Below are positions 1 through 64,000 of a stretch of 64,000 nucleotides of DNA, one piece after another. Numbering within the stretch: the stretch's first letter is position 1; every line of letters starts with the position of its first letter. The position numbers and the translations under genes were made by a program. Below the pieces are notes generated by a model, which saw nothing but the letters and a program-made list of their open reading frames with translations, ran no database searches and had not been told where the DNA came from. The stretch is from Sanguibacter gelidistatuariae (lineage in GTDB: Bacteria > Actinomycetota > Actinomycetes > Actinomycetales > Cellulomonadaceae): the NCBI RefSeq assembly GCF_900096585.1, contig NZ_FMYH01000001.1, positions 868,001 to 932,000 on the forward strand, written 5' to 3'.

Positions 1-1883
1 ACCTGGCTCGCGCGGTACAGGGCGTCGATGATCGCCTCGTCCACGACGGAGTTGACCTTGATCTTGATCCACGAGGGATTGCCCGCGCGGGCCGCAGCGG
101 CCTCGCGGTCGATCCGCTCGACGAGCCCGGACCGCACCGACCGCGGCGCCACGAGCAGCCGGTGGAAGCGAGACTGCGGCGCGTAGCCGCTGAGCTGGTT
201 GAACAGACGGGTGAGGTCCTGGCCGACGTCGGGGTCACAGGTGAGCAGCCCGAGGTCGGTGTACTGCCGCGCGGTCTTGGGGTTGTAGTTCCCGGTGCCC
301 ACGTGACAGTAACGGCGCAGGCCGTCCGGTTCCTGGCGCACCACGAGGGAGAGCTTGCAGTGGGTCTTGAGCCCGACGATCCCGTAGACCACGTGCACGC
401 CGGCCTGCTCGAGCTTGCGGGCCCAGGAGATGTTGTTCTGCTCGTCGAAGCGGGCCTTGATCTCGACGAGGGCGAGGACCTGCTTGCCGGCGTCGGCCGC
501 GTCGATCAGCGCATCGACGATCGGGGAGTCGCCCGAGGTCCGGTACAGCGTCTGCTTGATGGCGAGCACAGCGGGGTCGGCGGCGGCCTGCTCGAGGAAG
601 GTCTGGACCGAGGTCGAGAAGGAGTCGTAGGGGTGGTGCAGCAGGATGTCCCGCTCGCGGATGGCGGCGAAGATGTCGGTCGGGCTTGCGCTCTCCACCT
701 CGGCGAGGAACCGGTGGGTCGTGGGGACGAACCGCTGGTAGTGGAGGTCCGAGCGGTCCAGGTCGGCGATGAGGTTGAGGCCCGTGAGGTCGAGCGGAGC
801 GGGCAGGGTGTACACCTCGTCCTCGACGACGCCGAGCTCGCGCACGAGCAGCTGGCGGATCCGCGGGCTGATGCCCTCGGCGAGCTCGAGGCGCACGGGC
901 GGGCCGAAGCGGCGTCGCAGCAGCTCCTTCTCCATCGCCTTGAGGAGGTTCTCGGCGTCGTCCTCCTCGACCTCGACGTCCTCGTTGCGGGTCACCCGGA
1001 AGGTGTGGTGCTCGACGACCTCCATGCCCGGGAAGAGGTGGTCGAGGTGGTGGGAGATGATGTCCTCGAGCGGCACGAACGACGTCGGGCCCTTCTTGGA
1101 CTGGGTTGTGGGCGCGCTCGGGCGGCCCTTGGCGTCGACCGCGATGAAGCGGGGCAGCAGGCCGGGGACCTTGACCCGGGCGAAGTGCTCCTTGCCGGTG
1201 GCCGGGTTGAGCACGAGGACCGAGAGGTTGAGCGAGAGCCCGGAGATGTAGGGGAAGGGGTGCGCCGGGTCGACCGCGAGCGGAGTGAGCACCGGGAAGA
1301 TCTGCTTGCGGAAGAACTTGTGCAGGCGGTCCTGCTCCTGGGTGGACAGCTCCTCCCACCGCACGAGGTTGATGCCCTCGGCGTCGAGTGCGCCGCGGAT
1401 GCCGCCGGAGAAGGCGCGGGCGTGGCGAGCCATGAGGACGTGCGTTCGTGAGCTGATCGACTCGAGCGTCTCTCGCGGGGTCATGCCGGAGGCAGCCGTC
1501 ACCGCGAGGCCGGTCGCGATGCGCCGCTTGAGGCCGGCGACCCGGACCATGAAGAACTCGTCGAGGTTGGAGGCGAAGATCGCCAGGTAGCGCACGCGTT
1601 CGAGCAGCGGCTGATTCTCGTCCTCGGCGAGCTCGAGCACTCGCTCGTTGAAGGCGAGCCAGCTGAGCTCGCGGTCGCCGAAGCGGTCCTCGGGCAGGTC
1701 GGGGAGGTCTTCGAAGGAGAGCGCCGGGACCTCCTCGCCCTCGCCGATGTGCTCGGCGATGTGCGCGGCGAGCTCGGGGTCGTACAGACCGGACCTGGGC
1801 TGGACCGTGGCGGCCGCAGCACCGGGACGCGGGGCGGCAGAGTTGTCTGCGCCACGGCGGGATGTCGTCGTCGAATCGCTCAT
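1..1883 (-). CDS. ppk: Polyphosphate kinase 1 (3' end outside window)
   Basis: Makes inorganic polyphosphate from the gamma phosphate of ATP, in the cytoplasm. About 627 codons are visible. The family is usually near 700-740 residues, so the last part of the C-terminal domain lies beyond the left edge. The N-terminal region contains the motif [17 protein letters not shown], typical of PPK1. The autophosphorylated histidine is expected in GLKTHCK, and a second conserved block reads [13 protein letters not shown] Ser/Thr/Ala-rich leader of about 35 residues precedes the conserved part. The ATG start overlaps the stop of mshD (ATGA), so the two genes are probably translated together. Identity is secure from motif order; only the C-terminus is unseen. 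Confidence 0.95.
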
Positions 1884-2845
1884 AGGTTCATCGTGACATC
1901 ACTCGATGAATTTTGGGTGCCGCGGGCGAGGCCGAGCTGCACGTCGACCGCCACCCGGGTGAATCCGACGGCCGAGTAGGTGTGCACGGCCACCGTGTTG
2001 TCGCCCTCGGTGTACAGCTCGGCGGTCGCCAGGCCCAGCGCGGCGAGCCGGTCCAGGCTCGCCCGGGTGAGGGCGGAGCCCAGTCGCAGGCCGCGGGCGG
2101 ACGGGTCGACGCCGAGGGCGTAGATCTCTCCAGTGCCCCCAGCCTTCCCTGCGTCGGTCGCGACGCCGGAAACCTTGAGCCAGCTGAAGCCGAGGAGCTC
2201 GGCGCCCCGCCAGGCCAGCAGGAAGGACTCGGGGTCGAACCAGGGCTCGTTCATCCGGGTCGCCAGGTCCGCCGCGGTCAGCCGGCCCTGCTCGGGGTGG
2301 CTCGCGAAGGCGCGGGCATTGACCTCGAGCCAGGCGGCGTCGTCGGCCCCGGGGCGGAAGGTGGCCAGGTGGACGCCGCCCGGCAGGTGGAGGGTTTCGG
2401 TGCGGTAGGTCGTGAGGTCGAGGTCCATCTTCCAGAGCTCGCGCACGACCGTGAGGCCGGCGCGGTCGGCGAGGGCGCGGGCGGCCGGCAGGTCGCCGTG
2501 GGCCCACACCTTCAGGGTGCGCCGACCCGCCTGGGCGAGCAGCTGCGCGCGGTCGAGCAGCCCCGAGCCGACGCCGTGGCGGCGGGCGAAGGGGTGGACC
2601 ACGAGCTCGGCGGAGGCGGCACCGGCGACCGCGAGGTCGACCTGCGCATAGCCCGCGAGGTCGTCCGCGGCCCGCACCAACAGGTGGGCCACGCGCGCGG
2701 CCGGGTCCGTGAGCCACAGCAGCGGCTGCTCGGACAGCGGAGCCACCCCGTCGACGTGCTCGGCCGCGCGCACCAGCCGGCGCACGGCACCCGCGTCGGC
2801 CTCGGTCAGGGGGCCGGTCACGACCGCGATCTGGGTGTCATCCAC
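1880..2845 (-). CDS. mshD: Mycothiol synthase
   Basis: Last step of mycothiol synthesis: acetyl-CoA-dependent N-acetylation of Cys-GlcN-Ins. The 321-residue protein has two GNAT folds, as the family does. The N-terminal one carries [15 protein letters not shown]. The C-terminal one carries [14 protein letters not shown] followed by [19 protein letters not shown], the classic end of MshD. The start is GTG, with only a weak upstream purine stretch. The stop overlaps the ppk start. Mycothiol is confined to actinobacteria, so this gene also fixes the phylum. The N-terminal GNAT domain of this family is considered catalytically inert. Confidence 0.93.
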
Positions 2846-2910
2846 TGGGCAATTCCATCACGGTTCGGTGTGTGGTGACGCAGGTCGCACGGAGAGCGGG
2901 GGCGTTCGGC

Positions 2911-2957
2911 TTGGCAGGACCGATTCACCGGGCGTATCTTCATACTGACCGGTCAGT
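2911..2957 (+). promoter_or_regulatory. Promoter and TetR-type operator of the YhgE operon
   Basis: A sigma-70-like promoter is visible: TTGGCA (2911-2916), 18 bases, then TATCTT (2935-2940). Immediately downstream, covering the likely transcription start, lies the perfect 14-base palindrome ACTGACCGGTCAGT (2944-2957). Palindromes of this size and placement are typical TetR-family operators. The operon ends with a TetR gene, so autoregulation is the natural reading. The first start codon is at 2995. Confidence 0.65.
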
Positions 2958-2994
2958 CTAAAAGTGATCGGATGCCACTCCCGGAGGACCACCC

Positions 2995-3795
2995 ATGAAC
3001 CAAACCGTCGCACTGCACGCCAGCGACGCGGTCGAGGCGACGCCGACCACACCGGCGCAGCCCACCCCGACCACCCCAGCACAGCCCGTGCGTTCGCTCG
3101 CGATCAGGGCGCGCGCCCTCACGCTCGAGGGTGCGCGCGGACTCGTCTACGGACCGCTCGACCTCGACGTCCTGGCCGGCGACCTCATCGTGCTTCAGGG
3201 CCCCCAGGGCGCAGGCCGTTCGTCCCTGCTGCTCACCCTCGCCGGCCGGATGGTGCCGAGCGCTGACAGTCGGCTGACCCTGCTGGGCACGGCCCTGCCG
3301 GCCCGCCGCGGGGAGAAGCAGCGCCGCCAGGTCCAGCGCCGCGCCGCGATCGCCGGTTTCACCGGGATCGACGAGCTCGACGACGCCGTGACGATCGCCG
3401 ACACGATCCGTGAGCGGCTCGCCTGGCTGTCCCCGTGGCACCGGCGCACCCCCGCCGTGACCGAGAAGACCTACGCCGCGCTCGCCGACCCCGTGTTCGG
3501 CCCGCGCACCCGCCCCGCCCTCGACTCCATGGTGTGGGACCTCGACGAGGTCGACGCCATGCTGCTGCGCATCATGCTTGCGATGGCGCAGGGACCCGAG
3601 CTGCTTCTCGTCGACGACCTCGACCAGGTGCACGACAGTGCCCGCCGCCAGCTCGTCTGGGACCGTCTCCACGCGATCACCACGACCGGGGTGACCGTGA
3701 TCGGCTCGGTCGCCTCCGCCGGCGAGGTCGGCGCCATGGTCTGGCCCACCGCGCCCACCACGGTGTCCCTGACTACCGGTCCGCTGCCGGTCTGA
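2995..3795 (+). CDS. Degenerate ABC-type ATPase paired with YhgE/Pip protein
   Basis: A 266-residue P-loop protein that precedes a YhgE/Pip-type membrane protein in an operon. The Walker A loop is GPQGAGRSS (residues 69-77), with arginine in place of the usual lysine. Walker B is LLLVDDLD (203-210), with Asp instead of the catalytic Glu. No LSGGQ-type signature is visible; the equivalent stretch reads DLDEVDAMLLRIMLAMA. The first 32 residues are a low-complexity leader with the segment TPTTPAQP duplicated. It may bind nucleotide weakly or act structurally with its membrane partner. The ABC fold is fairly clear; active hydrolysis is doubtful. ATG start, about 38 bases after the palindromic operator. 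Confidence 0.75.
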   Translation: MNQTVALHASDAVEATPTTPAQPTPTTPAQPVRSLAIRARALTLEGARGLVYGPLDLDVLAGDLIVLQGPQGAGRSSLLLTLAGRMVPSADSRLTLLGTALPARRGEKQRRQVQRRAAIAGFTGIDELDDAVTIADTIRERLAWLSPWHRRTPAVTEKTYAALADPVFGPRTRPALDSMVWDLDEVDAMLLRIMLAMAQGPELLLVDDLDQVHDSARRQLVWDRLHAITTTGVTVIGSVASAGEVGAMVWPTAPTTVSLTTGPLPV

Positions 3796-3839
3796 CCTCC
3801 TCTTCCTTACCTGCTCTCACGATCGGAACCACTCCTGTG

Positions 3840-6341
3840 ATGTCTTTTACCTCGACCGGTACGGAGCTGCGGCGCTTCCGCCGCGGCCTGCTGCCCAAGC
3901 TCGGGATCGGGGCGATGATCCTCGTCCCGCTGCTCTACGGAGCCCTGTACCTCTGGGCGTTCTGGGACCCTATGGGCAACCTCGACCTGCTCCCGGTCGC
4001 GATCGTCAACTCCGACTCGGGCACCGTGATGGACGACGAGGCGGTCAACGTCGGCGACCAGGTGACCACGAGCCTCGTCGACTCCGGTGATCTCAAGTGG
4101 GCCCGGGTCGACGCCGAGGAGGCAGACCGCGGCGTGCGGGACGGCACCTACTACTTCGCGGTGACCATCCCCGCGGACTTCTCCTCGACCGTGGCGAGCG
4201 CGGCCGGCGACGACCCCAGCGCCGCCCAGATCATGGTCACCTACAACGACGCCAACTCCTTCCTCGCCACGACCCTTGGCGGCAGCGCGATGACGCAGGT
4301 CCAGGGCGCGATCCGGGAGCAGATCGGCGAGCAGGCGGTCGACAAGCTGCTCGTCGGGCTGGGCAGTGCCCGCGACGGGTTCGCCCAGGCCACCGACGGC
4401 TCGCTCACCCTCACGGCGGCGAGCGGACAGCTCTCCGACGGGGCCGCGGCAGTCGCCGACGGCGCCACCTCGGCCGCCGACGGCGCCGCCCTGCTCGCGA
4501 CCGGAACCGGCGCGCTCGCCGACGGTGCGAGCAGCGCCGAGACGGGAGCCGGCCAGCTCGCCGACGGCGCCGGCACGCTCGCCTCCGCCAGCTCCACGCT
4601 GAACACCGGCGCGCAGTCCCTCGCGGGTGGCACGACCAACCTCGCGGCGGGCGCGGGGGCGCTCTCCACAGGGGCCTCGACCGTCTCCACGGGCGCTGAC
4701 GCCCTGGCCACGGGTGCCTCCGGCGCCCTCACCGGCGCCACGACCCTCGCCTCCGGTGCGACCAGCACGCAGGCCGGGCTCGTCCAGCTCGCCTCCGGCG
4801 CACAGACCCTGGCCGGCGGCTTCACCGCCGAGACCGGGCTGGTCGCCGGGATGAACCAGGCCGTGACCGGTGCGCAGACGCTGTCCGCCGGCATCGCCGC
4901 GGCCCAGACCGAGGTCAACGGCCTCGCCGGCCAGGTGCCGACGCTGCGTCAGCTCGTTCAGGCGAACATCGTGGCGCTCCAGGCGCTGCCCACGACCCCC
5001 GAGACCACCGCACTGATCACCACGAACCGGACGGTGCTGACCGCGCTGCCGACCAACGAGAAGCTGGCCGCCTCAGCGGTGGGCTTCCAGACCTTGGTCG
5101 ATGGCGCGAACCAGCTCGCCACGAGCACGACGGACGGTCTGCCGGCCCTCGCGACCGGCCTGACCAAGGCCTCCGCGGGAGCCTCGGCGCTCAACGCCCA
5201 GCTGCAGCCCGGCACCAGCGCGCCCACCGTGCGGGACGGCGTCGACCAGGTTGCGGCCGGGGCGACGAGCCTGCGGGACGGCCTGACCACGCTCAGCTCG
5301 GGCGCCACGTCGCTCGCAGACGGCACGACCGCGCTGACCACCGGCGCGAGCCAGCTGGCGACTGGGGCGACCACCCTGGACACCGGCGCGCGCACCCTCG
5401 CCGGGGGCTCCGCGCAGCTGAGTGCGGGTGCCTCCACCCTGTCCACGGGCGCATCGAGCCTGCTCACCGGGACCCAGCAGCTCGCGGCGGGAACCGCCGC
5501 GGCGGACACCGGCGCACAAGACCTGGCCACCGGGACGGCCACGCTCGCAGACGGCGCCGGGCAGGTCTCTGACGGCTCCGTGGAGCTCACCGCGGGCACC
5601 CAGACCCTCGCCGACGCCCTCGGGTCCGGCGCCGACGCGCTGCCCGACGACGGCCAGGCCCTGCGTGAGCAACGCGCCCAGGTCATCGCCGCACCCGTCA
5701 CGGTCACCAACACCCACATCGCCCAGGCGGAAGGGTTCGGAGAGGGCTTCGCGCCGTTCTTCATCCCGCTCGCCCTCTTCGTGGGAGCCCTCATCACGTG
5801 GCTGCTGCTGCGACCGATCCCCTCCCGGGCGCTGGCCACCCCGGCCTCGGGCTGGCGGACCACGCTCGCCGGCTACCTCCCGGCCCTGGTCATCGGCGTG
5901 GCCCAGGTCGCGGTGATGCTGGCGGTCATCCACTTCGGGGTGGGCCTGCAGATGACGCACGTCGCCGGGACCATCGCGTTCACGATGCTCGTCGCGGCGG
6001 CCTTCCTCGCCGTGCAGCAGGCACTCATCGCGCTGCTCGGCCCGGCCGCGGGCAAGGTCGCGATCCTGGCCCTGCTCATGCTCCAGCTCGCTTCCTCCGG
6101 CGGGACGTACCCGGTCGAGACCACAGCGACGTTCTTCCAGGTGATCCACCCGCTGCTGCCGATGAGCTACGCCGTCGACGGGCTGCGTCAGGTGATCACC
6201 GGAGGGGTCGACGGTCGCCTCGGCGTCGCGATCGCCTACCTCCTGGGCGTCCTGCTACTGTCGCTGGCAGTCAGCGCCTGGCGGGCAGGTCGGATGCGCA
6301 CGTGGACGCTCGAGCGCCTGCACCCGGCGCTGGAGATCTGA
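3840..6341 (+). CDS. YhgE/Pip-family membrane protein
   Basis: Large integral membrane protein (833 residues) of the YhgE/Pip family, related to phage infection protein and distantly to the type VII secretion protein EsaA. One N-terminal membrane segment (IGAMILVPLLYGALYLWAFW) is followed by an extracytoplasmic region of about 600 residues. That region contains dozens of imperfect heptads of the form x-L-A-x-G-A-x, which predict a long helical rod. About five membrane segments of ABC-2 permease type form the C-terminus. The start was set at ATG 3840 because the conserved N-terminus begins there; a GTG directly upstream is also possible. It sits between an ATPase gene and a TetR gene, suggesting an export or envelope function under repression. 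Substrate unknown. Confidence 0.85.
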   Translation: MSFTSTGTELRRFRRGLLPKLGIGAMILVPLLYGALYLWAFWDPMGNLDLLPVAIVNSDSGTVMDDEAVNVGDQVTTSLVDSGDLKWARVDAEEADRGVRDGTYYFAVTIPADFSSTVASAAGDDPSAAQIMVTYNDANSFLATTLGGSAMTQVQGAIREQIGEQAVDKLLVGLGSARDGFAQATDGSLTLTAASGQLSDGAAAVADGATSAADGAALLATGTGALADGASSAETGAGQLADGAGTLASASSTLNTGAQSLAGGTTNLAAGAGALSTGASTVSTGADALATGASGALTGATTLASGATSTQAGLVQLASGAQTLAGGFTAETGLVAGMNQAVTGAQTLSAGIAAAQTEVNGLAGQVPTLRQLVQANIVALQALPTTPETTALITTNRTVLTALPTNEKLAASAVGFQTLVDGANQLATSTTDGLPALATGLTKASAGASALNAQLQPGTSAPTVRDGVDQVAAGATSLRDGLTTLSSGATSLADGTTALTTGASQLATGATTLDTGARTLAGGSAQLSAGASTLSTGASSLLTGTQQLAAGTAAADTGAQDLATGTATLADGAGQVSDGSVELTAGTQTLADALGSGADALPDDGQALREQRAQVIAAPVTVTNTHIAQAEGFGEGFAPFFIPLALFVGALITWLLLRPIPSRALATPASGWRTTLAGYLPALVIGVAQVAVMLAVIHFGVGLQMTHVAGTIAFTMLVAAAFLAVQQALIALLGPAAGKVAILALLMLQLASSGGTYPVETTATFFQVIHPLLPMSYAVDGLRQVITGGVDGRLGVAIAYLLGVLLLSLAVSAWRAGRMRTWTLERLHPALEI

Positions 6342-6354
6342 GCGCCGTGCACCG

Positions 6355-7035
6355 ATGAGCGCTCAGCCGACGAGCAACGAGCCGAAGAGCCCTGTGCTGA
6401 TGGGCGCTGACGAGAACCGACGAGCGGGACGGGTGGGAATCGTGGGGACCGAGGCATCGGGGACCCGGCGCGAGCAGGCCTTCGCGGCCCGCCGCGCCGG
6501 GACCCGGCAGCAGATCATCGACGCGGCGGTCGACCTCATCGCCGACCAAGGCTTCACTGCGACCTCGGTCGACGACATCGCGGCGGCGGCGGGCGTGGCC
6601 AAGGGCAGCGTCTACTACAACTTCGGTTCCAAGAGCGACGTGTTCGAGGCAGCGCTGTCCGTCGGCCTCGAACGCCTCACGCGCACCCTGGAGGGTGCGC
6701 GTGAGGGGCTCACCGGAAAGGACGCGCTCGCCGCCCTCGTTGCGGCGGTGCTCGAGCAGATCCAGGCCCACCCGAACTTCGCCAAGCTGCTCGCGGCCGA
6801 GGTGTTCCGGGTGGGCCGGGAGTGGCAGGAGACGGTGGGGCACATCCGCGCCGAGGTCATCGAGTTCTACGCGGCGGCGCTGCGCCAGACCCGGCCCGGG
6901 GCTGACGTGTCGCTCGTTGCCGCCGCGGTCTTCGGGGCGACGTTGGTCGCTGGGCTGGAGTGGTTGGTCTTCCAGCCCGAGCGGGAGTTCGACGACGTGC
7001 TCGCGGCGGTGCTCGCCCTCACCATCGGCCTGTGA
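6355..7035 (+). CDS. TetR-family transcriptional repressor
   Basis: A 226-residue regulator beginning 13 bases after the YhgE gene. The DNA-binding helix-turn-helix occupies roughly residues 50-93, ending VAKGSVYYNFGSKSDVFEAA, a textbook TetR signature. The rest is a helical ligand-binding domain. The first 40 residues are unusually long for the family, so a start at the internal Met16 is possible. The likely operator is the palindrome at 2944-2957 in front of the operon, making this an autoregulated repressor of the YhgE export genes. Its 3' end overlaps the convergent gene at 7019-7501 by 17 bases. Confidence 0.88.
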   Translation: MSAQPTSNEPKSPVLMGADENRRAGRVGIVGTEASGTRREQAFAARRAGTRQQIIDAAVDLIADQGFTATSVDDIAAAAGVAKGSVYYNFGSKSDVFEAALSVGLERLTRTLEGAREGLTGKDALAALVAAVLEQIQAHPNFAKLLAAEVFRVGREWQETVGHIRAEVIEFYAAALRQTRPGADVSLVAAAVFGATLVAGLEWLVFQPEREFDDVLAAVLALTIGL

Positions 7036-7501
7036 CCGGCTTCCACCATCCGGCGGTGTAGTAGACGCGCACCGTGACCGACCTGAGGCTGGCCCCGAGC
7101 GACTCTGCTCCTGGGGCGAGCGCCCCGACGAAGTCTCCGACCGACTCGACGACGGCACCGACGGCGCCAAGGTCACCCGGAGCCGCGACGATGGGCGACC
7201 ACGGGGCCGCTCCGCCGACGGTCCAGCCGGCGGTCCCACCGGCGGTCGAGCTGAGCTGGGCCGCGGCCGGGCTCTCGTCCACGGGAGGCGAGCCGCCGCC
7301 GTGGATCGCCAGGAGCGCGGCGCACGCCCCGGTCGCGAGGATGGCCACGAGCCGCGCAGACCGGGTGCCGGGCGATCTGCGCCTGGTGTCCTGCGACGCA
7401 CGTGACCGGCCGCGGTGGTGACCGGCCGTCTGAGATCCGCGGGCGGGCTGGGCGCGTTGGTCCGGCTGGGCCGGCGGGATGGTGCACTGGGTGGCTGACA
7501 T
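7019..7501 (-). CDS. Small hypothetical membrane-anchored protein
   Basis: I do not recognise this 160-residue protein. It has a basic N-terminal cytoplasmic stretch (residues 1-50), then one likely membrane segment (ARLVAILATGACAALLAIHG). A Gly/Ala/Pro-rich exterior region ends in several Trp and Tyr residues (VYYTAGWWKPVTGRW). Codon third positions are strongly GC-biased, as in neighbouring genes, which supports coding. The start is uncertain: ATG 7501 was chosen, but ATG 7570 has a better purine tract upstream. It lies just downstream of putA on the same strand and overlaps the tetR 3' end. Confidence 0.5.
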   Translation of the reverse strand: MSATQCTIPPAQPDQRAQPARGSQTAGHHRGRSRASQDTRRRSPGTRSARLVAILATGACAALLAIHGGGSPPVDESPAAAQLSSTAGGTAGWTVGGAAPWSPIVAAPGDLGAVGAVVESVGDFVGALAPGAESLGASLRSVTVRVYYTAGWWKPVTGRW

Positions 7502-7595
7502 GCGATCGACGCTAGGCACCGGGCCTCCCGGGCGCGGCCCGGGTCGGCCGGCCTGTGGGTTCGCCGCCATGCGACCCGCCCTGTGGGCAACCTCC

Positions 7596-10500
7596 TCACG
7601 GTGCTGCGGGCGGCCTGGCCGGCAGGTGCCCGAACCGGTGCACGGTCTGGGAGACCGCCTGCTCACGCAGCATGGTCACCAGCTCGCGGCGCCCGCTCGC
7701 CACGACCGGTGAGTCGAGGACCGTGACGGACCCGGTGCGGGCTGCGGCCGCGGCACGCAGCCCGGGGGCCGCCCCGACGACCCGGATGTGCCCGGTCACC
7801 TGCCCGGAGGCCACCCGCCTGGCAAACTCGGCCTCGCCTTCACGGTCGGCGTGGCTGACCGTGGCCGGGACGCCCACGCGGCGCGCGGCGGCCAGCACCC
7901 TGTCGACCTCGCACGGCTCCGCCCCCGCCCCGACCCGCACCGTGACGTGGGGCAGCGGGCGGTAGCGCAGCACATTCGATTCTGCGCGCAGCCCCGCCAG
8001 CTCGTGGTCGGTCGAGAGCTCGGCCCAGGCCCGTTCGTCGTCGGCCAGCGCCCAGGCAAGCCACGCCGCCGGGTCGGTCTCGCGCGAGGGCACACCGGCG
8101 CCGTCGTGCCAGCGGCCGAGCTGGGCGACGTAGCCGGGGCCGCCCGCCTTGGCGCCGGGGCCTACGACCGAGGCCTTCCAGCCGCCAAAGGGCTGGCGAC
8201 CCACGATCGCCCCGGTGATGTGCCGGTTCACGTAGGCGTTGCCCACCTCGACGCGGTCCAGCCAGGTCGCGATCTCCTGCTCGTCGAGGGAGTGCAGGCC
8301 CCCGGTGAGGCCGAAGGGCACGGCGTTCGCCGCCGCGATCGCCTCGTCCAGGGTCTCCACCCGGATCACGCCGAGGACCGGTCCGAAGACCTCGGTGAGA
8401 TGGAAGAACGACCCCGATGCGACGCCTACCTTGACCCCGGGGGTCCACAGGTGAGGGGAGTCGCCCGAGCTGAGCGCGGGCACCCGGCGCGGGCGCACGA
8501 GCCACCGCTCGCCCGGGTCCAGGGTGGTCAGGGCGCGCAGCAGCTTGGCGCCGGGCGGGCCGGTGAGCGGCCCCATGGTCGTGGCGAGGTGGGTCGCCTG
8601 CCCGACGGCGAGCGACGCCACCGCGTCCGCGAGCTGGCGCCGCAACCGGGCGCTGCGCCCGGCCGACCCGACGAGGATCAGCAGCGACGCGGCGGAGCAC
8701 TTCTGCCCCGCGTGCGAGAAGGCGGAGTGGACGACGTCCGCGACCGCGAGGTCCACGTCCGCCGCGGCGGTCACCACGATTGCGTTCTTCCCGGAGGTTT
8801 CCGCGAGCACCTGCAGCTCCGGGCGCCAGCGGGCGAAGGCCTGGGCGGTCTCGAGCGACCCGGTGAGCAGCACCCGGGTGACGTCCGGGTGGGTCACCAA
8901 CCGGCGCCCGGCCTCCTCCTGCGCCCGGACGACCTGCACGACGTCGGGGGAGTGCCCGTGGGCGACCAACGCCTCACGCACCGCGCGGACGGCGACCTCG
9001 GTGCAGCGCGGGGTGAGGTGGGAGGGCTTGACGATGACGGGCGCCCCGGCCGCGAGCGAGGCCAGGACCGAGCCGAGCGGGATCGACACGGGGAAGTTCC
9101 ACGGCGGGGTGACGACCGTCGTGCCGTCCGGGATGAACACAGCCCCGGGCACAGACTCGAGCGCGAGGGCCTGCTCGGCGTAGTACACCGCGAAGTCGAC
9201 CGCCTCGCTGACCTCGGGGTCCGCCTCAGCCACCGTCTTGTGCGCCTCATGGACCATCGTGGCGACGAGGTCCGTGCGCGCCTCCTCGAGCAGCCGGCCC
9301 GCCGTGCGCAGCACCTCCCGCCGCTGCGCCGCCGTCGTCCCTCCCCACGGCCCTACCTGCCCGACGGCGCGCGCCACGACCGCGTCGACGTCGCCGTCCG
9401 TGCCCAGCACCTGGGTCGGCGCGGGGTCGGCAAGCAGCCGGCGTGCAGTGGCGCGGGACACCACGCGCTGCGCCCAGGCGCGGCTTGCCGCGAGGGCGGG
9501 GTCGGTGTCGGGAGTGTTGGTGAAGGCGGGTGGCGACGGTCTCGGCGGATCCTCCGTCCGGGGGTCTGCGCCGGGCCGGGCCCAGGTGGCCGCCTCCGAA
9601 CGCGGAACGCGGCGCAGCGCGAGCGAGACGGACCCGCTGGCGCGGACGGCCGCGCGGAACGCGTCCTCCTGCGCGGTCATCTCCGGGGCTTGCGAGCCGC
9701 CGGACAGGGCGTGCAGAAAGTTCTCCCCCGAGGCGTTCTCCTCGAGCCGGCGGACCAGGTAGGACACGGCGGTGTCGAAGTCCGCCTCGGCGACGGCGGG
9801 CGTGTAGAGCACGAGTGGGCCGACCGTGTCGCGGACCGCCTCGGCCTGCGCGGGGGCCATCCCCTGGAGCATCTCCACGTCGAGGGCGGCGCCGACCCCG
9901 CGGTCGCGGGCCAGCAGGTGACCGAGGGCCACGTCGAAGAGGTTGTGGCTGGCCAGCCCGATCCGCACCGACCGGGTCCGCTCGGGGGTGAGCGCCCGGT
10001 CGAGCAGGTGGACGTAGTGCGCGTCGACGTCGGCCTTGCTCGGATAGGGCGCCTGGGCCCAGCCGTGCAGCTCGGCGTCGACCCGCTCCATGGCCAGGTT
10101 CGCACCCTTGACCAGGCGGACCTTGACCTTCGCGCCGCCCACCGCGCGCCGCCGGTCGGCCGCCCGGGTCACGGTGTCCAGGGCCGCGGTCGAGTCGGGG
10201 AGGTAGGCCTGCAGAGCGATGCCCATCTCGGCGCCGGCCAGCTCCGGGTCGGCCATGAGCTGCAGGAAGACCGCGAGGGTGGGGGCGAGGTCGTGGTACT
10301 CCTCCATGTCCAGGGTGAGGAAGGTCCCGTGCGCCGCTGCGGTCAGGTAGAGCGGCCGCACGGTCGCTATCACGCGATGCACGGCGTCGGCCGTGTCCCA
10401 CGCGGAGAGCTGGCTCACGACGGCGGAGATCTTGATCGACACGTAGTCGATGTCGGGTCGTTCGATGAGCTCGCGCAGGCGCCGCGTCCGGTCCGCGGCT

Positions 10501-11030
10501 TCGCGCTCGCCGAGGACCGCCTCGCCGAGGAGGTTGATGTTCGCCCGGAAGCCCGCCGCGCGCAGCCCCGCGACGTGGCAGGCCAGCCCTGGGCCGGCGT
10601 CGGCCACCAGCCCACCCACGAGCTGATGCAGCCGCGCGCGGGCGGCGGGCACGACGACGCCGGGCAGCACGGCGGCGAGCGCGCCACCGGCCAGCAGCAG
10701 GACGCGGTCCACCGGGCCGAGGAAGGCGCCGGTCACCGGACTGCCGCCTGTGTTGCCCGTGCCCCGCATCCGGGCGAGCTCGCGGGCGGCCACGCGGTTG
10801 TCCTCGGGGCGGGCGACCCGGTCGACGAAGCGGATGGCGAGCTCGAGGCCCGCCGGGTCGGCGACGAGGTGGGCCAGGCGCGCCGACGAGCTGCGCCCGG
10901 CGGAAGGTTGGTTGGCGGCCGCAGCCGCCAGCCACTCGCGGGCGAGGTCCACGGCAGCGTCGGTGAATCTTTCGGCAGCAGGCACAGGTCCATCAGGGAT
11001 CGGTCGATCAGACATCGCTCCATCAGGCAT
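7596..11030 (-). CDS. putA: Bifunctional proline dehydrogenase / glutamate semialdehyde dehydrogenase
   Basis: Converts proline to glutamate in two steps (FAD-dependent proline dehydrogenase, then NAD-dependent L-glutamate gamma-semialdehyde dehydrogenase). The N-terminal half carries the PRODH barrel, with ALQAYLPDS and VRLVKGANLAMERVDAE. The C-terminal half is an aldehyde dehydrogenase with PPWNFPVSIPLGSV and the catalytic cysteine in HAGQKCSAASLL. A tail of about 150 residues ends LREQAVSQTVHRFGHL, the conserved C-terminus of long PutA proteins. No N-terminal DNA-binding domain is visible, so it should not self-regulate. ATG 11030 is used; ATG 11015 and GTG 11132 are alternatives, in a region of short repeats. 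Confidence 0.93.
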   Translation of the reverse strand: MPDGAMSDRPIPDGPVPAAERFTDAAVDLAREWLAAAAANQPSAGRSSSARLAHLVADPAGLELAIRFVDRVARPEDNRVAARELARMRGTGNTGGSPVTGAFLGPVDRVLLLAGGALAAVLPGVVVPAARARLHQLVGGLVADAGPGLACHVAGLRAAGFRANINLLGEAVLGEREAADRTRRLRELIERPDIDYVSIKISAVVSQLSAWDTADAVHRVIATVRPLYLTAAAHGTFLTLDMEEYHDLAPTLAVFLQLMADPELAGAEMGIALQAYLPDSTAALDTVTRAADRRRAVGGAKVKVRLVKGANLAMERVDAELHGWAQAPYPSKADVDAHYVHLLDRALTPERTRSVRIGLASHNLFDVALGHLLARDRGVGAALDVEMLQGMAPAQAEAVRDTVGPLVLYTPAVAEADFDTAVSYLVRRLEENASGENFLHALSGGSQAPEMTAQEDAFRAAVRASGSVSLALRRVPRSEAATWARPGADPRTEDPPRPSPPAFTNTPDTDPALAASRAWAQRVVSRATARRLLADPAPTQVLGTDGDVDAVVARAVGQVGPWGGTTAAQRREVLRTAGRLLEEARTDLVATMVHEAHKTVAEADPEVSEAVDFAVYYAEQALALESVPGAVFIPDGTTVVTPPWNFPVSIPLGSVLASLAAGAPVIVKPSHLTPRCTEVAVRAVREALVAHGHSPDVVQVVRAQEEAGRRLVTHPDVTRVLLTGSLETAQAFARWRPELQVLAETSGKNAIVVTAAADVDLAVADVVHSAFSHAGQKCSAASLLILVGSAGRSARLRRQLADAVASLAVGQATHLATTMGPLTGPPGAKLLRALTTLDPGERWLVRPRRVPALSSGDSPHLWTPGVKVGVASGSFFHLTEVFGPVLGVIRVETLDEAIAAANAVPFGLTGGLHSLDEQEIATWLDRVEVGNAYVNRHITGAIVGRQPFGGWKASVVGPGAKAGGPGYVAQLGRWHDGAGVPSRETDPAAWLAWALADDERAWAELSTDHELAGLRAESNVLRYRPLPHVTVRVGAGAEPCEVDRVLAAARRVGVPATVSHADREGEAEFARRVASGQVTGHIRVVGAAPGLRAAAAARTGSVTVLDSPVVASGRRELVTMLREQAVSQTVHRFGHLPARPPAAP

Positions 11031-11253
11031 GGGTCCATCGTGCGCCCGCTGACCTGCGCGGGCATCCCACAGGGTCGGCAGGGGGCGGGACGCGTGACCG
11101 CGGTCGTGCGCCTCGCGCCCAGGGCGGCCCACGTTTCACAGCGTAGGCACAGCACAGGGCTACTTTCGCCCCAGAACCGGTCCGTAGCGTCCCTACCTGC
11201 CACTCGGTGAATCCAGTCCGGATCACTGTGCCCGGCGTCGTGTGAGGGAGAGC

Positions 11254-12504
11254 ATGAGAAGAGTGATGGGGCGCTTGCGCGTCCGGACGTGGATGATCGC
11301 CGGTGTCGCGGTCCTGGTGATCGCCGGAGCCTCGGTGTACTGGTTCGTGGTGCGCGACTCGTCCGCCGCTGCCGCGCAGTCCCAGACCCAGACGGTGGCA
11401 GCCAGCCTGACGACCCTCGAGAAGAGCGTGACCGGGACCGGGACGCTCACGCCCGGGGTCCAGGAGGATGTCAGCTTCGCCTCCGGTGGGACGGTCACCT
11501 CGGTTCTGGTCGCCGCGGGTGACACCGTGACCGCCGGGCAGACGCTCGCGACGATCGACACGCTCTCCCTCGACGCCGACGTGCTCGCGGCACGAGCCAC
11601 CCTGGCCAAGGCCCAGGCGACCTTGTCCAACAACAGCGACGACGCCGACGGGACCGACGCCTCCGACGCCCAGATCGCGTCGAGCACCAAGCAGGTCGAG
11701 CTCGCGCAGTCTCAGGTCACCTCGGCCGAGGACAAGCTGGCCGGGGCGACCCTGATCGCACCGGTCGACGGGATCCTCACGTCGGTGGACCTGGCCGTCG
11801 GCGACGTCGTCGGAGGGTCCGGGAGCAGCAGTGGCGGCGCCGGATCTGGCTCCGTCTCTGCGTCCGCGGGTGGCGCTACGACTGCCACGACCTCCTCGGC
11901 ATCCTCGGCCCAGTTCACGATCGTCGGGACGACCAGCTGGACCGTCCCGGTCACGGTCGATGAGTCCGACATCGCCTCCTTGACCGTCGGTGACCAGGCT
12001 GAGCTCACGGTGGACAACCTCTCCAGCACCGTCTTCGGGACGGTCACCGAGATCGGTCTGATCTCCACGAGCACCCGCGGAGTCGCCGGATACCCGGTGA
12101 CGATCACGGTCACCGGCGACCCCGACGGTCTCAACGACGGGGTATCGGCCGACGTGTCGATCATCTACGAGCGCCGGACCGACGTCCTCACCGTCCCCAC
12201 GGCCGCCGTGCGTCAGGTAGATGGGGCCTCGGTCGTCGACAAGGTCGCCGCGGACGGTACGCAGGTCGTTACGACCGTGACCATCGGCGAGACGAGCGGT
12301 TCCTCGGTCGAGATCACGGACGGCCTTGCCGAGGGAGACGAGGTGCTCGTGACGATCGTGGCGCAGTCGACCGGCCAGACGGGCCGATCGGGTCAGGACA
12401 CCCAGACCGGCCAGTTCCCCAGCGGCGGCACGATGCCGGACGGCGCGAACTTCCCCGGCGGCCCCGCGATGCCCGGTGGACAGGGAGGGCCCAACGGTGG
12501 CTGA
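11254..12504 (+). CDS. HlyD/MacA-type periplasmic adaptor protein
   Basis: Adaptor of an ABC export system. A basic N-terminus and one membrane anchor (MIAGVAVLVIAGASVYWFVV) lead into the two halves of a lipoyl-like motif (GGTVTSVLVAAGDTVTAGQTLATID and LIAPVDGILTSVDLAVGDVV, shown as separate blocks with the hairpin between them). A beta-barrel region with VTVDESDIASLTVGDQAELTV follows. A Ser/Gly/Ala-rich insert sits before the barrel. The C-terminal 45 residues are a Gly/Pro/Met-rich tail, shared in style with the adaptor at 15699-17885. ATG 11254 follows an AGGGAG tract; GTG 11242 is an alternative. The stop overlaps the start of the ATPase gene. Confidence 0.85.
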   Translation: MRRVMGRLRVRTWMIAGVAVLVIAGASVYWFVVRDSSAAAAQSQTQTVAASLTTLEKSVTGTGTLTPGVQEDVSFASGGTVTSVLVAAGDTVTAGQTLATIDTLSLDADVLAARATLAKAQATLSNNSDDADGTDASDAQIASSTKQVELAQSQVTSAEDKLAGATLIAPVDGILTSVDLAVGDVVGGSGSSSGGAGSGSVSASAGGATTATTSSASSAQFTIVGTTSWTVPVTVDESDIASLTVGDQAELTVDNLSSTVFGTVTEIGLISTSTRGVAGYPVTITVTGDPDGLNDGVSADVSIIYERRTDVLTVPTAAVRQVDGASVVDKVAADGTQVVTTVTIGETSGSSVEITDGLAEGDEVLVTIVAQSTGQTGRSGQDTQTGQFPSGGTMPDGANFPGGPAMPGGQGGPNGG

Positions 12505-13336
12505 GCGCGGCATGGACCTGATGACCTCCGGCAGGTCGGGACGAGGATCGACGGCGACCGAGCCGGCCGTCGACCGCTTCCCGGGTGCCTGGACCACCGA
12601 CCCGACCGCCCCGGTCATCGAGCTGGACGGCGTGGGCAAGACCTACAGCTCGGGCGCGATCGAGTTCGAGGCGCTGCGTGGCATCGACCTGGCCATCCAC
12701 CAGGGCGAGTACGTCGCGATCATGGGACCGTCCGGCTCCGGCAAGTCGACCCTGATGAACATCCTCGGCTGCCTCGACACCCTGACCGTCGGCGAGTACC
12801 GGCTGGCCGGTGAGAACGTCGGCAACCTTGACGAGGAAGACCTCGCCCAGATCCGCAACCAGCGGATCGGCTTCGTCTTCCAGCAGTTCAACCTCCTGCC
12901 GTCGCTGCCCTCGTGGCGCAACGTCGAGCTGCCCCTCGTCTACGGACGGGTCGAGAAGGCCGAGCGCCAGCGGCGAGCCGTGGCCGCGCTCGAGCGGGTC
13001 GGGCTCGCGGACCGGGTCGACAACCGTCCCGGTGAGCTCTCGGGTGGCCAGCAGCAGCGCGTCGCCGTCGCCCGGGCCCTCGTCGGGGAACCCGCCCTGA
13101 TCCTCGCTGACGAGCCGACCGGCAACCTCGACTCGGTCTCGACGGCGGACGTCCTCGCCCTCTTCGACGAGCTGCACGCCCAGGGCCGCACGATCATCCT
13201 CATCACCCACGAGCTCGAGGTCGCCCAGCAGGCGAGCCGGATCGTCTGGGTCCGAGACGGCGCCATCCACTCGGACTCACCGTCCGGGCGCCACGGTGGA
13301 CCGGCCGCTGGCGCACACGAAGGAAGCACCCGATGA
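12497..13336 (+). CDS. MacB-type ABC transporter ATPase
   Basis: ATPase of the LolD/MacB class. All motifs are present: Walker A GPSGSGKST, Q-loop FVFQQFNLLPSL, signature LSGGQQQRVAVARAL, Walker B LILADEPTGNLD and the switch histidine in LITHELEVA. Start GTG 12497 is chosen because a GGGAGGG ribosome site lies 7 bases upstream and it overlaps the adaptor stop. The first 40 residues are a variable leader. The stop overlaps the permease start (ATGA), so adaptor, ATPase and permease are one translationally coupled unit that powers export of an unknown substrate across the cell membrane. Confidence 0.92.
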   Translation: MAERGMDLMTSGRSGRGSTATEPAVDRFPGAWTTDPTAPVIELDGVGKTYSSGAIEFEALRGIDLAIHQGEYVAIMGPSGSGKSTLMNILGCLDTLTVGEYRLAGENVGNLDEEDLAQIRNQRIGFVFQQFNLLPSLPSWRNVELPLVYGRVEKAERQRRAVAALERVGLADRVDNRPGELSGGQQQRVAVARALVGEPALILADEPTGNLDSVSTADVLALFDELHAQGRTIILITHELEVAQQASRIVWVRDGAIHSDSPSGRHGGPAAGAHEGSTR

Positions 13337-14565
13337 CCTGGTCAGAGACATTCCGGACCGGCCTCTCGGCCGTCCGCTCCAACGCCATGCGATCCCTGCT
13401 CACGGTTCTTGGCATCCTCATCGGGATCGCGGCGGTCATCCTCACGGTGGGACTGGGGCTGGGTACCCAGAAGGACGTGAGCGCGGAGATCAGCTCGCTC
13501 GGCTCGAACCTGCTCATCGTCACGCCCGGGTCGAGCACCGACACCTCCGGCATGCGGGGCGGCTTCGGCTCGGCCGCGACGCTCACCCGGTCCGACGCGG
13601 TCGCCCTCGCCTCGGCGGTCAACGCCCCGGACGTCTCCGGGGTGGCCCCCGAGAAGACCAGCTCGCTCGCGATCGAGACGAGCTCGACCAACTGGACCAC
13701 GACCGTCGTGGGGACGACCCCGGCCTGGCTCGACGTGAGGTCCCGCGCACTCTCGAGCGGAGCGTTCTTCACCGACGACGACGAAGCGTCGGGCGCTGCC
13801 GTCGTCGTGCTCGGATCCGAGACCGCGACCGAGCTGTTCGGCTCGGTAGACGTGACCGGATACACGGTGACGATCGAGGACATCCCGTTCACGGTCGTCG
13901 GCGTGCTCGCCTCCGCCGGGTCGGACTCGACGAGCAACCTCGACGACACGGCCGTCATCCCGCTGAGGACCGCGGCCGACCAGGTCATCGGTGGGACGGA
14001 CCGCAACTCGGTCTCGACCATCTATCTCCAGGCGGCGTCGGCCGACCAGCTCTCGGCCGCCTACCAGGAGGCGCAGTCGCTCCTGCTCAACCTGCACTCG
14101 ATCACGGACGCCGACTCGGCGGACTTCTCGATCGCCAGTCAGGACGCCCTCGTGAGCACGGCGACGGCCGTCTACCAGACGCTGACCGTCCTGCTCGTCG
14201 GCATCGCGGCCCTGTCTCTGCTCGTCGGTGGCATCGGCGTCATGAACATCATGCTCGTCTCGGTTACTGAACGAACCCGGGAGATCGGCCTTCGCAAAGC
14301 CCTGGGCGCACCGCCGTGGGCGATCCGCCGACAGTTCCTCGTCGAGGCGGCCGTTCTCGGCCTGGCCGGTGGCGTGGCCGGTGTGGCGCTCGGCATCGGG
14401 GCGGCGAAGATCTTGCCCGGTGTCCTGGACACCTCGATCGTCATCTCCCCGGTCGCTGTGGTCGGGTCCCTGGTGATCGCCGTCGCGATCGGCATCACCT
14501 TCGGTGTCTACCCGGCGTCGCGCGCGGCACGGCTCGCGCCCATCGACGCCCTTCGCAGCGAATGA
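13333..14565 (+). CDS. MacB-type ABC transporter permease
   Basis: A 410-residue permease with MacB/FtsX topology. One N-terminal membrane helix (SLLTVLGILIGIAAVILTV) is followed by a large extracytoplasmic domain (about residues 45-275). Three C-terminal helices follow, with the conserved block GGIGVMNIMLVSVTERTREI then GLRKALGA, and finally YPASRAARLAPIDALR. These motifs define the family. It couples with the preceding ATPase through an ATGA overlap. Such mechanotransmission permeases move lipoproteins, peptides or antibiotics; the substrate cannot be read from sequence. Confidence 0.92.
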   Translation: MTWSETFRTGLSAVRSNAMRSLLTVLGILIGIAAVILTVGLGLGTQKDVSAEISSLGSNLLIVTPGSSTDTSGMRGGFGSAATLTRSDAVALASAVNAPDVSGVAPEKTSSLAIETSSTNWTTTVVGTTPAWLDVRSRALSSGAFFTDDDEASGAAVVVLGSETATELFGSVDVTGYTVTIEDIPFTVVGVLASAGSDSTSNLDDTAVIPLRTAADQVIGGTDRNSVSTIYLQAASADQLSAAYQEAQSLLLNLHSITDADSADFSIASQDALVSTATAVYQTLTVLLVGIAALSLLVGGIGVMNIMLVSVTERTREIGLRKALGAPPWAIRRQFLVEAAVLGLAGGVAGVALGIGAAKILPGVLDTSIVISPVAVVGSLVIAVAIGITFGVYPASRAARLAPIDALRSE

Positions 14566-14648
14566 CGGTTCCCGCTGCGTCGCGCTCTGCAGCCGTGCCG
14601 TCACCTGTTCGTGAGCTCGTTCCCGTTCCCGTCCCTCAGGAGGATTCC

Positions 14649-15668
14649 ATGTCTCACCATCTCGCACCGTCTCGTCCCGCTTCCTCCCGTCCCGCCCCCG
14701 GGCGCCGCCTGTTCGCCGCCGGCCCGCTCGTGGCCTGTGCCGCGGGCCTGGCCCTGGCTCTCGCCGGGTGCTCCGGTGGCTCGGGCGACGCAGCGAGCCC
14801 GACGACGGCCGCGTCCACCAAGCAGGCCGCCGCCGACCGCGCGGGGGGTGGGCAGGGCACCCGCGGTGCGGCGTCTGGCACTTCGGGTCTCATCGCCTCG
14901 CTGACAGGCAGCGTCATCCAGGTGCAGGGCTCCGACTCCCAGACCGCCGTGAGCTTCGGCGACGCCACGACGGTCACGCAGACCCTCGCCGCGACCGCAG
15001 CCGAGGTGACGGTCGGCAGCTGCGTCGTGGTCATGGGCGGCGTCGCGACCGAAACGTCGACCGAGTCCACGGCCGCCACCTCGGTTGCGGTCTCCGCGGC
15101 CGTCGACGGCGCGTGTACGACCGGCTTCGGGGGAGGGGGCGGCGGCGGCCGCCCGACCGGCGGGGACGACGCAGCGGCCGGAGGCGATATGCCGACGGAT
15201 ATGCCGACGGACATGCCGACCGACATGCCGACCGACATGCCGACCGACATGCCGACCGACATGCCGACCGACATGGCCGGCGGCGCCGGCGGGGGCGGTG
15301 GCTTCGGCTCCTTCACGACGGGCGTGGTGACAGCGGTGGACGGCACGACTGTCACGGTTGCGACCACCGCCCAGGACGGGAGCGCCTCGACCGTGACCGT
15401 CGCCCTCGACGACGCGACCACGTACACGGCGACGACCAACACCGACACCTCGGCGATCGTCGTCGGGCTGTGCGCCCGGGTCTCCGGTGACGCCGACTCG
15501 AGCGGAACCGTGACCGCCACGAGCATTGCGCTGACCGAGGCCGGCGACGACGGTTGCAGCACCCGGGGAGCGGGCGGCATGGGCGGTATGGGCGGGCTGG
15601 GCGGCCCCGGAAGCGGCGGAGGCGGCGGAGCTCCCTCCGGCACGGCCAGCTCGAACGCCAAGAACTAG
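14649..15668 (+). CDS. Lipoprotein with two DUF5666-like domains and MPTD repeat
   Basis: A 339-residue secreted lipoprotein. The lipobox is LAGC with Cys41, after an Ala/Leu-rich signal peptide. Two similar beta-rich domains follow. The first is at about residues 78-155 (SGLIASLTGSVIQVQGSDS). The second begins near residue 215 (TTGVVTAVDGTTVTVATTA). Each contains one or two Cys and ends in a repeated VxVSxxxD-like strand, the pattern of DUF5666 proteins. The linker holds seven tandem MPTD units flanked by glycine runs. AGGAGG lies 5 bases before the ATG. It sits between the MacAB-like genes and a second adaptor, so an accessory role in that export machine is likely but unproven. Confidence 0.75.
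   Translation: MSHHLAPSRPASSRPAPGRRLFAAGPLVACAAGLALALAGCSGGSGDAASPTTAASTKQAAADRAGGGQGTRGAASGTSGLIASLTGSVIQVQGSDSQTAVSFGDATTVTQTLAATAAEVTVGSCVVVMGGVATETSTESTAATSVAVSAAVDGACTTGFGGGGGGGRPTGGDDAAAGGDMPTDMPTDMPTDMPTDMPTDMPTDMPTDMAGGAGGGGGFGSFTTGVVTAVDGTTVTVATTAQDGSASTVTVALDDATTYTATTNTDTSAIVVGLCARVSGDADSSGTVTATSIALTEAGDDGCSTRGAGGMGGMGGLGGPGSGGGGGAPSGTASSNAKN
15189..15272 (+). repeat. Seven 12-base tandem repeats encoding MPTD
   Basis: Seven in-frame units of ATGCCGACSGAY. The first two units carry CGG and the last five are identical (ATGCCGACCGAC). An eighth partial unit decays into ATGGCC. The low divergence of the last five copies suggests recent expansion by slipped-strand replication. Unit number may therefore vary between strains without shifting the frame. 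Confidence 0.95.
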
Positions 15669-15698
15669 ACGGTACGAAAGAGGAAGAGGACACGTCTC

Positions 15699-17885
15699 AT
15701 GCCTGAGCAGACAGCACTTACCACGGCCACGCCCACGGCCACGCCCACGGCGGCGCGGCGTCGTCGCCTCCGTCGCCGCCGACGGATCGTCGCCTCCTCC
15801 TCGATCGCGGCGGTCATGGTTCTCGTCGTCGCCGGGGTGACCGTGGCCAGCGGCCGCAGCACAAGCGGCTACCGGACCGCCGAGGCGGGTCAGGGATCGG
15901 TCGAGCAGCTGGTCGAGGCCGTGGGCACGGTCGCTTCGGCATCCCGGTCCGACGCCGCCTTCAAGGTGGGCGGGACCGTGAGCGAGATCAAGGTCGCCGT
16001 CGGCGGGACCGTCGCAGCCGGTGACGTCCTCGCCCTCCTGGACACGACGGACCTGGAGGAGGCCGTCGAGGCGGCCGAGGCGGCGTTGGCCGACGCCGAG
16101 CAGGCGTTGCAGGACGACCGGGACTCCCAGACGTCGTCGACCACGACCACGTCCTCGACGACCACGTCGACCTCGTCGACCTCGTCGAGCACGACGACGG
16201 CCGGGAACGTCGCCTACACGTCCGGGTCGGCGACCATCGCCACGGCCGGGCACACGACGGCTCCCGCCGCCTCAGCAGACGACGCGACCGAGGCCGCGTC
16301 GACGTCGGTCAGCAACGCGGTCTATCTGGTCGCGTCTGCCTCGACAGTCCGGACGGCCGCAACCGCGACCACCGCAACGGATGTCGCGACGGCGCAGCGG
16401 GGCGTCGACGACGCCGTGACTGCCGTCACGGCCGCGCAGCAGGCGCTCCTGGACCAGTACGCGGTCGCGAGCGCGGCCCTGGCCACAGCCAGCACCTCGC
16501 TGAGCGGCTCGCAGACCGTGTGCCAGGCCTTCCTCGACCTGACACCGGGCGACGACGTCGACCTCGACGCCATCGACCCTGCGGACGCGGCCGCCTACCT
16601 GGGCGCGGCTCAGGCGGCACTCGCGGCACAGCAGCAGGCGCACACCGACGCCTCCGCAGCCTTGACCGCCTGCCAGACGGCGATCAGCACGGTCCTCACC
16701 GACCAGACGAGCACGGACACGGCTCAGCAGGCACTGTCCTTGCGGGTGACCGATCTCGACGCCGCCGTCGCCCAGGTCCAGACGGCATTCGCGGCTCTGC
16801 AGGCCGCCATCGACGCTCAGCCGAGCACGACGGGCCCGACGAGCCCGGCGACCGATCCGTCTGCTCCGGGCACGACCCCGACCGCGCCGGGTGGGAGCAC
16901 CGGTGGGTCGGTCACGGACGGGGGCACGCCGTCGCAGGGGTCGACCGGTTCGAGCGGCTCCGGTGCACCGTCCGGGAGCCAGTCAGGGGCTAGCTCCGGT
17001 TCGACCGGTTCGCCCGGAGGTGGTTCGGCCGCAGGCAGCTCCGCTGCCGGTGGCTCGTCGGGCGGTTCGAGCGCAGGCGCGTCTGGCAGTGCCGGGGGCA
17101 CCAATGTGGCCTCGGCCGCGGACCTGGTGGCCGACCAGGCAGAGATCGACGTCGCCACATCCGACGTCGCCATCGCCCAGCAGAACCTCACGCTCGCGAG
17201 CCTCACCAGCCCGATCGCTGGGACGGTCGCGCAGATCACGCTGGCCGTCGGCGACTCGGTGACGGCGTCGTCGACCACCTCGGTCGTCACCGTCATCGGG
17301 GAAGACGGGTACGTCGTCTCCCTGACCGTGCCGTTGACGTCGGTCAACATCCTGGCAGCCGGTCAGGCGGCGACGATCACGACCGCGAGCGCGTCAGCCC
17401 AGCTCACCGGGGTGGTGAGCGAGATCGGCATCCTCGACGTCTCGACGACGTCCACGCCGTCCTACGCCGTGACCATCGCCCTCGAGGCGACCGACCAGCC
17501 GCTGTTCAACGGGGCATCGGCCCAGGTCGCCATCACTGCGGAGGCCGCCGCTGAGACCCTCACCGTGCCCAGCTCCGCGGTGCACAGGACGGGATCGAAG
17601 TACACGGTCCAGGTGCTCAAGTCCGGGGAGCCGACGTCGGTCGACGTCGAGGTCGGGGCGATCGGCCCGGAGCGGACTGAGATCACCTCGGGCCTGTCGG
17701 CCGGGGATGCCGTGATCCTCGCGGACCTGTCCCAGCCCATGACGACCGACGACTCGACCACGGACAGCAGCGGTGGTCTCACAGGTCTTGGCGGATCGAC
17801 CTCTGACTCCGCGACGACCGGAGGAGCCGGTGGCTTCCCCGGTGGCGGCGGATTCTCTGGGGGAGGCACCCCGCCCGGTTTCTGA
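15699..17885 (+). CDS. Oversized HlyD-family adaptor with low-complexity inserts
   Basis: A 728-residue adaptor, far longer than the usual 350-450. A strongly basic N-terminus (RRRRLRRRRR) precedes one membrane helix (SIAAVMVLVVAGVTV). The first lipoyl half is near residues 85-110 (GGTVSEIKVAVGGTVAAGD). The long helical hairpin is interrupted by a Ser/Thr-rich block near residues 148-170 and later by a Gly/Ser/Pro-rich block (about 370-465). The second lipoyl half (SPIAGTVAQITLAVGDSV) and the beta-barrel follow, then a Gly-rich tail. A purine-rich AGGAAGAGGA lies upstream of ATG. No second ATPase or permease is nearby, so it may share the MacB unit at 12.5-14.6 kb. Confidence 0.8.
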   Translation: MPEQTALTTATPTATPTAARRRRLRRRRRIVASSSIAAVMVLVVAGVTVASGRSTSGYRTAEAGQGSVEQLVEAVGTVASASRSDAAFKVGGTVSEIKVAVGGTVAAGDVLALLDTTDLEEAVEAAEAALADAEQALQDDRDSQTSSTTTTSSTTTSTSSTSSSTTTAGNVAYTSGSATIATAGHTTAPAASADDATEAASTSVSNAVYLVASASTVRTAATATTATDVATAQRGVDDAVTAVTAAQQALLDQYAVASAALATASTSLSGSQTVCQAFLDLTPGDDVDLDAIDPADAAAYLGAAQAALAAQQQAHTDASAALTACQTAISTVLTDQTSTDTAQQALSLRVTDLDAAVAQVQTAFAALQAAIDAQPSTTGPTSPATDPSAPGTTPTAPGGSTGGSVTDGGTPSQGSTGSSGSGAPSGSQSGASSGSTGSPGGGSAAGSSAAGGSSGGSSAGASGSAGGTNVASAADLVADQAEIDVATSDVAIAQQNLTLASLTSPIAGTVAQITLAVGDSVTASSTTSVVTVIGEDGYVVSLTVPLTSVNILAAGQAATITTASASAQLTGVVSEIGILDVSTTSTPSYAVTIALEATDQPLFNGASAQVAITAEAAAETLTVPSSAVHRTGSKYTVQVLKSGEPTSVDVEVGAIGPERTEITSGLSAGDAVILADLSQPMTTDDSTTDSSGGLTGLGGSTSDSATTGGAGGFPGGGGFSGGGTPPGF

Positions 17886-17893
17886 GACGACAA

Positions 17894-17928
17894 GAGCTCG
17901 CTTCCTCGCATGGCGCGGAAGCGAGCTC
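17894..17928. terminator. Bidirectional terminator hairpin
   Basis: Perfect 12-base arms GAGCTCGCTTCC (17894-17905) and GGAAGCGAGCTC (17917-17928), with an 11-base loop that can itself pair CGC with GCG. It lies between the adaptor stop (17885) and the convergent SseB-like gene (stop 17956), where a shared terminator is expected. T-rich tracts are short on both sides. Confidence 0.75.
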
Positions 17929-17955
17929 AAGCCGTCCAGACCGGGCGGCCTCGGG

Positions 17956-18837
17956 TCAGGCGGGTTCTCCGGTCACGTAGCCGAGCATCGCCTTGAGGTC
18001 TTCCAGCCGGGTGGTAAAGGCCCCGTTCTGCGGGTCGAAGTGGACGAGCTTGACCCCGGCGGCGGTGAAGTTGGCCAGTGCGGCTGCGGCCGCGTGCGCC
18101 GGCATGCCCAGCACCTGGTCGGCGTTCTCCAGGTTCTGTGACTGGGCGAAGTGCGCGGCCCGTGCGGGGGTGGAGAACGCCAGGATGGCCGGTCCCAGGT
18201 CCATCGTGATCGCGTACGGGTTGAACTGCTCCGCCCCGCCGCGCGGGATGAAGAACCAGTTGTCGAGCGCGAAGACCTCACGCCACATGGCGGACTGGGC
18301 AGCGTTCTCGGTCGGCTTGTCCCGGGCGATCACCGCCAGGCGGTCGAGGATCGTCTCCTCGGCAGGGTCGAGGGACATGTTCGAGCGCTGCGCCGCGTTC
18401 TGCGCGTTGAGCCGGGCCAGATCGCTCGCGAGGGTCTGGACCACCTCGGGTGGTGCACCGAACGGCGCGTCCTCGATGTTGAAGACGAGCAGGTCGACCC
18501 CAGCGGTCGTGAGCTGCCCGGCGGCCGTGAGCATCTGGGCGGGGGGAGAGGCGAACACCTTGTTCGCCCCACCCCGCCCGCCGTCGGCGAAGGCGATGGC
18601 CCGCTTGATGTCGGTGAAGACGGGGACCGCGGACTTGCCGTTGAACGTCACCATCCCCGGGCGCAGCACCTCGGAGTCGTCGCGGACGAAGAACCACCGG
18701 TCGAGGTCGAGCACCACCCGCCACAGCGCACCCCACTGGATCTGGCTTTCCTCCGGCGAGGCATCCTCGCGGACCTGGACCGCTGCTCTGGCGAGCTCGT
18801 CGATGACAGCGGGGTCCGAGACGTTCGTTTCAGTCAT
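17956..18837 (-). CDS. Tandem SseB-like domain protein
   Basis: A 293-residue cytoplasmic protein made of two homologous halves. Each half has W-R-V/E-V-x-A/D-L-D-x-W-F-F (VVLDLDRWFFVR and VFALDNWFFIP). Each then has a strand ending in TFNGKSAVPVFTDIKRA or its counterpart GPAILAFSTPARA, and finishes with a TTAGVDLLVFN or TAAGVKLVHFD strand. This resembles the SseB N-terminal domain family, whose role is poorly defined. The start was placed at ATG 18837. The stop is shared with a convergent terminator. It follows acs on the same strand with an overlap-free gap of 7 bases, so co-transcription with acs is plausible. Function not assigned. Confidence 0.7.
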   Translation of the reverse strand: MTETNVSDPAVIDELARAAVQVREDASPEESQIQWGALWRVVLDLDRWFFVRDDSEVLRPGMVTFNGKSAVPVFTDIKRAIAFADGGRGGANKVFASPPAQMLTAAGQLTTAGVDLLVFNIEDAPFGAPPEVVQTLASDLARLNAQNAAQRSNMSLDPAEETILDRLAVIARDKPTENAAQSAMWREVFALDNWFFIPRGGAEQFNPYAITMDLGPAILAFSTPARAAHFAQSQNLENADQVLGMPAHAAAAALANFTAAGVKLVHFDPQNGAFTTRLEDLKAMLGYVTGEPA

Positions 18838-18844
18838 GCACCAA

Positions 18845-20845
18845 TCATCCCTCAGACGAGGGCGCCGGTGCGGCAAGGCCGCTCGAGATGAGAGCCATGA
18901 CCGAGGAGTCGGCCAGGGTCGAGGCGTCGCCGACCACGCGGTTCTCCGCGACGTCACGGAGCAGGCGTCGCATGATCTTCCCCGACCTCGTCTTGGGAAG
19001 CTCGGAGACGACGAGGATCCGGCGCGGCTTGGCGATCGGGCCGATCTCCTTGGCGACGTGGTTGCGCAGGAGAGCCTGGACCGCCTCGGGGTCGGCATCC
19101 TTGGCGAAGGACGACCGCAGAATGACGAATGCCACGACGGACTGGCCGGTCAGCTCGTCCGCCGCGCCCACCACGGCGGCCTCGGCGACCATCTCGTGCG
19201 AGACGAGCGCCGACTCGATCTCGGTCGTGGACAGCCGGTGACCCGAGACGTTCATGACGTCGTCAACCCGGCCGAGCAGCCAGATGTCACCGTCCTCGTC
19301 CTTCTTGGCGCCGTCACCGGCGAAGTAGATCCCCTTGAACCGGGACCAGTAGGTGTCCTTGAACCGCTCCAGGTCACCCCAGATCCCGCGCAGCATGGCT
19401 GGCCACGGCTGGGTGAGCACCAGGTAGCCGCCGCCGCCGTCGGGAACCGGGTTGGCGTCGTCGTCCACCACATCGGCGATGATTCCGGGCAGCGGGGTCT
19501 GGGCTGAGCCGGGCTTGGTCGCGGTGACGCCGGGCAGCGGCGAGATCATGATCGCGCCGGTCTCGGTCTGCCACCAGGTGTCCACGATCGGGGCCTTGTC
19601 ACCACCGATGACCCGGCGGTACCACATCCACGCCTCGGGGTTGATCGGTTCGCCGACCGAGCCGAGCACGCGCAGGGAGGTGAGGTCGTACTTGCCGGGG
19701 ATCTCGTCGCCCCACTTCATGCAGGTGCGGATCGCGGTCGGGGCGGTGTAGAGGATCGAGACCTTGTACTTCTCGACGATCTCCCACCAGCGGCCCTGGT
19801 GCGGGGAATCGGGGGTGCCCTCATAGATGACCTGCGTCGCACCGTTGACCAGCGGGCCGTAGACGACGTACGTGTGCCCGGTGACCCAGCCGATGTCGGC
19901 CGTGCACCAGTAGACGTCGGTGTCGGCCTTGAGGTCGAAGACGTACTTGTGGGTGTACGCGGCCTGGGTGAGGTAGCCGCCGGTCGTGTGCAGGATGCCC
20001 TTGGGCTTCCCGGTCGTGCCGGAGGTGTAGAGGATGAACAGCGGGTGCTCGGCGTCGACCCACACGGGGGTGTGCTGCACATCGGCCGCCTCGAGCGCCT
20101 CGTGCCACCAGATGTCGCGCCCGGGCGTCCACGCGACATCCTGGCCGGTGCGGCGGACCACGAGCACGTGCTCGATGCTCGACGCCGGAGCGCCCTCGCG
20201 CGGGGCGATCGCCTCGTCGACGGCGGGCTTGAGCGCGGAGGCCGATCCGCGACGGTAGCCGCCGTCGGAGGTGATGACGACCTTGGCCTCGGCGTCGGCG
20301 ATGCGACTGCGCAGCGCGTCGGCGGAGAACCCGCCGAAGACGACCGAGTGCGGGGCGCCGATCCGGGCGCAGGCGAGCATCGCGACGACGGACTCGACGA
20401 GCATCGGCAGGTAGATGACCACGCGGTCGCCCTTGGCCACGCCGAGGGAGGAGAGCACGTTGGCCGCGCGGGAGACCTCGCGCTGGAGTTCGGCGTAGGT
20501 GACCGTGCGGGTGTCGCCGGGCTCGCCCTCGAACTGGAGGGCGACGCGGTCGCCGCGGCCCTCCACGACGTGGCGGTCGACCGCGTTGTAGGCGGCGTTG
20601 AGCGTGCCGTCGGCGAACCACCGTGCGACCGGGGCGTCGGACCAGTCGAGGGTCTGGGTGAAGGGGGTCTTCCACGTCACGAGCTCCTTCGCCTGCTCGG
20701 CCCAGAAGCCGAGGTGGTCGGCGGCGGCGCGCTCGTACAGCTCGGGCTGGGCGTTGGCCTGCGCGGCGAAGGCATCGCTCGGTGGGAAGGTCCGGGTCTC
20801 GTGGAGAAGGTTCTCCAGTCCTGTGGGCTGGTTGTCCTGTGGCAC
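18845..20845 (-). CDS. acs: Acetyl-CoA synthetase
   Basis: Activates acetate to acetyl-CoA through acetyl-AMP. The 666-residue length matches the family. Diagnostic motifs are [18 protein letters not shown] (P-loop), the [17 protein letters not shown] block, [17 protein letters not shown], and the regulatory lysine in [15 protein letters not shown], which is the site of reversible acetylation in this family. The GTG start is preceded at 6 bases by GGAGG, which decides the start over upstream alternatives. Acetate activation here fits alongside malic enzyme and the formate/nitrite channel nearby. Confidence 0.96.
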
Positions 20846-21026
20846 GACTACCTCCGGTACGCATCGTCTCTGTTGCGGGTAGGACCTACGTCCCACCTGG
20901 AGTCTAATGTGCCCTGGCCCACAGCTGAGGACACCGAACAAACTCCGGGCGGATCTGTCTGAAAACCCTCGTGGAGGCCTCCCGGGCGTGGACCTGGCGC
21001 GGGTCGGGGGAATACCCCGCATGGAT

Positions 21027-21058
21027 ATGGCCGCTCTCCCGTGCGGGAGAGCGGCCAT
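21027..21058. terminator. Perfect 15-base-pair hairpin after the FNT gene
   Basis: Arms 21027-21041 and 21044-21058 are exact reverse complements (ATGGCCGCTCTCCCG and its partner) with a 2-base loop; 14 pairs with a 4-base loop is the realistic fold. It lies 63 bases past the stop of the formate/nitrite channel gene and upstream of acs, so it most likely ends the channel transcript. No U-tract is evident. Confidence 0.7.
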
Positions 21059-21120
21059 GTCTAGGGGCATTGAGGTCAGGCTCAGTGGCCGGAGCGGCTC
21101 ACCGCGATGGTGCGATGACC

Positions 21121-22080
21121 TCAGGTGCGCGCGGCGGTCTCCGCTTCGAGGGCGACAACGGGGAGACCTGGGGATGTGCGTGCGGCGGGGTCCGCGGCGT
21201 CGGCCGTGGCGACGGTGTGTGAGGCGGTGCTCGCGGCGGGGGCGGAGACGACGACCGGGAGCGCGGGAACGGCGTCGGGCATCGTCGGCGCGGCAGGGAG
21301 CGCCGGGCGCAGCGGGCCGGCCACGACCGCGTAGCCCAAGCCCACGATCAGGCCGCCGCCGACGAGGTTCCCCAGCCCGACGACGCTCATGTTGCGGGCG
21401 AACTCACCCCACGTAGCCCCAGGGATGCCGCCGATCAGGCCCAGGCCGAAGGTGGTCATGTTCGCGACCACGTGCTCGAAGCCGGAGGTGATGAAGGCGA
21501 GCAGGCACCAGAAGATGACGGCCAGCTTGGCGCCCTCGGAGGTCAGGCGGACCGCGGACCAGGCGGCCAGGCAGACGAGGACGTTGCACAGGATCGCGCG
21601 GAAGAACAGCTCGGAGGTGCTCTCGCTGCCCTTCGCCTGGAGCATGCTGGCGATCATCTTGCCGCCGGGGGTCTCGGGGCCGAGCACTCCGGAGTAGTGG
21701 ACCAGCGCGGCAAAGACGAATGACCCGGCGATGTTCATCACGAAGCAGAACAGCAGCGTCACCCCGCCCTCGCGCCAGGAGATGCGGCCCCCGATCGCGC
21801 CCTGGGTGAGGGTCATCATGTTGGAGGTCGCGAGTTCTCCGCCGGCGATGATCACGAGGGTCAGGGCGACTCCGAAGACCAGCCCGGAGATCAGCTTGGT
21901 CGCGGGCGAGCCTGCGGCGAGGAAGGGACCGGCCGCGGAGGCCAGCAGGACGACCGCCACCCCGATGTACGCCCCGGCGAGCATCGACTGCACGGCGTAG
22001 GCGACCGGGCGGCGGGTCGAGTCGACCTTGGTGCGGGCCGCGGCCCGCTGGTATTCCATGGCTTCTGGGATGGTCAGCAC
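21121..22080 (-). CDS. Formate/nitrite transporter (FNT) family channel
   Basis: Pentameric membrane channel family for small monovalent anions such as formate, nitrite or acetate. Six membrane segments are visible in about the first 250 residues. Conserved features are [10 protein letters not shown] in helix 2, [19 protein letters not shown] in the region of helices 4-5, and the GNLVGGGL motif before the last helix. The first residues ([11 protein letters not shown]) resemble the usual FNT N-terminus. The last 65 residues form an Ala/Pro/Val-rich tail not normally found in FocA or NirC. Substrate cannot be fixed from sequence; acs next door makes an acetate or formate role plausible. Confidence 0.88.
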
Positions 22081-22259
22081 CCACTAAGCATCAAGGAGCC
22101 CTACCTGCAAATCGTGGGACCAATGACCCGACGCCGTCGCTGACGGGTCAAAGCCCTGTGTGCTGGCACACGTTCGGGCCCCCGTCCCGACGTCGTCCCG
22201 ACATCCGGACCGGTGTCCACGCCGGGAATGTCGCTCCCGGGCGTGCGGTTGGACGTGGC

Positions 22260-23339
22260 ATGACCCACCCCCTGCTCTTCGAGCCGCTGACACTGCGCGG
22301 CCTGACCATCCCCAACCGCATCTGGCTGGCGCCGATGTGCCAGTACTCGGCCGTGGACGGCCTGCCCGGCCACTGGCACCTCGTGCACCTGGGAGCCCGC
22401 GCGCAGGGCGGGTTCGGGCTGGTCCTCACCGAGGCCGCCGCCGTCGTCCCCGAGGGGCGGATCTCCCCGCAGGATGCCGGGATCTGGTCCGACGAGCAGG
22501 CCCAGGCATGGGCGCCGATCGTCGACTTCGTCCGCGCCCAGGGTGCCGCGATCGGCGTGCAGCTCGCCCACGCCGGCCGCAAGGCCTCCACCTTCCGCCC
22601 GTGGTCGCCCGTCCAGGGCTCCGTCCCGCTGCCCGACGGCGGCTGGGAGACCGCAGGCCCCTCGCCCGAGGCGTTCCCCGGCTACGTCGCCCCGCGCGAG
22701 CTCACCCTCGCCGAGATTGCCGACGTCCCCGCGGCCTTCGCCGCCGCGGCCCGGCGCGCGGACGCGGCCGGCTTCGACGTCGTCGAGATCCACGCCGCGC
22801 ACGGATACCTGCTGCACCAGTTCCTCTCCCCGTTGTCGAACACCCGCACCGATGCCTACGGCGGGTCGCTCGAGAACCGGGCCCGGCTGCTCGTGGAGAC
22901 CGCTGACGCCGTCCGCGCGGTGTGGCCGGAGTCCAAGCCGCTGTTCGTGCGAGTTTCGGCGACCGACTGGCTGCCCGGCGGGCTCACGGTCGACGACGTG
23001 GCGCAGCTCGCCAAGGTCCTCGGCGGGCACGGGGTCGACCTGATCGACGTGTCCTCCGGCGGCAACGCCCCTGCGCAGATCCCCGTCGGCCCCGGCTACC
23101 AGGTGCCGGCCGCCCGCGACGTCCGCGGCGTGGCCGGTGTGCCGGTCAGCGCCGTCGGGCTGATCACCGACCCGGTCCAGGCCGAGCAGGTGCTCCTCGA
23201 CGGCTCGGCCGACGCGATCATGCTCGGCCGCGAGGGCCTGCGCGACCCGCACTGGCCGCTGCGCGCCGCCCACGCCCTCGGCCTGCCCGACGACGAGGCC
23301 CGCTGGCCTGCGCAGTACGTGCGGGCAGCCTGGCGGTAG
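22260..23339 (+). CDS. NADH:flavin oxidoreductase, old yellow enzyme (YqjM class)
   Basis: FMN-dependent ene-reductase of 359 residues. The N-terminus LTIPNRIWLAPMCQYSA carries the Cys typical of the YqjM-type class. Other marks are QLAHAGRKAS (active-site His), the HAAHGYLLHQFLSPLSN block, RTDAYGGSLENRARLL, and the C-terminal AIMLGREGLRDPHW FMN-phosphate site. Physiological substrates are usually electrophilic enones; none is indicated by context. ATG 22260 with GGACG upstream. Divergent from the FNT channel across 179 bases. No operon partner is certain, although the AAA ATPase gene follows on the same strand after 106 bases. Confidence 0.9.
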   Translation: MTHPLLFEPLTLRGLTIPNRIWLAPMCQYSAVDGLPGHWHLVHLGARAQGGFGLVLTEAAAVVPEGRISPQDAGIWSDEQAQAWAPIVDFVRAQGAAIGVQLAHAGRKASTFRPWSPVQGSVPLPDGGWETAGPSPEAFPGYVAPRELTLAEIADVPAAFAAAARRADAAGFDVVEIHAAHGYLLHQFLSPLSNTRTDAYGGSLENRARLLVETADAVRAVWPESKPLFVRVSATDWLPGGLTVDDVAQLAKVLGGHGVDLIDVSSGGNAPAQIPVGPGYQVPAARDVRGVAGVPVSAVGLITDPVQAEQVLLDGSADAIMLGREGLRDPHWPLRAAHALGLPDDEARWPAQYVRAAWR

Positions 23340-23445
23340 GAGCCCGGCCCCGCGTCGTCTCGCCGTGCGAAGGCCCGCGACGGGGATGGAAGGCGCGCGA
23401 GACGGCGATGCCGCTGGTGCGGTCGTCGGCCTGTCAGGATGGGGC

Positions 23446-24168
23446 ATGAGCATCGACAGCGTCCCGATCCGCCGGATCGTCGACCATCCGCTGGTCCCCA
23501 TGCCGCGCGGGGACTGGCCGGCCACGCTCGCCCCGGTGGCCCAGATCCTGGACGCCGGGCTCGAGCTCGGCCCGGCGACCGTGCTCGTGGGGGAGAACGG
23601 GTCCGGCAAGTCCACCCTCGTGGAGGCCGTGGCCGCCGCCTACGGGCTCTCGCCCGAGGGCGGGTCGACCGGGGCGATGCACTCCACCAGGGTCAGCGAG
23701 TCCGTCCTCGGAGAGCACCTCGGGATCGAGCGTGACATCGGGGCCACCCGGCGCGGGTACTTCCTGCGGGCCGAGACGATGCACGGGCTGTTCACATACC
23801 TTGAGGAGAACCCGTCATCGTCCCGTCCGGACATGAGCTTCCACGAGGTCTCCCACGGGGAGTCCTTCCTCGACCTGATCGTCGACCGCTTCAAGAGGCA
23901 GGGGCTGTGGTTGCTCGACGAGCCGGAGTCCGCTCTGTCGTTCTCCGGTTGTCTCTCGCTGCTCGGGATCCTCAAGGACAAGCTCGCCGAAGGAGGGTCC
24001 CAGGTGATCCTGTCGACCCACTCTCCCCTCCTTGCGGCGCTGCCCGGCGCGACGATCTACGAGGTCGGCGACTGGGGACTGCGCGAGACCGCATGGGAAG
24101 ACCTCGAGCTCGTGCGCAGCTGGCGGTCCTTCCTCGACGCGCCGGGGCGGTTCCTGCGCCACCTGTGA
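23446..24168 (+). CDS. Stand-alone AAA-type ATPase (SMC/RecF-like)
   Basis: A 240-residue P-loop ATPase. Walker A is GENGSGKST (residues 49-57). An FHEVSHGESFLDLI block acts as the signature-like motif. Walker B is LWLLDEPESALSF and the D-loop/switch is VILSTHSPLLAALPG. It is compact, without the coiled coil of SMC proteins. Such single-gene 'AAA family ATPase' proteins are common in actinobacteria and of unknown role; some belong to phage defence, but no toxin or nuclease partner adjoins it here. The ATG is preceded by AGGATGGGG. A terminator separates it from the convergent malic enzyme gene. Confidence 0.8.
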   Translation: MSIDSVPIRRIVDHPLVPMPRGDWPATLAPVAQILDAGLELGPATVLVGENGSGKSTLVEAVAAAYGLSPEGGSTGAMHSTRVSESVLGEHLGIERDIGATRRGYFLRAETMHGLFTYLEENPSSSRPDMSFHEVSHGESFLDLIVDRFKRQGLWLLDEPESALSFSGCLSLLGILKDKLAEGGSQVILSTHSPLLAALPGATIYEVGDWGLRETAWEDLELVRSWRSFLDAPGRFLRHL

Positions 24169-24186
24169 GCCGGAGGCCTGGGAGGT

Positions 24187-24223
24187 GGTCGGCAGGGCGG
24201 AGGCCGGCCGCAGTCGGCCGACC
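24187..24223. terminator. Shared terminator between ATPase and malic enzyme genes
   Basis: Inverted repeat GGTCGGC (24187-24193) and GCCGACC (24217-24223), with the self-complementary GGCCGGCC between them. It occupies the 63-base gap between two convergent genes, where a bidirectional terminator would be expected. The stem is short, so support is moderate. Confidence 0.45.
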
Positions 24224-24231
24224 GCGCCAAC

Positions 24232-25617
24232 TCAGGCGCGTGCGGCGGCCTCGACCGCCGCGGCCACAAGCGTGGTCACCTGCGGGTTGAAGACGCTCGG
24301 GATGATGTACGTCGGGTTGAGCTCGTCGTCGCTGATCACCGCGGCGAGGGCCTGGGCCGCCGCGAGGAGCAGTGCGTCGGTCACCTTGTTGGACTGGGCA
24401 TCGAGCAGCCCGCGGAACACACCCGGGAACGCCAGGACGTTGTTGATCTGGTTGGCGAAGTCGCTGCGCCCGGTCCCCACGATCTCCGCGAACTGCGCCG
24501 CGTCGTCGGGATCGATCTCCGGCTCGGGGTTGGCCATCGCGAAGACGATGGACCGCGGGGCCATCGTGGCGACGTCGGCCCCGGAGATGATGTGCGGAGC
24601 CGAGACGCCGATGAACACGTCCGCCCCGGCCATCGCGGCGCGTAGCGTGCCGGTGACCCCGCGCGGGTTGGTGTGCTCGGCGGTCCAGGCGAGGTCGGGG
24701 GTGAGCCCCGCGCGCCCGCGACTGACGACCCCGTCGATGTCGGCGACCACGACGTCGACGGCGCCCGCTGCGAGGAGCAGCTTGAGCACCGCGGTCCCCG
24801 CCGCGCCCGCCCCGGAGAGCACGATGCGCACCCCGGCGATGGTCTTGCCCACCACCTTGAGCGCGTTGGTCAGGGCGGCGAGCGCGACGATCGCGGTGCC
24901 GTGCTGGTCGTCGTGGAAGACCGGGATGTCGAGCTCGGCCCGCAGCCGGCGCTCGATCTCGAAGCACCTCGGCGCGGAGATGTCCTCGAGGTTGATGCCC
25001 GCGAAGACCGGCGCGATCGCCTTGACGGTCGCCACGATCTGGTCGACGTCGGTCGTGTCGAGGGCGATCGGGAAGGCGTCGATCCCGGCGAAGCGCTTGA
25101 ACAGCGCGGCCTTGCCCTCCATGACGGGCAGCGAGGCGAGCGGCCCGATGTCCCCCAGGCCGAGCACGGCCGTGCCGTCGGTGACGACCGCGATCGTGTT
25201 GCGCTTGATGGTCAGCCGGCGGGCATCGGCGGGATTCGCCGCGATCGCCTCGCAGACCCGGGCGACGCCCGGGGTGTAGATCATCGACAGGTCGTCGCGG
25301 TTGCGGATGGGGACCTTCGACTCGATGCGCAGCTTCCCGCCCAGGTGCAGCAGGAACGTCCGGTCGCTCACCGGCCCGACGACCACGCCGGCGAGGGCCT
25401 TGAGATGGGCGACGATGTCTTCCGCGTGGCCGTCCCCGCGGGTCGCGCACGTCACGTCGACCGTGATGCGCTCGTGCCCGGAGGCGGTGACGTCCAGGGC
25501 GGTGACGATCCCGCCGGTCTCCTCGATCGCGGTGGTGAGCTCGCTCACCGCGGTGGGCCGAGCCTCGACCTCGAGGCGGATCGTGATCGAGGAGGACACG
25601 CTCGGCACTGTCGTCAT
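24232..25617 (-). CDS. NAD(P)-dependent malic enzyme with N-terminal ACT domain
   Basis: Oxidative decarboxylation of malate to pyruvate. The first 80 residues form an ACT-like domain ([20 protein letters not shown]) that probably senses an effector. Catalytic motifs follow: [47 protein letters not shown], the metal site in [11 protein letters not shown], and the nucleotide loop [16 protein letters not shown]. Length (461 residues) fits the short bacterial class. ATG 25617 is used; a GTG two codons upstream is also possible. No ribosome site is obvious. Confidence 0.92.
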
Positions 25618-25721
25618 GACCACACACTAGTGATCGAGGCCGGTGGCACAACCGGGCGCCGCGGTGTGCGAGCCCCGGTCGCGCCACCCCGCCCCGGTTG
25701 CGTCGCCCCACCCCACCTCCG

Positions 25722-25828
25722 GTCGCCGAACTCGTGAATGCGTCGCCGAACTCGTGAGCCACGGGTCGATCGGGCGGCGCGACGGCCGTCGCTCACGAGT
25801 TCGACGAGCGGTTCACGAGTTCGGCGGG
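25722..25828. repeat. Nested inverted repeats with two direct copies
   Basis: The 16-base sequence GTCGCCGAACTCGTGA occurs at 25722-25737 and again at 25742-25757. Each has an inverted partner downstream: CGCCGAACTCGTGAA (25724-25738) pairs with 25812-25826, and CGAACTCGTGAGC (25747-25759) pairs with 25791-25803. The two stems nest in each other. The element lies between the 3' end of the sugar-importer operon and the 5' end of the malic enzyme gene. It may be a terminator for the importer, a regulatory site, or a REP-like dispersed repeat. Confidence 0.7.
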
Positions 25829-25847
25829 GAGCGGGAGGGTCAGCGGG

Positions 25848-27221
25848 TTACTTGATTGCTGTGTTGGCGGCCTCCTGGGCCTGGGAGAGGCCGGTCGCGA
25901 CGTCGAGGCGGCCGAGGAAGACCTCCTTGAGGACCTCCGCTGCGGCGTTCGCCCCTGGGCCGGCCTCGGCTCCGTGCGGTGCACCGATCGTGGCGCCCTC
26001 AGCCGCGTCGAGGAAGGGCGTGACGTCCACGCCCTGTCCAGCCCAGTAGTCGAGGTAGGCCTGCTGCGCGCCGGTGACGGCGGGGAAGGCACTGCCGTCG
26101 GCCGCGATGTAGGAGGCACCCTCGTCCGAGCCGATCCACGCGAGGACCTTGGTCACGGCGTCCTTGTGGTCGCTGGCCGAGCTTGCTGCGGCGATGATCC
26201 CGTTGGCGACCGTGACGGATCCCGCGGGGCCCTGCGGGACGGTGGTCAGCCCCCAGGTGAAGTCGGCGCCGTCGCGCACGTTGGCGAGGTTGTACGTGCC
26301 GGACTGGAAGATCGCGAGCTTGCCCTGGAGGAACTGGTCACGGCTGAAGTCGCCGTTGTCGTTGGTGTCCGCCGCGGACGGGGAGACGTGGTGGGCGTTG
26401 ATGAGATCGACGACGTACTGGATGGCTTCGACCGACTTGGGGTCGTCCGCGAAGACGTACGCGTCGCTGTCGCTGGCCTGCCAGGCTCCTCCGTTCGATC
26501 CGACGAAGGGGTAGTAGATGGCCTGGAGGTCGAGTCCGGCGTTGTAGCCGAACTGGGAGATCGCGCTCGCGTCGAAGGCCGGATCGGCGGCCGTGTGACC
26601 CGAGGAGTCGAGCGTGAGGGCCTGCAGCGCGGGCAGCAGGGTGTCCTGCGGGCCTGCCCCGGGAACCCAGGAGAGACCGGCGAGGTCTGCGGGGTCGATC
26701 CCTGCGGCGTCGAGCAGGTCGGCGTTGTAGAAGACGCCGTTCGCGTCGGAGAGCTGGGGCACACCCCAGAGCGAGCCGCCGATCGTGTACTGGTCGACGA
26801 CGGACGCCTGCCACCCGTCGGATGCGGAGCCGAGGGCATCGGTGATATCGACGAGCTGGCCGGCGGCGGCATACCTGGCGACGTTGGATGAGTTGAGCCA
26901 GAAGATGTCGTCGATCGTCCCGGCGCCGACGTCGATCGGCAGCTGGTCCCAGTAGCTGGCCCACGGCACGACGTTCACGTCGACCGTGATGTCGGGGTTC
27001 TGCGCGGTGAACGCCGCGAAAGACTTCTCGTAGGCCTTGGCGACCTGCTCGTCCCACAGCCGGAACGTCACCGTCGTGGTGCCCGAGTCGTCGGCGGCGG
27101 CCGACGAGCCGTCCCCCGACGGTGAGCAGGCCGCCAGCAGCGCGGCCGCCGCGAGGAGGCTCGTTCCCCGCACGAGGCGGCTGTGGCGGGTGGTGGGCGG
27201 GGTGGGGCGATGGATGCTCAT
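25848..27221 (-). CDS. Sugar ABC transporter substrate-binding lipoprotein
   Basis: Family 1 extracellular solute-binding protein of 457 residues. The signal peptide ends in the lipobox LAAC (Cys32). Mature parts show the MalE-like pattern: TVTFRLWDEQVAKAYEKSF, the substrate-site strand IDDIFWLNSSNVARYAAAG, WGVPQLSDANGVFYNADLL and FLQGKLAIFQSGTYNL. AGGAGA lies 8 bases upstream of ATG. It is the last gene of a three-gene operon (permease, permease, binding protein), an order opposite to the usual one. It captures a sugar or oligosaccharide outside the cell; the ligand is not identifiable. Probably CUT1 type. Confidence 0.9.
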   Translation of the reverse strand: MSIHRPTPPTTRHSRLVRGTSLLAAAALLAACSPSGDGSSAAADDSGTTTVTFRLWDEQVAKAYEKSFAAFTAQNPDITVDVNVVPWASYWDQLPIDVGAGTIDDIFWLNSSNVARYAAAGQLVDITDALGSASDGWQASVVDQYTIGGSLWGVPQLSDANGVFYNADLLDAAGIDPADLAGLSWVPGAGPQDTLLPALQALTLDSSGHTAADPAFDASAISQFGYNAGLDLQAIYYPFVGSNGGAWQASDSDAYVFADDPKSVEAIQYVVDLINAHHVSPSAADTNDNGDFSRDQFLQGKLAIFQSGTYNLANVRDGADFTWGLTTVPQGPAGSVTVANGIIAAASSASDHKDAVTKVLAWIGSDEGASYIAADGSAFPAVTGAQQAYLDYWAGQGVDVTPFLDAAEGATIGAPHGAEAGPGANAAAEVLKEVFLGRLDVATGLSQAQEAANTAIK

Positions 27222-27260
27222 CGTCGGTTCTCCTGAGTGGTGGATGGATGGGTGGGGGGG

Positions 27261-28118
27261 CTACTTGAACCCGGTCAGCGAGATCGAGGACACGATCTGG
27301 CGCTGGCACAACAGGTACAAGACGATGAGGGGGAGCAGGGCGATCGTGGTGGCCGCGGTGACCAGGGTCCAATTCCCGTTGAACTGGCTCTGCAGCGCCG
27401 CGGTCGCGACGGTGAGCACCTGCCACTGCTCGCCCGAGGTGATGACCCGGGGCCAGAGGAAGTTGTTCCACTGCGCCACGATCGTGATGACCGCGAGAGT
27501 GGCGATGATCGGCCGGGACATCGGCAGCACGACGTAGCGCAGCACGCGTACCGGACCGCAGCCGTCGATGCGGGCGGCGCTCACGATGTCCTCGGGGATG
27601 CCGCGGAAGTACTCGCGCAGCAGGAACACCGCATAGGGGGAACCGAGGAGCGTGGGTAGCACGATGCCCCAGAACGTGTTGCGCAGACCGGCCGAGACCA
27701 TGATCGAGTAGAGCGGGACGAGCGTGGCGACCTGGGGAATCATCATCGTCGCGAGATAGACCCAGAACAGCAGGTCCCGACCGGGGAAGGTCAGCCGCGC
27801 GAAGGCGTAGGCCGCCAGGATCGAGCAGGTCAGCTGGACGACGAGCACGACCAGCGTCACCTGCGCGGTGACCGCGAGCGGGGTGAGGAAGGAGTGCTCG
27901 GAGAACAGGCTGCGGAAGCTGTCGAGCGTGACCGGGTCGGGCAGGGCGAGTGACGGCTCGTGGGCGAGCTGTCTCGCCGACTTGAGCGACGTCATCGCGG
28001 AGAGCAGGAAGGGCGCGAGGGTGAGGGCCGCGCCCGCGACGAGCACCGCGTAGATGCTCGCGGTGGACAACCGGCTCCGCAGGCGGCGCTGGCGGGGTTG
28101 CTTCATCAGGTCTCTCAT
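27261..28118 (-). CDS. Sugar ABC transporter permease, MalG type
   Basis: A 285-residue permease with six predicted membrane helices. The cytoplasmic EAA loop reads AARIDGCGPVRVLRYVVLP, the contact site for the ATPase. The MalG-like C-terminal end is QRQIVSSISLTGFK. The start ATG overlaps the stop of the upstream permease (ATGA). Together they form the membrane channel for the substrate held by the binding protein at 25848-27221. No ATPase gene is present in the operon, so a shared MsmK/MalK-type ATPase encoded elsewhere must serve it. Confidence 0.93.
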   Translation of the reverse strand: MRDLMKQPRQRRLRSRLSTASIYAVLVAGAALTLAPFLLSAMTSLKSARQLAHEPSLALPDPVTLDSFRSLFSEHSFLTPLAVTAQVTLVVLVVQLTCSILAAYAFARLTFPGRDLLFWVYLATMMIPQVATLVPLYSIMVSAGLRNTFWGIVLPTLLGSPYAVFLLREYFRGIPEDIVSAARIDGCGPVRVLRYVVLPMSRPIIATLAVITIVAQWNNFLWPRVITSGEQWQVLTVATAALQSQFNGNWTLVTAATTIALLPLIVLYLLCQRQIVSSISLTGFK

Positions 28119-29149
28119 GACAGGTCGTAGGTGATGCGGCGGCGGAAGTACCTCTGCTGGGCCACGGTGAGCACCACGAGGAGGATCATCAGGAGGACCG
28201 ACAGCGTGGCCGCGCGCCCCATGTCGAGAGACTCGAAGGCGTCGTAGTAGATGCGAGCTGCCAAGACGTCGGTCCGCCCAGGCACCCCGGGGCCTCCGCC
28301 GGTCATGGCGTAGATCGAATCGAAGGCCTGGAACGTTCCGATGATGCCCGTGGCCAGCACGAAGAAGGTCGTGGGACGGAGCAGGGGGACCGTGACGGCC
28401 CAGAACAGGCGGGTCTCGCTCGCGCCGTCGAGCCTGGCCGCGTTCTGCAGGTCCTGGGGGACCGCGGCAAGGCCGGCGAGGAAGAACAGGGTGACGTACC
28501 CGACGTGCGTCCAGACGTTGACCGCGGCGACGGCGGGCAGGGCGAGCGTGAGGCTGCTCAGCCACTCGATGCGCACGCCGAGCAGCGCGTTGAGCGCCCC
28601 GTCGGTCGGGGCGAAGATCCACTTCCACACGATGCCCAGGGTCAGTGGTGCGCAGATCCACGGGATGGCGAACACGATGCGGAAGAACGTCGAGCCGGGC
28701 AGCTTCTTGTGCAGGAGCACGGCGCAGAACAGGCCGAGCCCGGTCTGAGTCGGGATGACCATGACCGTGAACGCGATGGTCACGAGCAAGGAGTTGCGTA
28801 CCTGGGGTGAGCGCAGCACCTCCACGTAGTTGTCCCAGCCCACCCACGTGGCGGGGCTGATGAGGTCCCAGTCCTGAAAGCTGATGACGACGGCGGCGAT
28901 GACCGGCACCACGAGGAACAGCCCGACGCCGATCAGGCTCGGCGCGAGGAAGGCGTACCCGGTGAGGGCCTGCACGAGCCGGCGGCGTCGGCGGTGCGTG
29001 GGGCGGTGCGTGTGGCGGTGATCCACGGGTGCCACAGCGGCCGGCGCGGTTGGTGGGGTCGGCGCGGTCTGGCGACCGGACAGGGAGGCTTCGGCAGTGC
29101 GGGGGGCGTCCGTGAGCGTGCGGACCGGCTCCAGGGGAGCAGAGGGCAT
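28115..29149 (-). CDS. Sugar ABC transporter permease, MalF type
   Basis: A 344-residue permease. An unusual Pro/Thr/Ala/His-rich cytoplasmic leader of about 55 residues precedes the first membrane helix (TGYAFLAPSLIGVGLFLVV). The EAA loop is AARLDGASETRLFWAVTVP. The conserved TGGGPGVPGRTDVL block near the C-terminus is typical of MalF/UgpA homologues. It is the first gene of the operon and follows a promoter at 29368-29397 with a leader of about 215 bases. Forms the channel with the MalG-type partner. Confidence 0.93.
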   Translation of the reverse strand: MPSAPLEPVRTLTDAPRTAEASLSGRQTAPTPPTAPAAVAPVDHRHTHRPTHRRRRRLVQALTGYAFLAPSLIGVGLFLVVPVIAAVVISFQDWDLISPATWVGWDNYVEVLRSPQVRNSLLVTIAFTVMVIPTQTGLGLFCAVLLHKKLPGSTFFRIVFAIPWICAPLTLGIVWKWIFAPTDGALNALLGVRIEWLSSLTLALPAVAAVNVWTHVGYVTLFFLAGLAAVPQDLQNAARLDGASETRLFWAVTVPLLRPTTFFVLATGIIGTFQAFDSIYAMTGGGPGVPGRTDVLAARIYYDAFESLDMGRAATLSVLLMILLVVLTVAQQRYFRRRITYDLS

Positions 29150-29367
29150 GACGGGATCCAGCGGCTAGGTGTGTGGGCACCTGCCGCGAGACGAGGTCGA
29201 TCGCTCGTGGCGGGTCAGGTGCGTGGCGGCAGAGCGCAACTACGACAACAGGGGAAGGAAGCGCCCGGGCGGCTGTGTCCCACGGTGGTCCTCCTTCGTC
29301 TGGTCGGGCCGTCCAGGATGGGCGGCTGCTCGTGCGACGGCGTGGTGCGGCCTCGCCACAAGCGGAG

Positions 29368-29398
29368 AAGATAGAACCGAGTTGACGGCGATGTCAAC
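29368..29398 (-). promoter_or_regulatory. Promoter and operator of the sugar-importer operon
   Basis: On the minus strand, TTGACA (29392-29397) and TATCTT (29368-29373) are separated by 18 bases, a near-consensus housekeeping promoter. The perfect inverted repeat GTTGAC-N6-GTCAAC (29381-29398) covers the -35 box, where a bound repressor would exclude RNA polymerase. A LacI- or ROK-type regulator encoded elsewhere is the likely binder, because no regulator gene adjoins the operon. Confidence 0.7.
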
Positions 29399-29463
29399 GG
29401 CGCGGGGGAACGTCTCAGTGGGCGGGCGGGGCTGCCGGGCGGGGCGCCGTCGGGCATGAAACA

Positions 29464-29503
29464 ACCTGACGGCGCCCCTTCGGAAGAAGGGGCGCCGTCA
29501 GGT
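29464..29503 (-). terminator. Strong intrinsic terminator, 18-base-pair stem
   Basis: Arms 29464-29481 and 29486-29503 are perfect complements (one arm begins ACCTGACGGCG) around the tetraloop GGAA. On the minus strand the stem is followed directly by a T-rich run (TTGTTT). It should end transcription from the HAD gene and insulate the importer promoter downstream. Confidence 0.85.
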
Positions 29504-29635
29504 CGGCACTAGGGAACGGATATCAGGCGTGCTTCATCAAGTTGTTGTTACGGGACTAGCCCGGTCAACACGTCCTAACGTGGACTGATCGCGCGTGGGT
29601 TCCGGTTCGCCTACGTGTGCTGTTGTGATTCCTTT

Positions 29636-30469
29636 CTACCCCTGTTTCCCGCCCTTGGGAAGTGGTAGCGAGGACCTGTGGACGCGGATGGAGCGGCACA
29701 CCGCCGCGACCACTATGGCCGCGGCGGCGACCGCCACGATGGTCAGCACGGACGTGCGCGGTGACAGCCTCGGGCTGAGGGCGATCGGCCGGTTGAAGGT
29801 CAGCACACCCCAGCCGCGCTCGGCCGCGAGGCGGCGCAGCGTGCGGTCCGGGTTGACCGCGAAGCTGTGCCCGACGACCTCGAGCATCGGGGCGTCGGTG
29901 ATCGAGTCGGAGTAGGCGTAGGAGCCCTCGAGGTCGTAGCCGGCGCTGCGAGCGAGCTCGGTGATCGCCAGGGCCTTGTTTTCCCCGTAGGCGTAGAAGT
30001 CGATCTGGCCCGTGTACTTGCCGCCCGAGATCTCCATCCGGGTGGCGATCGCATGGTCGGCGCCGAGCACCGCGGCGATCGGCTCGACCAGCTCGGAGCC
30101 CGAGGCGGAGACGATCACCACGTCGCGGCCCGCGGCGTGGTGACCGGCGATGAGCTCGACCGCCTCGGAGTACACGTAGGGGTCGATGTACTGGTGCAGG
30201 GTCTCGGCCACGATCGAGGACACCTGGTCGACCGGCCACCCGGTGACCATCGAGCTCAGGTGCGCGCGCATGCGTTCGGTCTGGTCGGCGTCGGCGCTGC
30301 CGACCATGTAGAGGAAGTGGGCGTAGGCGCTGCGCAGCACCGCGCCTCGGCTGATCAGCCCGCCCGCGTAGAACGGACGGGAGAAGGCCGCGGCGGACGA
30401 CGTCGCGATGATCGTCTTGTCCAAGTCGAAGAACGCGGCGGTGCGACGCTGCTCCGTGTCGTGGTTCAC
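29636..30469 (-). CDS. HAD-IB family phosphatase, SerB1-like
   Basis: A 277-residue HAD superfamily hydrolase. Motif I is FFDLDKTII (residues 13-21), motif II lies in VVIVSASGSELVEP, motif III around the conserved GENKALAI, and motif IV is YSDSITDAPMLEVVG. This is the SerB-like IB class whose natural substrate is uncertain; phosphoserine, phospholipid and other phosphatase activities are known in relatives. A single C-terminal membrane helix (TIVAVAAAAIVVAAVC) anchors it. In actinobacteria this gene type is a standing neighbour of the Tad/CpaE genes, here divergent across 163 bases. GTG start. Confidence 0.88.
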   Translation of the reverse strand: MNHDTEQRRTAAFFDLDKTIIATSSAAAFSRPFYAGGLISRGAVLRSAYAHFLYMVGSADADQTERMRAHLSSMVTGWPVDQVSSIVAETLHQYIDPYVYSEAVELIAGHHAAGRDVVIVSASGSELVEPIAAVLGADHAIATRMEISGGKYTGQIDFYAYGENKALAITELARSAGYDLEGSYAYSDSITDAPMLEVVGHSFAVNPDRTLRRLAAERGWGVLTFNRPIALSPRLSPRTSVLTIVAVAAAAIVVAAVCRSIRVHRSSLPLPKGGKQG

Positions 30470-30632
30470 GCAGTGAGCCTAGCCCGGTGGGGGGCGTCCA
30501 TGGGGCCTCGAAGGTGACAGTCGCGGTGCCCGCACGGGAACAAGTTGCCCCCAGGGTCTGGCGTCAGTGCCTGCGCGCACCGATCGGCCGAGCAGTCAGG
30601 TCGGGTGATCTCGGGCCCGACACGATGGCGCA

Positions 30633-31439
30633 ATGGCACACGACAGGACGGGAGACCACCGGACGGGAGGCGACGACGGCAGCGGGGCGGGGCGGCCACG
30701 AGGCGGCACCGGCACCGTGATCGGCGTCGTCGGGGCGCGCGGCGGCGCGGGGGCGTCGGTCTTCGCGGCCGCGCTCGCGGCCGTCGCGGCTCGCGAGGGC
30801 GCCAGGACAGTCCTGGTCGACGGCGCGCGCGACGGAGGTGGCCTCGACGTCCTGCTCGGCATCGAGGAGGAACCGGGGCTGCGCTGGCCGGACCTGCACT
30901 CCGCCCGCGGGGAGGTGGTCGGCGACCAGCTGCACGCACTGCTGCCGCGCTGGCGCGACGCGGGCGTGCTCAGCGCGGACCGCACCCGCCCAGGCGCCCT
31001 GCCCGACGACGTCCCCCGGGATGTGGTGGGTGCCCTCACCCTGGTCTGCGACGTCGTCGTGCACGACGTGCCGACCGCGCTCGCGGGGCGGTGGAGCGGG
31101 GGCTGCACGGCGTGGGTGGTCCTGGCGTGCCGCGACCTCTCCTCGGTTGCGGGCGCGATCGCCCTGGACGGCGTGCTCGACCGCGGGGTGGCGGCCGGCG
31201 TGGTCGTGCGGGGGCCGGCGGCGGGACGGCTCACCGCCCTGGACGTGGCCACCGCGAGCGGTCTTGACCTGTGGGGAGAGCTCAGGCCCGCGCGGTCGAT
31301 GACGGCCGACCTCGAACGAGGCGCTGGCCCCCGGCTCTCGCGCCGATCCCGCGGGCTCGGCGCTGTGGCGATGGACGTCCTCACCCGGGTCTGCGCCGCA
31401 GGTCGGGTGACCGGGACCCGCGACTGGGCCCTGCGATGA
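30633..31439 (+). CDS. CpaE/Ssd-like septum-site/Tad ATPase homologue
   Basis: A 268-residue member of the actinobacterial CpaE-like group (Ssd of mycobacteria) found beside Tad genes. The deviant Walker A motif should read GGxGKS/T, but here it is GARGGAGAS (residues 34-42), with alanine where the nucleotide-binding lysine would sit. Walker B-like DVVVHDVPTAL and a MinD-like layout remain. It may localise the Tad machine rather than hydrolyse ATP. The stop overlaps the TadA start (ATGA), which begins a chain of overlapping genes: CpaE, TadA, TadB, TadC. Confidence 0.78.
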   Translation: MAHDRTGDHRTGGDDGSGAGRPRGGTGTVIGVVGARGGAGASVFAAALAAVAAREGARTVLVDGARDGGGLDVLLGIEEEPGLRWPDLHSARGEVVGDQLHALLPRWRDAGVLSADRTRPGALPDDVPRDVVGALTLVCDVVVHDVPTALAGRWSGGCTAWVVLACRDLSSVAGAIALDGVLDRGVAAGVVVRGPAAGRLTALDVATASGLDLWGELRPARSMTADLERGAGPRLSRRSRGLGAVAMDVLTRVCAAGRVTGTRDWALR

Positions 31440-32674
31440 GCGGGTCCGCCGACGCAGGCCACTGGGGCGGGGAACCGGTGCTCATCGGTGTCCGCGAGCG
31501 GTTGTCCCGGGTGGCCGGGCGGCCGAGCCGGGACCAGGTGGTCGACGCGTTGCGGGCCAGCGGGCTCGTGCTGGGCAGCACCGCGCTCGAGGAGATGATC
31601 AAGCAGGTACGCGCGGAGCTGCTCGGCGCCGGAGATCTGCAGCCATTTCTCGAAGACCCGCTGGTCACAGACGTGCTGGTAAACGGACCCACCGAGGTGT
31701 GGGTCGACCGCGGGCGCGGGCTGGAGCGGACGGGCGTCGACCTCGGGACCGCACAGGACGTGCGAGACCTGGCCGTGCGGCTAGCCGCGGCGGGTGGACA
31801 GCGACTGGACGACGCCTGCCCGACGGTCGACGCGCGCCTGCCGGACGGCACGCGCCTGCACGCCGTGATCGAACCGGTCTGCGCGTCCGGGGCGGTGATT
31901 TCGCTACGGGTCATGCGGACGCGGGCCTTCACCCTCGACGAGCTCGTGGCGGTCTGGATGATCCCGCCTGGCTGGGAGCCGGTCCTGCGCGCCGTCGTGG
32001 CCGAGCGGGCGAGCTTCCTCATCTCCGGGGCGACCGGCACGGGGAAGACCACGCTGCTCGCGGCATTGCTCTCGATGGTCGACCCGGGCGAGCGGATCGT
32101 CACAATCGAGGAGGCCCGGGAGCTGGCGGCCGACCACCCGCACGTCGTCGCGCTCGTGGCGCGCAGGCCCAACATCGAGGGATCTGGGGCGGTCGAGCTG
32201 TCCGACCTGGTCCGCAACGCGCTGCGTATGCGTCCCGACCGGATCGTGCTGGGCGAGTGTCGCGGGGCCGAGGTCCGCGACGTCCTGACCGCCCTCAACA
32301 CCGGGCACGAGGGTGGCTGCGCGACGGTGCACGCCAACACCGCGGCCGACGTCCCGGCCCGCCTCGAGGCGCTCGCGGCCCTGGCCGGGATGGACCGCGA
32401 GGCCGTCGCCGCGCAGGCCGTCAGCGCGCTCGACGTCGTGATCCACCTGCGCCGGACCCGGCTGCCGGGTGAGGATGCTCGGCGGTTCGTCAGCGAGATC
32501 GCGGCGGTCGGCCGGGACGGGGTGGGCCGGTTGGTCGTCTCGCCGGCCCTGAGCTGGAACGGGGTCGGGGCACCGCAGGAGCACGAGCAGTGGCCGGCGC
32601 TGGCCCAGCGGCTGGGGTTCGGCGCAGGTCCTGGTGCTGGGCCCGATGTCGGGGAGCAGGGGCGGGCGTGGTGA
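31436..32674 (+). CDS. tadA: TadA secretion ATPase
   Basis: Hexameric traffic ATPase that powers assembly of Flp-type pili (type IVc). The 412-residue protein shows Walker A GATGTGKTT (198-206), the Asp-box with VTIEEARELA, His box HPHVVALVARRPNIEG, and Walker B-like RPDRIVLGECRGAEVRDVL. The N-terminal domain includes DVLVNGPTEVWVDRG. The gene starts inside the CpaE-like stop and ends in GTGGTGA, overlapping the next start. This is the 'helicase/secretion neighbourhood ATPase' subfamily of CpaF/TadA. Confidence 0.93.
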   Translation: MSGSADAGHWGGEPVLIGVRERLSRVAGRPSRDQVVDALRASGLVLGSTALEEMIKQVRAELLGAGDLQPFLEDPLVTDVLVNGPTEVWVDRGRGLERTGVDLGTAQDVRDLAVRLAAAGGQRLDDACPTVDARLPDGTRLHAVIEPVCASGAVISLRVMRTRAFTLDELVAVWMIPPGWEPVLRAVVAERASFLISGATGTGKTTLLAALLSMVDPGERIVTIEEARELAADHPHVVALVARRPNIEGSGAVELSDLVRNALRMRPDRIVLGECRGAEVRDVLTALNTGHEGGCATVHANTAADVPARLEALAALAGMDREAVAAQAVSALDVVIHLRRTRLPGEDARRFVSEIAAVGRDGVGRLVVSPALSWNGVGAPQEHEQWPALAQRLGFGAGPGAGPDVGEQGRAW

Positions 32675-33465
32675 CGGCGGGCTCGGTTCCCGCGGGGGAC
32701 CTCCTGACGGTCGCCGCGGACGCGATCACGGGCATCGGGGCGTGGGCCGGGGTGGTCGGAATGCTGGTGGGGTGTGCGGTTCTGGTCGTCGTCGGCCCCC
32801 GGGGGCGTCCGGTGGGACGGGTCGCCCGCCCTGATGGACGAGCCGGGCGCTGGCCGGGAACGCTTCGTGGCCGCCTGCGGAGGGCGCCGGCGCGGGGACG
32901 CCCGCGGAGCGGGGCCGGGGGCGACCGGGCGAGCGTGCAGGTGATCGTGACGCAGGTGGCCGGGCTCCTGCGTGGTGGCGTCAGCCCCGGTAAGGCCTGG
33001 CCGATGGTGGGCGCGGTGCGGGTCGACCGGCTCGGCGTCCCCGACGCCGGCGACCTCACTGCCCTGGTGAGTGCGGGCCAGGGCCCCGGCCGTACGCGCG
33101 ACGCGGACCGGGCTCAGCGGCAGGTGGCCGCGATCGTGGCGGCCTGCCGCCTCGCCGCCGAGGTGGGAGCGCCCCTCGCCGTCGTGCTGGACGCGATCGT
33201 CGGCACGCTCGTGGGCGCGGCCCGGGCGGAGTCGGAGCGTGCGGCCGCCCTGGCAGGTCCGCGCTCGACGGCTCGTGTGCTGGCGTGGCTGCCCGGCATC
33301 GGCGCGGTCCTCGGGATGGCGCTGGGGGCCGACCCGCTGGGGCTGTTCCTGGCTGGCGGCCTGGGCGCGGTGGCACCGGCGGGCGGTCTGGTGCTGGTCG
33401 GCGTCGGGCACCGATGGACCGCCCGGCTGGTCGCGCGGGCCCGGGCGGCCGGGGAACCGCTGTGA
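32671..33465 (+). CDS. tadB: TadB-like platform protein
   Basis: A 264-residue inner-membrane platform protein of the GspF/TadB fold. Membrane segments: one near residues 18-42 (GVVGMLVGCAVLVVV) and two at the C-terminus (VLAWLPGIGAVLGMALG and FLAGGLGAVAPAGGLVL). Between them is the soluble helical region with AAIVAACRLAAEVGAPLA. GTG 32671 overlaps the TadA stop. Sequence is more divergent than TadA, but position and topology agree with TadB. Confidence 0.82.
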   Translation: MTAGSVPAGDLLTVAADAITGIGAWAGVVGMLVGCAVLVVVGPRGRPVGRVARPDGRAGRWPGTLRGRLRRAPARGRPRSGAGGDRASVQVIVTQVAGLLRGGVSPGKAWPMVGAVRVDRLGVPDAGDLTALVSAGQGPGRTRDADRAQRQVAAIVAACRLAAEVGAPLAVVLDAIVGTLVGAARAESERAAALAGPRSTARVLAWLPGIGAVLGMALGADPLGLFLAGGLGAVAPAGGLVLVGVGHRWTARLVARARAAGEPL

Positions 33466-34112
33466 TCCTCGACGCCGCAGGGGTGCACCACGCGGCCACG
33501 GACCTGGTCGCGTGGTGGGGCACGACCGTGGGCCGCGACGAGCTTCAGCTGGCCGCGGTCGTGGCGTCGCTGGCCTGGGCGGCGCTCACGCCCTGGCGAC
33601 TGGCGGGCCGGCGCCCGTCGGTCCTGGGCCGGGATCGCACTCCCGTCCGACGCCGTCGCGCGGGACACCCGCGGGCCGCGCCCCGGGTCGAGCTCGCCGT
33701 GCTGCTCGACCTCGTCGGGGCGGCGCTGAGCGCCGGGGCGGGGGTCCCACGCGCGCTCGAGGCGACCGGACGGGCCCTGGCCGGACCGGATGGGCTTGCC
33801 CTCGGGTCCGTCGCGGCCGCACTTCTGCTCGGGGCGCCCTGGGAGACGGCCTGGGCCAACGCCCCGGACCGCTTCTCGCCCCTGGCGAGCGCGCTGCGAC
33901 CGGCCTGGGTGCACGGCTCGGCGCCGCGGGAGGCGCTGCGGGTGGCCGGCCTGCAGATCAGCCAGGACGCCGACTCCCGGGCGCGGGCGGAGGCCGCGCG
34001 GCTGGGGGTGCGCCTCGTGCTGCCGCTCGGGCTGTGCTTCCTGCCGGCCTTCGTGCTGATCGGTCTGGTTCCGCTGCTCCTGTCCTTGGGGGCCGGGGTC
34101 CTTGGACACTGA
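33462..34112 (+). CDS. tadC: TadC-like platform protein
   Basis: A 216-residue partner of TadB. It contains the GspF-like helix ELAVLLDLVGAALSAGAGVPRAL and the EAARLGVRLVLPLGLCFLPA segment typical of TadC, with two C-terminal membrane passes. GTG 33462 overlaps the TadB stop. In relatives the pilin genes follow immediately, but here a polyol cassette intervenes and the pilin-like genes resume only at 40605. Confidence 0.82.
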   Translation: MILDAAGVHHAATDLVAWWGTTVGRDELQLAAVVASLAWAALTPWRLAGRRPSVLGRDRTPVRRRRAGHPRAAPRVELAVLLDLVGAALSAGAGVPRALEATGRALAGPDGLALGSVAAALLLGAPWETAWANAPDRFSPLASALRPAWVHGSAPREALRVAGLQISQDADSRARAEAARLGVRLVLPLGLCFLPAFVLIGLVPLLLSLGAGVLGH

Positions 34113-34158
34113 GGGACTGTGCACCCCCGAGCCGTGCGCTGGGAGAACTCAGCCGTCC

Positions 34159-34194
34159 TGCTCATATGAGAATGCCACGCGGCTCATCTGATAT
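34159..34194 (+). promoter_or_regulatory. SorC-type operator pair upstream of polyol dehydrogenase
   Basis: TGCTCATATGAGAA (34159-34172) closely matches the palindrome TGCTCA-N2-TGAGCA found in front of the importer operon. A weaker copy, GGCTCATCTGATAT, starts exactly 22 bases later (34181-34194). Two sites on the same face of the helix suit an oligomeric SorC-family regulator such as the one encoded at 35843-36805. Confidence 0.6.
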
Positions 34195-34247
34195 CGTGAA
34201 GCGGTCCACTGCGCTGCGCGCGGAATCTTCTCCGATCGAGGTCCACC

Positions 34248-35732
34248 ATGACAACGCTCAATGACGAGATCGTCCGTCACCTCCCGGCCCCCCTCAAGAC
34301 GCCCACCTACGATCGCTCCGCGCTGACAGCCGGGATCGTCCACTTCGGGGTGGGCGGCTTCCACCGGTCCCACCAGGCCATGTACCTCGACACGCTGATG
34401 AACGACGGCAAGGCGCTCGACTGGGCGATCTGCGGCGTCGGAGTCCTGCCCGGTGATGTCCGGATGCGTGATGCGCTCGCGGCCCAGGACGGGCTCTACA
34501 CGCTGGTCCTCAAGCACCCGGACGGCACGCTCGAGGGGCGGGTCATCGGGTCGATCAAGGAATACCTCTTCGCCCCCGAGGATCCCGAAGCCGTCATCGA
34601 GAAGATGGCGTCACCCGAGATCCGCATCGTGTCGCTGACGGTGACCGAAGGTGGATACAACGTCCACCACGTGACCGGCGAGTTCGACGCGACAACCGAG
34701 GCCGTTGCCGCCGACCTGCAGCCCGGCGCCGTCCCCGCCACGACCTTTGGCCTCGTCACCGAGGCGCTGCGTCGACGCCGCGACCGCGGGATCATCCCGT
34801 TCACGGTGATGAGCTGCGACAACATCCAGGGCAACGGCAACGTCGCACACAAGATGTTCGTCGCCTTCGCGACGCTGAAGGATGCGGACCTCGGCGACTG
34901 GATCGAGACGAACGTCCCCTTCCCCAACTCGATGGTTGACCGCATCACCCCCGTGACGACCGACGCCGACCGAGAGATGGTCTCGGAGCGGTTTGGCGTC
35001 GAGGATGCCTGGCCGGTCGTCGCAGAACCGTTCACCCAGTGGGTCCTCGAGGACCGTTTCGCCGACGGCCGTCCGGCCTATGAGGAGGTGGGCGTCCAGG
35101 TGGTCGACGACGTGGAACCGTATGAGCTCATGAAGCTGCGGCTGCTCAACGCGAGCCACCAGGGCCAGTGCTACTTCGGGTACCTCGCCGGATACCGGTA
35201 CGCGCACGAGGTCTGCCAGGACCCGGCCTTCGCGACGTTCCTCCTCGACTACATGGACCGCGAGGCCACGCCCACGCTGTCCGCCGTCCCGGGGATCGAC
35301 CTCGACCTCTACAAGCGGACGCTCATCGAGCGGTTCTCGAACGAGCACGTGCGTGACACCCTCGCTCGGCTGTGCGCGGAATCCTCAGACCGCATCCCGA
35401 AGTGGTTGCTGCCTGTCATCTGGGAGAACCTGGCGACCGGCGGTGAGATCGAGCGGTCCGTAGCGATCGTCGCCAGCTGGGCCCGCTACGCCGAGGGCAT
35501 CGACGAGCAGGGCGAGCCCATCGAGATCGTGGACCGCCTCGGCGACCGTCTGCATGCCGCCGCACTGCGCCAGCGGACCGATCCGCTCGCGTTCGTCGCC
35601 GACCGGGAGGTCTTCGGCGACCTCGTCGACGAGCCGCGTTTCGTGGAGGCGTACACGCAAGCCCTGAGCTCGCTGTACGAACGCGGGGCACAGGCGACGG
35701 TCGAGGCGCTGGTGGCCGTTCCGCAGGGATAG
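34248..35732 (+). CDS. Mannitol dehydrogenase-family polyol dehydrogenase
   Basis: Long-chain polyol dehydrogenase of 494 residues, oxidising mannitol to fructose or a related sugar alcohol to its ketose with NAD. The N-terminal Rossmann motif is HFGVGGFHRSHQA. Further marks are MSCDNIQGNGN, FPNSMVDRITP and the catalytic signature KLRLLNASH (Lys296, Asn301, His304). GAGG sits 7 bases before ATG. Mannitol, arabitol and sorbitol enzymes of this family cannot be separated by eye. The neighbouring SorC regulator and ABC importer make it the first catabolic step for an imported polyol. Confidence 0.9.
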   Translation: MTTLNDEIVRHLPAPLKTPTYDRSALTAGIVHFGVGGFHRSHQAMYLDTLMNDGKALDWAICGVGVLPGDVRMRDALAAQDGLYTLVLKHPDGTLEGRVIGSIKEYLFAPEDPEAVIEKMASPEIRIVSLTVTEGGYNVHHVTGEFDATTEAVAADLQPGAVPATTFGLVTEALRRRRDRGIIPFTVMSCDNIQGNGNVAHKMFVAFATLKDADLGDWIETNVPFPNSMVDRITPVTTDADREMVSERFGVEDAWPVVAEPFTQWVLEDRFADGRPAYEEVGVQVVDDVEPYELMKLRLLNASHQGQCYFGYLAGYRYAHEVCQDPAFATFLLDYMDREATPTLSAVPGIDLDLYKRTLIERFSNEHVRDTLARLCAESSDRIPKWLLPVIWENLATGGEIERSVAIVASWARYAEGIDEQGEPIEIVDRLGDRLHAAALRQRTDPLAFVADREVFGDLVDEPRFVEAYTQALSSLYERGAQATVEALVAVPQG

Positions 35733-35741
35733 CCCCGGGGC

Positions 35742-35772
35742 AAGGGCGGGCGGTGCGCTGCCGCTCGCCCTT
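35742..35772. terminator. Terminator after the polyol dehydrogenase
   Basis: AAGGGCGGGCGG (35742-35753) pairs with CCGCTCGCCCTT (35761-35772) with one mismatch and a 7-base loop. It lies 10 bases after the dehydrogenase stop and before the convergent regulator gene, so it can serve either strand. Confidence 0.65.
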
Positions 35773-35842
35773 CCTCGGTGCGCTGCCGCCATGACTTCCC
35801 CGGGAACGTGGTCGGTTCTGTGTCGAGGATCTCAGCCGGTGA

Positions 35843-36805
35843 TCACTCGCCGCTGACGCGGTGCTGCTCGCTGGCGACGATGGCTCCGAGCTGCTCCGCG
35901 GCGGCCTCGTCGATCACCAGCGTCGAGGCGAACCCGCCCCGCGCGGCCCCGAGCAGCCCGATCGCGACGTCGGCCCCGTAGCCGACGGTGATGACCTCTG
36001 GCGTGCGGGCGAGCTGGTCGAGCGTGACCCCGATGATGCGCTCGTCGAGAGCGGTGCGCACGGGCCTGCCCTGCGCGTCGAACAGCCTGCCAGAGCACTC
36101 CGCGACGGCTCCGGCCGCGGTTGCTGCGGCGCGCTCCTTCGCGCTCACGTGGTCGAAGACGGTCGACGACTGAGGCGACCATGCCCCCACGGCGACGACG
36201 GCGACATCGAGGGAGTCGGCCCGGTGCAGCGCCTGGGCGATCTCGGGCTGGCGGCTCAGGCCGGCGGCGGTTGCGGCGTCGTCCACGACGAGCGGCGCCC
36301 AGACCGGCCAGGTCCGCACTCCGGCCATGGACTTGAAGTGTTGGATGAGCTCGAGGGAGTTCCCACTGCCGGCCACGGGGAGCGCGCCGACCAGCTGGAC
36401 GACGTCGCACGGCGGCAGCGTGTCGATGTGATGTGCTGCGGCCTCGATGGTCCGCGACCACGAGATCCCGAGTGTCGAGTCCTGGGTGATGCGTTGGACG
36501 GCAACCCGGGCGATCTCGCGGGCAAGGTGCTCGCGGGTGGCGGAGCTGTCTGTGCCTGTCTGGACGACAAGCACCTCGTGGACGCCGAGCGCTGTCGCGA
36601 GATCCTGCGCGAGGGACAGGTCAAGGTGCGCGGGTGGGGCGATCTCGATGCGGACGATCCCGAGCTCGCGGGCCTCGGCGAGCATGCGTGCCACCTGGAA
36701 GCGGGAGAACCCGCGTTCCTTGGCGATCTCGACCTTCGATTTGCCGTCGAGATAGTGGTCGGTGCTCACCTCGGTGAGCAGGTGAGCGTGGATAGCGTCG
36801 ATCAC
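35843..36805 (-). CDS. SorC-family transcriptional regulator
   Basis: A 320-residue regulator. The N-terminal helix-turn-helix lies in SKVEIAKERGFSRFQVARML. The rest is the sugar-phosphate-binding domain of SorC/DeoR type, with STLGISWSRTIEAAAHHI, VVQLVGALPVAGSGNSLELI, DVAVVAVGAWSPQSS and the C-terminal VITVGYGADVAIGLLGA. GTG 36805 is chosen because upstream alternatives fall inside the operator region. It lies between the dehydrogenase and the importer, divergent from the latter. The palindromes TGCTCA-N2-TGAGCA in both flanking promoter regions are its probable targets. The effector is likely a phosphorylated polyol or ketose. Confidence 0.88.
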   Translation of the reverse strand: MIDAIHAHLLTEVSTDHYLDGKSKVEIAKERGFSRFQVARMLAEARELGIVRIEIAPPAHLDLSLAQDLATALGVHEVLVVQTGTDSSATREHLAREIARVAVQRITQDSTLGISWSRTIEAAAHHIDTLPPCDVVQLVGALPVAGSGNSLELIQHFKSMAGVRTWPVWAPLVVDDAATAAGLSRQPEIAQALHRADSLDVAVVAVGAWSPQSSTVFDHVSAKERAAATAAGAVAECSGRLFDAQGRPVRTALDERIIGVTLDQLARTPEVITVGYGADVAIGLLGAARGGFASTLVIDEAAAEQLGAIVASEQHRVSGE

Positions 36806-36845
36806 AGAGTTACCCCATCTCGGCCAACGGTGACCAAATCGAGAC

Positions 36846-36931
36846 CAGTCTAATGAGCAATAGCACTTGCTCACTTGAGCATATCGGTATTAGCATCCCC
36901 ACATGAGCGCAGCGTCGCGATCATGTGAGCA
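36846..36931. promoter_or_regulatory. Four-site SorC operator array in the divergent promoter
   Basis: The perfect palindrome TGCTCACTTGAGCA lies at 36868-36881. Half-sites TGAGCA occur at 36854, 36876 and 36926, and TGAGCG at 36904. The first two are 22 bases apart, as are the last two, repeating the spacing seen at 34159-34194. The array covers the region between the regulator gene and the importer operon, consistent with control of both directions. The -10 and -35 boxes are weak here, so activation rather than simple repression is possible. Confidence 0.6.
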
Positions 36932-37011
36932 CGGGGTGTTACGGCCTAGTCTCTCCTCTGGCGGCGTCTCGGCTCGTCGTCATCTTGGATTCCAATTGAG
37001 GAGAACCACCG

Positions 37012-38358
37012 ATGGGCTCAATGAAGAGTGTGTCAACGGCTGTTGGCGCTGGCTTGTGCGTCATGGCGCTGGCCGCGTGCGGTGCCGCGGGCGGCGGGGG
37101 AGGCGGAGGCGACGGGTCCAAGAACGTGACCCTGACCCTGGCCACCGTCAACAACGGCCAGATGAAGGACATGGAGAAGTTGAAGGGCACCTTCGAGAAG
37201 GCGCACCCCGGAGTCACAGTCAACTTCCAGGTCATGGAAGAGGGCGACCTCCGCAGCACGGTCACGGCCGACGTCGCGAACGCCGCAGGGCAGTACGACA
37301 TCGTGACCGTCGGGTCCTACGAGGTGCCGCAGTGGGGCGCGAACGGCTGGCTCACGGACCTCACAGAACCACTGTCGGACGCCGCGTACGACGTCGACGA
37401 CCTTCTCCCGCCCGTGCGACAGATGCTGACGGTGGACGACAAGCAGTACGCCGTCCCGTTCTACGGCGAGTCCTCGCTGCTGATGTACAACAAGGACATC
37501 CTGGATGCTGCGGGCGTGTCCCTCTCGGACCGCCCGACGTGGCAAGAGGTCGCGGACGTGGCGCGTGCGGTCAACTCGTCCGACACGGCGGGTATCTGTC
37601 TTCGTGGAAAGCCCGGATGGGGCGACATGTTTGCCCCGCTGACGACGGTGGTGCAGACCTTCGGCGGCAACTGGTACGACATGGACTGGAACGCCCAGGT
37701 GAACTCTCCCGAGTTCGTCGAGGCGGTCACGTTCTACACGGACCTCCTGGCTGACGCGGGCGAGGCCGACCCGGTCTCCTACAGCTTCAACGAATGCCTC
37801 ACCGCTCTCAAGAACGGCAAGGTCGCGATGTGGTATGACGCATCTGTCGCGGCGTCGATGCTCGAGGCAGACGACTCGCCAGTGAAGGGCAAGATCGGAT
37901 ACTCCCACGCACCGGTGGTCAAGACCGAGGAGGCCGGCTGGCTGTGGAGCTGGAACCTGGCGGTTCCGAAGAACTCGAAGAACAAGGACATGGCAGTCGA
38001 GTTCGTCAAGTGGGCGACGAGCAAGGAGTACCACAACCTTGTCGGTGAGGAGCTCGGATGGTCGTTGGTCCCCCCGGGTGCCCGCACGTCGACCTATGAG
38101 AACCCCAAGTACCAGGAAGCCGCAGCGGCCTTTGCGCCGATCACGCTTGAGGTGATCAATTCCGTCGACCCGACGCACCCGGGTGTGAACCCGCAGCCCT
38201 GGGTCGGTGTCCAGTACGTGACCATCCCGGAGTTCCAGGACGTCGGGAACCAGGTCTCCCAGCTCGTCGCAGACGCGATCGCAGGACGGTCGACGGTGCA
38301 GGAGGCGCTCGACAAGGGGCAGGAGATCGCCCAGCGCGGGGGAGACGCTCAGAAGTAG
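37012..38358 (+). CDS. Polyol ABC transporter substrate-binding lipoprotein
   Basis: Extracellular solute-binding protein of 448 residues. Lipobox LAAC (Cys23), then a poly-Gly spacer. The sequence follows the sorbitol/mannitol SmoE-like branch of family 1: LATVNNGQMKDMEKLKGTFE, the DIVTVGSYEVPQWGANGWL strand, YAVPFYGESSLLMYNKDIL and the conserved PGWGDMFAPLTTVVQTFGG block. AGGAG stands 8 bases before ATG 37012. First gene of the importer operon, divergent from the SorC regulator. Ligand inferred as a sugar alcohol from the adjoining dehydrogenase. Confidence 0.9.
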   Translation: MGSMKSVSTAVGAGLCVMALAACGAAGGGGGGGDGSKNVTLTLATVNNGQMKDMEKLKGTFEKAHPGVTVNFQVMEEGDLRSTVTADVANAAGQYDIVTVGSYEVPQWGANGWLTDLTEPLSDAAYDVDDLLPPVRQMLTVDDKQYAVPFYGESSLLMYNKDILDAAGVSLSDRPTWQEVADVARAVNSSDTAGICLRGKPGWGDMFAPLTTVVQTFGGNWYDMDWNAQVNSPEFVEAVTFYTDLLADAGEADPVSYSFNECLTALKNGKVAMWYDASVAASMLEADDSPVKGKIGYSHAPVVKTEEAGWLWSWNLAVPKNSKNKDMAVEFVKWATSKEYHNLVGEELGWSLVPPGARTSTYENPKYQEAAAAFAPITLEVINSVDPTHPGVNPQPWVGVQYVTIPEFQDVGNQVSQLVADAIAGRSTVQEALDKGQEIAQRGGDAQK

Positions 38359-38424
38359 CGGGTCTCGAACGACAGTCGCAGATCCGGCGACATCGCCTAT
38401 CTGCTCTTTCTCCCACAGCCCGTC

Positions 38425-38466
38425 GTCCCGGGGCCCTGTCGCAGCGACGCGACAGGTCCCCGGGAC
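38425..38466 (+). promoter_or_regulatory. Intercistronic hairpin between binding protein and permease genes
   Basis: 18-base arms (38425-38442 and 38449-38466) pair with a single mismatch around a 6-base loop; arm 1 begins GTCCCGGGG. It sits inside the operon, 66 bases after the binding-protein stop and 17 bases before the permease ribosome site. Such stems commonly stabilise or partly terminate mRNA so that binding protein is made in excess over permeases. Confidence 0.7.
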
Positions 38467-38493
38467 GTGCCCGAGATGAATCGAGGCACCATC

Positions 38494-39432
38494 ATGGTGA
38501 CGACTCTTGCCCCGGCCCGGGAGGGCCAGGTGGTGCGACGCCCTGCGGCACCGCGCGGAATACGCTCGAAGCTCACGCTGCCGAGAATGCTCCTGATGCC
38601 CGCTCTGGTCATCAGCATCGCGATAACGCAGATTCCGTTCCTGGTCACGATCTACTACTCCACGCTCCGATGGAACCTGCTCAAGCCCGGTGATCGCGGC
38701 TTCGTCGGGTTCGAGAACTACCTGCAAGTGCTGCGCAGCGGTGATCTCTTTCCATCGATCACCGCAACCGTCATGATCACCGGCTTGTCTCTCGTGCTGT
38801 CTGTGTTTTCCGGGCTGATCTTCGCGCTCCTGCTCGACCGCAAGTTCATCGGGCAGGCCGTAGCACGCACGCTGCTCATCACGCCGTTCCTGGTGATGCC
38901 GGCGGCGGCAGCCCTGATCTGGAAGTACTCGATGTTCGACACGAACATCGGGGTGCTGAACGCGTCCCTCCAAGCGATCGGCCTGGACCCGGTGGCCTGG
39001 AACACCCAGTACCCGCTGGCAACCGTGGTCATCGTTCTGACCTGGCAATACACGCCGTTTATGATGCTGATCATCCTCGCTGGCCTGCAGAGCCAGAGCA
39101 AGGACATCCTCGAGGCGGCCTCCGTGGACGGGGCCGGGGCGGGGCGGACCTTCTTGTACATCACCATGCCTCACCTGAGGCAATACGTCGAGATCGCCGT
39201 GCTCCTCGGGGCGATCACGCTCGTGCAGGTATTCGACCCGATCGCGATCATGACAAAGGGCACCGGCGGGACCAAGACACTCGCCTATCTGCTGTACGAG
39301 CGAGCCTTCATCGGACTCAACGTCGGCGAGGCAGCTGCGTACGGCGTCGTCGTCGTGATCTTGACCATCATCGTGGCGTCCGTTGCTCTGCGGACGCTGT
39401 TCTCCGTATTCAAGGTCGGTGCATCCAAGTGA
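38494..39432 (+). CDS. Polyol ABC transporter permease 1
   Basis: A 312-residue MalF-type permease with six helices; the first is MLLMPALVISIAITQIPFLV. The EAA loop is EAASVDGAGAGRTFLYITMP. ATG 38494 has GAGG 7 bases upstream, preferred over two earlier ATG codons. Its stop overlaps the GTG start of the second permease. Strong similarity in style to SmoF/MtlF permeases for sorbitol and mannitol. Confidence 0.92.
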   Translation: MVTTLAPAREGQVVRRPAAPRGIRSKLTLPRMLLMPALVISIAITQIPFLVTIYYSTLRWNLLKPGDRGFVGFENYLQVLRSGDLFPSITATVMITGLSLVLSVFSGLIFALLLDRKFIGQAVARTLLITPFLVMPAAAALIWKYSMFDTNIGVLNASLQAIGLDPVAWNTQYPLATVVIVLTWQYTPFMMLIILAGLQSQSKDILEAASVDGAGAGRTFLYITMPHLRQYVEIAVLLGAITLVQVFDPIAIMTKGTGGTKTLAYLLYERAFIGLNVGEAAAYGVVVVILTIIVASVALRTLFSVFKVGASK

Positions 39433-40244
39433 ACGCTCGAATTCGTTCCACGCTGACGACAGCGATCACGTGGGCGCTCGTCCTTGCCTTCTTCTTCCCC
39501 GTGGCCTGGATGATCCTCAACGCCTTCAAGACCGAGGGCGTCGCGGCGTCCTCTCCTCCGGTCATCTTTTTCGACGCGACCCTGGAGAACTTCCGTCGGC
39601 TGGGCGAGCGCGGCATAAGCGGCTACATGATCAACTCGGCCGTCGCGAGCATCGGCTCCACGCTCTTCGTGATCGTGCTCGCCTTCCCGGCCGCATACGC
39701 GTTGAGCATCCGCCCCGTGGGGAAGGTGCAGGACACCCTGTTCTACTTCATCTCGACGCGCTTCTTGCCGATCGCCGCGGGCATCCTTCCGCTGTACATC
39801 ATCTTCAAGAACATCGGTGTCCTGGACACCGTCGGTGCGCTGTTCATCGTGTACACGGCGATGAACCTGCCGATCGCGGTGTGGATGATCCGTTCGTTCC
39901 TCAACGAGGTCCCGTTCGAGGTGATCGAGGCGTCTCGTCTCGACGGCGCCAACTTCTTCAAGGAGATGACCAACATCGTGCTGCCGATGGTGCTCCCTGG
40001 CGTCGCGGCAGCCGCACTCATCTGCTTCATCTTCGCCTGGAACGAGTACTTCGTGGCCACGCTGCTGACGAGCTCCGCGGCCCGGACGGTCCCTCCGTTC
40101 CTGGCGAGCTTCGTGGACGGCCGCGGACAGTTCCTGGCGTCGCTCTCCGCGGCGGCGACCGTCGCGGTGCTACCGGTGATCCTCGCGGGCTGGATCGCGC
40201 AGAAGCAGCTCGTGCGCGGCTTGTCGATGGGGGCGATCAAGTAG
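39429..40244 (+). CDS. Polyol ABC transporter permease 2
   Basis: A 271-residue MalG-type permease. Helix 1 is ITWALVLAFFFPVAWMIL. The EAA loop is EASRLDGANFFKEMTNIVLP, and the C-terminus is QKQLVRGLSMGAIK, typical of SmoG/MtlG. The GTG start overlaps the previous stop. No ATPase gene follows. As with the importer at 25.8-29.1 kb, energy must come from an ATPase encoded elsewhere. The operon is closed by a 25-base-pair hairpin. Confidence 0.92.
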   Translation: MNARIRSTLTTAITWALVLAFFFPVAWMILNAFKTEGVAASSPPVIFFDATLENFRRLGERGISGYMINSAVASIGSTLFVIVLAFPAAYALSIRPVGKVQDTLFYFISTRFLPIAAGILPLYIIFKNIGVLDTVGALFIVYTAMNLPIAVWMIRSFLNEVPFEVIEASRLDGANFFKEMTNIVLPMVLPGVAAAALICFIFAWNEYFVATLLTSSAARTVPPFLASFVDGRGQFLASLSAAATVAVLPVILAGWIAQKQLVRGLSMGAIK

Positions 40245-40604
40245 CGGGACGGCCCCCGGGCCGGTTCCTGCTCAACCCACGCAGCCGGACGGCGGCGCAC
40301 CCGCAGGTGCGCCGCCGTCCGGCTGCGTGGTGCGTACTGCAGTGCGCACTGCGTGTCAGAAGACGTCGACCACGACAGACGTCCACGACGACGCGCGCAT
40401 CCGCCGGTGGCGTCCACGCCTGACGAAGACAGATTCCCTTGCGCACAAGGCGACGAAGACGGTCGTCCGTGCACACCCGACCGGGTCGGCATGGACGAGG
40501 AGAGCGCCTCTGCGCAGGCTCGGGAGAGGCGCACCGACCCCGGTGCGCGAGCGTTCCGGCGTCGACCTGGCCCGGGTGCGCCCTTCGATCGAGAGGACAC
40601 CGCC
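40245..40604. other. Gene-free stretch at the right border of the polyol cassette
   Basis: These 360 bases hold the terminator at 40277-40330 and then about 270 bases without a supported gene, promoter consensus or RNA. One frame stays open into the DUF4244 gene from 40353, but its composition (Arg/Pro/Asp-rich, no domain) suggests it is not translated. The stretch marks the right junction where Tad genes resume. No direct repeats or insertion-sequence remnants were found when compared by eye with the left junction (34113-34150). Confidence 0.5.
40277..40330 (+). terminator. Very strong terminator, 25-base-pair perfect stem
   Basis: Arms 40277-40301 and 40306-40330 are exact reverse complements with the 4-base loop CGCA. 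It begins 32 bases after the last permease gene of the polyol operon. No U-tract follows; many actinobacterial terminators lack one. Confidence 0.85.
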
Positions 40605-40853
40605 ATGACAACCACATCCGCCAGAGCGCCGCGACGCCCGCGACCACGAGCGAGGAACCGAGCACGAGCGTGGCGACGCTTGGTCGTGGTCGCCCTGACC
40701 ACCGGACGGGAGGCGGGGATGGCGACCGCGGAGTACGCCATCGCCACCATCGCGGCGGTGGGCTTCGCAGGCCTGCTCATCCTGATCCTCAAGAGCGAGA
40801 CGGTGCGGAGCCTGCTGTCGGGGCTCATCGAGTCCGCGTTGAGCGTGGGCTGA
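40605..40853 (+). CDS. DUF4244 protein, Flp pilin-like
   Basis: An 82-residue small membrane protein. A basic leader of about 35 residues precedes GREAGMATAEYAIATIAAVG and a hydrophobic helix, ending in a short amphipathic tail. The Gly-Met-Ala-Thr-Ala-Glu-Tyr arrangement, with the Glu five residues into the hydrophobic segment, mirrors class III (Flp) prepilins. DUF4244 is the actinobacterial name for this family. It is probably the pilin subunit of the Tad system whose motor genes are at 30.6-34.1 kb. A GAGAGG tract lies about 8 bases upstream of ATG. Confidence 0.82.
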   Translation: MTTTSARAPRRPRPRARNRARAWRRLVVVALTTGREAGMATAEYAIATIAAVGFAGLLILILKSETVRSLLSGLIESALSVG

Positions 40854-40855
40854 CG

Positions 40856-41266
40856 ATGATCGACCGCCGCAGGGCCTGGGCGGCGCCCGGACGGACGGGC
40901 GGCAACGGCGAACGGGGTGCCGTCACGGCAGAGTTCGCGGTCGCGCTCCCTGCGGTGGTCCTCGTCCTGGTCGCGGTGCTCCTCATCGCGATGGCCGGGA
41001 CCACCCAGCTGCGGGTGGCGGACGCGGCGCGCGCCGGTGCTCGCGCCGCGGCAGCCGGCGAGAACGACGGCCGGGTCGCTGAGATCGTTCGGCACATCGG
41101 AGGTGAGGACCTCACCGTGAGCGTGCTCCGCGCGGATCCGTGGGTCACGGTCCAGGTCCGTGCGCCGGTCGCGGGAGGGTGGTTCTCCGGTGGGCTGACC
41201 GCGACCGGTGAGGCGACGGCGTGGCTCGAGAGCGCGATCGCTCCCGTACAGGGCGGCGGTGGATGA
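40856..41266 (+). CDS. TadE-family minor pseudopilin
   Basis: A 136-residue protein starting two bases after the DUF4244 stop. The segment ERGAVTAEFAVALPAVVLVLV is the TadE processing and hydrophobic motif. The remainder is a small extracytoplasmic domain with VADAARAGARAAAAGEN. Minor pseudopilins of this type prime or cap Flp pili. The stop overlaps the start of the next gene (ATGA). Confidence 0.87.
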   Translation: MIDRRRAWAAPGRTGGNGERGAVTAEFAVALPAVVLVLVAVLLIAMAGTTQLRVADAARAGARAAAAGENDGRVAEIVRHIGGEDLTVSVLRADPWVTVQVRAPVAGGWFSGGLTATGEATAWLESAIAPVQGGGG

Positions 41267-41688
41267 ACGTCCGGGCTCCGCGCGGGGGGCACCTCCGCGG
41301 GGTCCCGGCCGACGGAGCTTCCAGGAGTCCGTGCGGGCCCCGCCCGGGTGGGGACGGCGGGAGCGCGAGCGTCCTGATGCTCGCGATCATCGCCACTCTC
41401 GTCACTGGCGCGGTCGCGGTCGCGGTGCTGGCCGGGTCGTCCGCGGCCCGCACGAGAGCGCAGTCCGCCGCCGATCTCGCGGTGCTCGGTGCCGCGACGT
41501 CTGCCATGTACGGCGACGCCCCACCGTGCGAGACCGCGCGGGAGACGGCCCTGCGTAACGGCGCCGTGCAGGTCTCCTGCGAGGACGAAGGCGCGGGGGT
41601 GTTCACGATTTCGGTTCAGGCCCCGGCGCCGGCCGGAAGGACCGCGCGGGCAACAGCGCGCGCTGGCCCGGCGTCGGCCGCGCCATGA
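41263..41688 (+). CDS. TadE-like (Rv3654c-type) pseudopilin
   Basis: A 141-residue protein with GGSASVLMLAIIATLVTGAVA, the shortened pseudopilin helix of the 'helicase/secretion neighbourhood TadE-like' family (Rv3654c type). It continues with ARTRAQSAADLAVLGAATS and two Cys (PPCETARE and VSCEDE) that could form a disulfide outside the cell. Last gene of the pilin-like trio. In relatives the DEAH helicase gene follows here; in this window it lies at 53968-56589. Confidence 0.82.
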   Translation: MNVRAPRGGHLRGVPADGASRSPCGPRPGGDGGSASVLMLAIIATLVTGAVAVAVLAGSSAARTRAQSAADLAVLGAATSAMYGDAPPCETARETALRNGAVQVSCEDEGAGVFTISVQAPAPAGRTARATARAGPASAAP

Positions 41689-41742
41689 GAGCGACCCGGC
41701 AGGTCAAACCGTCTGACGCCCGATGCGGCGATCCTGTGCACC

Positions 41743-41794
41743 AAGACGTTTTCACCCGCTCGCGCGCGTTAGGTGGGTGAGCAAAGGGCGTCTT
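41743..41794. terminator. Weak interrupted hairpin after the pilin-like trio
   Basis: AAGACG (41743-41748) and TCACCC (41752-41757) can pair with CGTCTT (41789-41794) and GGGTGA (41775-41780). The stem is broken by small bulges. It lies between the trio and the sigma-factor gene and may terminate the former. Confidence 0.35.
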
Positions 41795-41910
41795 CATCAG
41801 TGGAAGCACTGAAGGTGCCGCTGTAGAGGCGACGCAGAAGTCATGACAAGAGCGGATGGAGCGCCAAGGTGCCTGCACCTGAACTGAGAAGCCGAACGAA
41901 GGTAGATGCC

Positions 41911-44012
<2,102 letters not shown>

Positions 44013-44051
44013 CCTCACTTCCGCCGAGCCCAGGTTCCGCCGAGCCCGGGT

Positions 44052-44119
44052 TCCGCTGAGTGCGGTCGAACGGCTGCCTTGTGTCCGGTTTGGGCAGCCG
44101 TTCGACCGCACTCAGCGGA
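44052..44119. terminator. 27-base-pair perfect hairpin between convergent genes
   Basis: Arms 44052-44078 and 44093-44119 are exact complements (arm 1 begins TCCGCTGAGTGC) with a 14-base loop. It ends 6 bases short of the GNAT stop and 40 bases after aspT, so it ends both transcripts. The approach to arm 1 contains two near-identical copies of CCGAGCCCRGGTTCCG, suggesting a repeat-derived element. Confidence 0.8.
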
Positions 44120-44125
44120 GCGGGC

Positions 44126-44584
44126 TCACAGGGTCTTCTTGAAGAAGGTTGCGGAGTCTTCGTAGCCCAGCGCCAGGTAGAAGGGACCCGCACGGCGGCT
44201 GGCCAGCGAGATGTAGGCCGCCCCGCTCTCGCGTGCCCACCGTTCCGCCGCGTCCATCAGCATTCCTCCGACGCCGTACCGTCGGTGCTCCGCGGAGACC
44301 ATCACCTCTTCGATCCACGCCAGCGGACCGTTCGCCAGGAACGAGCGGTGCGTGTGGCTCAGGAGATAGCCGACTACAGCCGCGGATGCGGGATCGACGG
44401 CGACGAGGAGCAGTGACAGCGCGCGCCCGTCGGGTGCGCGCTGCTCGCCGACGAGTGCCTCGAAGGTCGCGGTGAACTCCGGCCTCAGGACCGTGAAGGA
44501 CGTGGCGAAGTCCCTGGCCAGTGGCCACACGCCAGCGAGGTCGTCCAGAGCTGCCGGGCGGACGACGACGGTCGAGGTAGTCAT
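44126..44584 (-). CDS. GNAT-family N-acetyltransferase
   Basis: A 152-residue acetyltransferase. The acetyl-CoA loop is VSAEHRRYGVGGMLMDAAERWA, shown as a fragment EHRRYGVGG. C-terminal FYLALGYEDSATFFKKTL is the typical substrate-side end. It begins 21 bases after the stop of the mini-LysA-like gene A and is likely the third gene of that operon. The substrate could be an amine or amino acid related to the neighbouring DAP-type genes, but this is inference from position only. Confidence 0.85.
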   Translation of the reverse strand: MTTSTVVVRPAALDDLAGVWPLARDFATSFTVLRPEFTATFEALVGEQRAPDGRALSLLLVAVDPASAAVVGYLLSHTHRSFLANGPLAWIEEVMVSAEHRRYGVGGMLMDAAERWARESGAAYISLASRRAGPFYLALGYEDSATFFKKTL

Positions 44585-44605
44585 CTGGGAACCGTACCGT
44601 CGCGC

Positions 44606-45100
44606 TCAGCGTTGGATGTCCTCGAGCGCGAAAGGCGCGAGGCACGGGATTGCGAGAAGGTCGCCGCGGTGCAGGTCGTCCGGGAGATGGACCCGGTGGG
44701 ACAGGTTGCCAGAGCGGTCCGGACGCATGCGGTAGCGGCGCACGTGCGCCGAGCTGTGCCGCCCGAGCAGGCGCACCGCGGACAGGACGGGCAGGCAACC
44801 CTCCAGCTCGGCGTCCACCCACACCTCGCGGGACTGGTGATACAGGGAGGGGATCGCGGCGTCGACCCGGACCACGACGATGGTGAGCCGACGGGGCTGC
44901 CCCTGCGCGCCGGAGTGCGCGGCGTCGTTGCTGGTGATGTGGATCATGGGCGTGTCCGAGGCACGAGCGAGATCCGCCATGGACACGCCTGCGACGTGCA
45001 CGTCGCAGGAGGTGAGCACCGTGCCGGCCGGCCACGAGCGGACCTCGACGGTGCGTTGGCCGGCGAGGCGGCTCGAGAGCATCGTATGCAGGAGAGTCAT
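44606..45100 (-). CDS. Mini-LysA-like protein A (PLP barrel absent)
   Basis: A 164-residue protein I cannot assign to a named family. It resembles diaminopimelate decarboxylase with the middle cut out. Residues 23-51 match the LysA N-terminal strand (Trp-Pro, then DVHVAGVSMADLA and DTP). Residues 70-152 match its C-terminal sheet domain, including RLLGRHSS and LPDDLHRGDLLAIP. The catalytic CESGD and GAY-like motifs and the whole PLP barrel are missing. Codon use is that of a normal gene here. It is paralogous to gene B directly upstream, whose stop overlaps its ATG. Probably non-catalytic; perhaps a binding or regulatory partner. Confidence 0.6.
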   Translation of the reverse strand: MTLLHTMLSSRLAGQRTVEVRSWPAGTVLTSCDVHVAGVSMADLARASDTPMIHITSNDAAHSGAQGQPRRLTIVVVRVDAAIPSLYHQSREVWVDAELEGCLPVLSAVRLLGRHSSAHVRRYRMRPDRSGNLSHRVHLPDDLHRGDLLAIPCLAPFALEDIQR

Positions 45101-45615
45101 GCGAAGACCTCTGCCATGATCGGTGACACACCGTGGCGCATCTGAACGTCCTTCAAGGACAGGGATCCTGGGTAGGGGACCGCTAGCAGGTCGCCGGTAT
45201 GGATGTCGGCCGGGATCTGGAGATGGTTGGCGTCCGTGCGTCCCGTCACGATCGCGGGGACCGCGCGTGCAGTCGACGTGCGGCCGATGAGCCGGGCCTC
45301 CGACCACAGGGCGTGGTCCAGGTCGGCGTCGGTCATCAGCTCGATGCGACCTCCTTCGACGATGCGCGCGGACGTCACGGTCGTGACGAGGACGGTCGTG
45401 ACCGTACCGGGTGCGGGGACGCCGCGGGCGCCCGGGCGGACGGCGTCCGCGACGTGCACACACGGTGTGCCGCACAGCGCGACCAGGTGACGCAGCGAGA
45501 TCCCGCCGACGAGGACGTCGTCGATGGTCGGCCGGGTGGCGACCGGCCAGCGGTCCGTCGTGAGCGGATCGGGGATGCTTGCGCGGAGTGTGGGGATGAT
45601 CGAGGTGAGGGTCAT
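45097..45615 (-). CDS. Mini-LysA-like protein B (PLP barrel absent)
   Basis: A 172-residue paralogue of protein A with landmarks at the same positions: Trp23-Pro24, VGGISLRHL from residue 36 and GTP at 49-51. In LysA that stretch reads I-A-G-I/V-x-L, then G-T-P. The second half follows the LysA C-terminal domain in order: APGTVTTVLVTTV, ARLIGRTST, IPADIHTGDLLAVP (about 133-146), and a final SPIMAEVF. The PLP lysine, glycine-rich phosphate site and active-site Cys and Tyr are absent. First gene of a three-gene operon with A and a GNAT gene, divergent from a dapA-type gene. Role unknown. Confidence 0.6.
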   Translation of the reverse strand: MTLTSIIPTLRASIPDPLTTDRWPVATRPTIDDVLVGGISLRHLVALCGTPCVHVADAVRPGARGVPAPGTVTTVLVTTVTSARIVEGGRIELMTDADLDHALWSEARLIGRTSTARAVPAIVTGRTDANHLQIPADIHTGDLLAVPYPGSLSLKDVQMRHGVSPIMAEVFA

Positions 45616-45738
45616 GGTTTTGGTCTACACGGGTGCTGTTCCACGCGCGACGGGCGTTGATGGAACTCAGATATCACGCCGTGCGATCTTGACGGTTTCA
45701 CGACAGCCACGGACGATCGGCTCTCGTAGCGTGGAGGC

Positions 45739-46719
45739 ATGCCTCTTCATGAGAACCCATTCGGTCAGCTTCTCGTCGCCCTTGTCACGCCCTTCACTCC
45801 CGACGGCGACATCGCATGGACCGACCTGGAATGCCACATCGACGAAGTGGTCCACGGTGGTGTCGAGGGGATCGTGGTCGCGGGGACGACCGGGGAGTCG
45901 TCCACGCTCTCCGACCAGGAGAAGATCAGGCTCGTGAAGGTCACGAGCGAGGTCGTGGGGAACCGGGCGACGGTCGTGTTCGGCGGGGGAGCGAGCGACA
46001 CCGCCCACGCGATCGAGCAGTACCGGGTAAGCGCGGCAGCGGGCGCCGACGCCATCATGGTGGCCGCCCCCGCGTACATCCGCCCGAGCCAAGAGGGGAT
46101 CCTCGCGCACGTGCGCGCCATCGCCGACGCGGCGGACCGGCCGGTCATGCTCTACGACGTCCCGGCTCGCACGGGCGTCGGTTTCGACCTCTCGACGCTC
46201 CTCCGGGCGGCAGAGCACCCAGCGATCTGCGCCGTGAAGGACGCCGCATGCGACCTCGCGCGCGCCGCGTACCTCATCGAGGCAAGCGACCTGCTCTACT
46301 TCGCAGGCTCGGACGCCGCAGCGCTGCCCACCCTGGCCATCGATGGCGCAGGCATCGTGAGTGTCGCCGCGAATGTCGCACCGGTGGCGTATCGGCAGCT
46401 TCTCGACGCAGTCGCGGCGGGTGAGCTACGGTCAGCGACCGCCATACACCGCAGGATCGAGCCGCTCGTACGTGCCCTCAATGACTTCGCACCACCTGCG
46501 GTCGCCACCAAGCTGGTGCTCCATGCTCTCGGGCGGATCGACAGCCCACGGGTCCGACTGCCCCTGGTGGGACCCGACCACGCCGCTGCCGAAGGCATCC
46601 ACCGGGAGCTGGACCGCGTCCGGTCCCTTCACGGCGCGAAGACCGCGGGGATCCGGCTCGACCTCGCGGCCGCGACCGGCGGCGCTCTGGCGGCTAGTGG
46701 TCGCGGACCTCGGGCTTAG
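45739..46719 (+). CDS. DapA-family (dihydrodipicolinate synthase-like) aldolase
   Basis: A 326-residue class I lyase of the DHDPS/N-acetylneuraminate lyase family. The Schiff-base lysine is Lys167 (AVKDAACD), the catalytic tyrosine Tyr139 (MLYDVPARTG, with the family Arg), and the Thr-Thr pair Thr50-Thr51 in AGTTGESSTL. These residues agree with true DHDPS, which condenses pyruvate with aspartate semialdehyde toward diaminopimelate and lysine. A C-terminal extension of about 30 residues is atypical. Divergent from the mini-LysA operon, with 123 bases between them. Whether this is the main DapA or a specialised paralogue cannot be told here. The 3' end overlaps the next convergent gene by 26 bases. 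Confidence 0.85.
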   Translation: MPLHENPFGQLLVALVTPFTPDGDIAWTDLECHIDEVVHGGVEGIVVAGTTGESSTLSDQEKIRLVKVTSEVVGNRATVVFGGGASDTAHAIEQYRVSAAAGADAIMVAAPAYIRPSQEGILAHVRAIADAADRPVMLYDVPARTGVGFDLSTLLRAAEHPAICAVKDAACDLARAAYLIEASDLLYFAGSDAAALPTLAIDGAGIVSVAANVAPVAYRQLLDAVAAGELRSATAIHRRIEPLVRALNDFAPPAVATKLVLHALGRIDSPRVRLPLVGPDHAAAEGIHRELDRVRSLHGAKTAGIRLDLAAATGGALAASGRGPRA

Positions 46720-47578
46720 CCGGAGCGCCCGGCGCCGGCTGGGCGGAGCTGAGCCACCGCAGGCCGCGGGTGCTGAGATGCCCGGCGGCCCGCCAGAGCG
46801 TGCGGTCCACGATCGGCCGGTCGGGCAGGTGCAGCGGGTCCCGCGCCCAGCGGGGCAGAGTGGCCACCGCAGACCGCGCGAGAAGTGCGTAGGGGACCCG
46901 TGCCCTGCGCGGAACCGGCGCATCGGCGATGAGGAAGCGCGCGACGTCGAGCGCGGCCGGGGTGCTGGCGAGCTCGCCCCGGAATTCCTGCAGTCGGGCG
47001 CGCAGCTCCGCCCGGGTGGTCGGGACGTCGCTCGCGCCGAGCTTCACGGCGACCACGGCCGCCTGCGCGACGTACATGTCGCACTCGTCGGCGGTCAGCG
47101 GGGCAGAACCGAAGAGCTGGTGCGCGGTGAGGAAGCTGTCGACCTCGGCGACGTGGACCCAGGTGAGCAGGTGCGGGTCGTCCGCGCGGTAGGGGCGCCC
47201 GTCCGGCGCGGTGCCCTTGATGTGCCGGTGCACGGCGCGAACGACCGCGACGGCGCGCTCAGCGTCGTCGGCCGACGCGAAGGTCGTCTCCGCGAGGAAG
47301 GTGCTCGTGCGGGCCAGGCGCCCCCACACGTCGTGGCGGAAGTCGGAGAAGTCGTCGACCGCGGCCATCGCGAGGGGATGCAGGGACTGCAGCAGCAGGG
47401 CACGGATGCCGCCGATGTACATCGAGGTGTTCCCGTGCACGCGCTGGATGGGGCTGTCGGTGGGGAACCATCGCGGCCCGGGAGCGGTGTGGATGCGTTC
47501 GCGCGCCGCAGGTCCGTCGGGGCCGGCGACCATGGCGAACAGGCCGTCGCTGAGCCGGGCACGCAGGGAGGTCGTCAC
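46694..47578 (-). CDS. Oxygenase MpaB family protein (DUF2236)
   Basis: A 294-residue protein of the MpaB/latex-clearing-protein superfamily, b-type haem proteins with oxygenase activity in some members. Diagnostic segments are VHGNTSMYIGGIRALLLQSL, HPLAMAAVDDFSDFRHDVWG and HLLTWVHVAEVDSFL, whose His residues are candidates for haem or metal contacts. GTG start with GGAGA upstream. Its stop lies inside the dapA-type gene. Substrate unknown. Confidence 0.87.
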   Translation of the reverse strand: MTTSLRARLSDGLFAMVAGPDGPAARERIHTAPGPRWFPTDSPIQRVHGNTSMYIGGIRALLLQSLHPLAMAAVDDFSDFRHDVWGRLARTSTFLAETTFASADDAERAVAVVRAVHRHIKGTAPDGRPYRADDPHLLTWVHVAEVDSFLTAHQLFGSAPLTADECDMYVAQAAVVAVKLGASDVPTTRAELRARLQEFRGELASTPAALDVARFLIADAPVPRRARVPYALLARSAVATLPRWARDPLHLPDRPIVDRTLWRAAGHLSTRGLRWLSSAQPAPGAPAKPEVRDH

Positions 47579-47617
47579 CGTCCCAGTCTCCTCCCGTGGT
47601 GCGCGCCGCGACCAGGG

Positions 47618-48736
47618 TCAGGCGGAGGGTGTCTGCTGGGCGAGCAGCACAAAGGATGCTCGTCCGCTCGCGACGCCGTTCACCTGGAGCTCGATCGCGT
47701 GCTCGCCGGGGTGGTAGCGGCGGGTGGAGATCACCTTGAACGAGTGGCGCCGGTCGACTGCGAGATGCTCGCCGGGCTGCAGGGTCGTCGTCGTGATCTT
47801 GAAGACCTTGGCCGTCTGGGTGCCGTTCGCCTTGCGGTGATGGACGACGTAGTCGATCACCAACCGGGCCGGCTCGGACCCGGTGTTGCGCACCGTCGCG
47901 GTGAAGGCGAGGACCTCGCCGACCTGGACGACCGTCGCCGCGAGGGCGGGGCCGTCCACGACGGCGCCGGGTGCCGGAGCGAAGCCGAGGAGCTCGAGCG
48001 CGCCGGGGTTCCCCGCCTTGACGAGGGTGCGCAGGGCGTGACGGACCAGGCGCTCGGTCGAGGCGTCGGGCGCGGCCAGCCAGCGCCGCGCGACCTCGAC
48101 GACAACCGCCGGGTCGTGCCGGCTGAGGTCGTTGAGGTGGTTGGCGACCGAGCGGCGCACGTAGTCGCTCTCGTCCCGGTAGAGGGCGTCGAGGATCGTC
48201 AGGGTGGCGTGCGGGTCGGCCATCAGAGCCGGCACCCGGGTGCCCCAGGGCAGGAACCGGCGGGTGCCTTCGCTCGCGAGCCGACGCACGTGCTCGTCGG
48301 GATGGTCCGTCCAGGTGCGGATGGTCGCCAGGGCACGGGGGAGATCGTGGGCGAGCAGCGGGCGGATGGCGAACTCGGCCGTCAGGCGGCCGGTGAGGTC
48401 GGCGAGCAGGGCGAGGGCGTCGTCGAAGGCCACTGGGTCGGCGTCGGCCAGTGCGCGGGTGGCGACTGCCTCGGTGACGGGCCAGACCATCCAACCGGAG
48501 AGCCGTGGGTCCGCCAGAGTGCGCCGGAGGGTCGTGTCCAAGGTTGCGAAGGACCCGGGCAGGTCGCCCAGGAGCGCGGCGGAGAGGAGATCGGTGCGTT
48601 CACGCAGCGTGAGACCGGGCAGGAGGCCGGCGGCGCGGGCCAGCTCGAGCAGGGGCTCGCCCGGGGCTGCGGTCGCGATGACCCGGTGCAGGAGCTCGGC
48701 GACGTCGGTCCCGAGCAGCTCGTCGGCGGTAGGCAT
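47618..48736 (-). CDS. AlkC-like DNA glycosylase with Ig-like domain
   Basis: A 372-residue protein. Residues 1-245 consist of HEAT-like helical repeats of the AlkC/AlkD type (EHVRRLASEGTRRFLPWG, DESDYVRRSVANHLNDLSRH, RLVRHALRTLVKAGNPGALE). Residues 260-365 form a beta-rich Ig-like domain (VRNTGSEPARLVIDYVVHH to HPGEHAIELQVNG), the feature that separates AlkC from AlkD. AlkC excises cationic alkylated bases such as 3-methyladenine and 3-methylcytosine. The catalytic Asp/Glu cannot be placed with certainty. It follows the siderophore operon on the same strand but is probably independent. Confidence 0.8.
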   Translation of the reverse strand: MPTADELLGTDVAELLHRVIATAAPGEPLLELARAAGLLPGLTLRERTDLLSAALLGDLPGSFATLDTTLRRTLADPRLSGWMVWPVTEAVATRALADADPVAFDDALALLADLTGRLTAEFAIRPLLAHDLPRALATIRTWTDHPDEHVRRLASEGTRRFLPWGTRVPALMADPHATLTILDALYRDESDYVRRSVANHLNDLSRHDPAVVVEVARRWLAAPDASTERLVRHALRTLVKAGNPGALELLGFAPAPGAVVDGPALAATVVQVGEVLAFTATVRNTGSEPARLVIDYVVHHRKANGTQTAKVFKITTTTLQPGEHLAVDRRHSFKVISTRRYHPGEHAIELQVNGVASGRASFVLLAQQTPSA

Positions 48737-48765
48737 GGGTCCATCTTCCAGCAGATGACGCAGGG

Positions 48766-49524
48766 TCAGGCGGCGTAGACGGCGGTCGGGCGGCCGTTGA
48801 TGTGATGCACCTCGACGGGGGTGTCGAAGACGTCGGTGAGCACGGCGTCGTCCATCATCTCCGCCACGGTCCCGGACGTGACGACCTGGCCGTCGCGCAG
48901 GGCGATGATGCGGTCGGAGTAGGCCGCGGCGAAGTTGATGTCGTGGATGACGAGGACGACTGTCTTGCCGAGCTCGTCCGCCGCACGGCGCAGCTGACGC
49001 ATCATGAGGACCGAGTGCTTGACGTCGAGGTTGTTGAGCGGCTCGTCGAGCAGCACGTACCGGGTGTCCTGCGCCAGGACCATCGCGACGAAGGCCCGCT
49101 GGCGCTGGCCGCCGGAGAGCTGGTCGAGGAAGCGGTCGGCCAGGTCGGCGAGGTTGAGGAAGCTGATGGCGCCCTCGACCTTCTCCCGGCACTGCGGGGT
49201 GAGCCGACCCTGGGAGTGCGGGAACCGCCCGAAGCCCACGAGCTCACGGACGGTCAGCCGCGCGGTCATGTGGTTCTCCTGGCGCAGGATCGACAGGTGC
49301 TTGGCCAGATCGCGCGACTTCGAGGTGCGCACGTCCATGCCGCCGACGGTCACGGTTCCCGACGTCGGGTCGAGGAGACGGCCGATGATGGTCAGCAGGG
49401 TCGACTTGCCCGCGCCGTTGGGCCCGACGACCGCGGTGATGCCGCCGTCCTCGATGACGCCGCTGACCGGGCCGAGGACGACCGTGCCCTGGTAGCTCTT
49501 GGAGACGTCGGCGAACTCGATCAC
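48766..49524 (-). CDS. Iron-siderophore ABC transporter ATPase
   Basis: A 252-residue FecE/FepC-type ATPase. Walker A GPNGAGKST, Q-loop LSILRQENHMTARLTVREL, signature LSGGQRQRAFVAMVLAQ, Walker B YVLLDEPLNNLD, switch His in VLVIHDINFAAAYSDRI. The PLNNLD D-loop (instead of T-x-x-L-D) is characteristic of the YclP/CeuD petrobactin-type branch. GTG 49524 overlaps the stop of the second permease. Last gene of the uptake operon. Confidence 0.93.
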   Translation of the reverse strand: MIEFADVSKSYQGTVVLGPVSGVIEDGGITAVVGPNGAGKSTLLTIIGRLLDPTSGTVTVGGMDVRTSKSRDLAKHLSILRQENHMTARLTVRELVGFGRFPHSQGRLTPQCREKVEGAISFLNLADLADRFLDQLSGGQRQRAFVAMVLAQDTRYVLLDEPLNNLDVKHSVLMMRQLRRAADELGKTVVLVIHDINFAAAYSDRIIALRDGQVVTSGTVAEMMDDAVLTDVFDTPVEVHHINGRPTAVYAA

Positions 49525-50609
49525 AGGGTGCCCTTTCGCAGGATCAAGAGGAGGAAGAGCAGGCCGCCGACGAACTCGATGATGACGGTGAGGAAGCCCG
49601 CGGCGTAGAAGACGTGCTGCATGAGGAACTGCCCGGCCGCGAGCGTGAACAGGCCGAGCAGGAACGCCATCGGCAGGACGTAGGCGTGCTTGTACGTCCC
49701 GGCCAGCTGGTAGGCGAGGGTGGCGACGATGAAGCCGTAGAAGGTCATCGGCCCCACGAGCGCGGTCGAGAACGCGATCATCGTGGCCACCAGCACGAGC
49801 ATCACGGTCAGCTCGCGCTTGTGGTCGACGCCGATCGCGGTCGCGGCGTCGCGCCCGAGCAGCAGTGCGTCGAGCCTCATCCGGCGCAGCCAGACGACGA
49901 CGGCGATCACCGCGCAGACGGCGAAGGCCAGCGGCAGGTAGTCGTCCTTGACCGCGCTGAGGCGGCCGAAGAGCTTGACCGAGAGCAGGTCGTACTCGGT
50001 CGGGGAGAGCAGGCGCTGCAGGAAGGTGGAGAGGGAGTCGAAGGCCATCCCGATCACCACGCCGACGAGCAGCATGAGGAACAGGCTGCCGAACCTCCCC
50101 GAGAACAACCACCGGTACAGCAGCGTGGCGAACAGGACCATGAGAGCCGTCTGGGCCACGAGCTTGGGCAGACCCTCGGTGCTCGCGATGACCGTCCCGC
50201 CGAACACGAAGACTATGAGGGTCTGCATGAGCGTGTACATCGAGTCGAAGCCGATGATCGACGGTGTGAGGATCCGGTTGCCCGTCACCGTATGGAAGAC
50301 GACGGTGCCCACCCCCTGCGTGAACGCGGCGATGACCATCGCCCCGACCATCGTCAGGCGCCGGGGGAAGGTGAAGTCGAAGGACCCCCTGATGAACAGC
50401 AGCAGGAAGCACGCGATCGCGATCGCGGTGAGCGCGCCGACGATCCACAGCCGCGCGGCCGGTGTGAGCCGCGCGGTGACGCGCGCCGGGAGGCGGGGGA
50501 GGCGGGGCAGGCGAGCCGCGCGCGCGGCGAGCCGACGGCGTAGCCCCGGTTCGGCGTCGGGCAGCCCGGTCGCGGACGGGGCGGACGTGGGGGTGCTAAG
50601 CACTGACAT
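49521..50609 (-). CDS. Iron-siderophore ABC transporter permease (YclO type)
   Basis: A 362-residue FecCD-family permease with about 9-10 helices. An Arg/Pro-rich cytoplasmic leader of about 50 residues precedes the first helix (LWIVGALTAIAIACFLLLFI). NRILTPSIIGFDSMYTLMQT is the conserved FecCD segment after helix 2, and VGPMTFYGFIVATLAYQLAG matches the coupling-helix region. The start codon overlaps the upstream permease gene by 14 bases. Forms a heterodimer with that permease. Confidence 0.92.
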   Translation of the reverse strand: MSVLSTPTSAPSATGLPDAEPGLRRRLAARAARLPRLPRLPARVTARLTPAARLWIVGALTAIAIACFLLLFIRGSFDFTFPRRLTMVGAMVIAAFTQGVGTVVFHTVTGNRILTPSIIGFDSMYTLMQTLIVFVFGGTVIASTEGLPKLVAQTALMVLFATLLYRWLFSGRFGSLFLMLLVGVVIGMAFDSLSTFLQRLLSPTEYDLLSVKLFGRLSAVKDDYLPLAFAVCAVIAVVVWLRRMRLDALLLGRDAATAIGVDHKRELTVMLVLVATMIAFSTALVGPMTFYGFIVATLAYQLAGTYKHAYVLPMAFLLGLFTLAAGQFLMQHVFYAAGFLTVIIEFVGGLLFLLLILRKGTL

Positions 50610-51561
50610 GACGACGCTGCCTCAGGACCAGGGCGATGAAGACGACGGCGCCGACGGCGCCGAGGATGACGGAGGCCGGGATCTCCATGGGGGCCACGAC
50701 CGTGCGTCCGACGAGGTCGCACGCCAGCAGCAGGCCGGTGCCGATAACCGCGACCCAGGGGAGGTTCTTGCGCAGGTCATCGCCCAGGAGCATGGAGACG
50801 AGGTTGGGGACGACGAGGCCGAGGAACGGGATGAAGCCGACCACGACGCTCGTGATCCCGGTGGCCAGAGCGACCATGGTCACGCCGGCGAAGACGACTC
50901 GTTCGTAGCGGATGCCGATGTTGGTCGCGAGGTCCTTGCCGAGGCCGGCGGCGGTGAAGCGGTCCGCCATGACGACGGCGAGGACCGCGATCACCAGGAC
51001 CGCCCACAGGGGTTCGTAGAAGCCGCGGACGATGCCGCTGAAGCCGCCCGAGCGCCACGCCGACATCGACTGCAGCAGGTCGAAGGTTCCCGCGAGGAAG
51101 GTCGTGACCGCGCCGACCACCGCGCCGAGCATGATCCCCACGAGCGGGACGATGATCGAGGAGCGCACGGTGATCCGGCGCAGCACCCCGAGGAACACCA
51201 TGGTCCCGGCGAAGGCGAATCCGCTGGCCACGACCATCTTCACGAGGGGTGGGGCGGCCGGGGCGAGGATCAGGCAGGTGAGCACGCCTAGCCCGGCCCA
51301 CTGGCTGGTGCCCGCCGTCGTCGGCTCGACGAACTTGTTCTGGGTGATCATCTGCATGATGACCCCCGAGAAGCTCATCGCGACCGCCGCGAAGATCAGT
51401 GCGAGGGTGCGCGGGACCCGGGAGATGACGAACATGTTCCGGGCCGCGGGGTCGGTGAAGAGGTTCGACACGGTGATGTCGTATCCGCCGACCAGCAGCG
51501 ACGCGACGATCAGGGCGGCCACCGCCACGGCGACGAGCGGCAGCAGGATTCTGCGAGACAT
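50596..51561 (-). CDS. Iron-siderophore ABC transporter permease (YclN type)
   Basis: A 321-residue FecCD-family permease. The segments SRVPRTLALIFAAVAMSFSG and NKFVEPTTAGTSQWAGLGVL are family hallmarks, and FIPFLGLVVPNLVSMLLGDD is the coupling region. ATG 51561 is preceded by AAGG at 9 bases; a GTG at 51594 would add 11 residues. Second gene of the operon after the binding protein, 95 bases downstream of it. Confidence 0.92.
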   Translation of the reverse strand: MSRRILLPLVAVAVAALIVASLLVGGYDITVSNLFTDPAARNMFVISRVPRTLALIFAAVAMSFSGVIMQMITQNKFVEPTTAGTSQWAGLGVLTCLILAPAAPPLVKMVVASGFAFAGTMVFLGVLRRITVRSSIIVPLVGIMLGAVVGAVTTFLAGTFDLLQSMSAWRSGGFSGIVRGFYEPLWAVLVIAVLAVVMADRFTAAGLGKDLATNIGIRYERVVFAGVTMVALATGITSVVVGFIPFLGLVVPNLVSMLLGDDLRKNLPWVAVIGTGLLLACDLVGRTVVAPMEIPASVILGAVGAVVFIALVLRQRRHVSA

Positions 51562-51656
51562 GGAGAAGGCCTTGGGGGAGGAGGCGGGGTGCACGACGGC
51601 GGGCCACCGGCCCGCGAGGGGGCCGGGCGGCCCGCCGAGGCGCGGGGCAGGTGGTG

Positions 51657-52634
51657 CTACTTGGCCGTGAAGGCCGCGGTGACCTGCTCGTAGGCCTGGA
51701 TGTAGGCCTGGATGCCTTCGCGGGTGTAGAACTGCGGGTCCAGGTAGATGATCTGGTCGTTCTTGGCGAAGGTGGTCTCGGCGAAGGCTTCGGTCGCGTC
51801 GATGATGGCCTTGGCGGGCTGCGCGCCCTCGGTCTTGGCGCCGGCGTCGCGGTCGAGCACGATCATCCAGTCCGGGTTGGCCTGCGCGATGGTCTCCGGT
51901 GCGAGGCCGGAGTCGCCGTGGATGTCGCCGTCCTTGCCGGCGAAGATGTCGGTGAGGGTGAGCGGCTCGAGGATGCGTCCGATGCGCTCGGCGCCGTTGT
52001 CGATCTTGCCGCCGTTGACGACCGAGAGGAAGACGGTCTCGCCGTTGGTGGCCGCTGCGGCGTCGGTCGAGGCGGCGTCGAGGTCGGCGACGAGCGCGGC
52101 GGCCTCGTCCTGCTTCTGGAAGATCTCGCCGAGGGTGGTCGTCTGCGCCTGGAGGGAGGCGACGTAGCCGCCGGCGGCCTCGTCGGACCCGGCGATGTCG
52201 ATGGTCTGCGCGATCGACTCGAGGTCCTCCTGCACCTCGGTGAAGCGGTACCCGCCGAGGATCAGGTCGGGGTCGGCCTCGGAGACGAGCTCGAGGTTCG
52301 GCTCGCGGTGGGTGCCGATGTCCAGGATGGACTCGTCGGCGATCCAGTCTTCGAAGCCGGTGCCGGGTAGCAGGCCCTTGGGCACGGCGACGGGCGTGAT
52401 GCCCCAGTCGCGCAGGGTCTCGAAGGAGGTGTTGTCGAGGGCGACGACGCGGGCCGGGTTGACCGGGACCTCGACGGTCCCAAGGTTGGATTCGATCGAC
52501 ACGGAGGACGGTGCGCCAGCGGACGACGTGGGGTCGCTCGTCTCGGCGGCACCGGCGCCGCAGCCGGTCAGGAAAAGGGCTCCGACCAGGACGGAGGCCG
52601 CCCCGACGACGGTCTTCGAGAGATGCAGGGCCAT
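51657..52634 (-). CDS. Iron-siderophore substrate-binding lipoprotein
   Basis: A 325-residue FhuD/FecB-type (cluster A) binding protein. Lipobox LTGC (Cys25). The mature protein starts with the usual strand pair VEVPVNPARVVALDNTSFET, then DWGITPVAVPKGLL, DPDLILGGYRFTEVQ and the C-terminal AYEQVTAAFTAK. Catecholate siderophores of petrobactin or enterobactin class are suggested by the YclNOPQ-like set, but this is inference. GGAGA lies upstream of ATG. A DtxR-like box 80 bases upstream indicates iron control. Confidence 0.92.
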   Translation of the reverse strand: MALHLSKTVVGAASVLVGALFLTGCGAGAAETSDPTSSAGAPSSVSIESNLGTVEVPVNPARVVALDNTSFETLRDWGITPVAVPKGLLPGTGFEDWIADESILDIGTHREPNLELVSEADPDLILGGYRFTEVQEDLESIAQTIDIAGSDEAAGGYVASLQAQTTTLGEIFQKQDEAAALVADLDAASTDAAAATNGETVFLSVVNGGKIDNGAERIGRILEPLTLTDIFAGKDGDIHGDSGLAPETIAQANPDWMIVLDRDAGAKTEGAQPAKAIIDATEAFAETTFAKNDQIIYLDPQFYTREGIQAYIQAYEQVTAAFTAK

Positions 52635-52701
52635 GGTGTCTGGGGTCTCCGTTGCCTGTGAATGAGATGAGCGTCCGCTGTGAAATGCGGAAGCAGAGGG
52701 T

Positions 52702-52734
52702 GGCCTAACTAACGTAAGGCATGCCTTCCTTAGG
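52702..52734. promoter_or_regulatory. Candidate DtxR/IdeR iron box cluster
   Basis: The 12-base perfect palindrome AAGGCATGCCTT (52716-52727) sits inside TAAGG-N8-CCTTA (52715-52732). This is close to the DtxR/IdeR consensus of TWAGG and CCTWA arms, which normally has a 9-base spacer. Further arms CCTAA (52704) and TTAGG (52730) overlap. It lies between the siderophore operon and the divergent metzincin gene and probably represses the former when iron is plentiful. Confidence 0.6.
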
Positions 52735-52824
52735 CTGGCCATATTCGTCATGATCGTGGTGAGCGTCACAGTCGTTTCGCGGTGTGCGCTCAGGTCTTGG
52801 CGGGTTCGTGCCGATACGATCTCT

Positions 52825-53913
52825 GTGACCGCTCCCGACGACTTCCCTCGCTCGCCGACCGGGCGTGTGCCGCTGTGGGTCCAGGACGAGGTCGCCGGCC
52901 GCCCGCCCGCTCCGACGGCGTGGCGGACGTCGGGCGGGGTGGAGCAAGGCGGGCGGCGGACCTCCACCCCGCGCAGCTGGAGCGGGGCAGATCCGATGCC
53001 CGCCGGGTGGTCGCCGGTGGTGCCGGACCGCCCCCGGCGTGGACGGCGTCGTGCTGCCCGACGCCGCAGCCGTCACCCCCGCGGGGTGGCCGTGCTGACC
53101 GTTCTTGTGGTGCTCTGCGGGGTGTGGTGGAGCTGGTCCTTGCAGAACCGGCACACGACGTCAGACCCCCTCGCGGGCCTCCCCACCGGATTCTTCGAGC
53201 CGGGCGGCGTCTTCGGGGACCAGCCGCGGCGGGCGTCAGACGGCAGCCTGCTGCCACCAGCTGGGCAGGAAGAGTCCCCGACCCGGCTCCTGCCCGTGGT
53301 TTCCCCGGTGGCCGTTTCCGACGAGTACGCCTTCGTGTCGCCGAGCGAGGACGCGCTGCGTCCCTACGGCTGGTCGCCGTGCCGGCCCGTCCACTACGTC
53401 GTCGACCTCACCGGCGCACCCGCCGGCTTTGAAGAGAGCGTGGGCGTCGCGGTCGTTGAGATCAGTACGGCCACCGGGCTCCTCTTCGTCGACGACGGCA
53501 TGGTCATCGAGGCGGCGAACCCCGTGCGGGAGTCGTATCAGCCGGCGGTGTACGGGGACCGGTGGGCTCCGGTGCTCATCCGTTTTGCCGACGACCTCAC
53601 GGTGCCCGGCCTGGCTGGTGACACGGTGGGTCAGGCTGGCGGCTCCGCGATGACCGGCCCGTCCGGTATCACGCACTACGTCAGCGGCACCGTCTATCTC
53701 AACGTCGAGCTGTTGGGCATGCCCGGGCTCGGCGGTGTGCCCGCGTACCTGCCGGTGCTGCGGCACGAGCTGGGCCATCTGGTCGGCCTGGACCACATCG
53801 AGGACCCGAGCCAGCTCATGTATCCCACGACCGGCTTCGCCTACACCTTCCAGGCGGGAGACCTTGCGGGTCTGTCGCTCCTGGGTCAGGCCGCCTGCGC
53901 CCCCGACCTCTGA
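52825..53913 (+). CDS. Membrane-anchored metzincin-type metalloprotease
   Basis: A 362-residue protein. An Arg/Pro-rich cytoplasmic region (1-87) precedes one membrane helix (AVLTVLVVLCGVWWSW). An extracytoplasmic domain follows, with the zinc-binding motif HELGHLVGLDH (314-324) and the Met-turn-like QLMYPTTG. This is the matrixin/metzincin HExxHxxGxxH pattern with all three His and the catalytic Glu. The domain starts near RPVHYVVDL, like reprolysin or matrixin strand 1. No propeptide Cys switch is obvious. GTG 52825 is used; TACGAT lies 5 bases upstream, so the transcript may be leaderless. ATG 52750 is an alternative. Target unknown. Confidence 0.75.
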   Translation: MTAPDDFPRSPTGRVPLWVQDEVAGRPPAPTAWRTSGGVEQGGRRTSTPRSWSGADPMPAGWSPVVPDRPRRGRRRAARRRSRHPRGVAVLTVLVVLCGVWWSWSLQNRHTTSDPLAGLPTGFFEPGGVFGDQPRRASDGSLLPPAGQEESPTRLLPVVSPVAVSDEYAFVSPSEDALRPYGWSPCRPVHYVVDLTGAPAGFEESVGVAVVEISTATGLLFVDDGMVIEAANPVRESYQPAVYGDRWAPVLIRFADDLTVPGLAGDTVGQAGGSAMTGPSGITHYVSGTVYLNVELLGMPGLGGVPAYLPVLRHELGHLVGLDHIEDPSQLMYPTTGFAYTFQAGDLAGLSLLGQAACAPDL

Positions 53914-53967
53914 CCCGGCGGGTGGGGAGCGGGAGGTGAGCAGGTCGTCGCCGGGTCCGGCGCTCGG

Positions 53968-56589
53968 TCAGGAGCTTGGGGCGTGCGCCAGCAACGCGTC
54001 GAGGACCCGCACCGCGGCGGCCTTGTCGAGGGGGTGGTTGCCGTTGCCGCACTTGGGCGACTGGACGCAGCCGGGGCAGCCGTCGGTGCAGGCACAGCGG
54101 GCGATCGCCTCCCGGGTGGCGCGCAGCCACTGTTCTGCGAGGTGGAAGCCGCGCTCGGCGAAGCCCGCACCGCCCGCGAGAGCGTCGTAGACGAAGACCG
54201 TGGCGCGCTCGGTGTCGATGTGCACGTCGGTCGACACCCCGCCCAGGTCCCACCGGTCGCACGTGGCCAGCAGCGGGAGCAGGCCGATCGAGGCGTGCTC
54301 GGCGGCGTGCAGCGCGCCGGGGACGGCGTCGGCCTGGACGCCCGCGGCCTCGAGCACCTCCGCGGAGACCGTCCACCACACCGCCGCCGTGCGCAAGGTG
54401 CGCACCGGCAGGTCGAGCGCCTCGGTCCCCAAGATCTCTTGGGCGGGCATCCGGCGCCGCTGGAAGCTGACCACCTGGGACGACACCTCGACCGTCCCCA
54501 GGCCCCACTCGACCGGCGATCGGGTCTCGCCCTCCGGCGGCGCCCCCCAGTCCGCGCGCTGCTTCTCCTCGATGACCGCGATCGACGTGATGTCCCGGGA
54601 CCACGTGCCGTAGCCGACGTCCTTCCGCGTGACGAGCGCGACGGAGCCGACCAGGTCGTAGCTCTCCACGACAAAGCTCTCGCCCTGGTGGACGTACACA
54701 GCCCCGGCGTGCACGGAGCCGTCTGCGGACGAGCCGTCGACCGTGCCGAGCAGTCGCCCGGTCGCGGACTCCACGACGGAGACCGGGGTGCCGCCGTCGC
54801 CGCGGATGTTCGTGAAACCGGCCGCCGGCTGGTGGTGGGTCCAGTACCAGCCCGAGCTCCGACGCCGCAGCGTGCCGCGCTCGGTGAGCTGGTCGAGCAG
54901 CACCCGCGCACCGTCGCCGCCGAAGAGCGGCAGGTCCTCGACCCGCAGCGGCAGCTCGGCCGCCGCCGCGCACAGGTGACCGGTCAGGACGTAGGGGTTG
55001 GTCGGGTCGAAGACGGTCGCCTCGATCGGGGCGGCGAAGATTGCCGCCGGGTTGTGCACGAGGTAGGTGTCGAGCGGGTCCTCGCGGGCGATGAACGCCA
55101 CCAGCCCGTCCGCCCCGGCCCGCCCCGCGCGCCCGGCTTGCTGCCACAGCGACACCCGGGTCCCCGGCCAGCCGATGATGAGCACCGCATCCAGCCCGGA
55201 GATATCGACGCCGAGCTCGAGCGCGTTGGTCGTCGCGAGCGCGCGGATCGCCCCCGAGCGCACGGCACCCTCGAGCGCGCGCCGCTCCTCGGGCAGGTAT
55301 CCGCCGCGATAGGCGGCCACCGCGCGACCGAGCGCCGGGTCGACGGCGCGCAGGTGGTCCGCGGTCGTGGACGCCACGGACTCCGCCCCCCGGCGCGATC
55401 GGGTGAACGCGAGAGTCCGTGCGCCGTGCACGGTGAGGTCGGCAAGCAGGTCGGCGGCCTCGGCGGTCGCGGACCTGCGCGGTCGGGGACCGCCGGGTCC
55501 GCCGGTGTCGACCGGGTCGGCGTCGTCCACCAGGCCAAGCTCGTCGAGGCCGCTGCCGCCGGACCCGGCGGGCCCGACCGACCACGGGTCGTCGGTGAGC
55601 GCCGCGACGGCGGCGCGGCCGGCCAAGCGCGTGAAGCCCGCAGACCCGGGCACGGGCGGCAGCTCGGGCGGCTCCCACAGCACGAAGGTCTTGCGCCCGG
55701 CCGGGGAGAAGTCTTCGGTCACCGCGACCACCTCGTCAGGGCCGACGCCGATCAGCCGGGCCGCGCTCGCGGCCGGGTCCGCGGTGGTCGCCGAGGCGAC
55801 GACGAAGGTCGGCCCGAGCCGCCCGCCCGGCCCTGTCCCCGTCCCCGGCCCTGTCCCCGGCGGGCCGGCCGGGGCATAGTGCACGGCGAGGCGCTGCAGC
55901 CGGCGCAGCACGAGGGAGACGTGCGCCCCGAACACCCCACGAAAGGCGTGCCCCTCGTCGACGATCACGTAGCGCAGGGACCGCAGGAACCGGGCCCAGC
56001 GGGCGTGGTTGGCGAGCAGGGAGAAGTGCAGGTAGTCGGGGTTGGTGAGCACGACGTCGGCGTGGTCCTGGATCCACTTGCGGGCGGCGAAGGGCGTGTC
56101 GCCGTCGCACGTGTCGACCTGCACGTCGCGGGCGCCGCTCGCGCGCAGCAGGCCGCTGACGGCGTTCAGCTGGTCGGCCGCGAGGGCCTTGGTGGGGCTC
56201 AGGTAGAGGACCGATCCGCGGTCACGGGCGGACTCGATGCGGCCCGGGTTGAAGATCTGGCCGGCGCGGTCGGAGCGCACACCGGTGAGTGCGGGGAGCC
56301 AGAAGGCGAGGGACTTGCCCGAGCCGGTCGAGGTGGCCAGCACGGTGTGCTTGCCCGACCACGCGGCGTCGGCGGCCTCGACCTGGTGCAGCCACGGCCG
56401 TTCGACGCCCATCGACCGGTACCCGGCCACTAGGGCCGGGTCGGCCCAGGCCGGCCAGTCGCCCTGGGTGCCGGTGCGCGCTGGCAGGTGCTCGACGTGC
56501 GTGAGCCGGTCCGAGCGACGCCCGCCCGCTAGCAGGACGTCGAGGAGCTCATCTACGCGGGGCACGGGGTCGATTCTCCCACCCGCCAC
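53968..56589 (-). CDS. DEAH-box helicase with C-terminal zinc-binding DUF1998 region
   Basis: An 873-residue superfamily 2 helicase of the Hrq1/YprA type, the actinobacterial 'helicase/secretion neighbourhood' DEAH protein. Motif I STGSGKS (ends residue 93), Ia YLSPTKALAADQL, II VDEGH, III ASATTADP, V LGVDISGLDAVL, VI QQAGRAGRAG. The C-terminal four-Cys cluster CACTDGCPGCVQSPKC (832-847) binds zinc in this family. A Gly/Pro/Thr-rich repeat interrupts domain 1. In other actinobacteria it lies beside the Tad/CpaE genes, whereas here it is 12 kb from the nearest of them. Likely 3'-5' DNA helicase in repair. The GTG start is uncertain by about 10 codons. Confidence 0.9.
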   Translation of the reverse strand: MAGGRIDPVPRVDELLDVLLAGGRRSDRLTHVEHLPARTGTQGDWPAWADPALVAGYRSMGVERPWLHQVEAADAAWSGKHTVLATSTGSGKSLAFWLPALTGVRSDRAGQIFNPGRIESARDRGSVLYLSPTKALAADQLNAVSGLLRASGARDVQVDTCDGDTPFAARKWIQDHADVVLTNPDYLHFSLLANHARWARFLRSLRYVIVDEGHAFRGVFGAHVSLVLRRLQRLAVHYAPAGPPGTGPGTGTGPGGRLGPTFVVASATTADPAASAARLIGVGPDEVVAVTEDFSPAGRKTFVLWEPPELPPVPGSAGFTRLAGRAAVAALTDDPWSVGPAGSGGSGLDELGLVDDADPVDTGGPGGPRPRRSATAEAADLLADLTVHGARTLAFTRSRRGAESVASTTADHLRAVDPALGRAVAAYRGGYLPEERRALEGAVRSGAIRALATTNALELGVDISGLDAVLIIGWPGTRVSLWQQAGRAGRAGADGLVAFIAREDPLDTYLVHNPAAIFAAPIEATVFDPTNPYVLTGHLCAAAAELPLRVEDLPLFGGDGARVLLDQLTERGTLRRRSSGWYWTHHQPAAGFTNIRGDGGTPVSVVESATGRLLGTVDGSSADGSVHAGAVYVHQGESFVVESYDLVGSVALVTRKDVGYGTWSRDITSIAVIEEKQRADWGAPPEGETRSPVEWGLGTVEVSSQVVSFQRRRMPAQEILGTEALDLPVRTLRTAAVWWTVSAEVLEAAGVQADAVPGALHAAEHASIGLLPLLATCDRWDLGGVSTDVHIDTERATVFVYDALAGGAGFAERGFHLAEQWLRATREAIARCACTDGCPGCVQSPKCGNGNHPLDKAAAVRVLDALLAHAPSS

Positions 56590-56625
56590 CCACGCCGGGT
56601 CCTGTGCGGCCGGGGAGGCGCCCGG

Positions 56626-57771
56626 TCAGCCGCGGAGCTCTGCGTTGAGCCGTGCGGCCTGACGCGCGAGGTGCTCGCGCTCGGGCAGGTTGGGCGCTGA
56701 TCGGGCGGCTTCGGCGTAGAGCCGTGCGGCGGTCACGGTGTCACCGTCGCGCTCGTGCAGGTAGGCCGCGGCGGCGGTGAGGCGGGGCAGGGACGGATCG
56801 AGCCCTTCCAGAGCGGCCAGGCCGGCACGCGGGCCGTCGGCCTCACCGACCGCGACGGCGCGGTTGAGGCGAGCCACCGGGCTGTCGGTGATCCGCAGCA
56901 GCTCGTCGTACCACTCGACGATCTGCGCCCAGTCGGTCTCCGCAGCACTGCGGGAGTCGGCGTGCAGCGCGGCGATGGCAGCCTGGACCTGGAACTCCCC
57001 GAGTCGGTTGCGCGCGAGGGCCGACTGGAGCACGTCGACTCCCTCGGCGATCAGCCGGGTGTCCCACAGGCTGCGGTCCTGCTCCTTCAACGGGACGAGG
57101 CTGCCGTCGGGACGGCTCCGTGCCGGGCGCCGGGCATGGTGCAGCAGCATGAGCGCGAGCAGGCCTGCGACCTCCACGTGCGCGATCTCGGCCGCCAGCT
57201 GCCGGGTGAGTCTGATCGCCTCGGCGGCGAGGTCGACGTTGCCGGAGTAGCCCTCGTTGAAGACGAGGTAGAGCACACGCAGCACCGTGGCGACGTCACC
57301 GGGCTGGTCGAATCCGACACCCGAGACGGTTCGCTTGGCCCGGCTGATCCGCTGGGCCATGGTCGCCTCGGGCACGAGGTAGGCCTGCGCGATCTGACGG
57401 GTGGTCAGACCGCCGACCGCGCGCAGCGTGAGCGCGACCGCCGACGCGGGAGACAGAGATGGGTGAGCGCAGAGAAAGTACAGCTGGAGCGTGTCGTCCA
57501 CCGCCGTGCCCGGACCGGGCACGGGCTCGTCCCCGACGACCGTCTCGCGCCGCCGCCGGGAGGTGTCTGCGCGGGCGGCGTCGAGGAACTTGTGCCAGGC
57601 CACGGTGACCAGCCAGCCCTTCGGGTCCCGCGGCGGATCATCCGGCCACACGCGCACCGCGACGACGAGGGCGTCCTGCATGGCGTCCTCGGCCGCCGCG
57701 AAGTCAGCCCCGCGGCGGACGAGGACGCCGATCACCGCGGGGGTGAGGGTCCGCATCAGCGCCTCGTCCAC
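56626..57771 (-). CDS. ECF42-type sigma factor with TPR-like C-terminal domain
   Basis: A 381-residue sigma factor of the group in which regions 2 and 4 are followed by a large helical TPR-like domain. Region 2: RRGADFAAAEDAMQDALVVA and PKGWLVTVAWHKFLDAARAD. Region 4: ALTLRAVGGLTTRQIAQAYL then VPEATMAQRISRAK. The C-terminal part carries VLYLVFNEGYSGN, LWDTRLIAEGVDVL and LNRAVAVGEADGP. This group usually lies next to a DGPF/YCII gene and lacks an anti-sigma factor; the C-terminal domain controls activity. GTG start, 6 bases after the YCII-like stop. Confidence 0.92.
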   Translation of the reverse strand: MDEALMRTLTPAVIGVLVRRGADFAAAEDAMQDALVVAVRVWPDDPPRDPKGWLVTVAWHKFLDAARADTSRRRRETVVGDEPVPGPGTAVDDTLQLYFLCAHPSLSPASAVALTLRAVGGLTTRQIAQAYLVPEATMAQRISRAKRTVSGVGFDQPGDVATVLRVLYLVFNEGYSGNVDLAAEAIRLTRQLAAEIAHVEVAGLLALMLLHHARRPARSRPDGSLVPLKEQDRSLWDTRLIAEGVDVLQSALARNRLGEFQVQAAIAALHADSRSAAETDWAQIVEWYDELLRITDSPVARLNRAVAVGEADGPRAGLAALEGLDPSLPRLTAAAAYLHERDGDTVTAARLYAEAARSAPNLPEREHLARQAARLNAELRG

Positions 57772-57777
57772 GGTGCG

Positions 57778-58023
57778 TCACTCCGTGATGGTCGGGGGCA
57801 TGTCCAGGAAGGGGCGAATCTCGAGCCACTCGTGGATCGGCTTGCCGCCCGGGGACAGCGCCTGTCCGTCGACGAACTCCCCGGTGCCCTCGAGCCGGGC
57901 GGCGAAGTCATTCATGTACTGGATGTGCGCCGAGACCTCCTCGGGCGCCCACTGGTCCATCGGGACGTCGTTGATCGCTGCAGGTGCGCCGCGGTAGTGC
58001 TTGAGCAGCAGGTACTTGGCCAT
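57778..58023 (-). CDS. YCII/DGPF-family protein with internal deletion
   Basis: An 81-residue partner of the ECF42 sigma gene. The first 60 residues are typical (MAKYLLLKHYRGAP, DQWAPEEVSAHIQYMNDFAA, EFVDGQALSP). The sequence then jumps at once to GGKPIHEWLEIRPFLDMPP, the normal C-terminus. The expected middle of about 50 residues, including the name-giving DGPF-ET motif, is missing with the frame intact. AAGGAG is ideally placed before ATG. Either a natural minimal form or an in-frame deletion allele. Confidence 0.82.
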   Translation of the reverse strand: MAKYLLLKHYRGAPAAINDVPMDQWAPEEVSAHIQYMNDFAARLEGTGEFVDGQALSPGGKPIHEWLEIRPFLDMPPTITE

Positions 58024-58160
58024 GATGTTCTCCTTGATGAGGTACGAGCCATTGTGGTCGTGTTCACCCCGGGGACGGAACAGCGGGCGAGATATCGACA
58101 TCACACCGAGCCGGTCCCGGAACTCAACCCGGCTCTATCGGGTCGGGCATGATGACCTGT

Positions 58161-58661
58161 ATGGCACATGACTGGCGGCCCATCCTGGCGGCGCTCGCGG
58201 ACGAGCGAACCTTGGCCGTCTACGCGCAGGTAGTCCTGGCCGCCCCACCGGTGACCGCGACGCACCTCACCTCTCTTGATCTTCGCGCTCTGCGGCGCCT
58301 CGTTGCCACTGGTCTGGTGGTCGAAGACGGGGAACGCTTCCGCGCCAGGCCCGCCGTCTACTCCGAAGCGCTCGCATCTGCCGCGCAGGTCGATCGCGGC
58401 ACGGCGGGATCGGCTGACGGTCCTGAGCGTTTTCTCTCTGACGGGAAGCTGCTCAACCTCCCACGCAAGCGCAGCGACCGAGAGGACGTGGTCCGGCTGC
58501 TCGCAGGGCGGGTGCTTGCCCGGAGTGAGCGCGTGAGCGAAGGTGAGCTGATGCTTCGTCTGGGTGAGCTGGCCTCCGATCCGGTAGGTCTCAGGCGCGC
58601 GATGGTCGACGCAGGCTTCATATCTCGCACCCCGAACGGTTCCGAGTACTGGTCGACCTGA
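58161..58661 (+). CDS. DUF2087 domain protein, winged-helix-like
   Basis: A 166-residue protein. Residues 1-75 look like a winged helix of ArsR style (WRPILAALADERTLAVYAQV, LRALRRLVATGLVVEDGERF). Residues 92-165 are the DUF2087 domain, with RFLSDGKLLNLPRKRSDRED, the DGKL-x-x-LP-x-K motif of the family, and AMVDAGFISRTPNGSEYW at the end. Probably a small transcriptional regulator. ATG 58161 is used; two in-frame ATGs lie just upstream and no ribosome site separates them. Divergent from the YCII/sigma pair across 137 bases, so it might control them. Confidence 0.75.
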   Translation: MAHDWRPILAALADERTLAVYAQVVLAAPPVTATHLTSLDLRALRRLVATGLVVEDGERFRARPAVYSEALASAAQVDRGTAGSADGPERFLSDGKLLNLPRKRSDREDVVRLLAGRVLARSERVSEGELMLRLGELASDPVGLRRAMVDAGFISRTPNGSEYWST

Positions 58662-58665
58662 CGGG

Positions 58666-59850
58666 CTAGCGCCCCAGCACGAGCGACTGGATCGCGACGA
58701 CCGCCGCCCCGCGGGCCCACCGGGCCAGCTCGGGGCTCTGCAGGGCGATCTCGGGGTCGCGGGTGCGAGGGTTGCGGCCGGAGTGCAGACCCTCGGTGAC
58801 AGCGTCCGCGGCCACCTCCGCGAGGCGCACGCCCTCACCGCCGAGCACGATCCGCTCGGGCATCGTGAGGTTCGCGATCGCGGCGATCATCCGTCCCAGC
58901 GCACGGCCGGCGCGCTGCACGAGGGCGACAGCGTCGGGGTCGCCGGCCGCCGCGAGGTCGAGCAGCTGGTCGTAGGTGACCGGCCGGCCCAGCCGCTGGG
59001 TGCCCTGGGTGACGAGCGCGTCGAGGGTGAGCATCGCCGTCGCGCAGCCGGTGTGACCGCAGGAGCCGAGCGGCCCGGACGGGTCGAGCGGGAAGTGGGA
59101 GAGCAGGCTGAACCCGGCCTCCGGGCTGGTCACCGTCGCGCCGTGGACGACGAGCCCGTAGCCGATCCCCGCGCCGATCGTGAACAGCGCGAAGCGGTCG
59201 CAGCCGTGCCCCTCGCCGAACCAGTGAGTGGCCTCGGTGACCGCGACGATGTCGTTCTCGACGACGGTCCGCAGCCCGGTGCGCTCGGTGAGCAGCGCCG
59301 CGAGGGGGAGGTCCTGCCAGCCGAGGTAGTCAGCCAGCGTCACTGTCGAGCGGCCCTCGACGTGCCCGCCGAGGCTGATGCCGAGCCCTGTGACCGCGGC
59401 GCCGGGGCGCAAGGATGCCAGCCGGGCGACGAGCCTGTCCACGAGGAGCACGACGGTGTCGAGCGCGTCGTCCAGCGAGTGCGAGGGGAGCGGGGCGTCG
59501 TCGGCAGCGAGGATGTCGGCGCGCAGGTCGGTCAGTGCGGCGTAGGCGTGGTCGCCGGTCAGCTTGATGCCGACGAAGTGGTGCGAGGAGGGTGCGACGT
59601 CGAGCGGTTGGGTGGGGCGCCCCAGCCGCCGGGCGGTCCCGGACGTCGCAGGCGCGGTCTCCGCGGCGGCTTCGACGAGCAGGCCGGAGTCGAGCAGCGG
59701 CTTGGTGAGGCGGGTGAGGCTCCCGGGGGACAGGCCGATGCGGCCCGCGAGGTCGCTGCGCGAGAGCGGACCGTCGAGCAGCACCGCGAGCGCGATCTGC
59801 CGGGTCGGGCCGGACAGGGGTGTCCAGGGGATCGGGGCCGGAGAGTTCAT
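58666..59850 (-). CDS. ROK-family transcriptional repressor
   Basis: A 394-residue regulator with an N-terminal winged helix (LSRSDLAGRIGLSPGSLTRL) and a ROK sugar-kinase-like domain (FVGIKLTGDHAYAALTDL, VTGLGISLGGHVEG, FTIGAGIGYGLVVHG, with the zinc/HExGH-like region around CGHTGCATA). Divergent from the alpha-galactosidase operon and presumably its repressor. The inducer is likely galactose, a galactoside or a phosphorylated form. The AT-rich dyad at 59861-59886 lies just in front of its own start. Confidence 0.9.
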   Translation of the reverse strand: MNSPAPIPWTPLSGPTRQIALAVLLDGPLSRSDLAGRIGLSPGSLTRLTKPLLDSGLLVEAAAETAPATSGTARRLGRPTQPLDVAPSSHHFVGIKLTGDHAYAALTDLRADILAADDAPLPSHSLDDALDTVVLLVDRLVARLASLRPGAAVTGLGISLGGHVEGRSTVTLADYLGWQDLPLAALLTERTGLRTVVENDIVAVTEATHWFGEGHGCDRFALFTIGAGIGYGLVVHGATVTSPEAGFSLLSHFPLDPSGPLGSCGHTGCATAMLTLDALVTQGTQRLGRPVTYDQLLDLAAAGDPDAVALVQRAGRALGRMIAAIANLTMPERIVLGGEGVRLAEVAADAVTEGLHSGRNPRTRDPEIALQSPELARWARGAAVVAIQSLVLGR

Positions 59851-59860
59851 GATGTGAGCG

Positions 59861-59886
59861 AGTTTATTCCATCTGTCAAATAAGCT
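59861..59886. promoter_or_regulatory. ROK-type operator dyad
   Basis: In an otherwise GC-rich region, AG-T-TTATT (59861-59868) and AATAA-G-CT (59879-59886) form an imperfect dyad (7 of 8 pairs) around 10 bases. AT-rich TTATT/AATAA arms are typical of NagC/XylR-type ROK operators. It sits 11 bases upstream of the regulator start and 75 bases before the alpha-galactosidase promoter. Confidence 0.55.
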
Positions 59887-59960
59887 GGCAGCCAGAGTCA
59901 GGGCGCACATCCAGTTGATCTGCACTGTGCCCGTGGCGCCTCAGGGGTGAGTCCGGGCGA

Positions 59961-59990
59961 TTGACAGCAGACTAATTTCCAGCGTAGAAC
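59961..59990 (+). promoter_or_regulatory. Promoter of the alpha-galactosidase operon
   Basis: TTGACA (59961-59966), an 18-base spacer, then TAGAAC (59985-59990). The -35 is perfect and the -10 moderate. The start codon follows after 62 bases. Confidence 0.6.
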
Positions 59991-60052
59991 TAAAGCATCG
60001 ACAGTGCCGGGATCGCAACCCGGAGCGAGCCCAAGACGAAGGAGTCACGCAC

Positions 60053-62248
60053 GTGACCACCCCTGCACCCGACCTGCTCCACCTGCGCGCCGCGGGGGTG
60101 AGCCTCGTCCTGGACTGTGCGGGGCCGCTGCTGCCCCGCGTCCTGCACTGGGGGGCAGACCTTGGTGACGTCGCCGTCGCCGAGCTCGAGGCCCTGCGGC
60201 TGGCGAGCATTCCCCAGATCGCGGGGGCGACCGTCGACCTGCCCGTCCCGCTCTCGGTGGTCCCCGAGCAGTCGGTCGGCTGGCTGGGCACCCCCGGGGT
60301 GACCGGCCACCGTCACGGCGCAAGCTTCTCGACTGCCTTCCGCCTCTCTGGCGCCGTCACGCTCGGAGCCGGTGAGCACCCTGGCTCGCAGCGGGTGAGC
60401 GTGCGGGCGACCGACGACGACGCCGCGCTCGCCCTGGTCCTGGACCTCGAGCTCACCGCGAGCGGCCTCGTCCGCACCCGCGTTGCACTGACCAGCACCG
60501 CGGGCGCCGACGTCCCCGAGTTCATGCTGTCCTCCCTCGATCTGTCGCTCCCGGTGCCCACCGAGGCCGACGAGATCCTCGACTTCACCGGCCGCTGGAT
60601 CCGCGAGCGCACCGCCCAGCGCAAGCCCTTCACCTTCGGCACCCACCTGCGCGAGGTCCGCAAGGGCCGCGGCCACGACGCGACGCTCATCGTCGCGGCG
60701 GGCCGGGCCGGCTTCGGCTACCGCTCCGGGGAGGTCTGGGGCGTGCACGTGGCGTGGTCGGGCAACTCCCGGATCCTCGCCGAGAAGATCCAGGGCGGCG
60801 CCCGCCACCTGGCCGCCGGTGAGCTCCTGCTGGCCGGGGAGATCATCCTCGCCGCCGGGCAGACGTACACCTCGCCGTGGGTGTTCGGCTCCTACGGCGA
60901 CGGCCTGGACGACATGTCAGCACGCTTCCACACCTACCTGCGCGCGCGCCCCCAGCACCCGAGCGTGGCCAACGGGCGCCCCGAGCGCCCGGTCCTGATC
61001 AACGTGTGGGAGGCCGTGTACTTCGACCACCGCCTCGACAAGCTCGTGGCACTCGCCGACGAGGCCGCCGCGATCGGCGTCGAGCGCTACGTGCTCGACG
61101 ACGGCTGGTTCCGTCACCGCCGCGACGACCACGCCGGCCTCGGCGACTGGTTCGTCGACGAGGTCGTCTGGCCGGACGGCCTCTCGCCCCTGATCGACCA
61201 CGTGCGCGGCCTGGGCATGCAGTTCGGCCTGTGGTTCGAGCCCGAGATGATCAACCCGGACTCCGACCTGGCCCGCGCCCACCCCGAGTGGATCCTCGCA
61301 ACCGGGAACCGGCTGCCCCCCGAGGCGCGCTTCCAGCAGGTCCTCGACCTGGGCCACGAGGGTGCCTACAACTACGTGCTCGAGCGGATCGACGCGATCC
61401 TCACCGAGTACCCGATCGACTACATCAAGTGGGACCACAACCGCGACCTGATCGACGCCGGGCACTCCCCGACGGGTCAGGCCGGGGTCCACAACCAGGC
61501 CGCGGCGCTGTACCGGCTGATCGACGAGATCCGCGCCCGCCACCCCCGGGTCGAGATCGAGAGCTGCTCGGGCGGCGGCGGCCGGGCCGACCTCGGCATC
61601 CTCGACCGCACAGACCGGATCTGGGCCTCGGACTGCATCGACGCCCTCGAACGCCAGAGCATCGAGGCCGGCACCGGGCTCCTCGTGCCGCCGGAGATGA
61701 TGGGCTCCCACATCGGTTCCCCGCACTGCCACACGACCGGGCGCCGCCACGACCTGAGCTTCCGCGCCGGGACGGCGTTCTTCAGCCACCTCGGCATCGA
61801 GTGGGACCTCACGAGCGCGAGCGAGGCCGACAAGGCCGAGCTCGCTGGGTGGATCGCGTTGCACAAGGCGCACCGCGGGCTGCTGCACACCGGGACGGTC
61901 GTGCGCGCGGACCATCCCGAGCCGACGACCTGGGTGCACGGCGTCGTGGCGACCGACGCCGCCGAGGCGATCTTCGCCGTCGTGCAGCTGTCCTCGGGGC
62001 CCAACCAGGGGCCCGGCCGGGTGCGCCTGCCCGGGCTCGACCCGACGCGGCAGTACCGCGTCCAGGCGATCGACCCGGCCGACGCGATGGGCAACCGCAC
62101 CGGCGCGGACCGCCTGCAGTGGTGGGACGACGGCGTGCAGCTCTCCGGCCGCACCCTGGACCGGGTGGGCGTCCAGGCGCCGATGCAGAACCCTGAGCAC
62201 CTGGTCCTGCTGCACCTGGTCGCGGTCGCCACCGCCAGGGACGCGTGA
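60053..62248 (+). CDS. Alpha-galactosidase, GH36
   Basis: Hydrolyses alpha-1,6-galactosides such as melibiose and raffinose. The 731-residue length fits bacterial GH36. The N-terminal beta-sandwich covers about residues 1-320. The barrel carries VLDDGWFRHRRDDHAGLGDW and GLWFEPEMINPDS. The nucleophile is Asp461 in YIKWDHNRD, and ESCSGGGGRADLGIL leads to the acid/base Asp527 in WASDCIDALERQ. No signal peptide, so it acts inside the cell on an imported substrate. GTG start with GAAGGAG 9 bases upstream. First gene of a galactose operon with galT and galK, divergent from a ROK repressor. Confidence 0.95.
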   Translation: MTTPAPDLLHLRAAGVSLVLDCAGPLLPRVLHWGADLGDVAVAELEALRLASIPQIAGATVDLPVPLSVVPEQSVGWLGTPGVTGHRHGASFSTAFRLSGAVTLGAGEHPGSQRVSVRATDDDAALALVLDLELTASGLVRTRVALTSTAGADVPEFMLSSLDLSLPVPTEADEILDFTGRWIRERTAQRKPFTFGTHLREVRKGRGHDATLIVAAGRAGFGYRSGEVWGVHVAWSGNSRILAEKIQGGARHLAAGELLLAGEIILAAGQTYTSPWVFGSYGDGLDDMSARFHTYLRARPQHPSVANGRPERPVLINVWEAVYFDHRLDKLVALADEAAAIGVERYVLDDGWFRHRRDDHAGLGDWFVDEVVWPDGLSPLIDHVRGLGMQFGLWFEPEMINPDSDLARAHPEWILATGNRLPPEARFQQVLDLGHEGAYNYVLERIDAILTEYPIDYIKWDHNRDLIDAGHSPTGQAGVHNQAAALYRLIDEIRARHPRVEIESCSGGGGRADLGILDRTDRIWASDCIDALERQSIEAGTGLLVPPEMMGSHIGSPHCHTTGRRHDLSFRAGTAFFSHLGIEWDLTSASEADKAELAGWIALHKAHRGLLHTGTVVRADHPEPTTWVHGVVATDAAEAIFAVVQLSSGPNQGPGRVRLPGLDPTRQYRVQAIDPADAMGNRTGADRLQWWDDGVQLSGRTLDRVGVQAPMQNPEHLVLLHLVAVATARDA

Positions 62249-62300
62249 CACCGTGACCGACGACGCGACCGAACTTTTGACCACGAACACGAGAGGCACC

Positions 62301-62360
62301 ATGAGCACCGAAGGCATGAGCACCGACAGCTCGAGCACCGGAACTGCGAGCACCGGCAGC
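62301..62360 (+). repeat. Four 15-base repeats at the galT 5' end
   Basis: Four consecutive 15-base units share a GAGCACCG core at the same phase. They encode the 5-residue pattern [M/S/A]-S-T-[E/D/G]-x four times. Two of the units begin with ATG. The repeat therefore supplies alternative start codons and could vary in length by slippage. Confidence 0.8.
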
Positions 62361-63641
62361 CAGCCGTGGGCCGTCCCCGCCGTCCGTCGCACCCACACCA
62401 CCCTGGCCGACGGACGCGACCTCTTCTACTTCGACGACTCCGAGCCGTACGTCTCCGGGAAGGCCACCCGCCGCCTGGACGACCCGCGCCCGCTGCCCGG
62501 CCGCTTCGAGGCGATCACCACGACCGGCCCCGACGGCGAGCCCGTCACCGCGCCTGTGACCGGCCCGACCATGCGCCTGGACGTGCTCACGGGCGAATGG
62601 ATCCCGCATGCCGCGCACCGCATGAACCGCACGTTCCTGCCCGCCGCGGACTCGAACCCGCTAGCCCCTGCCAAGCCCGGCGCCGCCTACTCCGACGGTG
62701 AGATCCCCGCCGAGGACTACGACGTCGTCGTCTTCGAGAACCGTTTCCCCTCCCTCATGCGGGTCCCCGGGACGGTCGATGAGGTGACCGCCCTCGAGGG
62801 TGAGGACCTGTGGAAGGTGCGCCCCGCCGTCGGGCGCTGCGAGGTCATCTGTTTCTCTCCGGACTCCGACAAGTCCCTCGCCCAGGTCGGCCCCCGCCGG
62901 ATGCGCACGATCATCGAGGCGTGGGCCGACCGCACGACCGAGCTGGGCAAGGTCGACGGCGTCGAGCAGGTGTTCTGCTTCGAGAACCGCGGCAAGGAGA
63001 TCGGGGTGACGCTCAGCCACCCGCACGGGCAGATCTACGCCTACCCGTACCTCATGCCCAAGACCGACGTCATGCTGCGCCAGGCACGCGCGCACCGCGC
63101 CGGGACCGGGCGCAACCTGCTCCGCGATGTGCTCGACGCCGAGCTGCGCTCGGGCCGGCGCATCATCGCCCAGTCTGCGCACTGGGTCGCCTACGTGCCC
63201 GCGGCCGCCCGCTGGCCCATCGAGGTGCACCTCGCCCCGCGTCGCGACGTGGCGGACCTGCCGGCCTTGTCCGACGCCGAGCGTGCCGACCTCGCCCTCG
63301 TCTATCTCGAGCTGCTGGGCCGGATGGACCGGTTCTTCCCGGCCGCGGCGGACGGCCGCCCCACCCAGGCGCCGTACATCGCCGCGTGGCACCAGGCCCC
63401 GGTCCGCGAGGGCCGTGACGATCTGCGCCTGCACCTGCAGCTCTTCTCGATCCTGCGGGCACCGGGCAAGCTCAAGTACCTCGCCGGCTCGGAGTCGGGC
63501 GGCGGGGCATGGATCTCGGACACGACGCCCGAGCGCATCGCCGACCGTCTGGCCGAGGTCGCATCGCCGACGTGGGTGGACGTGACCGCAGACGCGCCCG
63601 CAGACGTGACCGTGCCCGCCGACGCCGGCGACCACGCGTGA
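62301..63641 (+). CDS. galT: Galactose-1-phosphate uridylyltransferase
   Basis: Leloir pathway enzyme: swaps UMP between UDP-glucose and galactose 1-phosphate. The active-site motif is [12 protein letters not shown], with the nucleotidylated His in HPH. Other marks are [19 protein letters not shown] and [11 protein letters not shown]. It is 446 residues from ATG 62301 (GAGAGG upstream); a GTG at 62253 and an ATG at 62316 are alternatives, complicated by the repeat. The stop overlaps the galK start (GTGA). Confidence 0.94.
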
Positions 63642-64000
63642 ACGCCCTCGACGTGGACTGGCTCGACGCCTGGTCCTTCGAGGAGGGGGCTGCGCGCGCC
63701 TCGGCGCTCTTCGAGGTGACCTTCGGCGAAGCGCCCGCCGGGGTGTGGTCTGCCCCCGGGCGCGGCAACCTCATCGGTGAGCACACCGACTACAACGGCG
63801 GGCTCGTGCTGCCCTTCGCGCTGCCGCACCGCACCTACGCGGCCATGCGGGCGCGCACGGACGGCCACATCCGACTGGTCTCCGCGCAGGAGGCAGGTGT
63901 GGTCCGGGAGATCGCTCTGGCCGACGTCGCCCCCGGCGCGGTCGACGGCTGGATCGCCTATGTCGTCGGCACGGCCTGGGCCCTTGCTCAGGAGGGCCTG
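63638..64000 (+). CDS. galK: Galactokinase (3' end outside window)
   Basis: ATP-dependent phosphorylation of galactose. Only 121 codons are inside the window. The GHMP galactose-recognition motif [15 protein letters not shown], with Gly replacing the common Val, is present near residue 45, followed by [14 protein letters not shown]. The GTG start overlaps the galT stop, so galT and galK are coupled. The ATP-binding loop and the rest lie beyond the right edge. Confidence 0.93.

Follow-up and report, generated by a model that had tools for sequence, protein, structure and literature searches.

The window analysed here is a stretch of 64,000 nucleotides from Sanguibacter gelidistatuariae. Two small tandem genes in it encode barrel-less proteins related to diaminopimelate decarboxylase (LysA), hereafter types A and B. 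The two reading frames, a gene for a DapA homologue (DapA2) and a GNAT acetyltransferase gene are all present as the initial annotation described them (Table 1).

Table 1. Genes and promoter elements of the locus, in window coordinates.
Feature	Position	Strand	Remark
Type A barrel-less LysA protein P0002, 172 aa	45097..45615	-	Reading frame confirmed
Type B barrel-less LysA protein P0001, 164 aa	44606..45100	-	Paralogue of type A
DapA2, P0004, 326 aa	45739..46719	+	Divergent from type A; DHDPS family
GNAT acetyltransferase	44126..44584	-	21 bases downstream of type B
Predicted KdpE operator	45653..45697	-	Inside the divergent type A/DapA2 promoter
Outer boxes of the operator, CCGTCAAG and CCATCAAC	45688-45695 and 45656-45663		Spacing 32 bp
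-10-like box TAGACC	45622..45627	-	6 bases before the type A ATG; found by eye
-10-like box TAGCGT	45727..45732	+	6 bases before the DapA2 ATG; found by eye

The type A and type B frames overlap by 4 bases (ATGA). Landmarks have identical residue numbers in the two copies (WP 23-24, V36...S40, TP 50-51), and the normal codon use ascribed to the pair is seen in GC3 values of 0.90 and 0.86, compared with 0.82-0.94 in four neighbouring genes. Type A has an N-terminus of the MTLT..LP.LR type, a WP pair, a C-x3-C-x-H arrangement around TP and the C-terminal beta strands of LysA. The position of the two -10-like boxes relative to the ATGs suggests leaderless transcripts. The middle box of the operator is poorly conserved in the window genome. 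The GNAT gene adjoins type B and may be co-transcribed with it. It does not, however, belong to a conserved module, since no relatives were found at E ≤ 1e-3 at the other 11 of the 12 loci searched.

Likeness of types A and B to LysA

Types A and B comprise both ends of LysA, with the PLP barrel missing. Their reading as barrel-less LysA-like paralogues holds in the sequence profile and in the predicted folds, both of which rank M. tuberculosis LysA first. With type A as the sole query, a search of 199 relatives returned the true type A and B proteins and weak matches with E-values of 1e-7 to 1e-2. Twenty of the weak matches were retrieved (L012-L031, E-values of 1e-7 to 4e-4), and every one is a LysA gene; the similarity to LysA is above chance. 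A profile built from 12 sequences and compared with 177,635 PDB sequences found M. tuberculosis LysA with E = 3.4e-8; its N segment (18-52) aligns with LysA residues 9-44 and its C segment (74-155) with residues 316-407. The N segment by itself is weak (9.3 bits), and the hhalign match to a LysA profile (E = 7e-11) covers the C part only. With single A/B sequences, hmmscan found no family in Pfam (E ≤ 10) or NCBIfam (E ≤ 1), PF00278 included.

The structure models of types A and B were built without any LysA in the alignment, and their mean pLDDT is only 59.8 and 55.5, respectively. Foldseek placed LysA best for both (E = 1.9e-4 and 1.8e-4). VIA-align to LysA gave Z 11.1, rmsd 4.7 and 151 aligned for the type A model, and Z 9.6, rmsd 3.4 and 140 aligned for type B. 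The beta-domain fold, made of the N-terminal segment and the C-terminal strands, is thus recovered by the profile and by models of low-to-middling confidence. This is the profile and structure comparison that the initial annotation proposed; it had envisaged unrelated structures as the contrary outcome, and the predicted folds match LysA. Its picture of a free C-terminal-like domain is right in that the C-terminal domain is kept and incomplete in that the N-terminal segment of LysA is retained too.

Six LysA catalytic motifs are absent from all 24 A/B sequences; they are present in 16-17 of 17 sequences of LysA2, a full-length LysA paralogue, and in 36-38 of 38 LysA1 sequences. None of the 24 has the PLP barrel with the Schiff-base lysine, H.GSQ or EPGR. 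The substrate loops CE[SA]GD and GGM.DN.R occur in every LysA2 (17/17) and LysA1 (38/38) and in none of the A/B proteins (0/24). With these loops gone, the idea that types A and B supply the missing active-site residues of LysA is rejected, and a free C-terminal domain that completes the LysA active site is not supported. Fourteen positions are invariant in the 24 proteins, namely W23, P24, D33, S40, T50, P51 and D96, together with R108, G111, R112, P135, D137, D142 and P147. Like regulatory decarboxylase pseudoenzymes, types A and B are maintained paralogues with the catalytic residues lost.

Distribution, ancestry and predicted KdpE control

The family includes 16 type A and 8 type B sequences from 18 genomes. 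In the taxonomic family of the window, type A was found in 10 of 221 genomes and DapA2 in 9, all of them among the 10 with type A, and in each of the 9 DapA2 diverges from type A across a gap of 122-126 bp (123 bp in the window). The tie to a DapA-family gene thus extends to 9 of the 10 type A genomes of that family, and the neighbourhood survey places homologues near dapA-type genes and beyond one strain, the restriction that the initial annotation had considered. A single-sequence pattern scan of an 84,980-genome collection returned two Herbiconiux loci only. DapA2 scores 239 bits with TIGR00674 (cut-off 206) and retains the Schiff-base lysine in 9/9 copies. The Thr-Tyr-Tyr triad is intact in the window's DapA2; the active-site Tyr, position 107 in E. 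coli DapA numbering, is replaced in four of the nine.

Within the window's family, the restriction of DapA2 to type A genomes (9/9) and the nearly constant gap would suit a beta-domain adaptor, types A and B binding and regulating the DapA2 made from the same divergent promoter. Carriers in which DapA2 is not linked to the barrel-less genes make such a function improbable. Type A stands without an adjacent DapA2 in G015, in two Herbiconiux and in four f19 genomes, and G282 and G290 encode only type B. In f19 the relative of DapA2 is the housekeeping DapA, itself of the P0004 type and adjoining RNase J at 5/5 loci examined; among the 20 f19 genomes having it, only four carry type A. These observations weaken DapA2 as a universal partner, and the DapA link is weaker outside the window's family.

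A kdp gene is found no more than about 2.5 kb from LysA2 in 7/18 loci (L132 and L133 excluded), and kdpE no more than about 5.4 kb from types A and B in 8/18 carriers; LysA1 is near kdp in none of the six loci with neighbours called. Genes were called with a simple codon-based script, which overlooked at least one kdp start. Two signatures, both picked after inspection of the sequences, were compared across the groups. MTL..(I/L)(I/L)P(S/T)(L/M) is present in 16/16 type A, 0/8 type B, 4/17 LysA2 and 0/38 LysA1, and RLxGR in 24/24 A/B, 13/17 LysA2 and 0/38 LysA1, the LysA2 count leaving out the incomplete frames of L116 and L133. The best tree, calculated with 16 of the 38 LysA1 rows, without LysA2 L117 (segment not extracted) and with three further rows lacking the N segment, places A and B on the LysA2 side of the LysA1 branch with support of 96/98. 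A tree that sets A and B beside LysA1 is not rejected (p-AU 0.36); one that joins them to the four MTL-type LysA2 alone has p-AU 0.254. Descent of types A and B from LysA2 in particular is probable on these sequence comparisons.

In 14 of the 18 carriers the promoters have a common operator, which agrees with the KdpE site mapped in M. smegmatis. The operator model was trained on these 14 A/B promoters, picked because the repeats are visible there. In 10/10 kdp regions its best match is on the correct strand, 82-159 bp ahead of the first kdp gene (in L144 the first kdp start was set by hand at 4849, the caller's first gene being at 4935). These sites score 7.8-38.9, compared with 3.7 or less elsewhere, and no position scores 7.8 or more in a background of 284,096 positions that excludes L132, L106 and L107, where LysA2-like genes are located. 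The best sites of the excluded stretches score 11.6 (L132, about 190 bp before a LysA2-like fragment), 6.5 (L107, upstream of LysA2) and 1.2 (L106). The M. smegmatis KdpE site scores 16.3, a value reached by 0 of 20,000 shuffles. When the window site is omitted from the model, it is still the top match of the window (14.1, the next being 9.6).

The type A promoters of the other four carriers are weak (6.4, -0.1, -1.0 and -9.0), the first three being the top matches of their own loci. Upstream of LysA2 units, whose starts were hand-picked from the gene calls with five LysA1 loci as a control, scores of at least 7.8 occur in only 9/18 and the top match of the locus in 10/18. One of five f19 housekeeping dapA genes has the top match of its locus upstream, with a score of 4.8. 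The exact repeat pattern is not enriched in the window genome (4 matches vs 8 for the reversed control); one of the four is located 167 bp upstream of the first kdp gene. The kdp genes of this genome are on another contig, with kdpE after kdpD, and their own site scores only 13.7. KdpD is encoded in 18/18 carriers; in the window's family it is found in 12/12 carriers vs 122/209 other genomes (p = 0.002, uncorrected for kinship). Regulation of types A and B by KdpE is predicted and likely.

The patchy spread of type A, the weak operator of four promoters and a broken copy beside kdpA/kdpB in G569 (L097:4678-5115) would also be expected of functionless LysA2 remnants decaying at its old promoter, as would type A dN/dS values of 0.30-0.54, laxer than the 0.10-0.15 of KdpE. 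The constancy of the N-terminal signature in type A and of the 14 invariant residues makes this explanation improbable, as do the dN/dS of type B (0.15 and 0.36), its single clade (99/95) and the operator before type B in both genomes without type A. The earlier view that the paralogues are maintained and not decaying agrees with their recurrence in many species.

A possible role under potassium limitation

Potassium limitation is suggested as the signal by the KdpE-type operator, by the kdp neighbourhood and by the full-length LysA2. From the homology, the absence of the barrel and of the catalytic motifs, the common operator and the co-occurrence, all established computationally, we infer a KdpE-regulated potassium-limitation module in which dead LysA beta-domains act as partners of the lysine pathway, with a probability of slightly over one half (about 0.53). 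LysA2, in part under a similar operator, would have lost the PLP barrel and kept the beta-domain without catalytic residues, giving rise to types A and B. When potassium is scarce, KdpE would bind and switch on kdp, types A and B and, where present, DapA2, the latter expressed from one divergent promoter with A and B. DapA2 would bring extra flux into the diaminopimelate/lysine pathway. Types A and B would most likely be catalytically dead subunits, or pseudoenzymes, which associate with the housekeeping LysA through its barrel and alter the share of diaminopimelate converted to lysine. The putative metabolic purpose follows from lysine being a cation that can partly replace potassium in B. 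subtilis (PMC5573677).

Types A and B may instead be sensors of lysine, diaminopimelate or, through the C-x3-C-x-H of type A, a metal, feeding back on KdpD/KdpE. Their proximity to kdpE would fit, as would C.TPC.H in 13/16 type A and a further Cys (VPC or similar) in 14/16. The ligand-binding loops of this LysA domain are gone from every member, C.TPC.H is absent from type B (0/8) and the window's own type A is without the second cysteine motif; a sensor is accordingly unlikely.

On a broader and tentative reading of the partner-subunit module, Actinobacteria may couple the diaminopimelate/lysine pathway to the Kdp response, lysine replacing potassium as an intracellular cation. KdpE would then drive a dedicated LysA2, or the free beta-domain left once its barrel is lost and acting as a regulatory subunit of its own, in some cases together with a second DapA. 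Control DNA of the KdpE type before A and B would tie potassium supply to lysine metabolism. If the reading is true, a family related to fold-type III decarboxylases has survived the loss of the catalytic barrel and left several hints of its ancestor, and the free beta-domain, excised from a PLP enzyme, is a regulatory protein of a new kind. The literature matches listed contain nothing on LysA with Kdp, on truncated or barrel-less LysA or on a LysA pseudoenzyme, and no report of lysine-pathway genes controlled by KdpE when potassium is short, the branch of its regulon that is predicted here. Apparent mentions of 'lysA' in the excerpts of PMC4221891 and PMC12210973 are in fact 'lysate'. Among the matches listed, PMC12542777 is the only paper to contain both 'diaminopimelate decarboxylase' and 'kdpFABC'. 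The predicted branch is directly testable in non-pathogenic Streptomyces and in the carriers; PMC10117811 deals with the development of Streptomyces venezuelae and with growth in the presence of 0.5 M NaCl or KCl.

Comparison with known systems

The KdpE site of M. smegmatis consists of 11-bp direct repeats (CCGTnAnG/CCnTCAnG) upstream of kdp; the repeat type is the same as here, and the available text of PMC5401905, which maps the site for kdpFABC, names no lysine-pathway target. DapA2 belongs to the DapA family and matches the housekeeping DapA of f19 at about 54%, and differs from DapA in being a second copy. LysA of M. tuberculosis (1HKV/1HKW/2O0T) and C. glutamicum (5X7M/5X7N) aligns with types A and B in the N segment and the C-terminal strands, by sequence and by predicted fold; missing from types A and B are about 270 residues of its PLP barrel and all six of the catalytic motifs examined. 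Antizyme inhibitor (3BTN/4ZGZ), an ornithine decarboxylase homologue with a regulatory role and no catalysis, is also among the fold matches of the A and B models (3BTN, Z 7.6 and 8.0). Trypanosome prozyme is likewise a non-catalytic decarboxylase paralogue with a regulatory role. Antizyme inhibitor is a full-length chain of 394 residues, whereas types A and B are barrel-less.

Gene content of the locus and relationship to LysA

The features discussed here are collected in the table. The landmark residues of type A and type B do share identical numbering, as the initial annotation had claimed. As single sequences, neither protein matched a Pfam or NCBIfam family in hmmscan. Built from 12 type A sequences, a profile matched Mycobacterium tuberculosis LysA in the PDB (E 3.4e-8); its C segment (74-155) aligned to residues 316-407 of 2o0t and its N segment (18-52), weak by itself at 9.3 bits, to residues 9-44. 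LysA accounted for all of its hits at E ≤ 1, which comprised three distinct sequences. Structure models were built from four input sequences, LysA being excluded, and are of modest confidence (pLDDT 59.8 for type A and 55.5 for type B). The top fold match of both is LysA 1hkw (Foldseek E 1.9e-4 and 1.8e-4, respectively); VIA-align gave Z 11.1 for type A (151 residues, rmsd 4.7) and Z 9.6 for type B (140 residues, rmsd 3.4). A/B are almost certainly derived from a LysA.

Coordinates of the features at the window locus and at related loci
Feature	Location	Strand	Remarks
Type A gene	45097-45615	minus	172 aa
Type B gene	44606-45100	minus	164 aa; overlaps type A gene
GNAT gene			21 bases downstream of type A/B pair
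DapA2 gene	45739-46719		divergent from type A
LysA2, genome G532	L099:3559-4854		full length
Small gene before LysA2	L108:8023-8370	LysA2 strand	
Small gene before LysA2	L118:5859-6197	LysA2 strand	
Small gene before LysA2	L119:5834-6190	LysA2 strand	
Small gene before LysA2	L121:8144-8482	LysA2 strand	
Gene pair beside type A, genome G074	L033:7444-8882		
Gene pair beside LysA2, genome G450	L108:8685-10137		
Broken type A-like frame, genome G569	L097:4678-5115		beside kdpA/kdpB
KdpE-like site	L119:3331	minus	score 18.3
Probable transporter gene	L119:2020-3234		named by eye
KdpE-like site	L122:4653	plus	score 16.6
USP-like gene	L122:4782-5315		named by eye

The PLP lysine and the H.GSQ, EPGR, CE[SA]GD, GGM.DN.R and S.YN motifs are found in 16-17 of the 17 full-length LysA2 and 36-38 of the 38 LysA1 sequences; none of the 24 A/B sequences (type A, 16; type B, 8) has any of them. 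Because these catalytic motifs are missing throughout, neither decarboxylase activity nor the supply of the residues with which the C-terminal domain of LysA provides its partner is expected.

The window's genome carries one ordinary LysA (contig C14). Its DHDPS-family genes number three: besides DapA2, there is one on C11 and another, weaker, on C15. The C11 gene is the housekeeping DapA, judged by RNase J coming next after it. DapA2 was found at E ≤ 1e-68 in 9 of 221 genomes of the window's family, these being nine of the ten with type A (hypergeometric 3e-15, uncorrected for kinship), always divergent from type A across a gap of 122-126 bp. All nine keep the Schiff-base lysine, and four lack the tyrosine at what we take to be the position of E. 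coli Tyr107; the window's copy is likely still an enzyme. A relative with 52-54% identity is present in 20 genomes of a second family, f19, within a 394-genome sample. Four of the 20 have type A, and the relative stood beside it at none of these four loci. It adjoins RNase J in all five loci checked and was therefore taken as the f19 housekeeping DapA. Its existence counts against a special DapA2 family, and DapA2 of the window's family is best seen as a DapA of the f19 housekeeping type, acquired or retained.

Distribution and ancestry of the reduced proteins

Type A is present in 10 of the 221 genomes of the window's family, and two further ones (G282 and G290) have type B without type A. 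The class-wide sample of 394 genomes added four type A genomes besides the window's own, all of f19 (G665, G600, G455 and G569), and a named collection two Herbiconiux genomes with type A, giving 18 carriers. As a guess, the window's family is probably Cellulomonadaceae, f19 Microbacteriaceae and the family with g90 Streptomycetaceae. In the alignment, the MTLT N-terminus is found in 16/16 type A and the C.TPC.H motif in 13/16. By the Nei-Gojobori method, four type A pairs gave dN/dS values of 0.30-0.54 and two type B pairs 0.15 and 0.36; DapA2 had 0.21-0.33 and KdpE 0.10-0.15. A/B and DapA2 are under constraint, yet less than the regulator.

KdpD is encoded by all 18 carriers and by 134 of the 221 genomes. 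Type A or B lies approximately 0.1 to 5.4 kb from kdpE in 8/18 carriers (L036, L037, L039, L040, L041, L091, L092 and L094), several other genes intervening at L037. The kdp operon of genome G015 begins about 5.5 kb from the module, with kdpD at 11 kb; kdpD of G090 is also about 11 kb away. In the window's genome kdp sits on a different contig. The G090 module and the kdp operon of the window's genome (loci L038 and L148) have similar neighbors, namely sugar kinase-like, aldolase-like and USP-like genes (named by eye), which raises the possibility that the module formerly adjoined kdp in the window's lineage also. A broken type A-like frame in G569, which has an intact type A elsewhere (L096), may be the decaying relic of an older copy that was linked to kdp.

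The type A profile also found a full-length LysA near kdpE/kdpD in G532, with a type A-like start (TLAEILPSL). Its relatives were designated LysA2, and 18 loci were examined. A kdp gene lies within about 2.5 kb at seven of them (L099, L108, L109, L111, L117, L118 and L123), LysA2 of G610 being flanked by kdpE and kdpA, and near LysA1 at none of six loci with called neighbors. The N-terminal signature occurs in 16/16 type A, 0/8 type B, 4/17 LysA2 and 0/38 LysA1; RLxGR in 24/24 A/B, 13/17 LysA2 and 0/38 LysA1. A tree of 120 columns separated LysA1 from A/B and LysA2 (support 96/98), and the alternative placing A/B beside LysA1 was not rejected on the same columns (p-AU 0.36). Descent of A/B from LysA2 in particular is probable.

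Several probable Streptomyces loci have a small gene (112-118 aa) directly before LysA2, its product including a stretch like GPLYVPVRPG. A two-gene pair beside type A in G074 recurs beside LysA2 in G450, encoding an M(D/E)LT.YV..L protein and a DUF4097-like protein.

Predicted KdpE operator

The nine A/DapA2 intergenic regions have in common two boxes, [CG]C[AG]T[CG]A[AG][GC], 32 bp apart, approximately 80 and 48 bases upstream of the type A start; a third box often lies 11 bp ahead of the second. This arrangement recurs upstream of type A in G015 (which has no DapA2), G600 and H. gentiana (where the second box is degenerate), as well as upstream of type B in G282 and G290. The operator is weak or absent in the remaining four carriers (G665, 6.4; G455, -9.0; G569, -0.1; H. 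daphne, -1.0).

A weight matrix was built from these 14 A/B promoters, none of them a kdp promoter, and run over 10 kdp regions. The training promoters are related and were selected for the repeats, so the matrix cannot be judged by how well it scores them; neither the kdp promoters nor the published site entered its training. In all ten regions the top site fell 82-159 bp before the first kdp gene, on its strand, scoring 7.8-38.9, with at most 3.7 elsewhere; 284,096 background positions held no site of at least 7.8. The second-best site in G015 (33.7) precedes a kdpF/kdpA start missed by the gene caller. The window genome's canonical lysA and dapA scored -12.9 and -17.0 upstream. At LysA2 units the upstream site was the locus's top match in 10/18 and scored at least 7.8 in 9/18, compared with top matches in 0/5 for the LysA1 control and 1/5 for the f19 housekeeping dapA (score 4.8).

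The 22-bp M. smegmatis KdpE site (mapped in PMC5401905) itself consists of a pair of 11-bp repeats, and it fits the matrix in register with boxes two and three (16.3; 0/20,000 shuffles). When the window's own site was withheld from the matrix, that site was still the best of the 64 kb (14.1 vs. 9.6 for the next). Regulation of the window promoter by KdpE is predicted with a probability of about 0.8.

Two other KdpE-like sites were seen, one roughly 100 bp upstream of what is probably a membrane transporter gene, a possible further KdpE target, and one about 130 bp before a gene near LysA2 whose product resembles universal stress proteins by eye.

Proposed role and comparison with known systems

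Among the matches listed from PMC open-licence papers, neither barrel-less LysA proteins nor LysA or DapA under KdpE are described. KdpDE responds to potassium limitation in M. smegmatis (PMC5401905). When no potassium is added, growth of B. subtilis is best with a supply of ornithine, citrulline, arginine, lysine or glutamate (PMC5573677). A KdpE-driven LysA2 would fit this picture, lysine substituting for potassium as a cation. In families with A/B, the LysA2 enzyme would have been cut down to its beta-domain. A/B might then bind, as a partner subunit, the barrel of the housekeeping LysA, a tentative and rather doubtful role modeled on that of antizyme inhibitor, which is a catalytically dead relative of ornithine decarboxylase and appears among the fold matches of both models.
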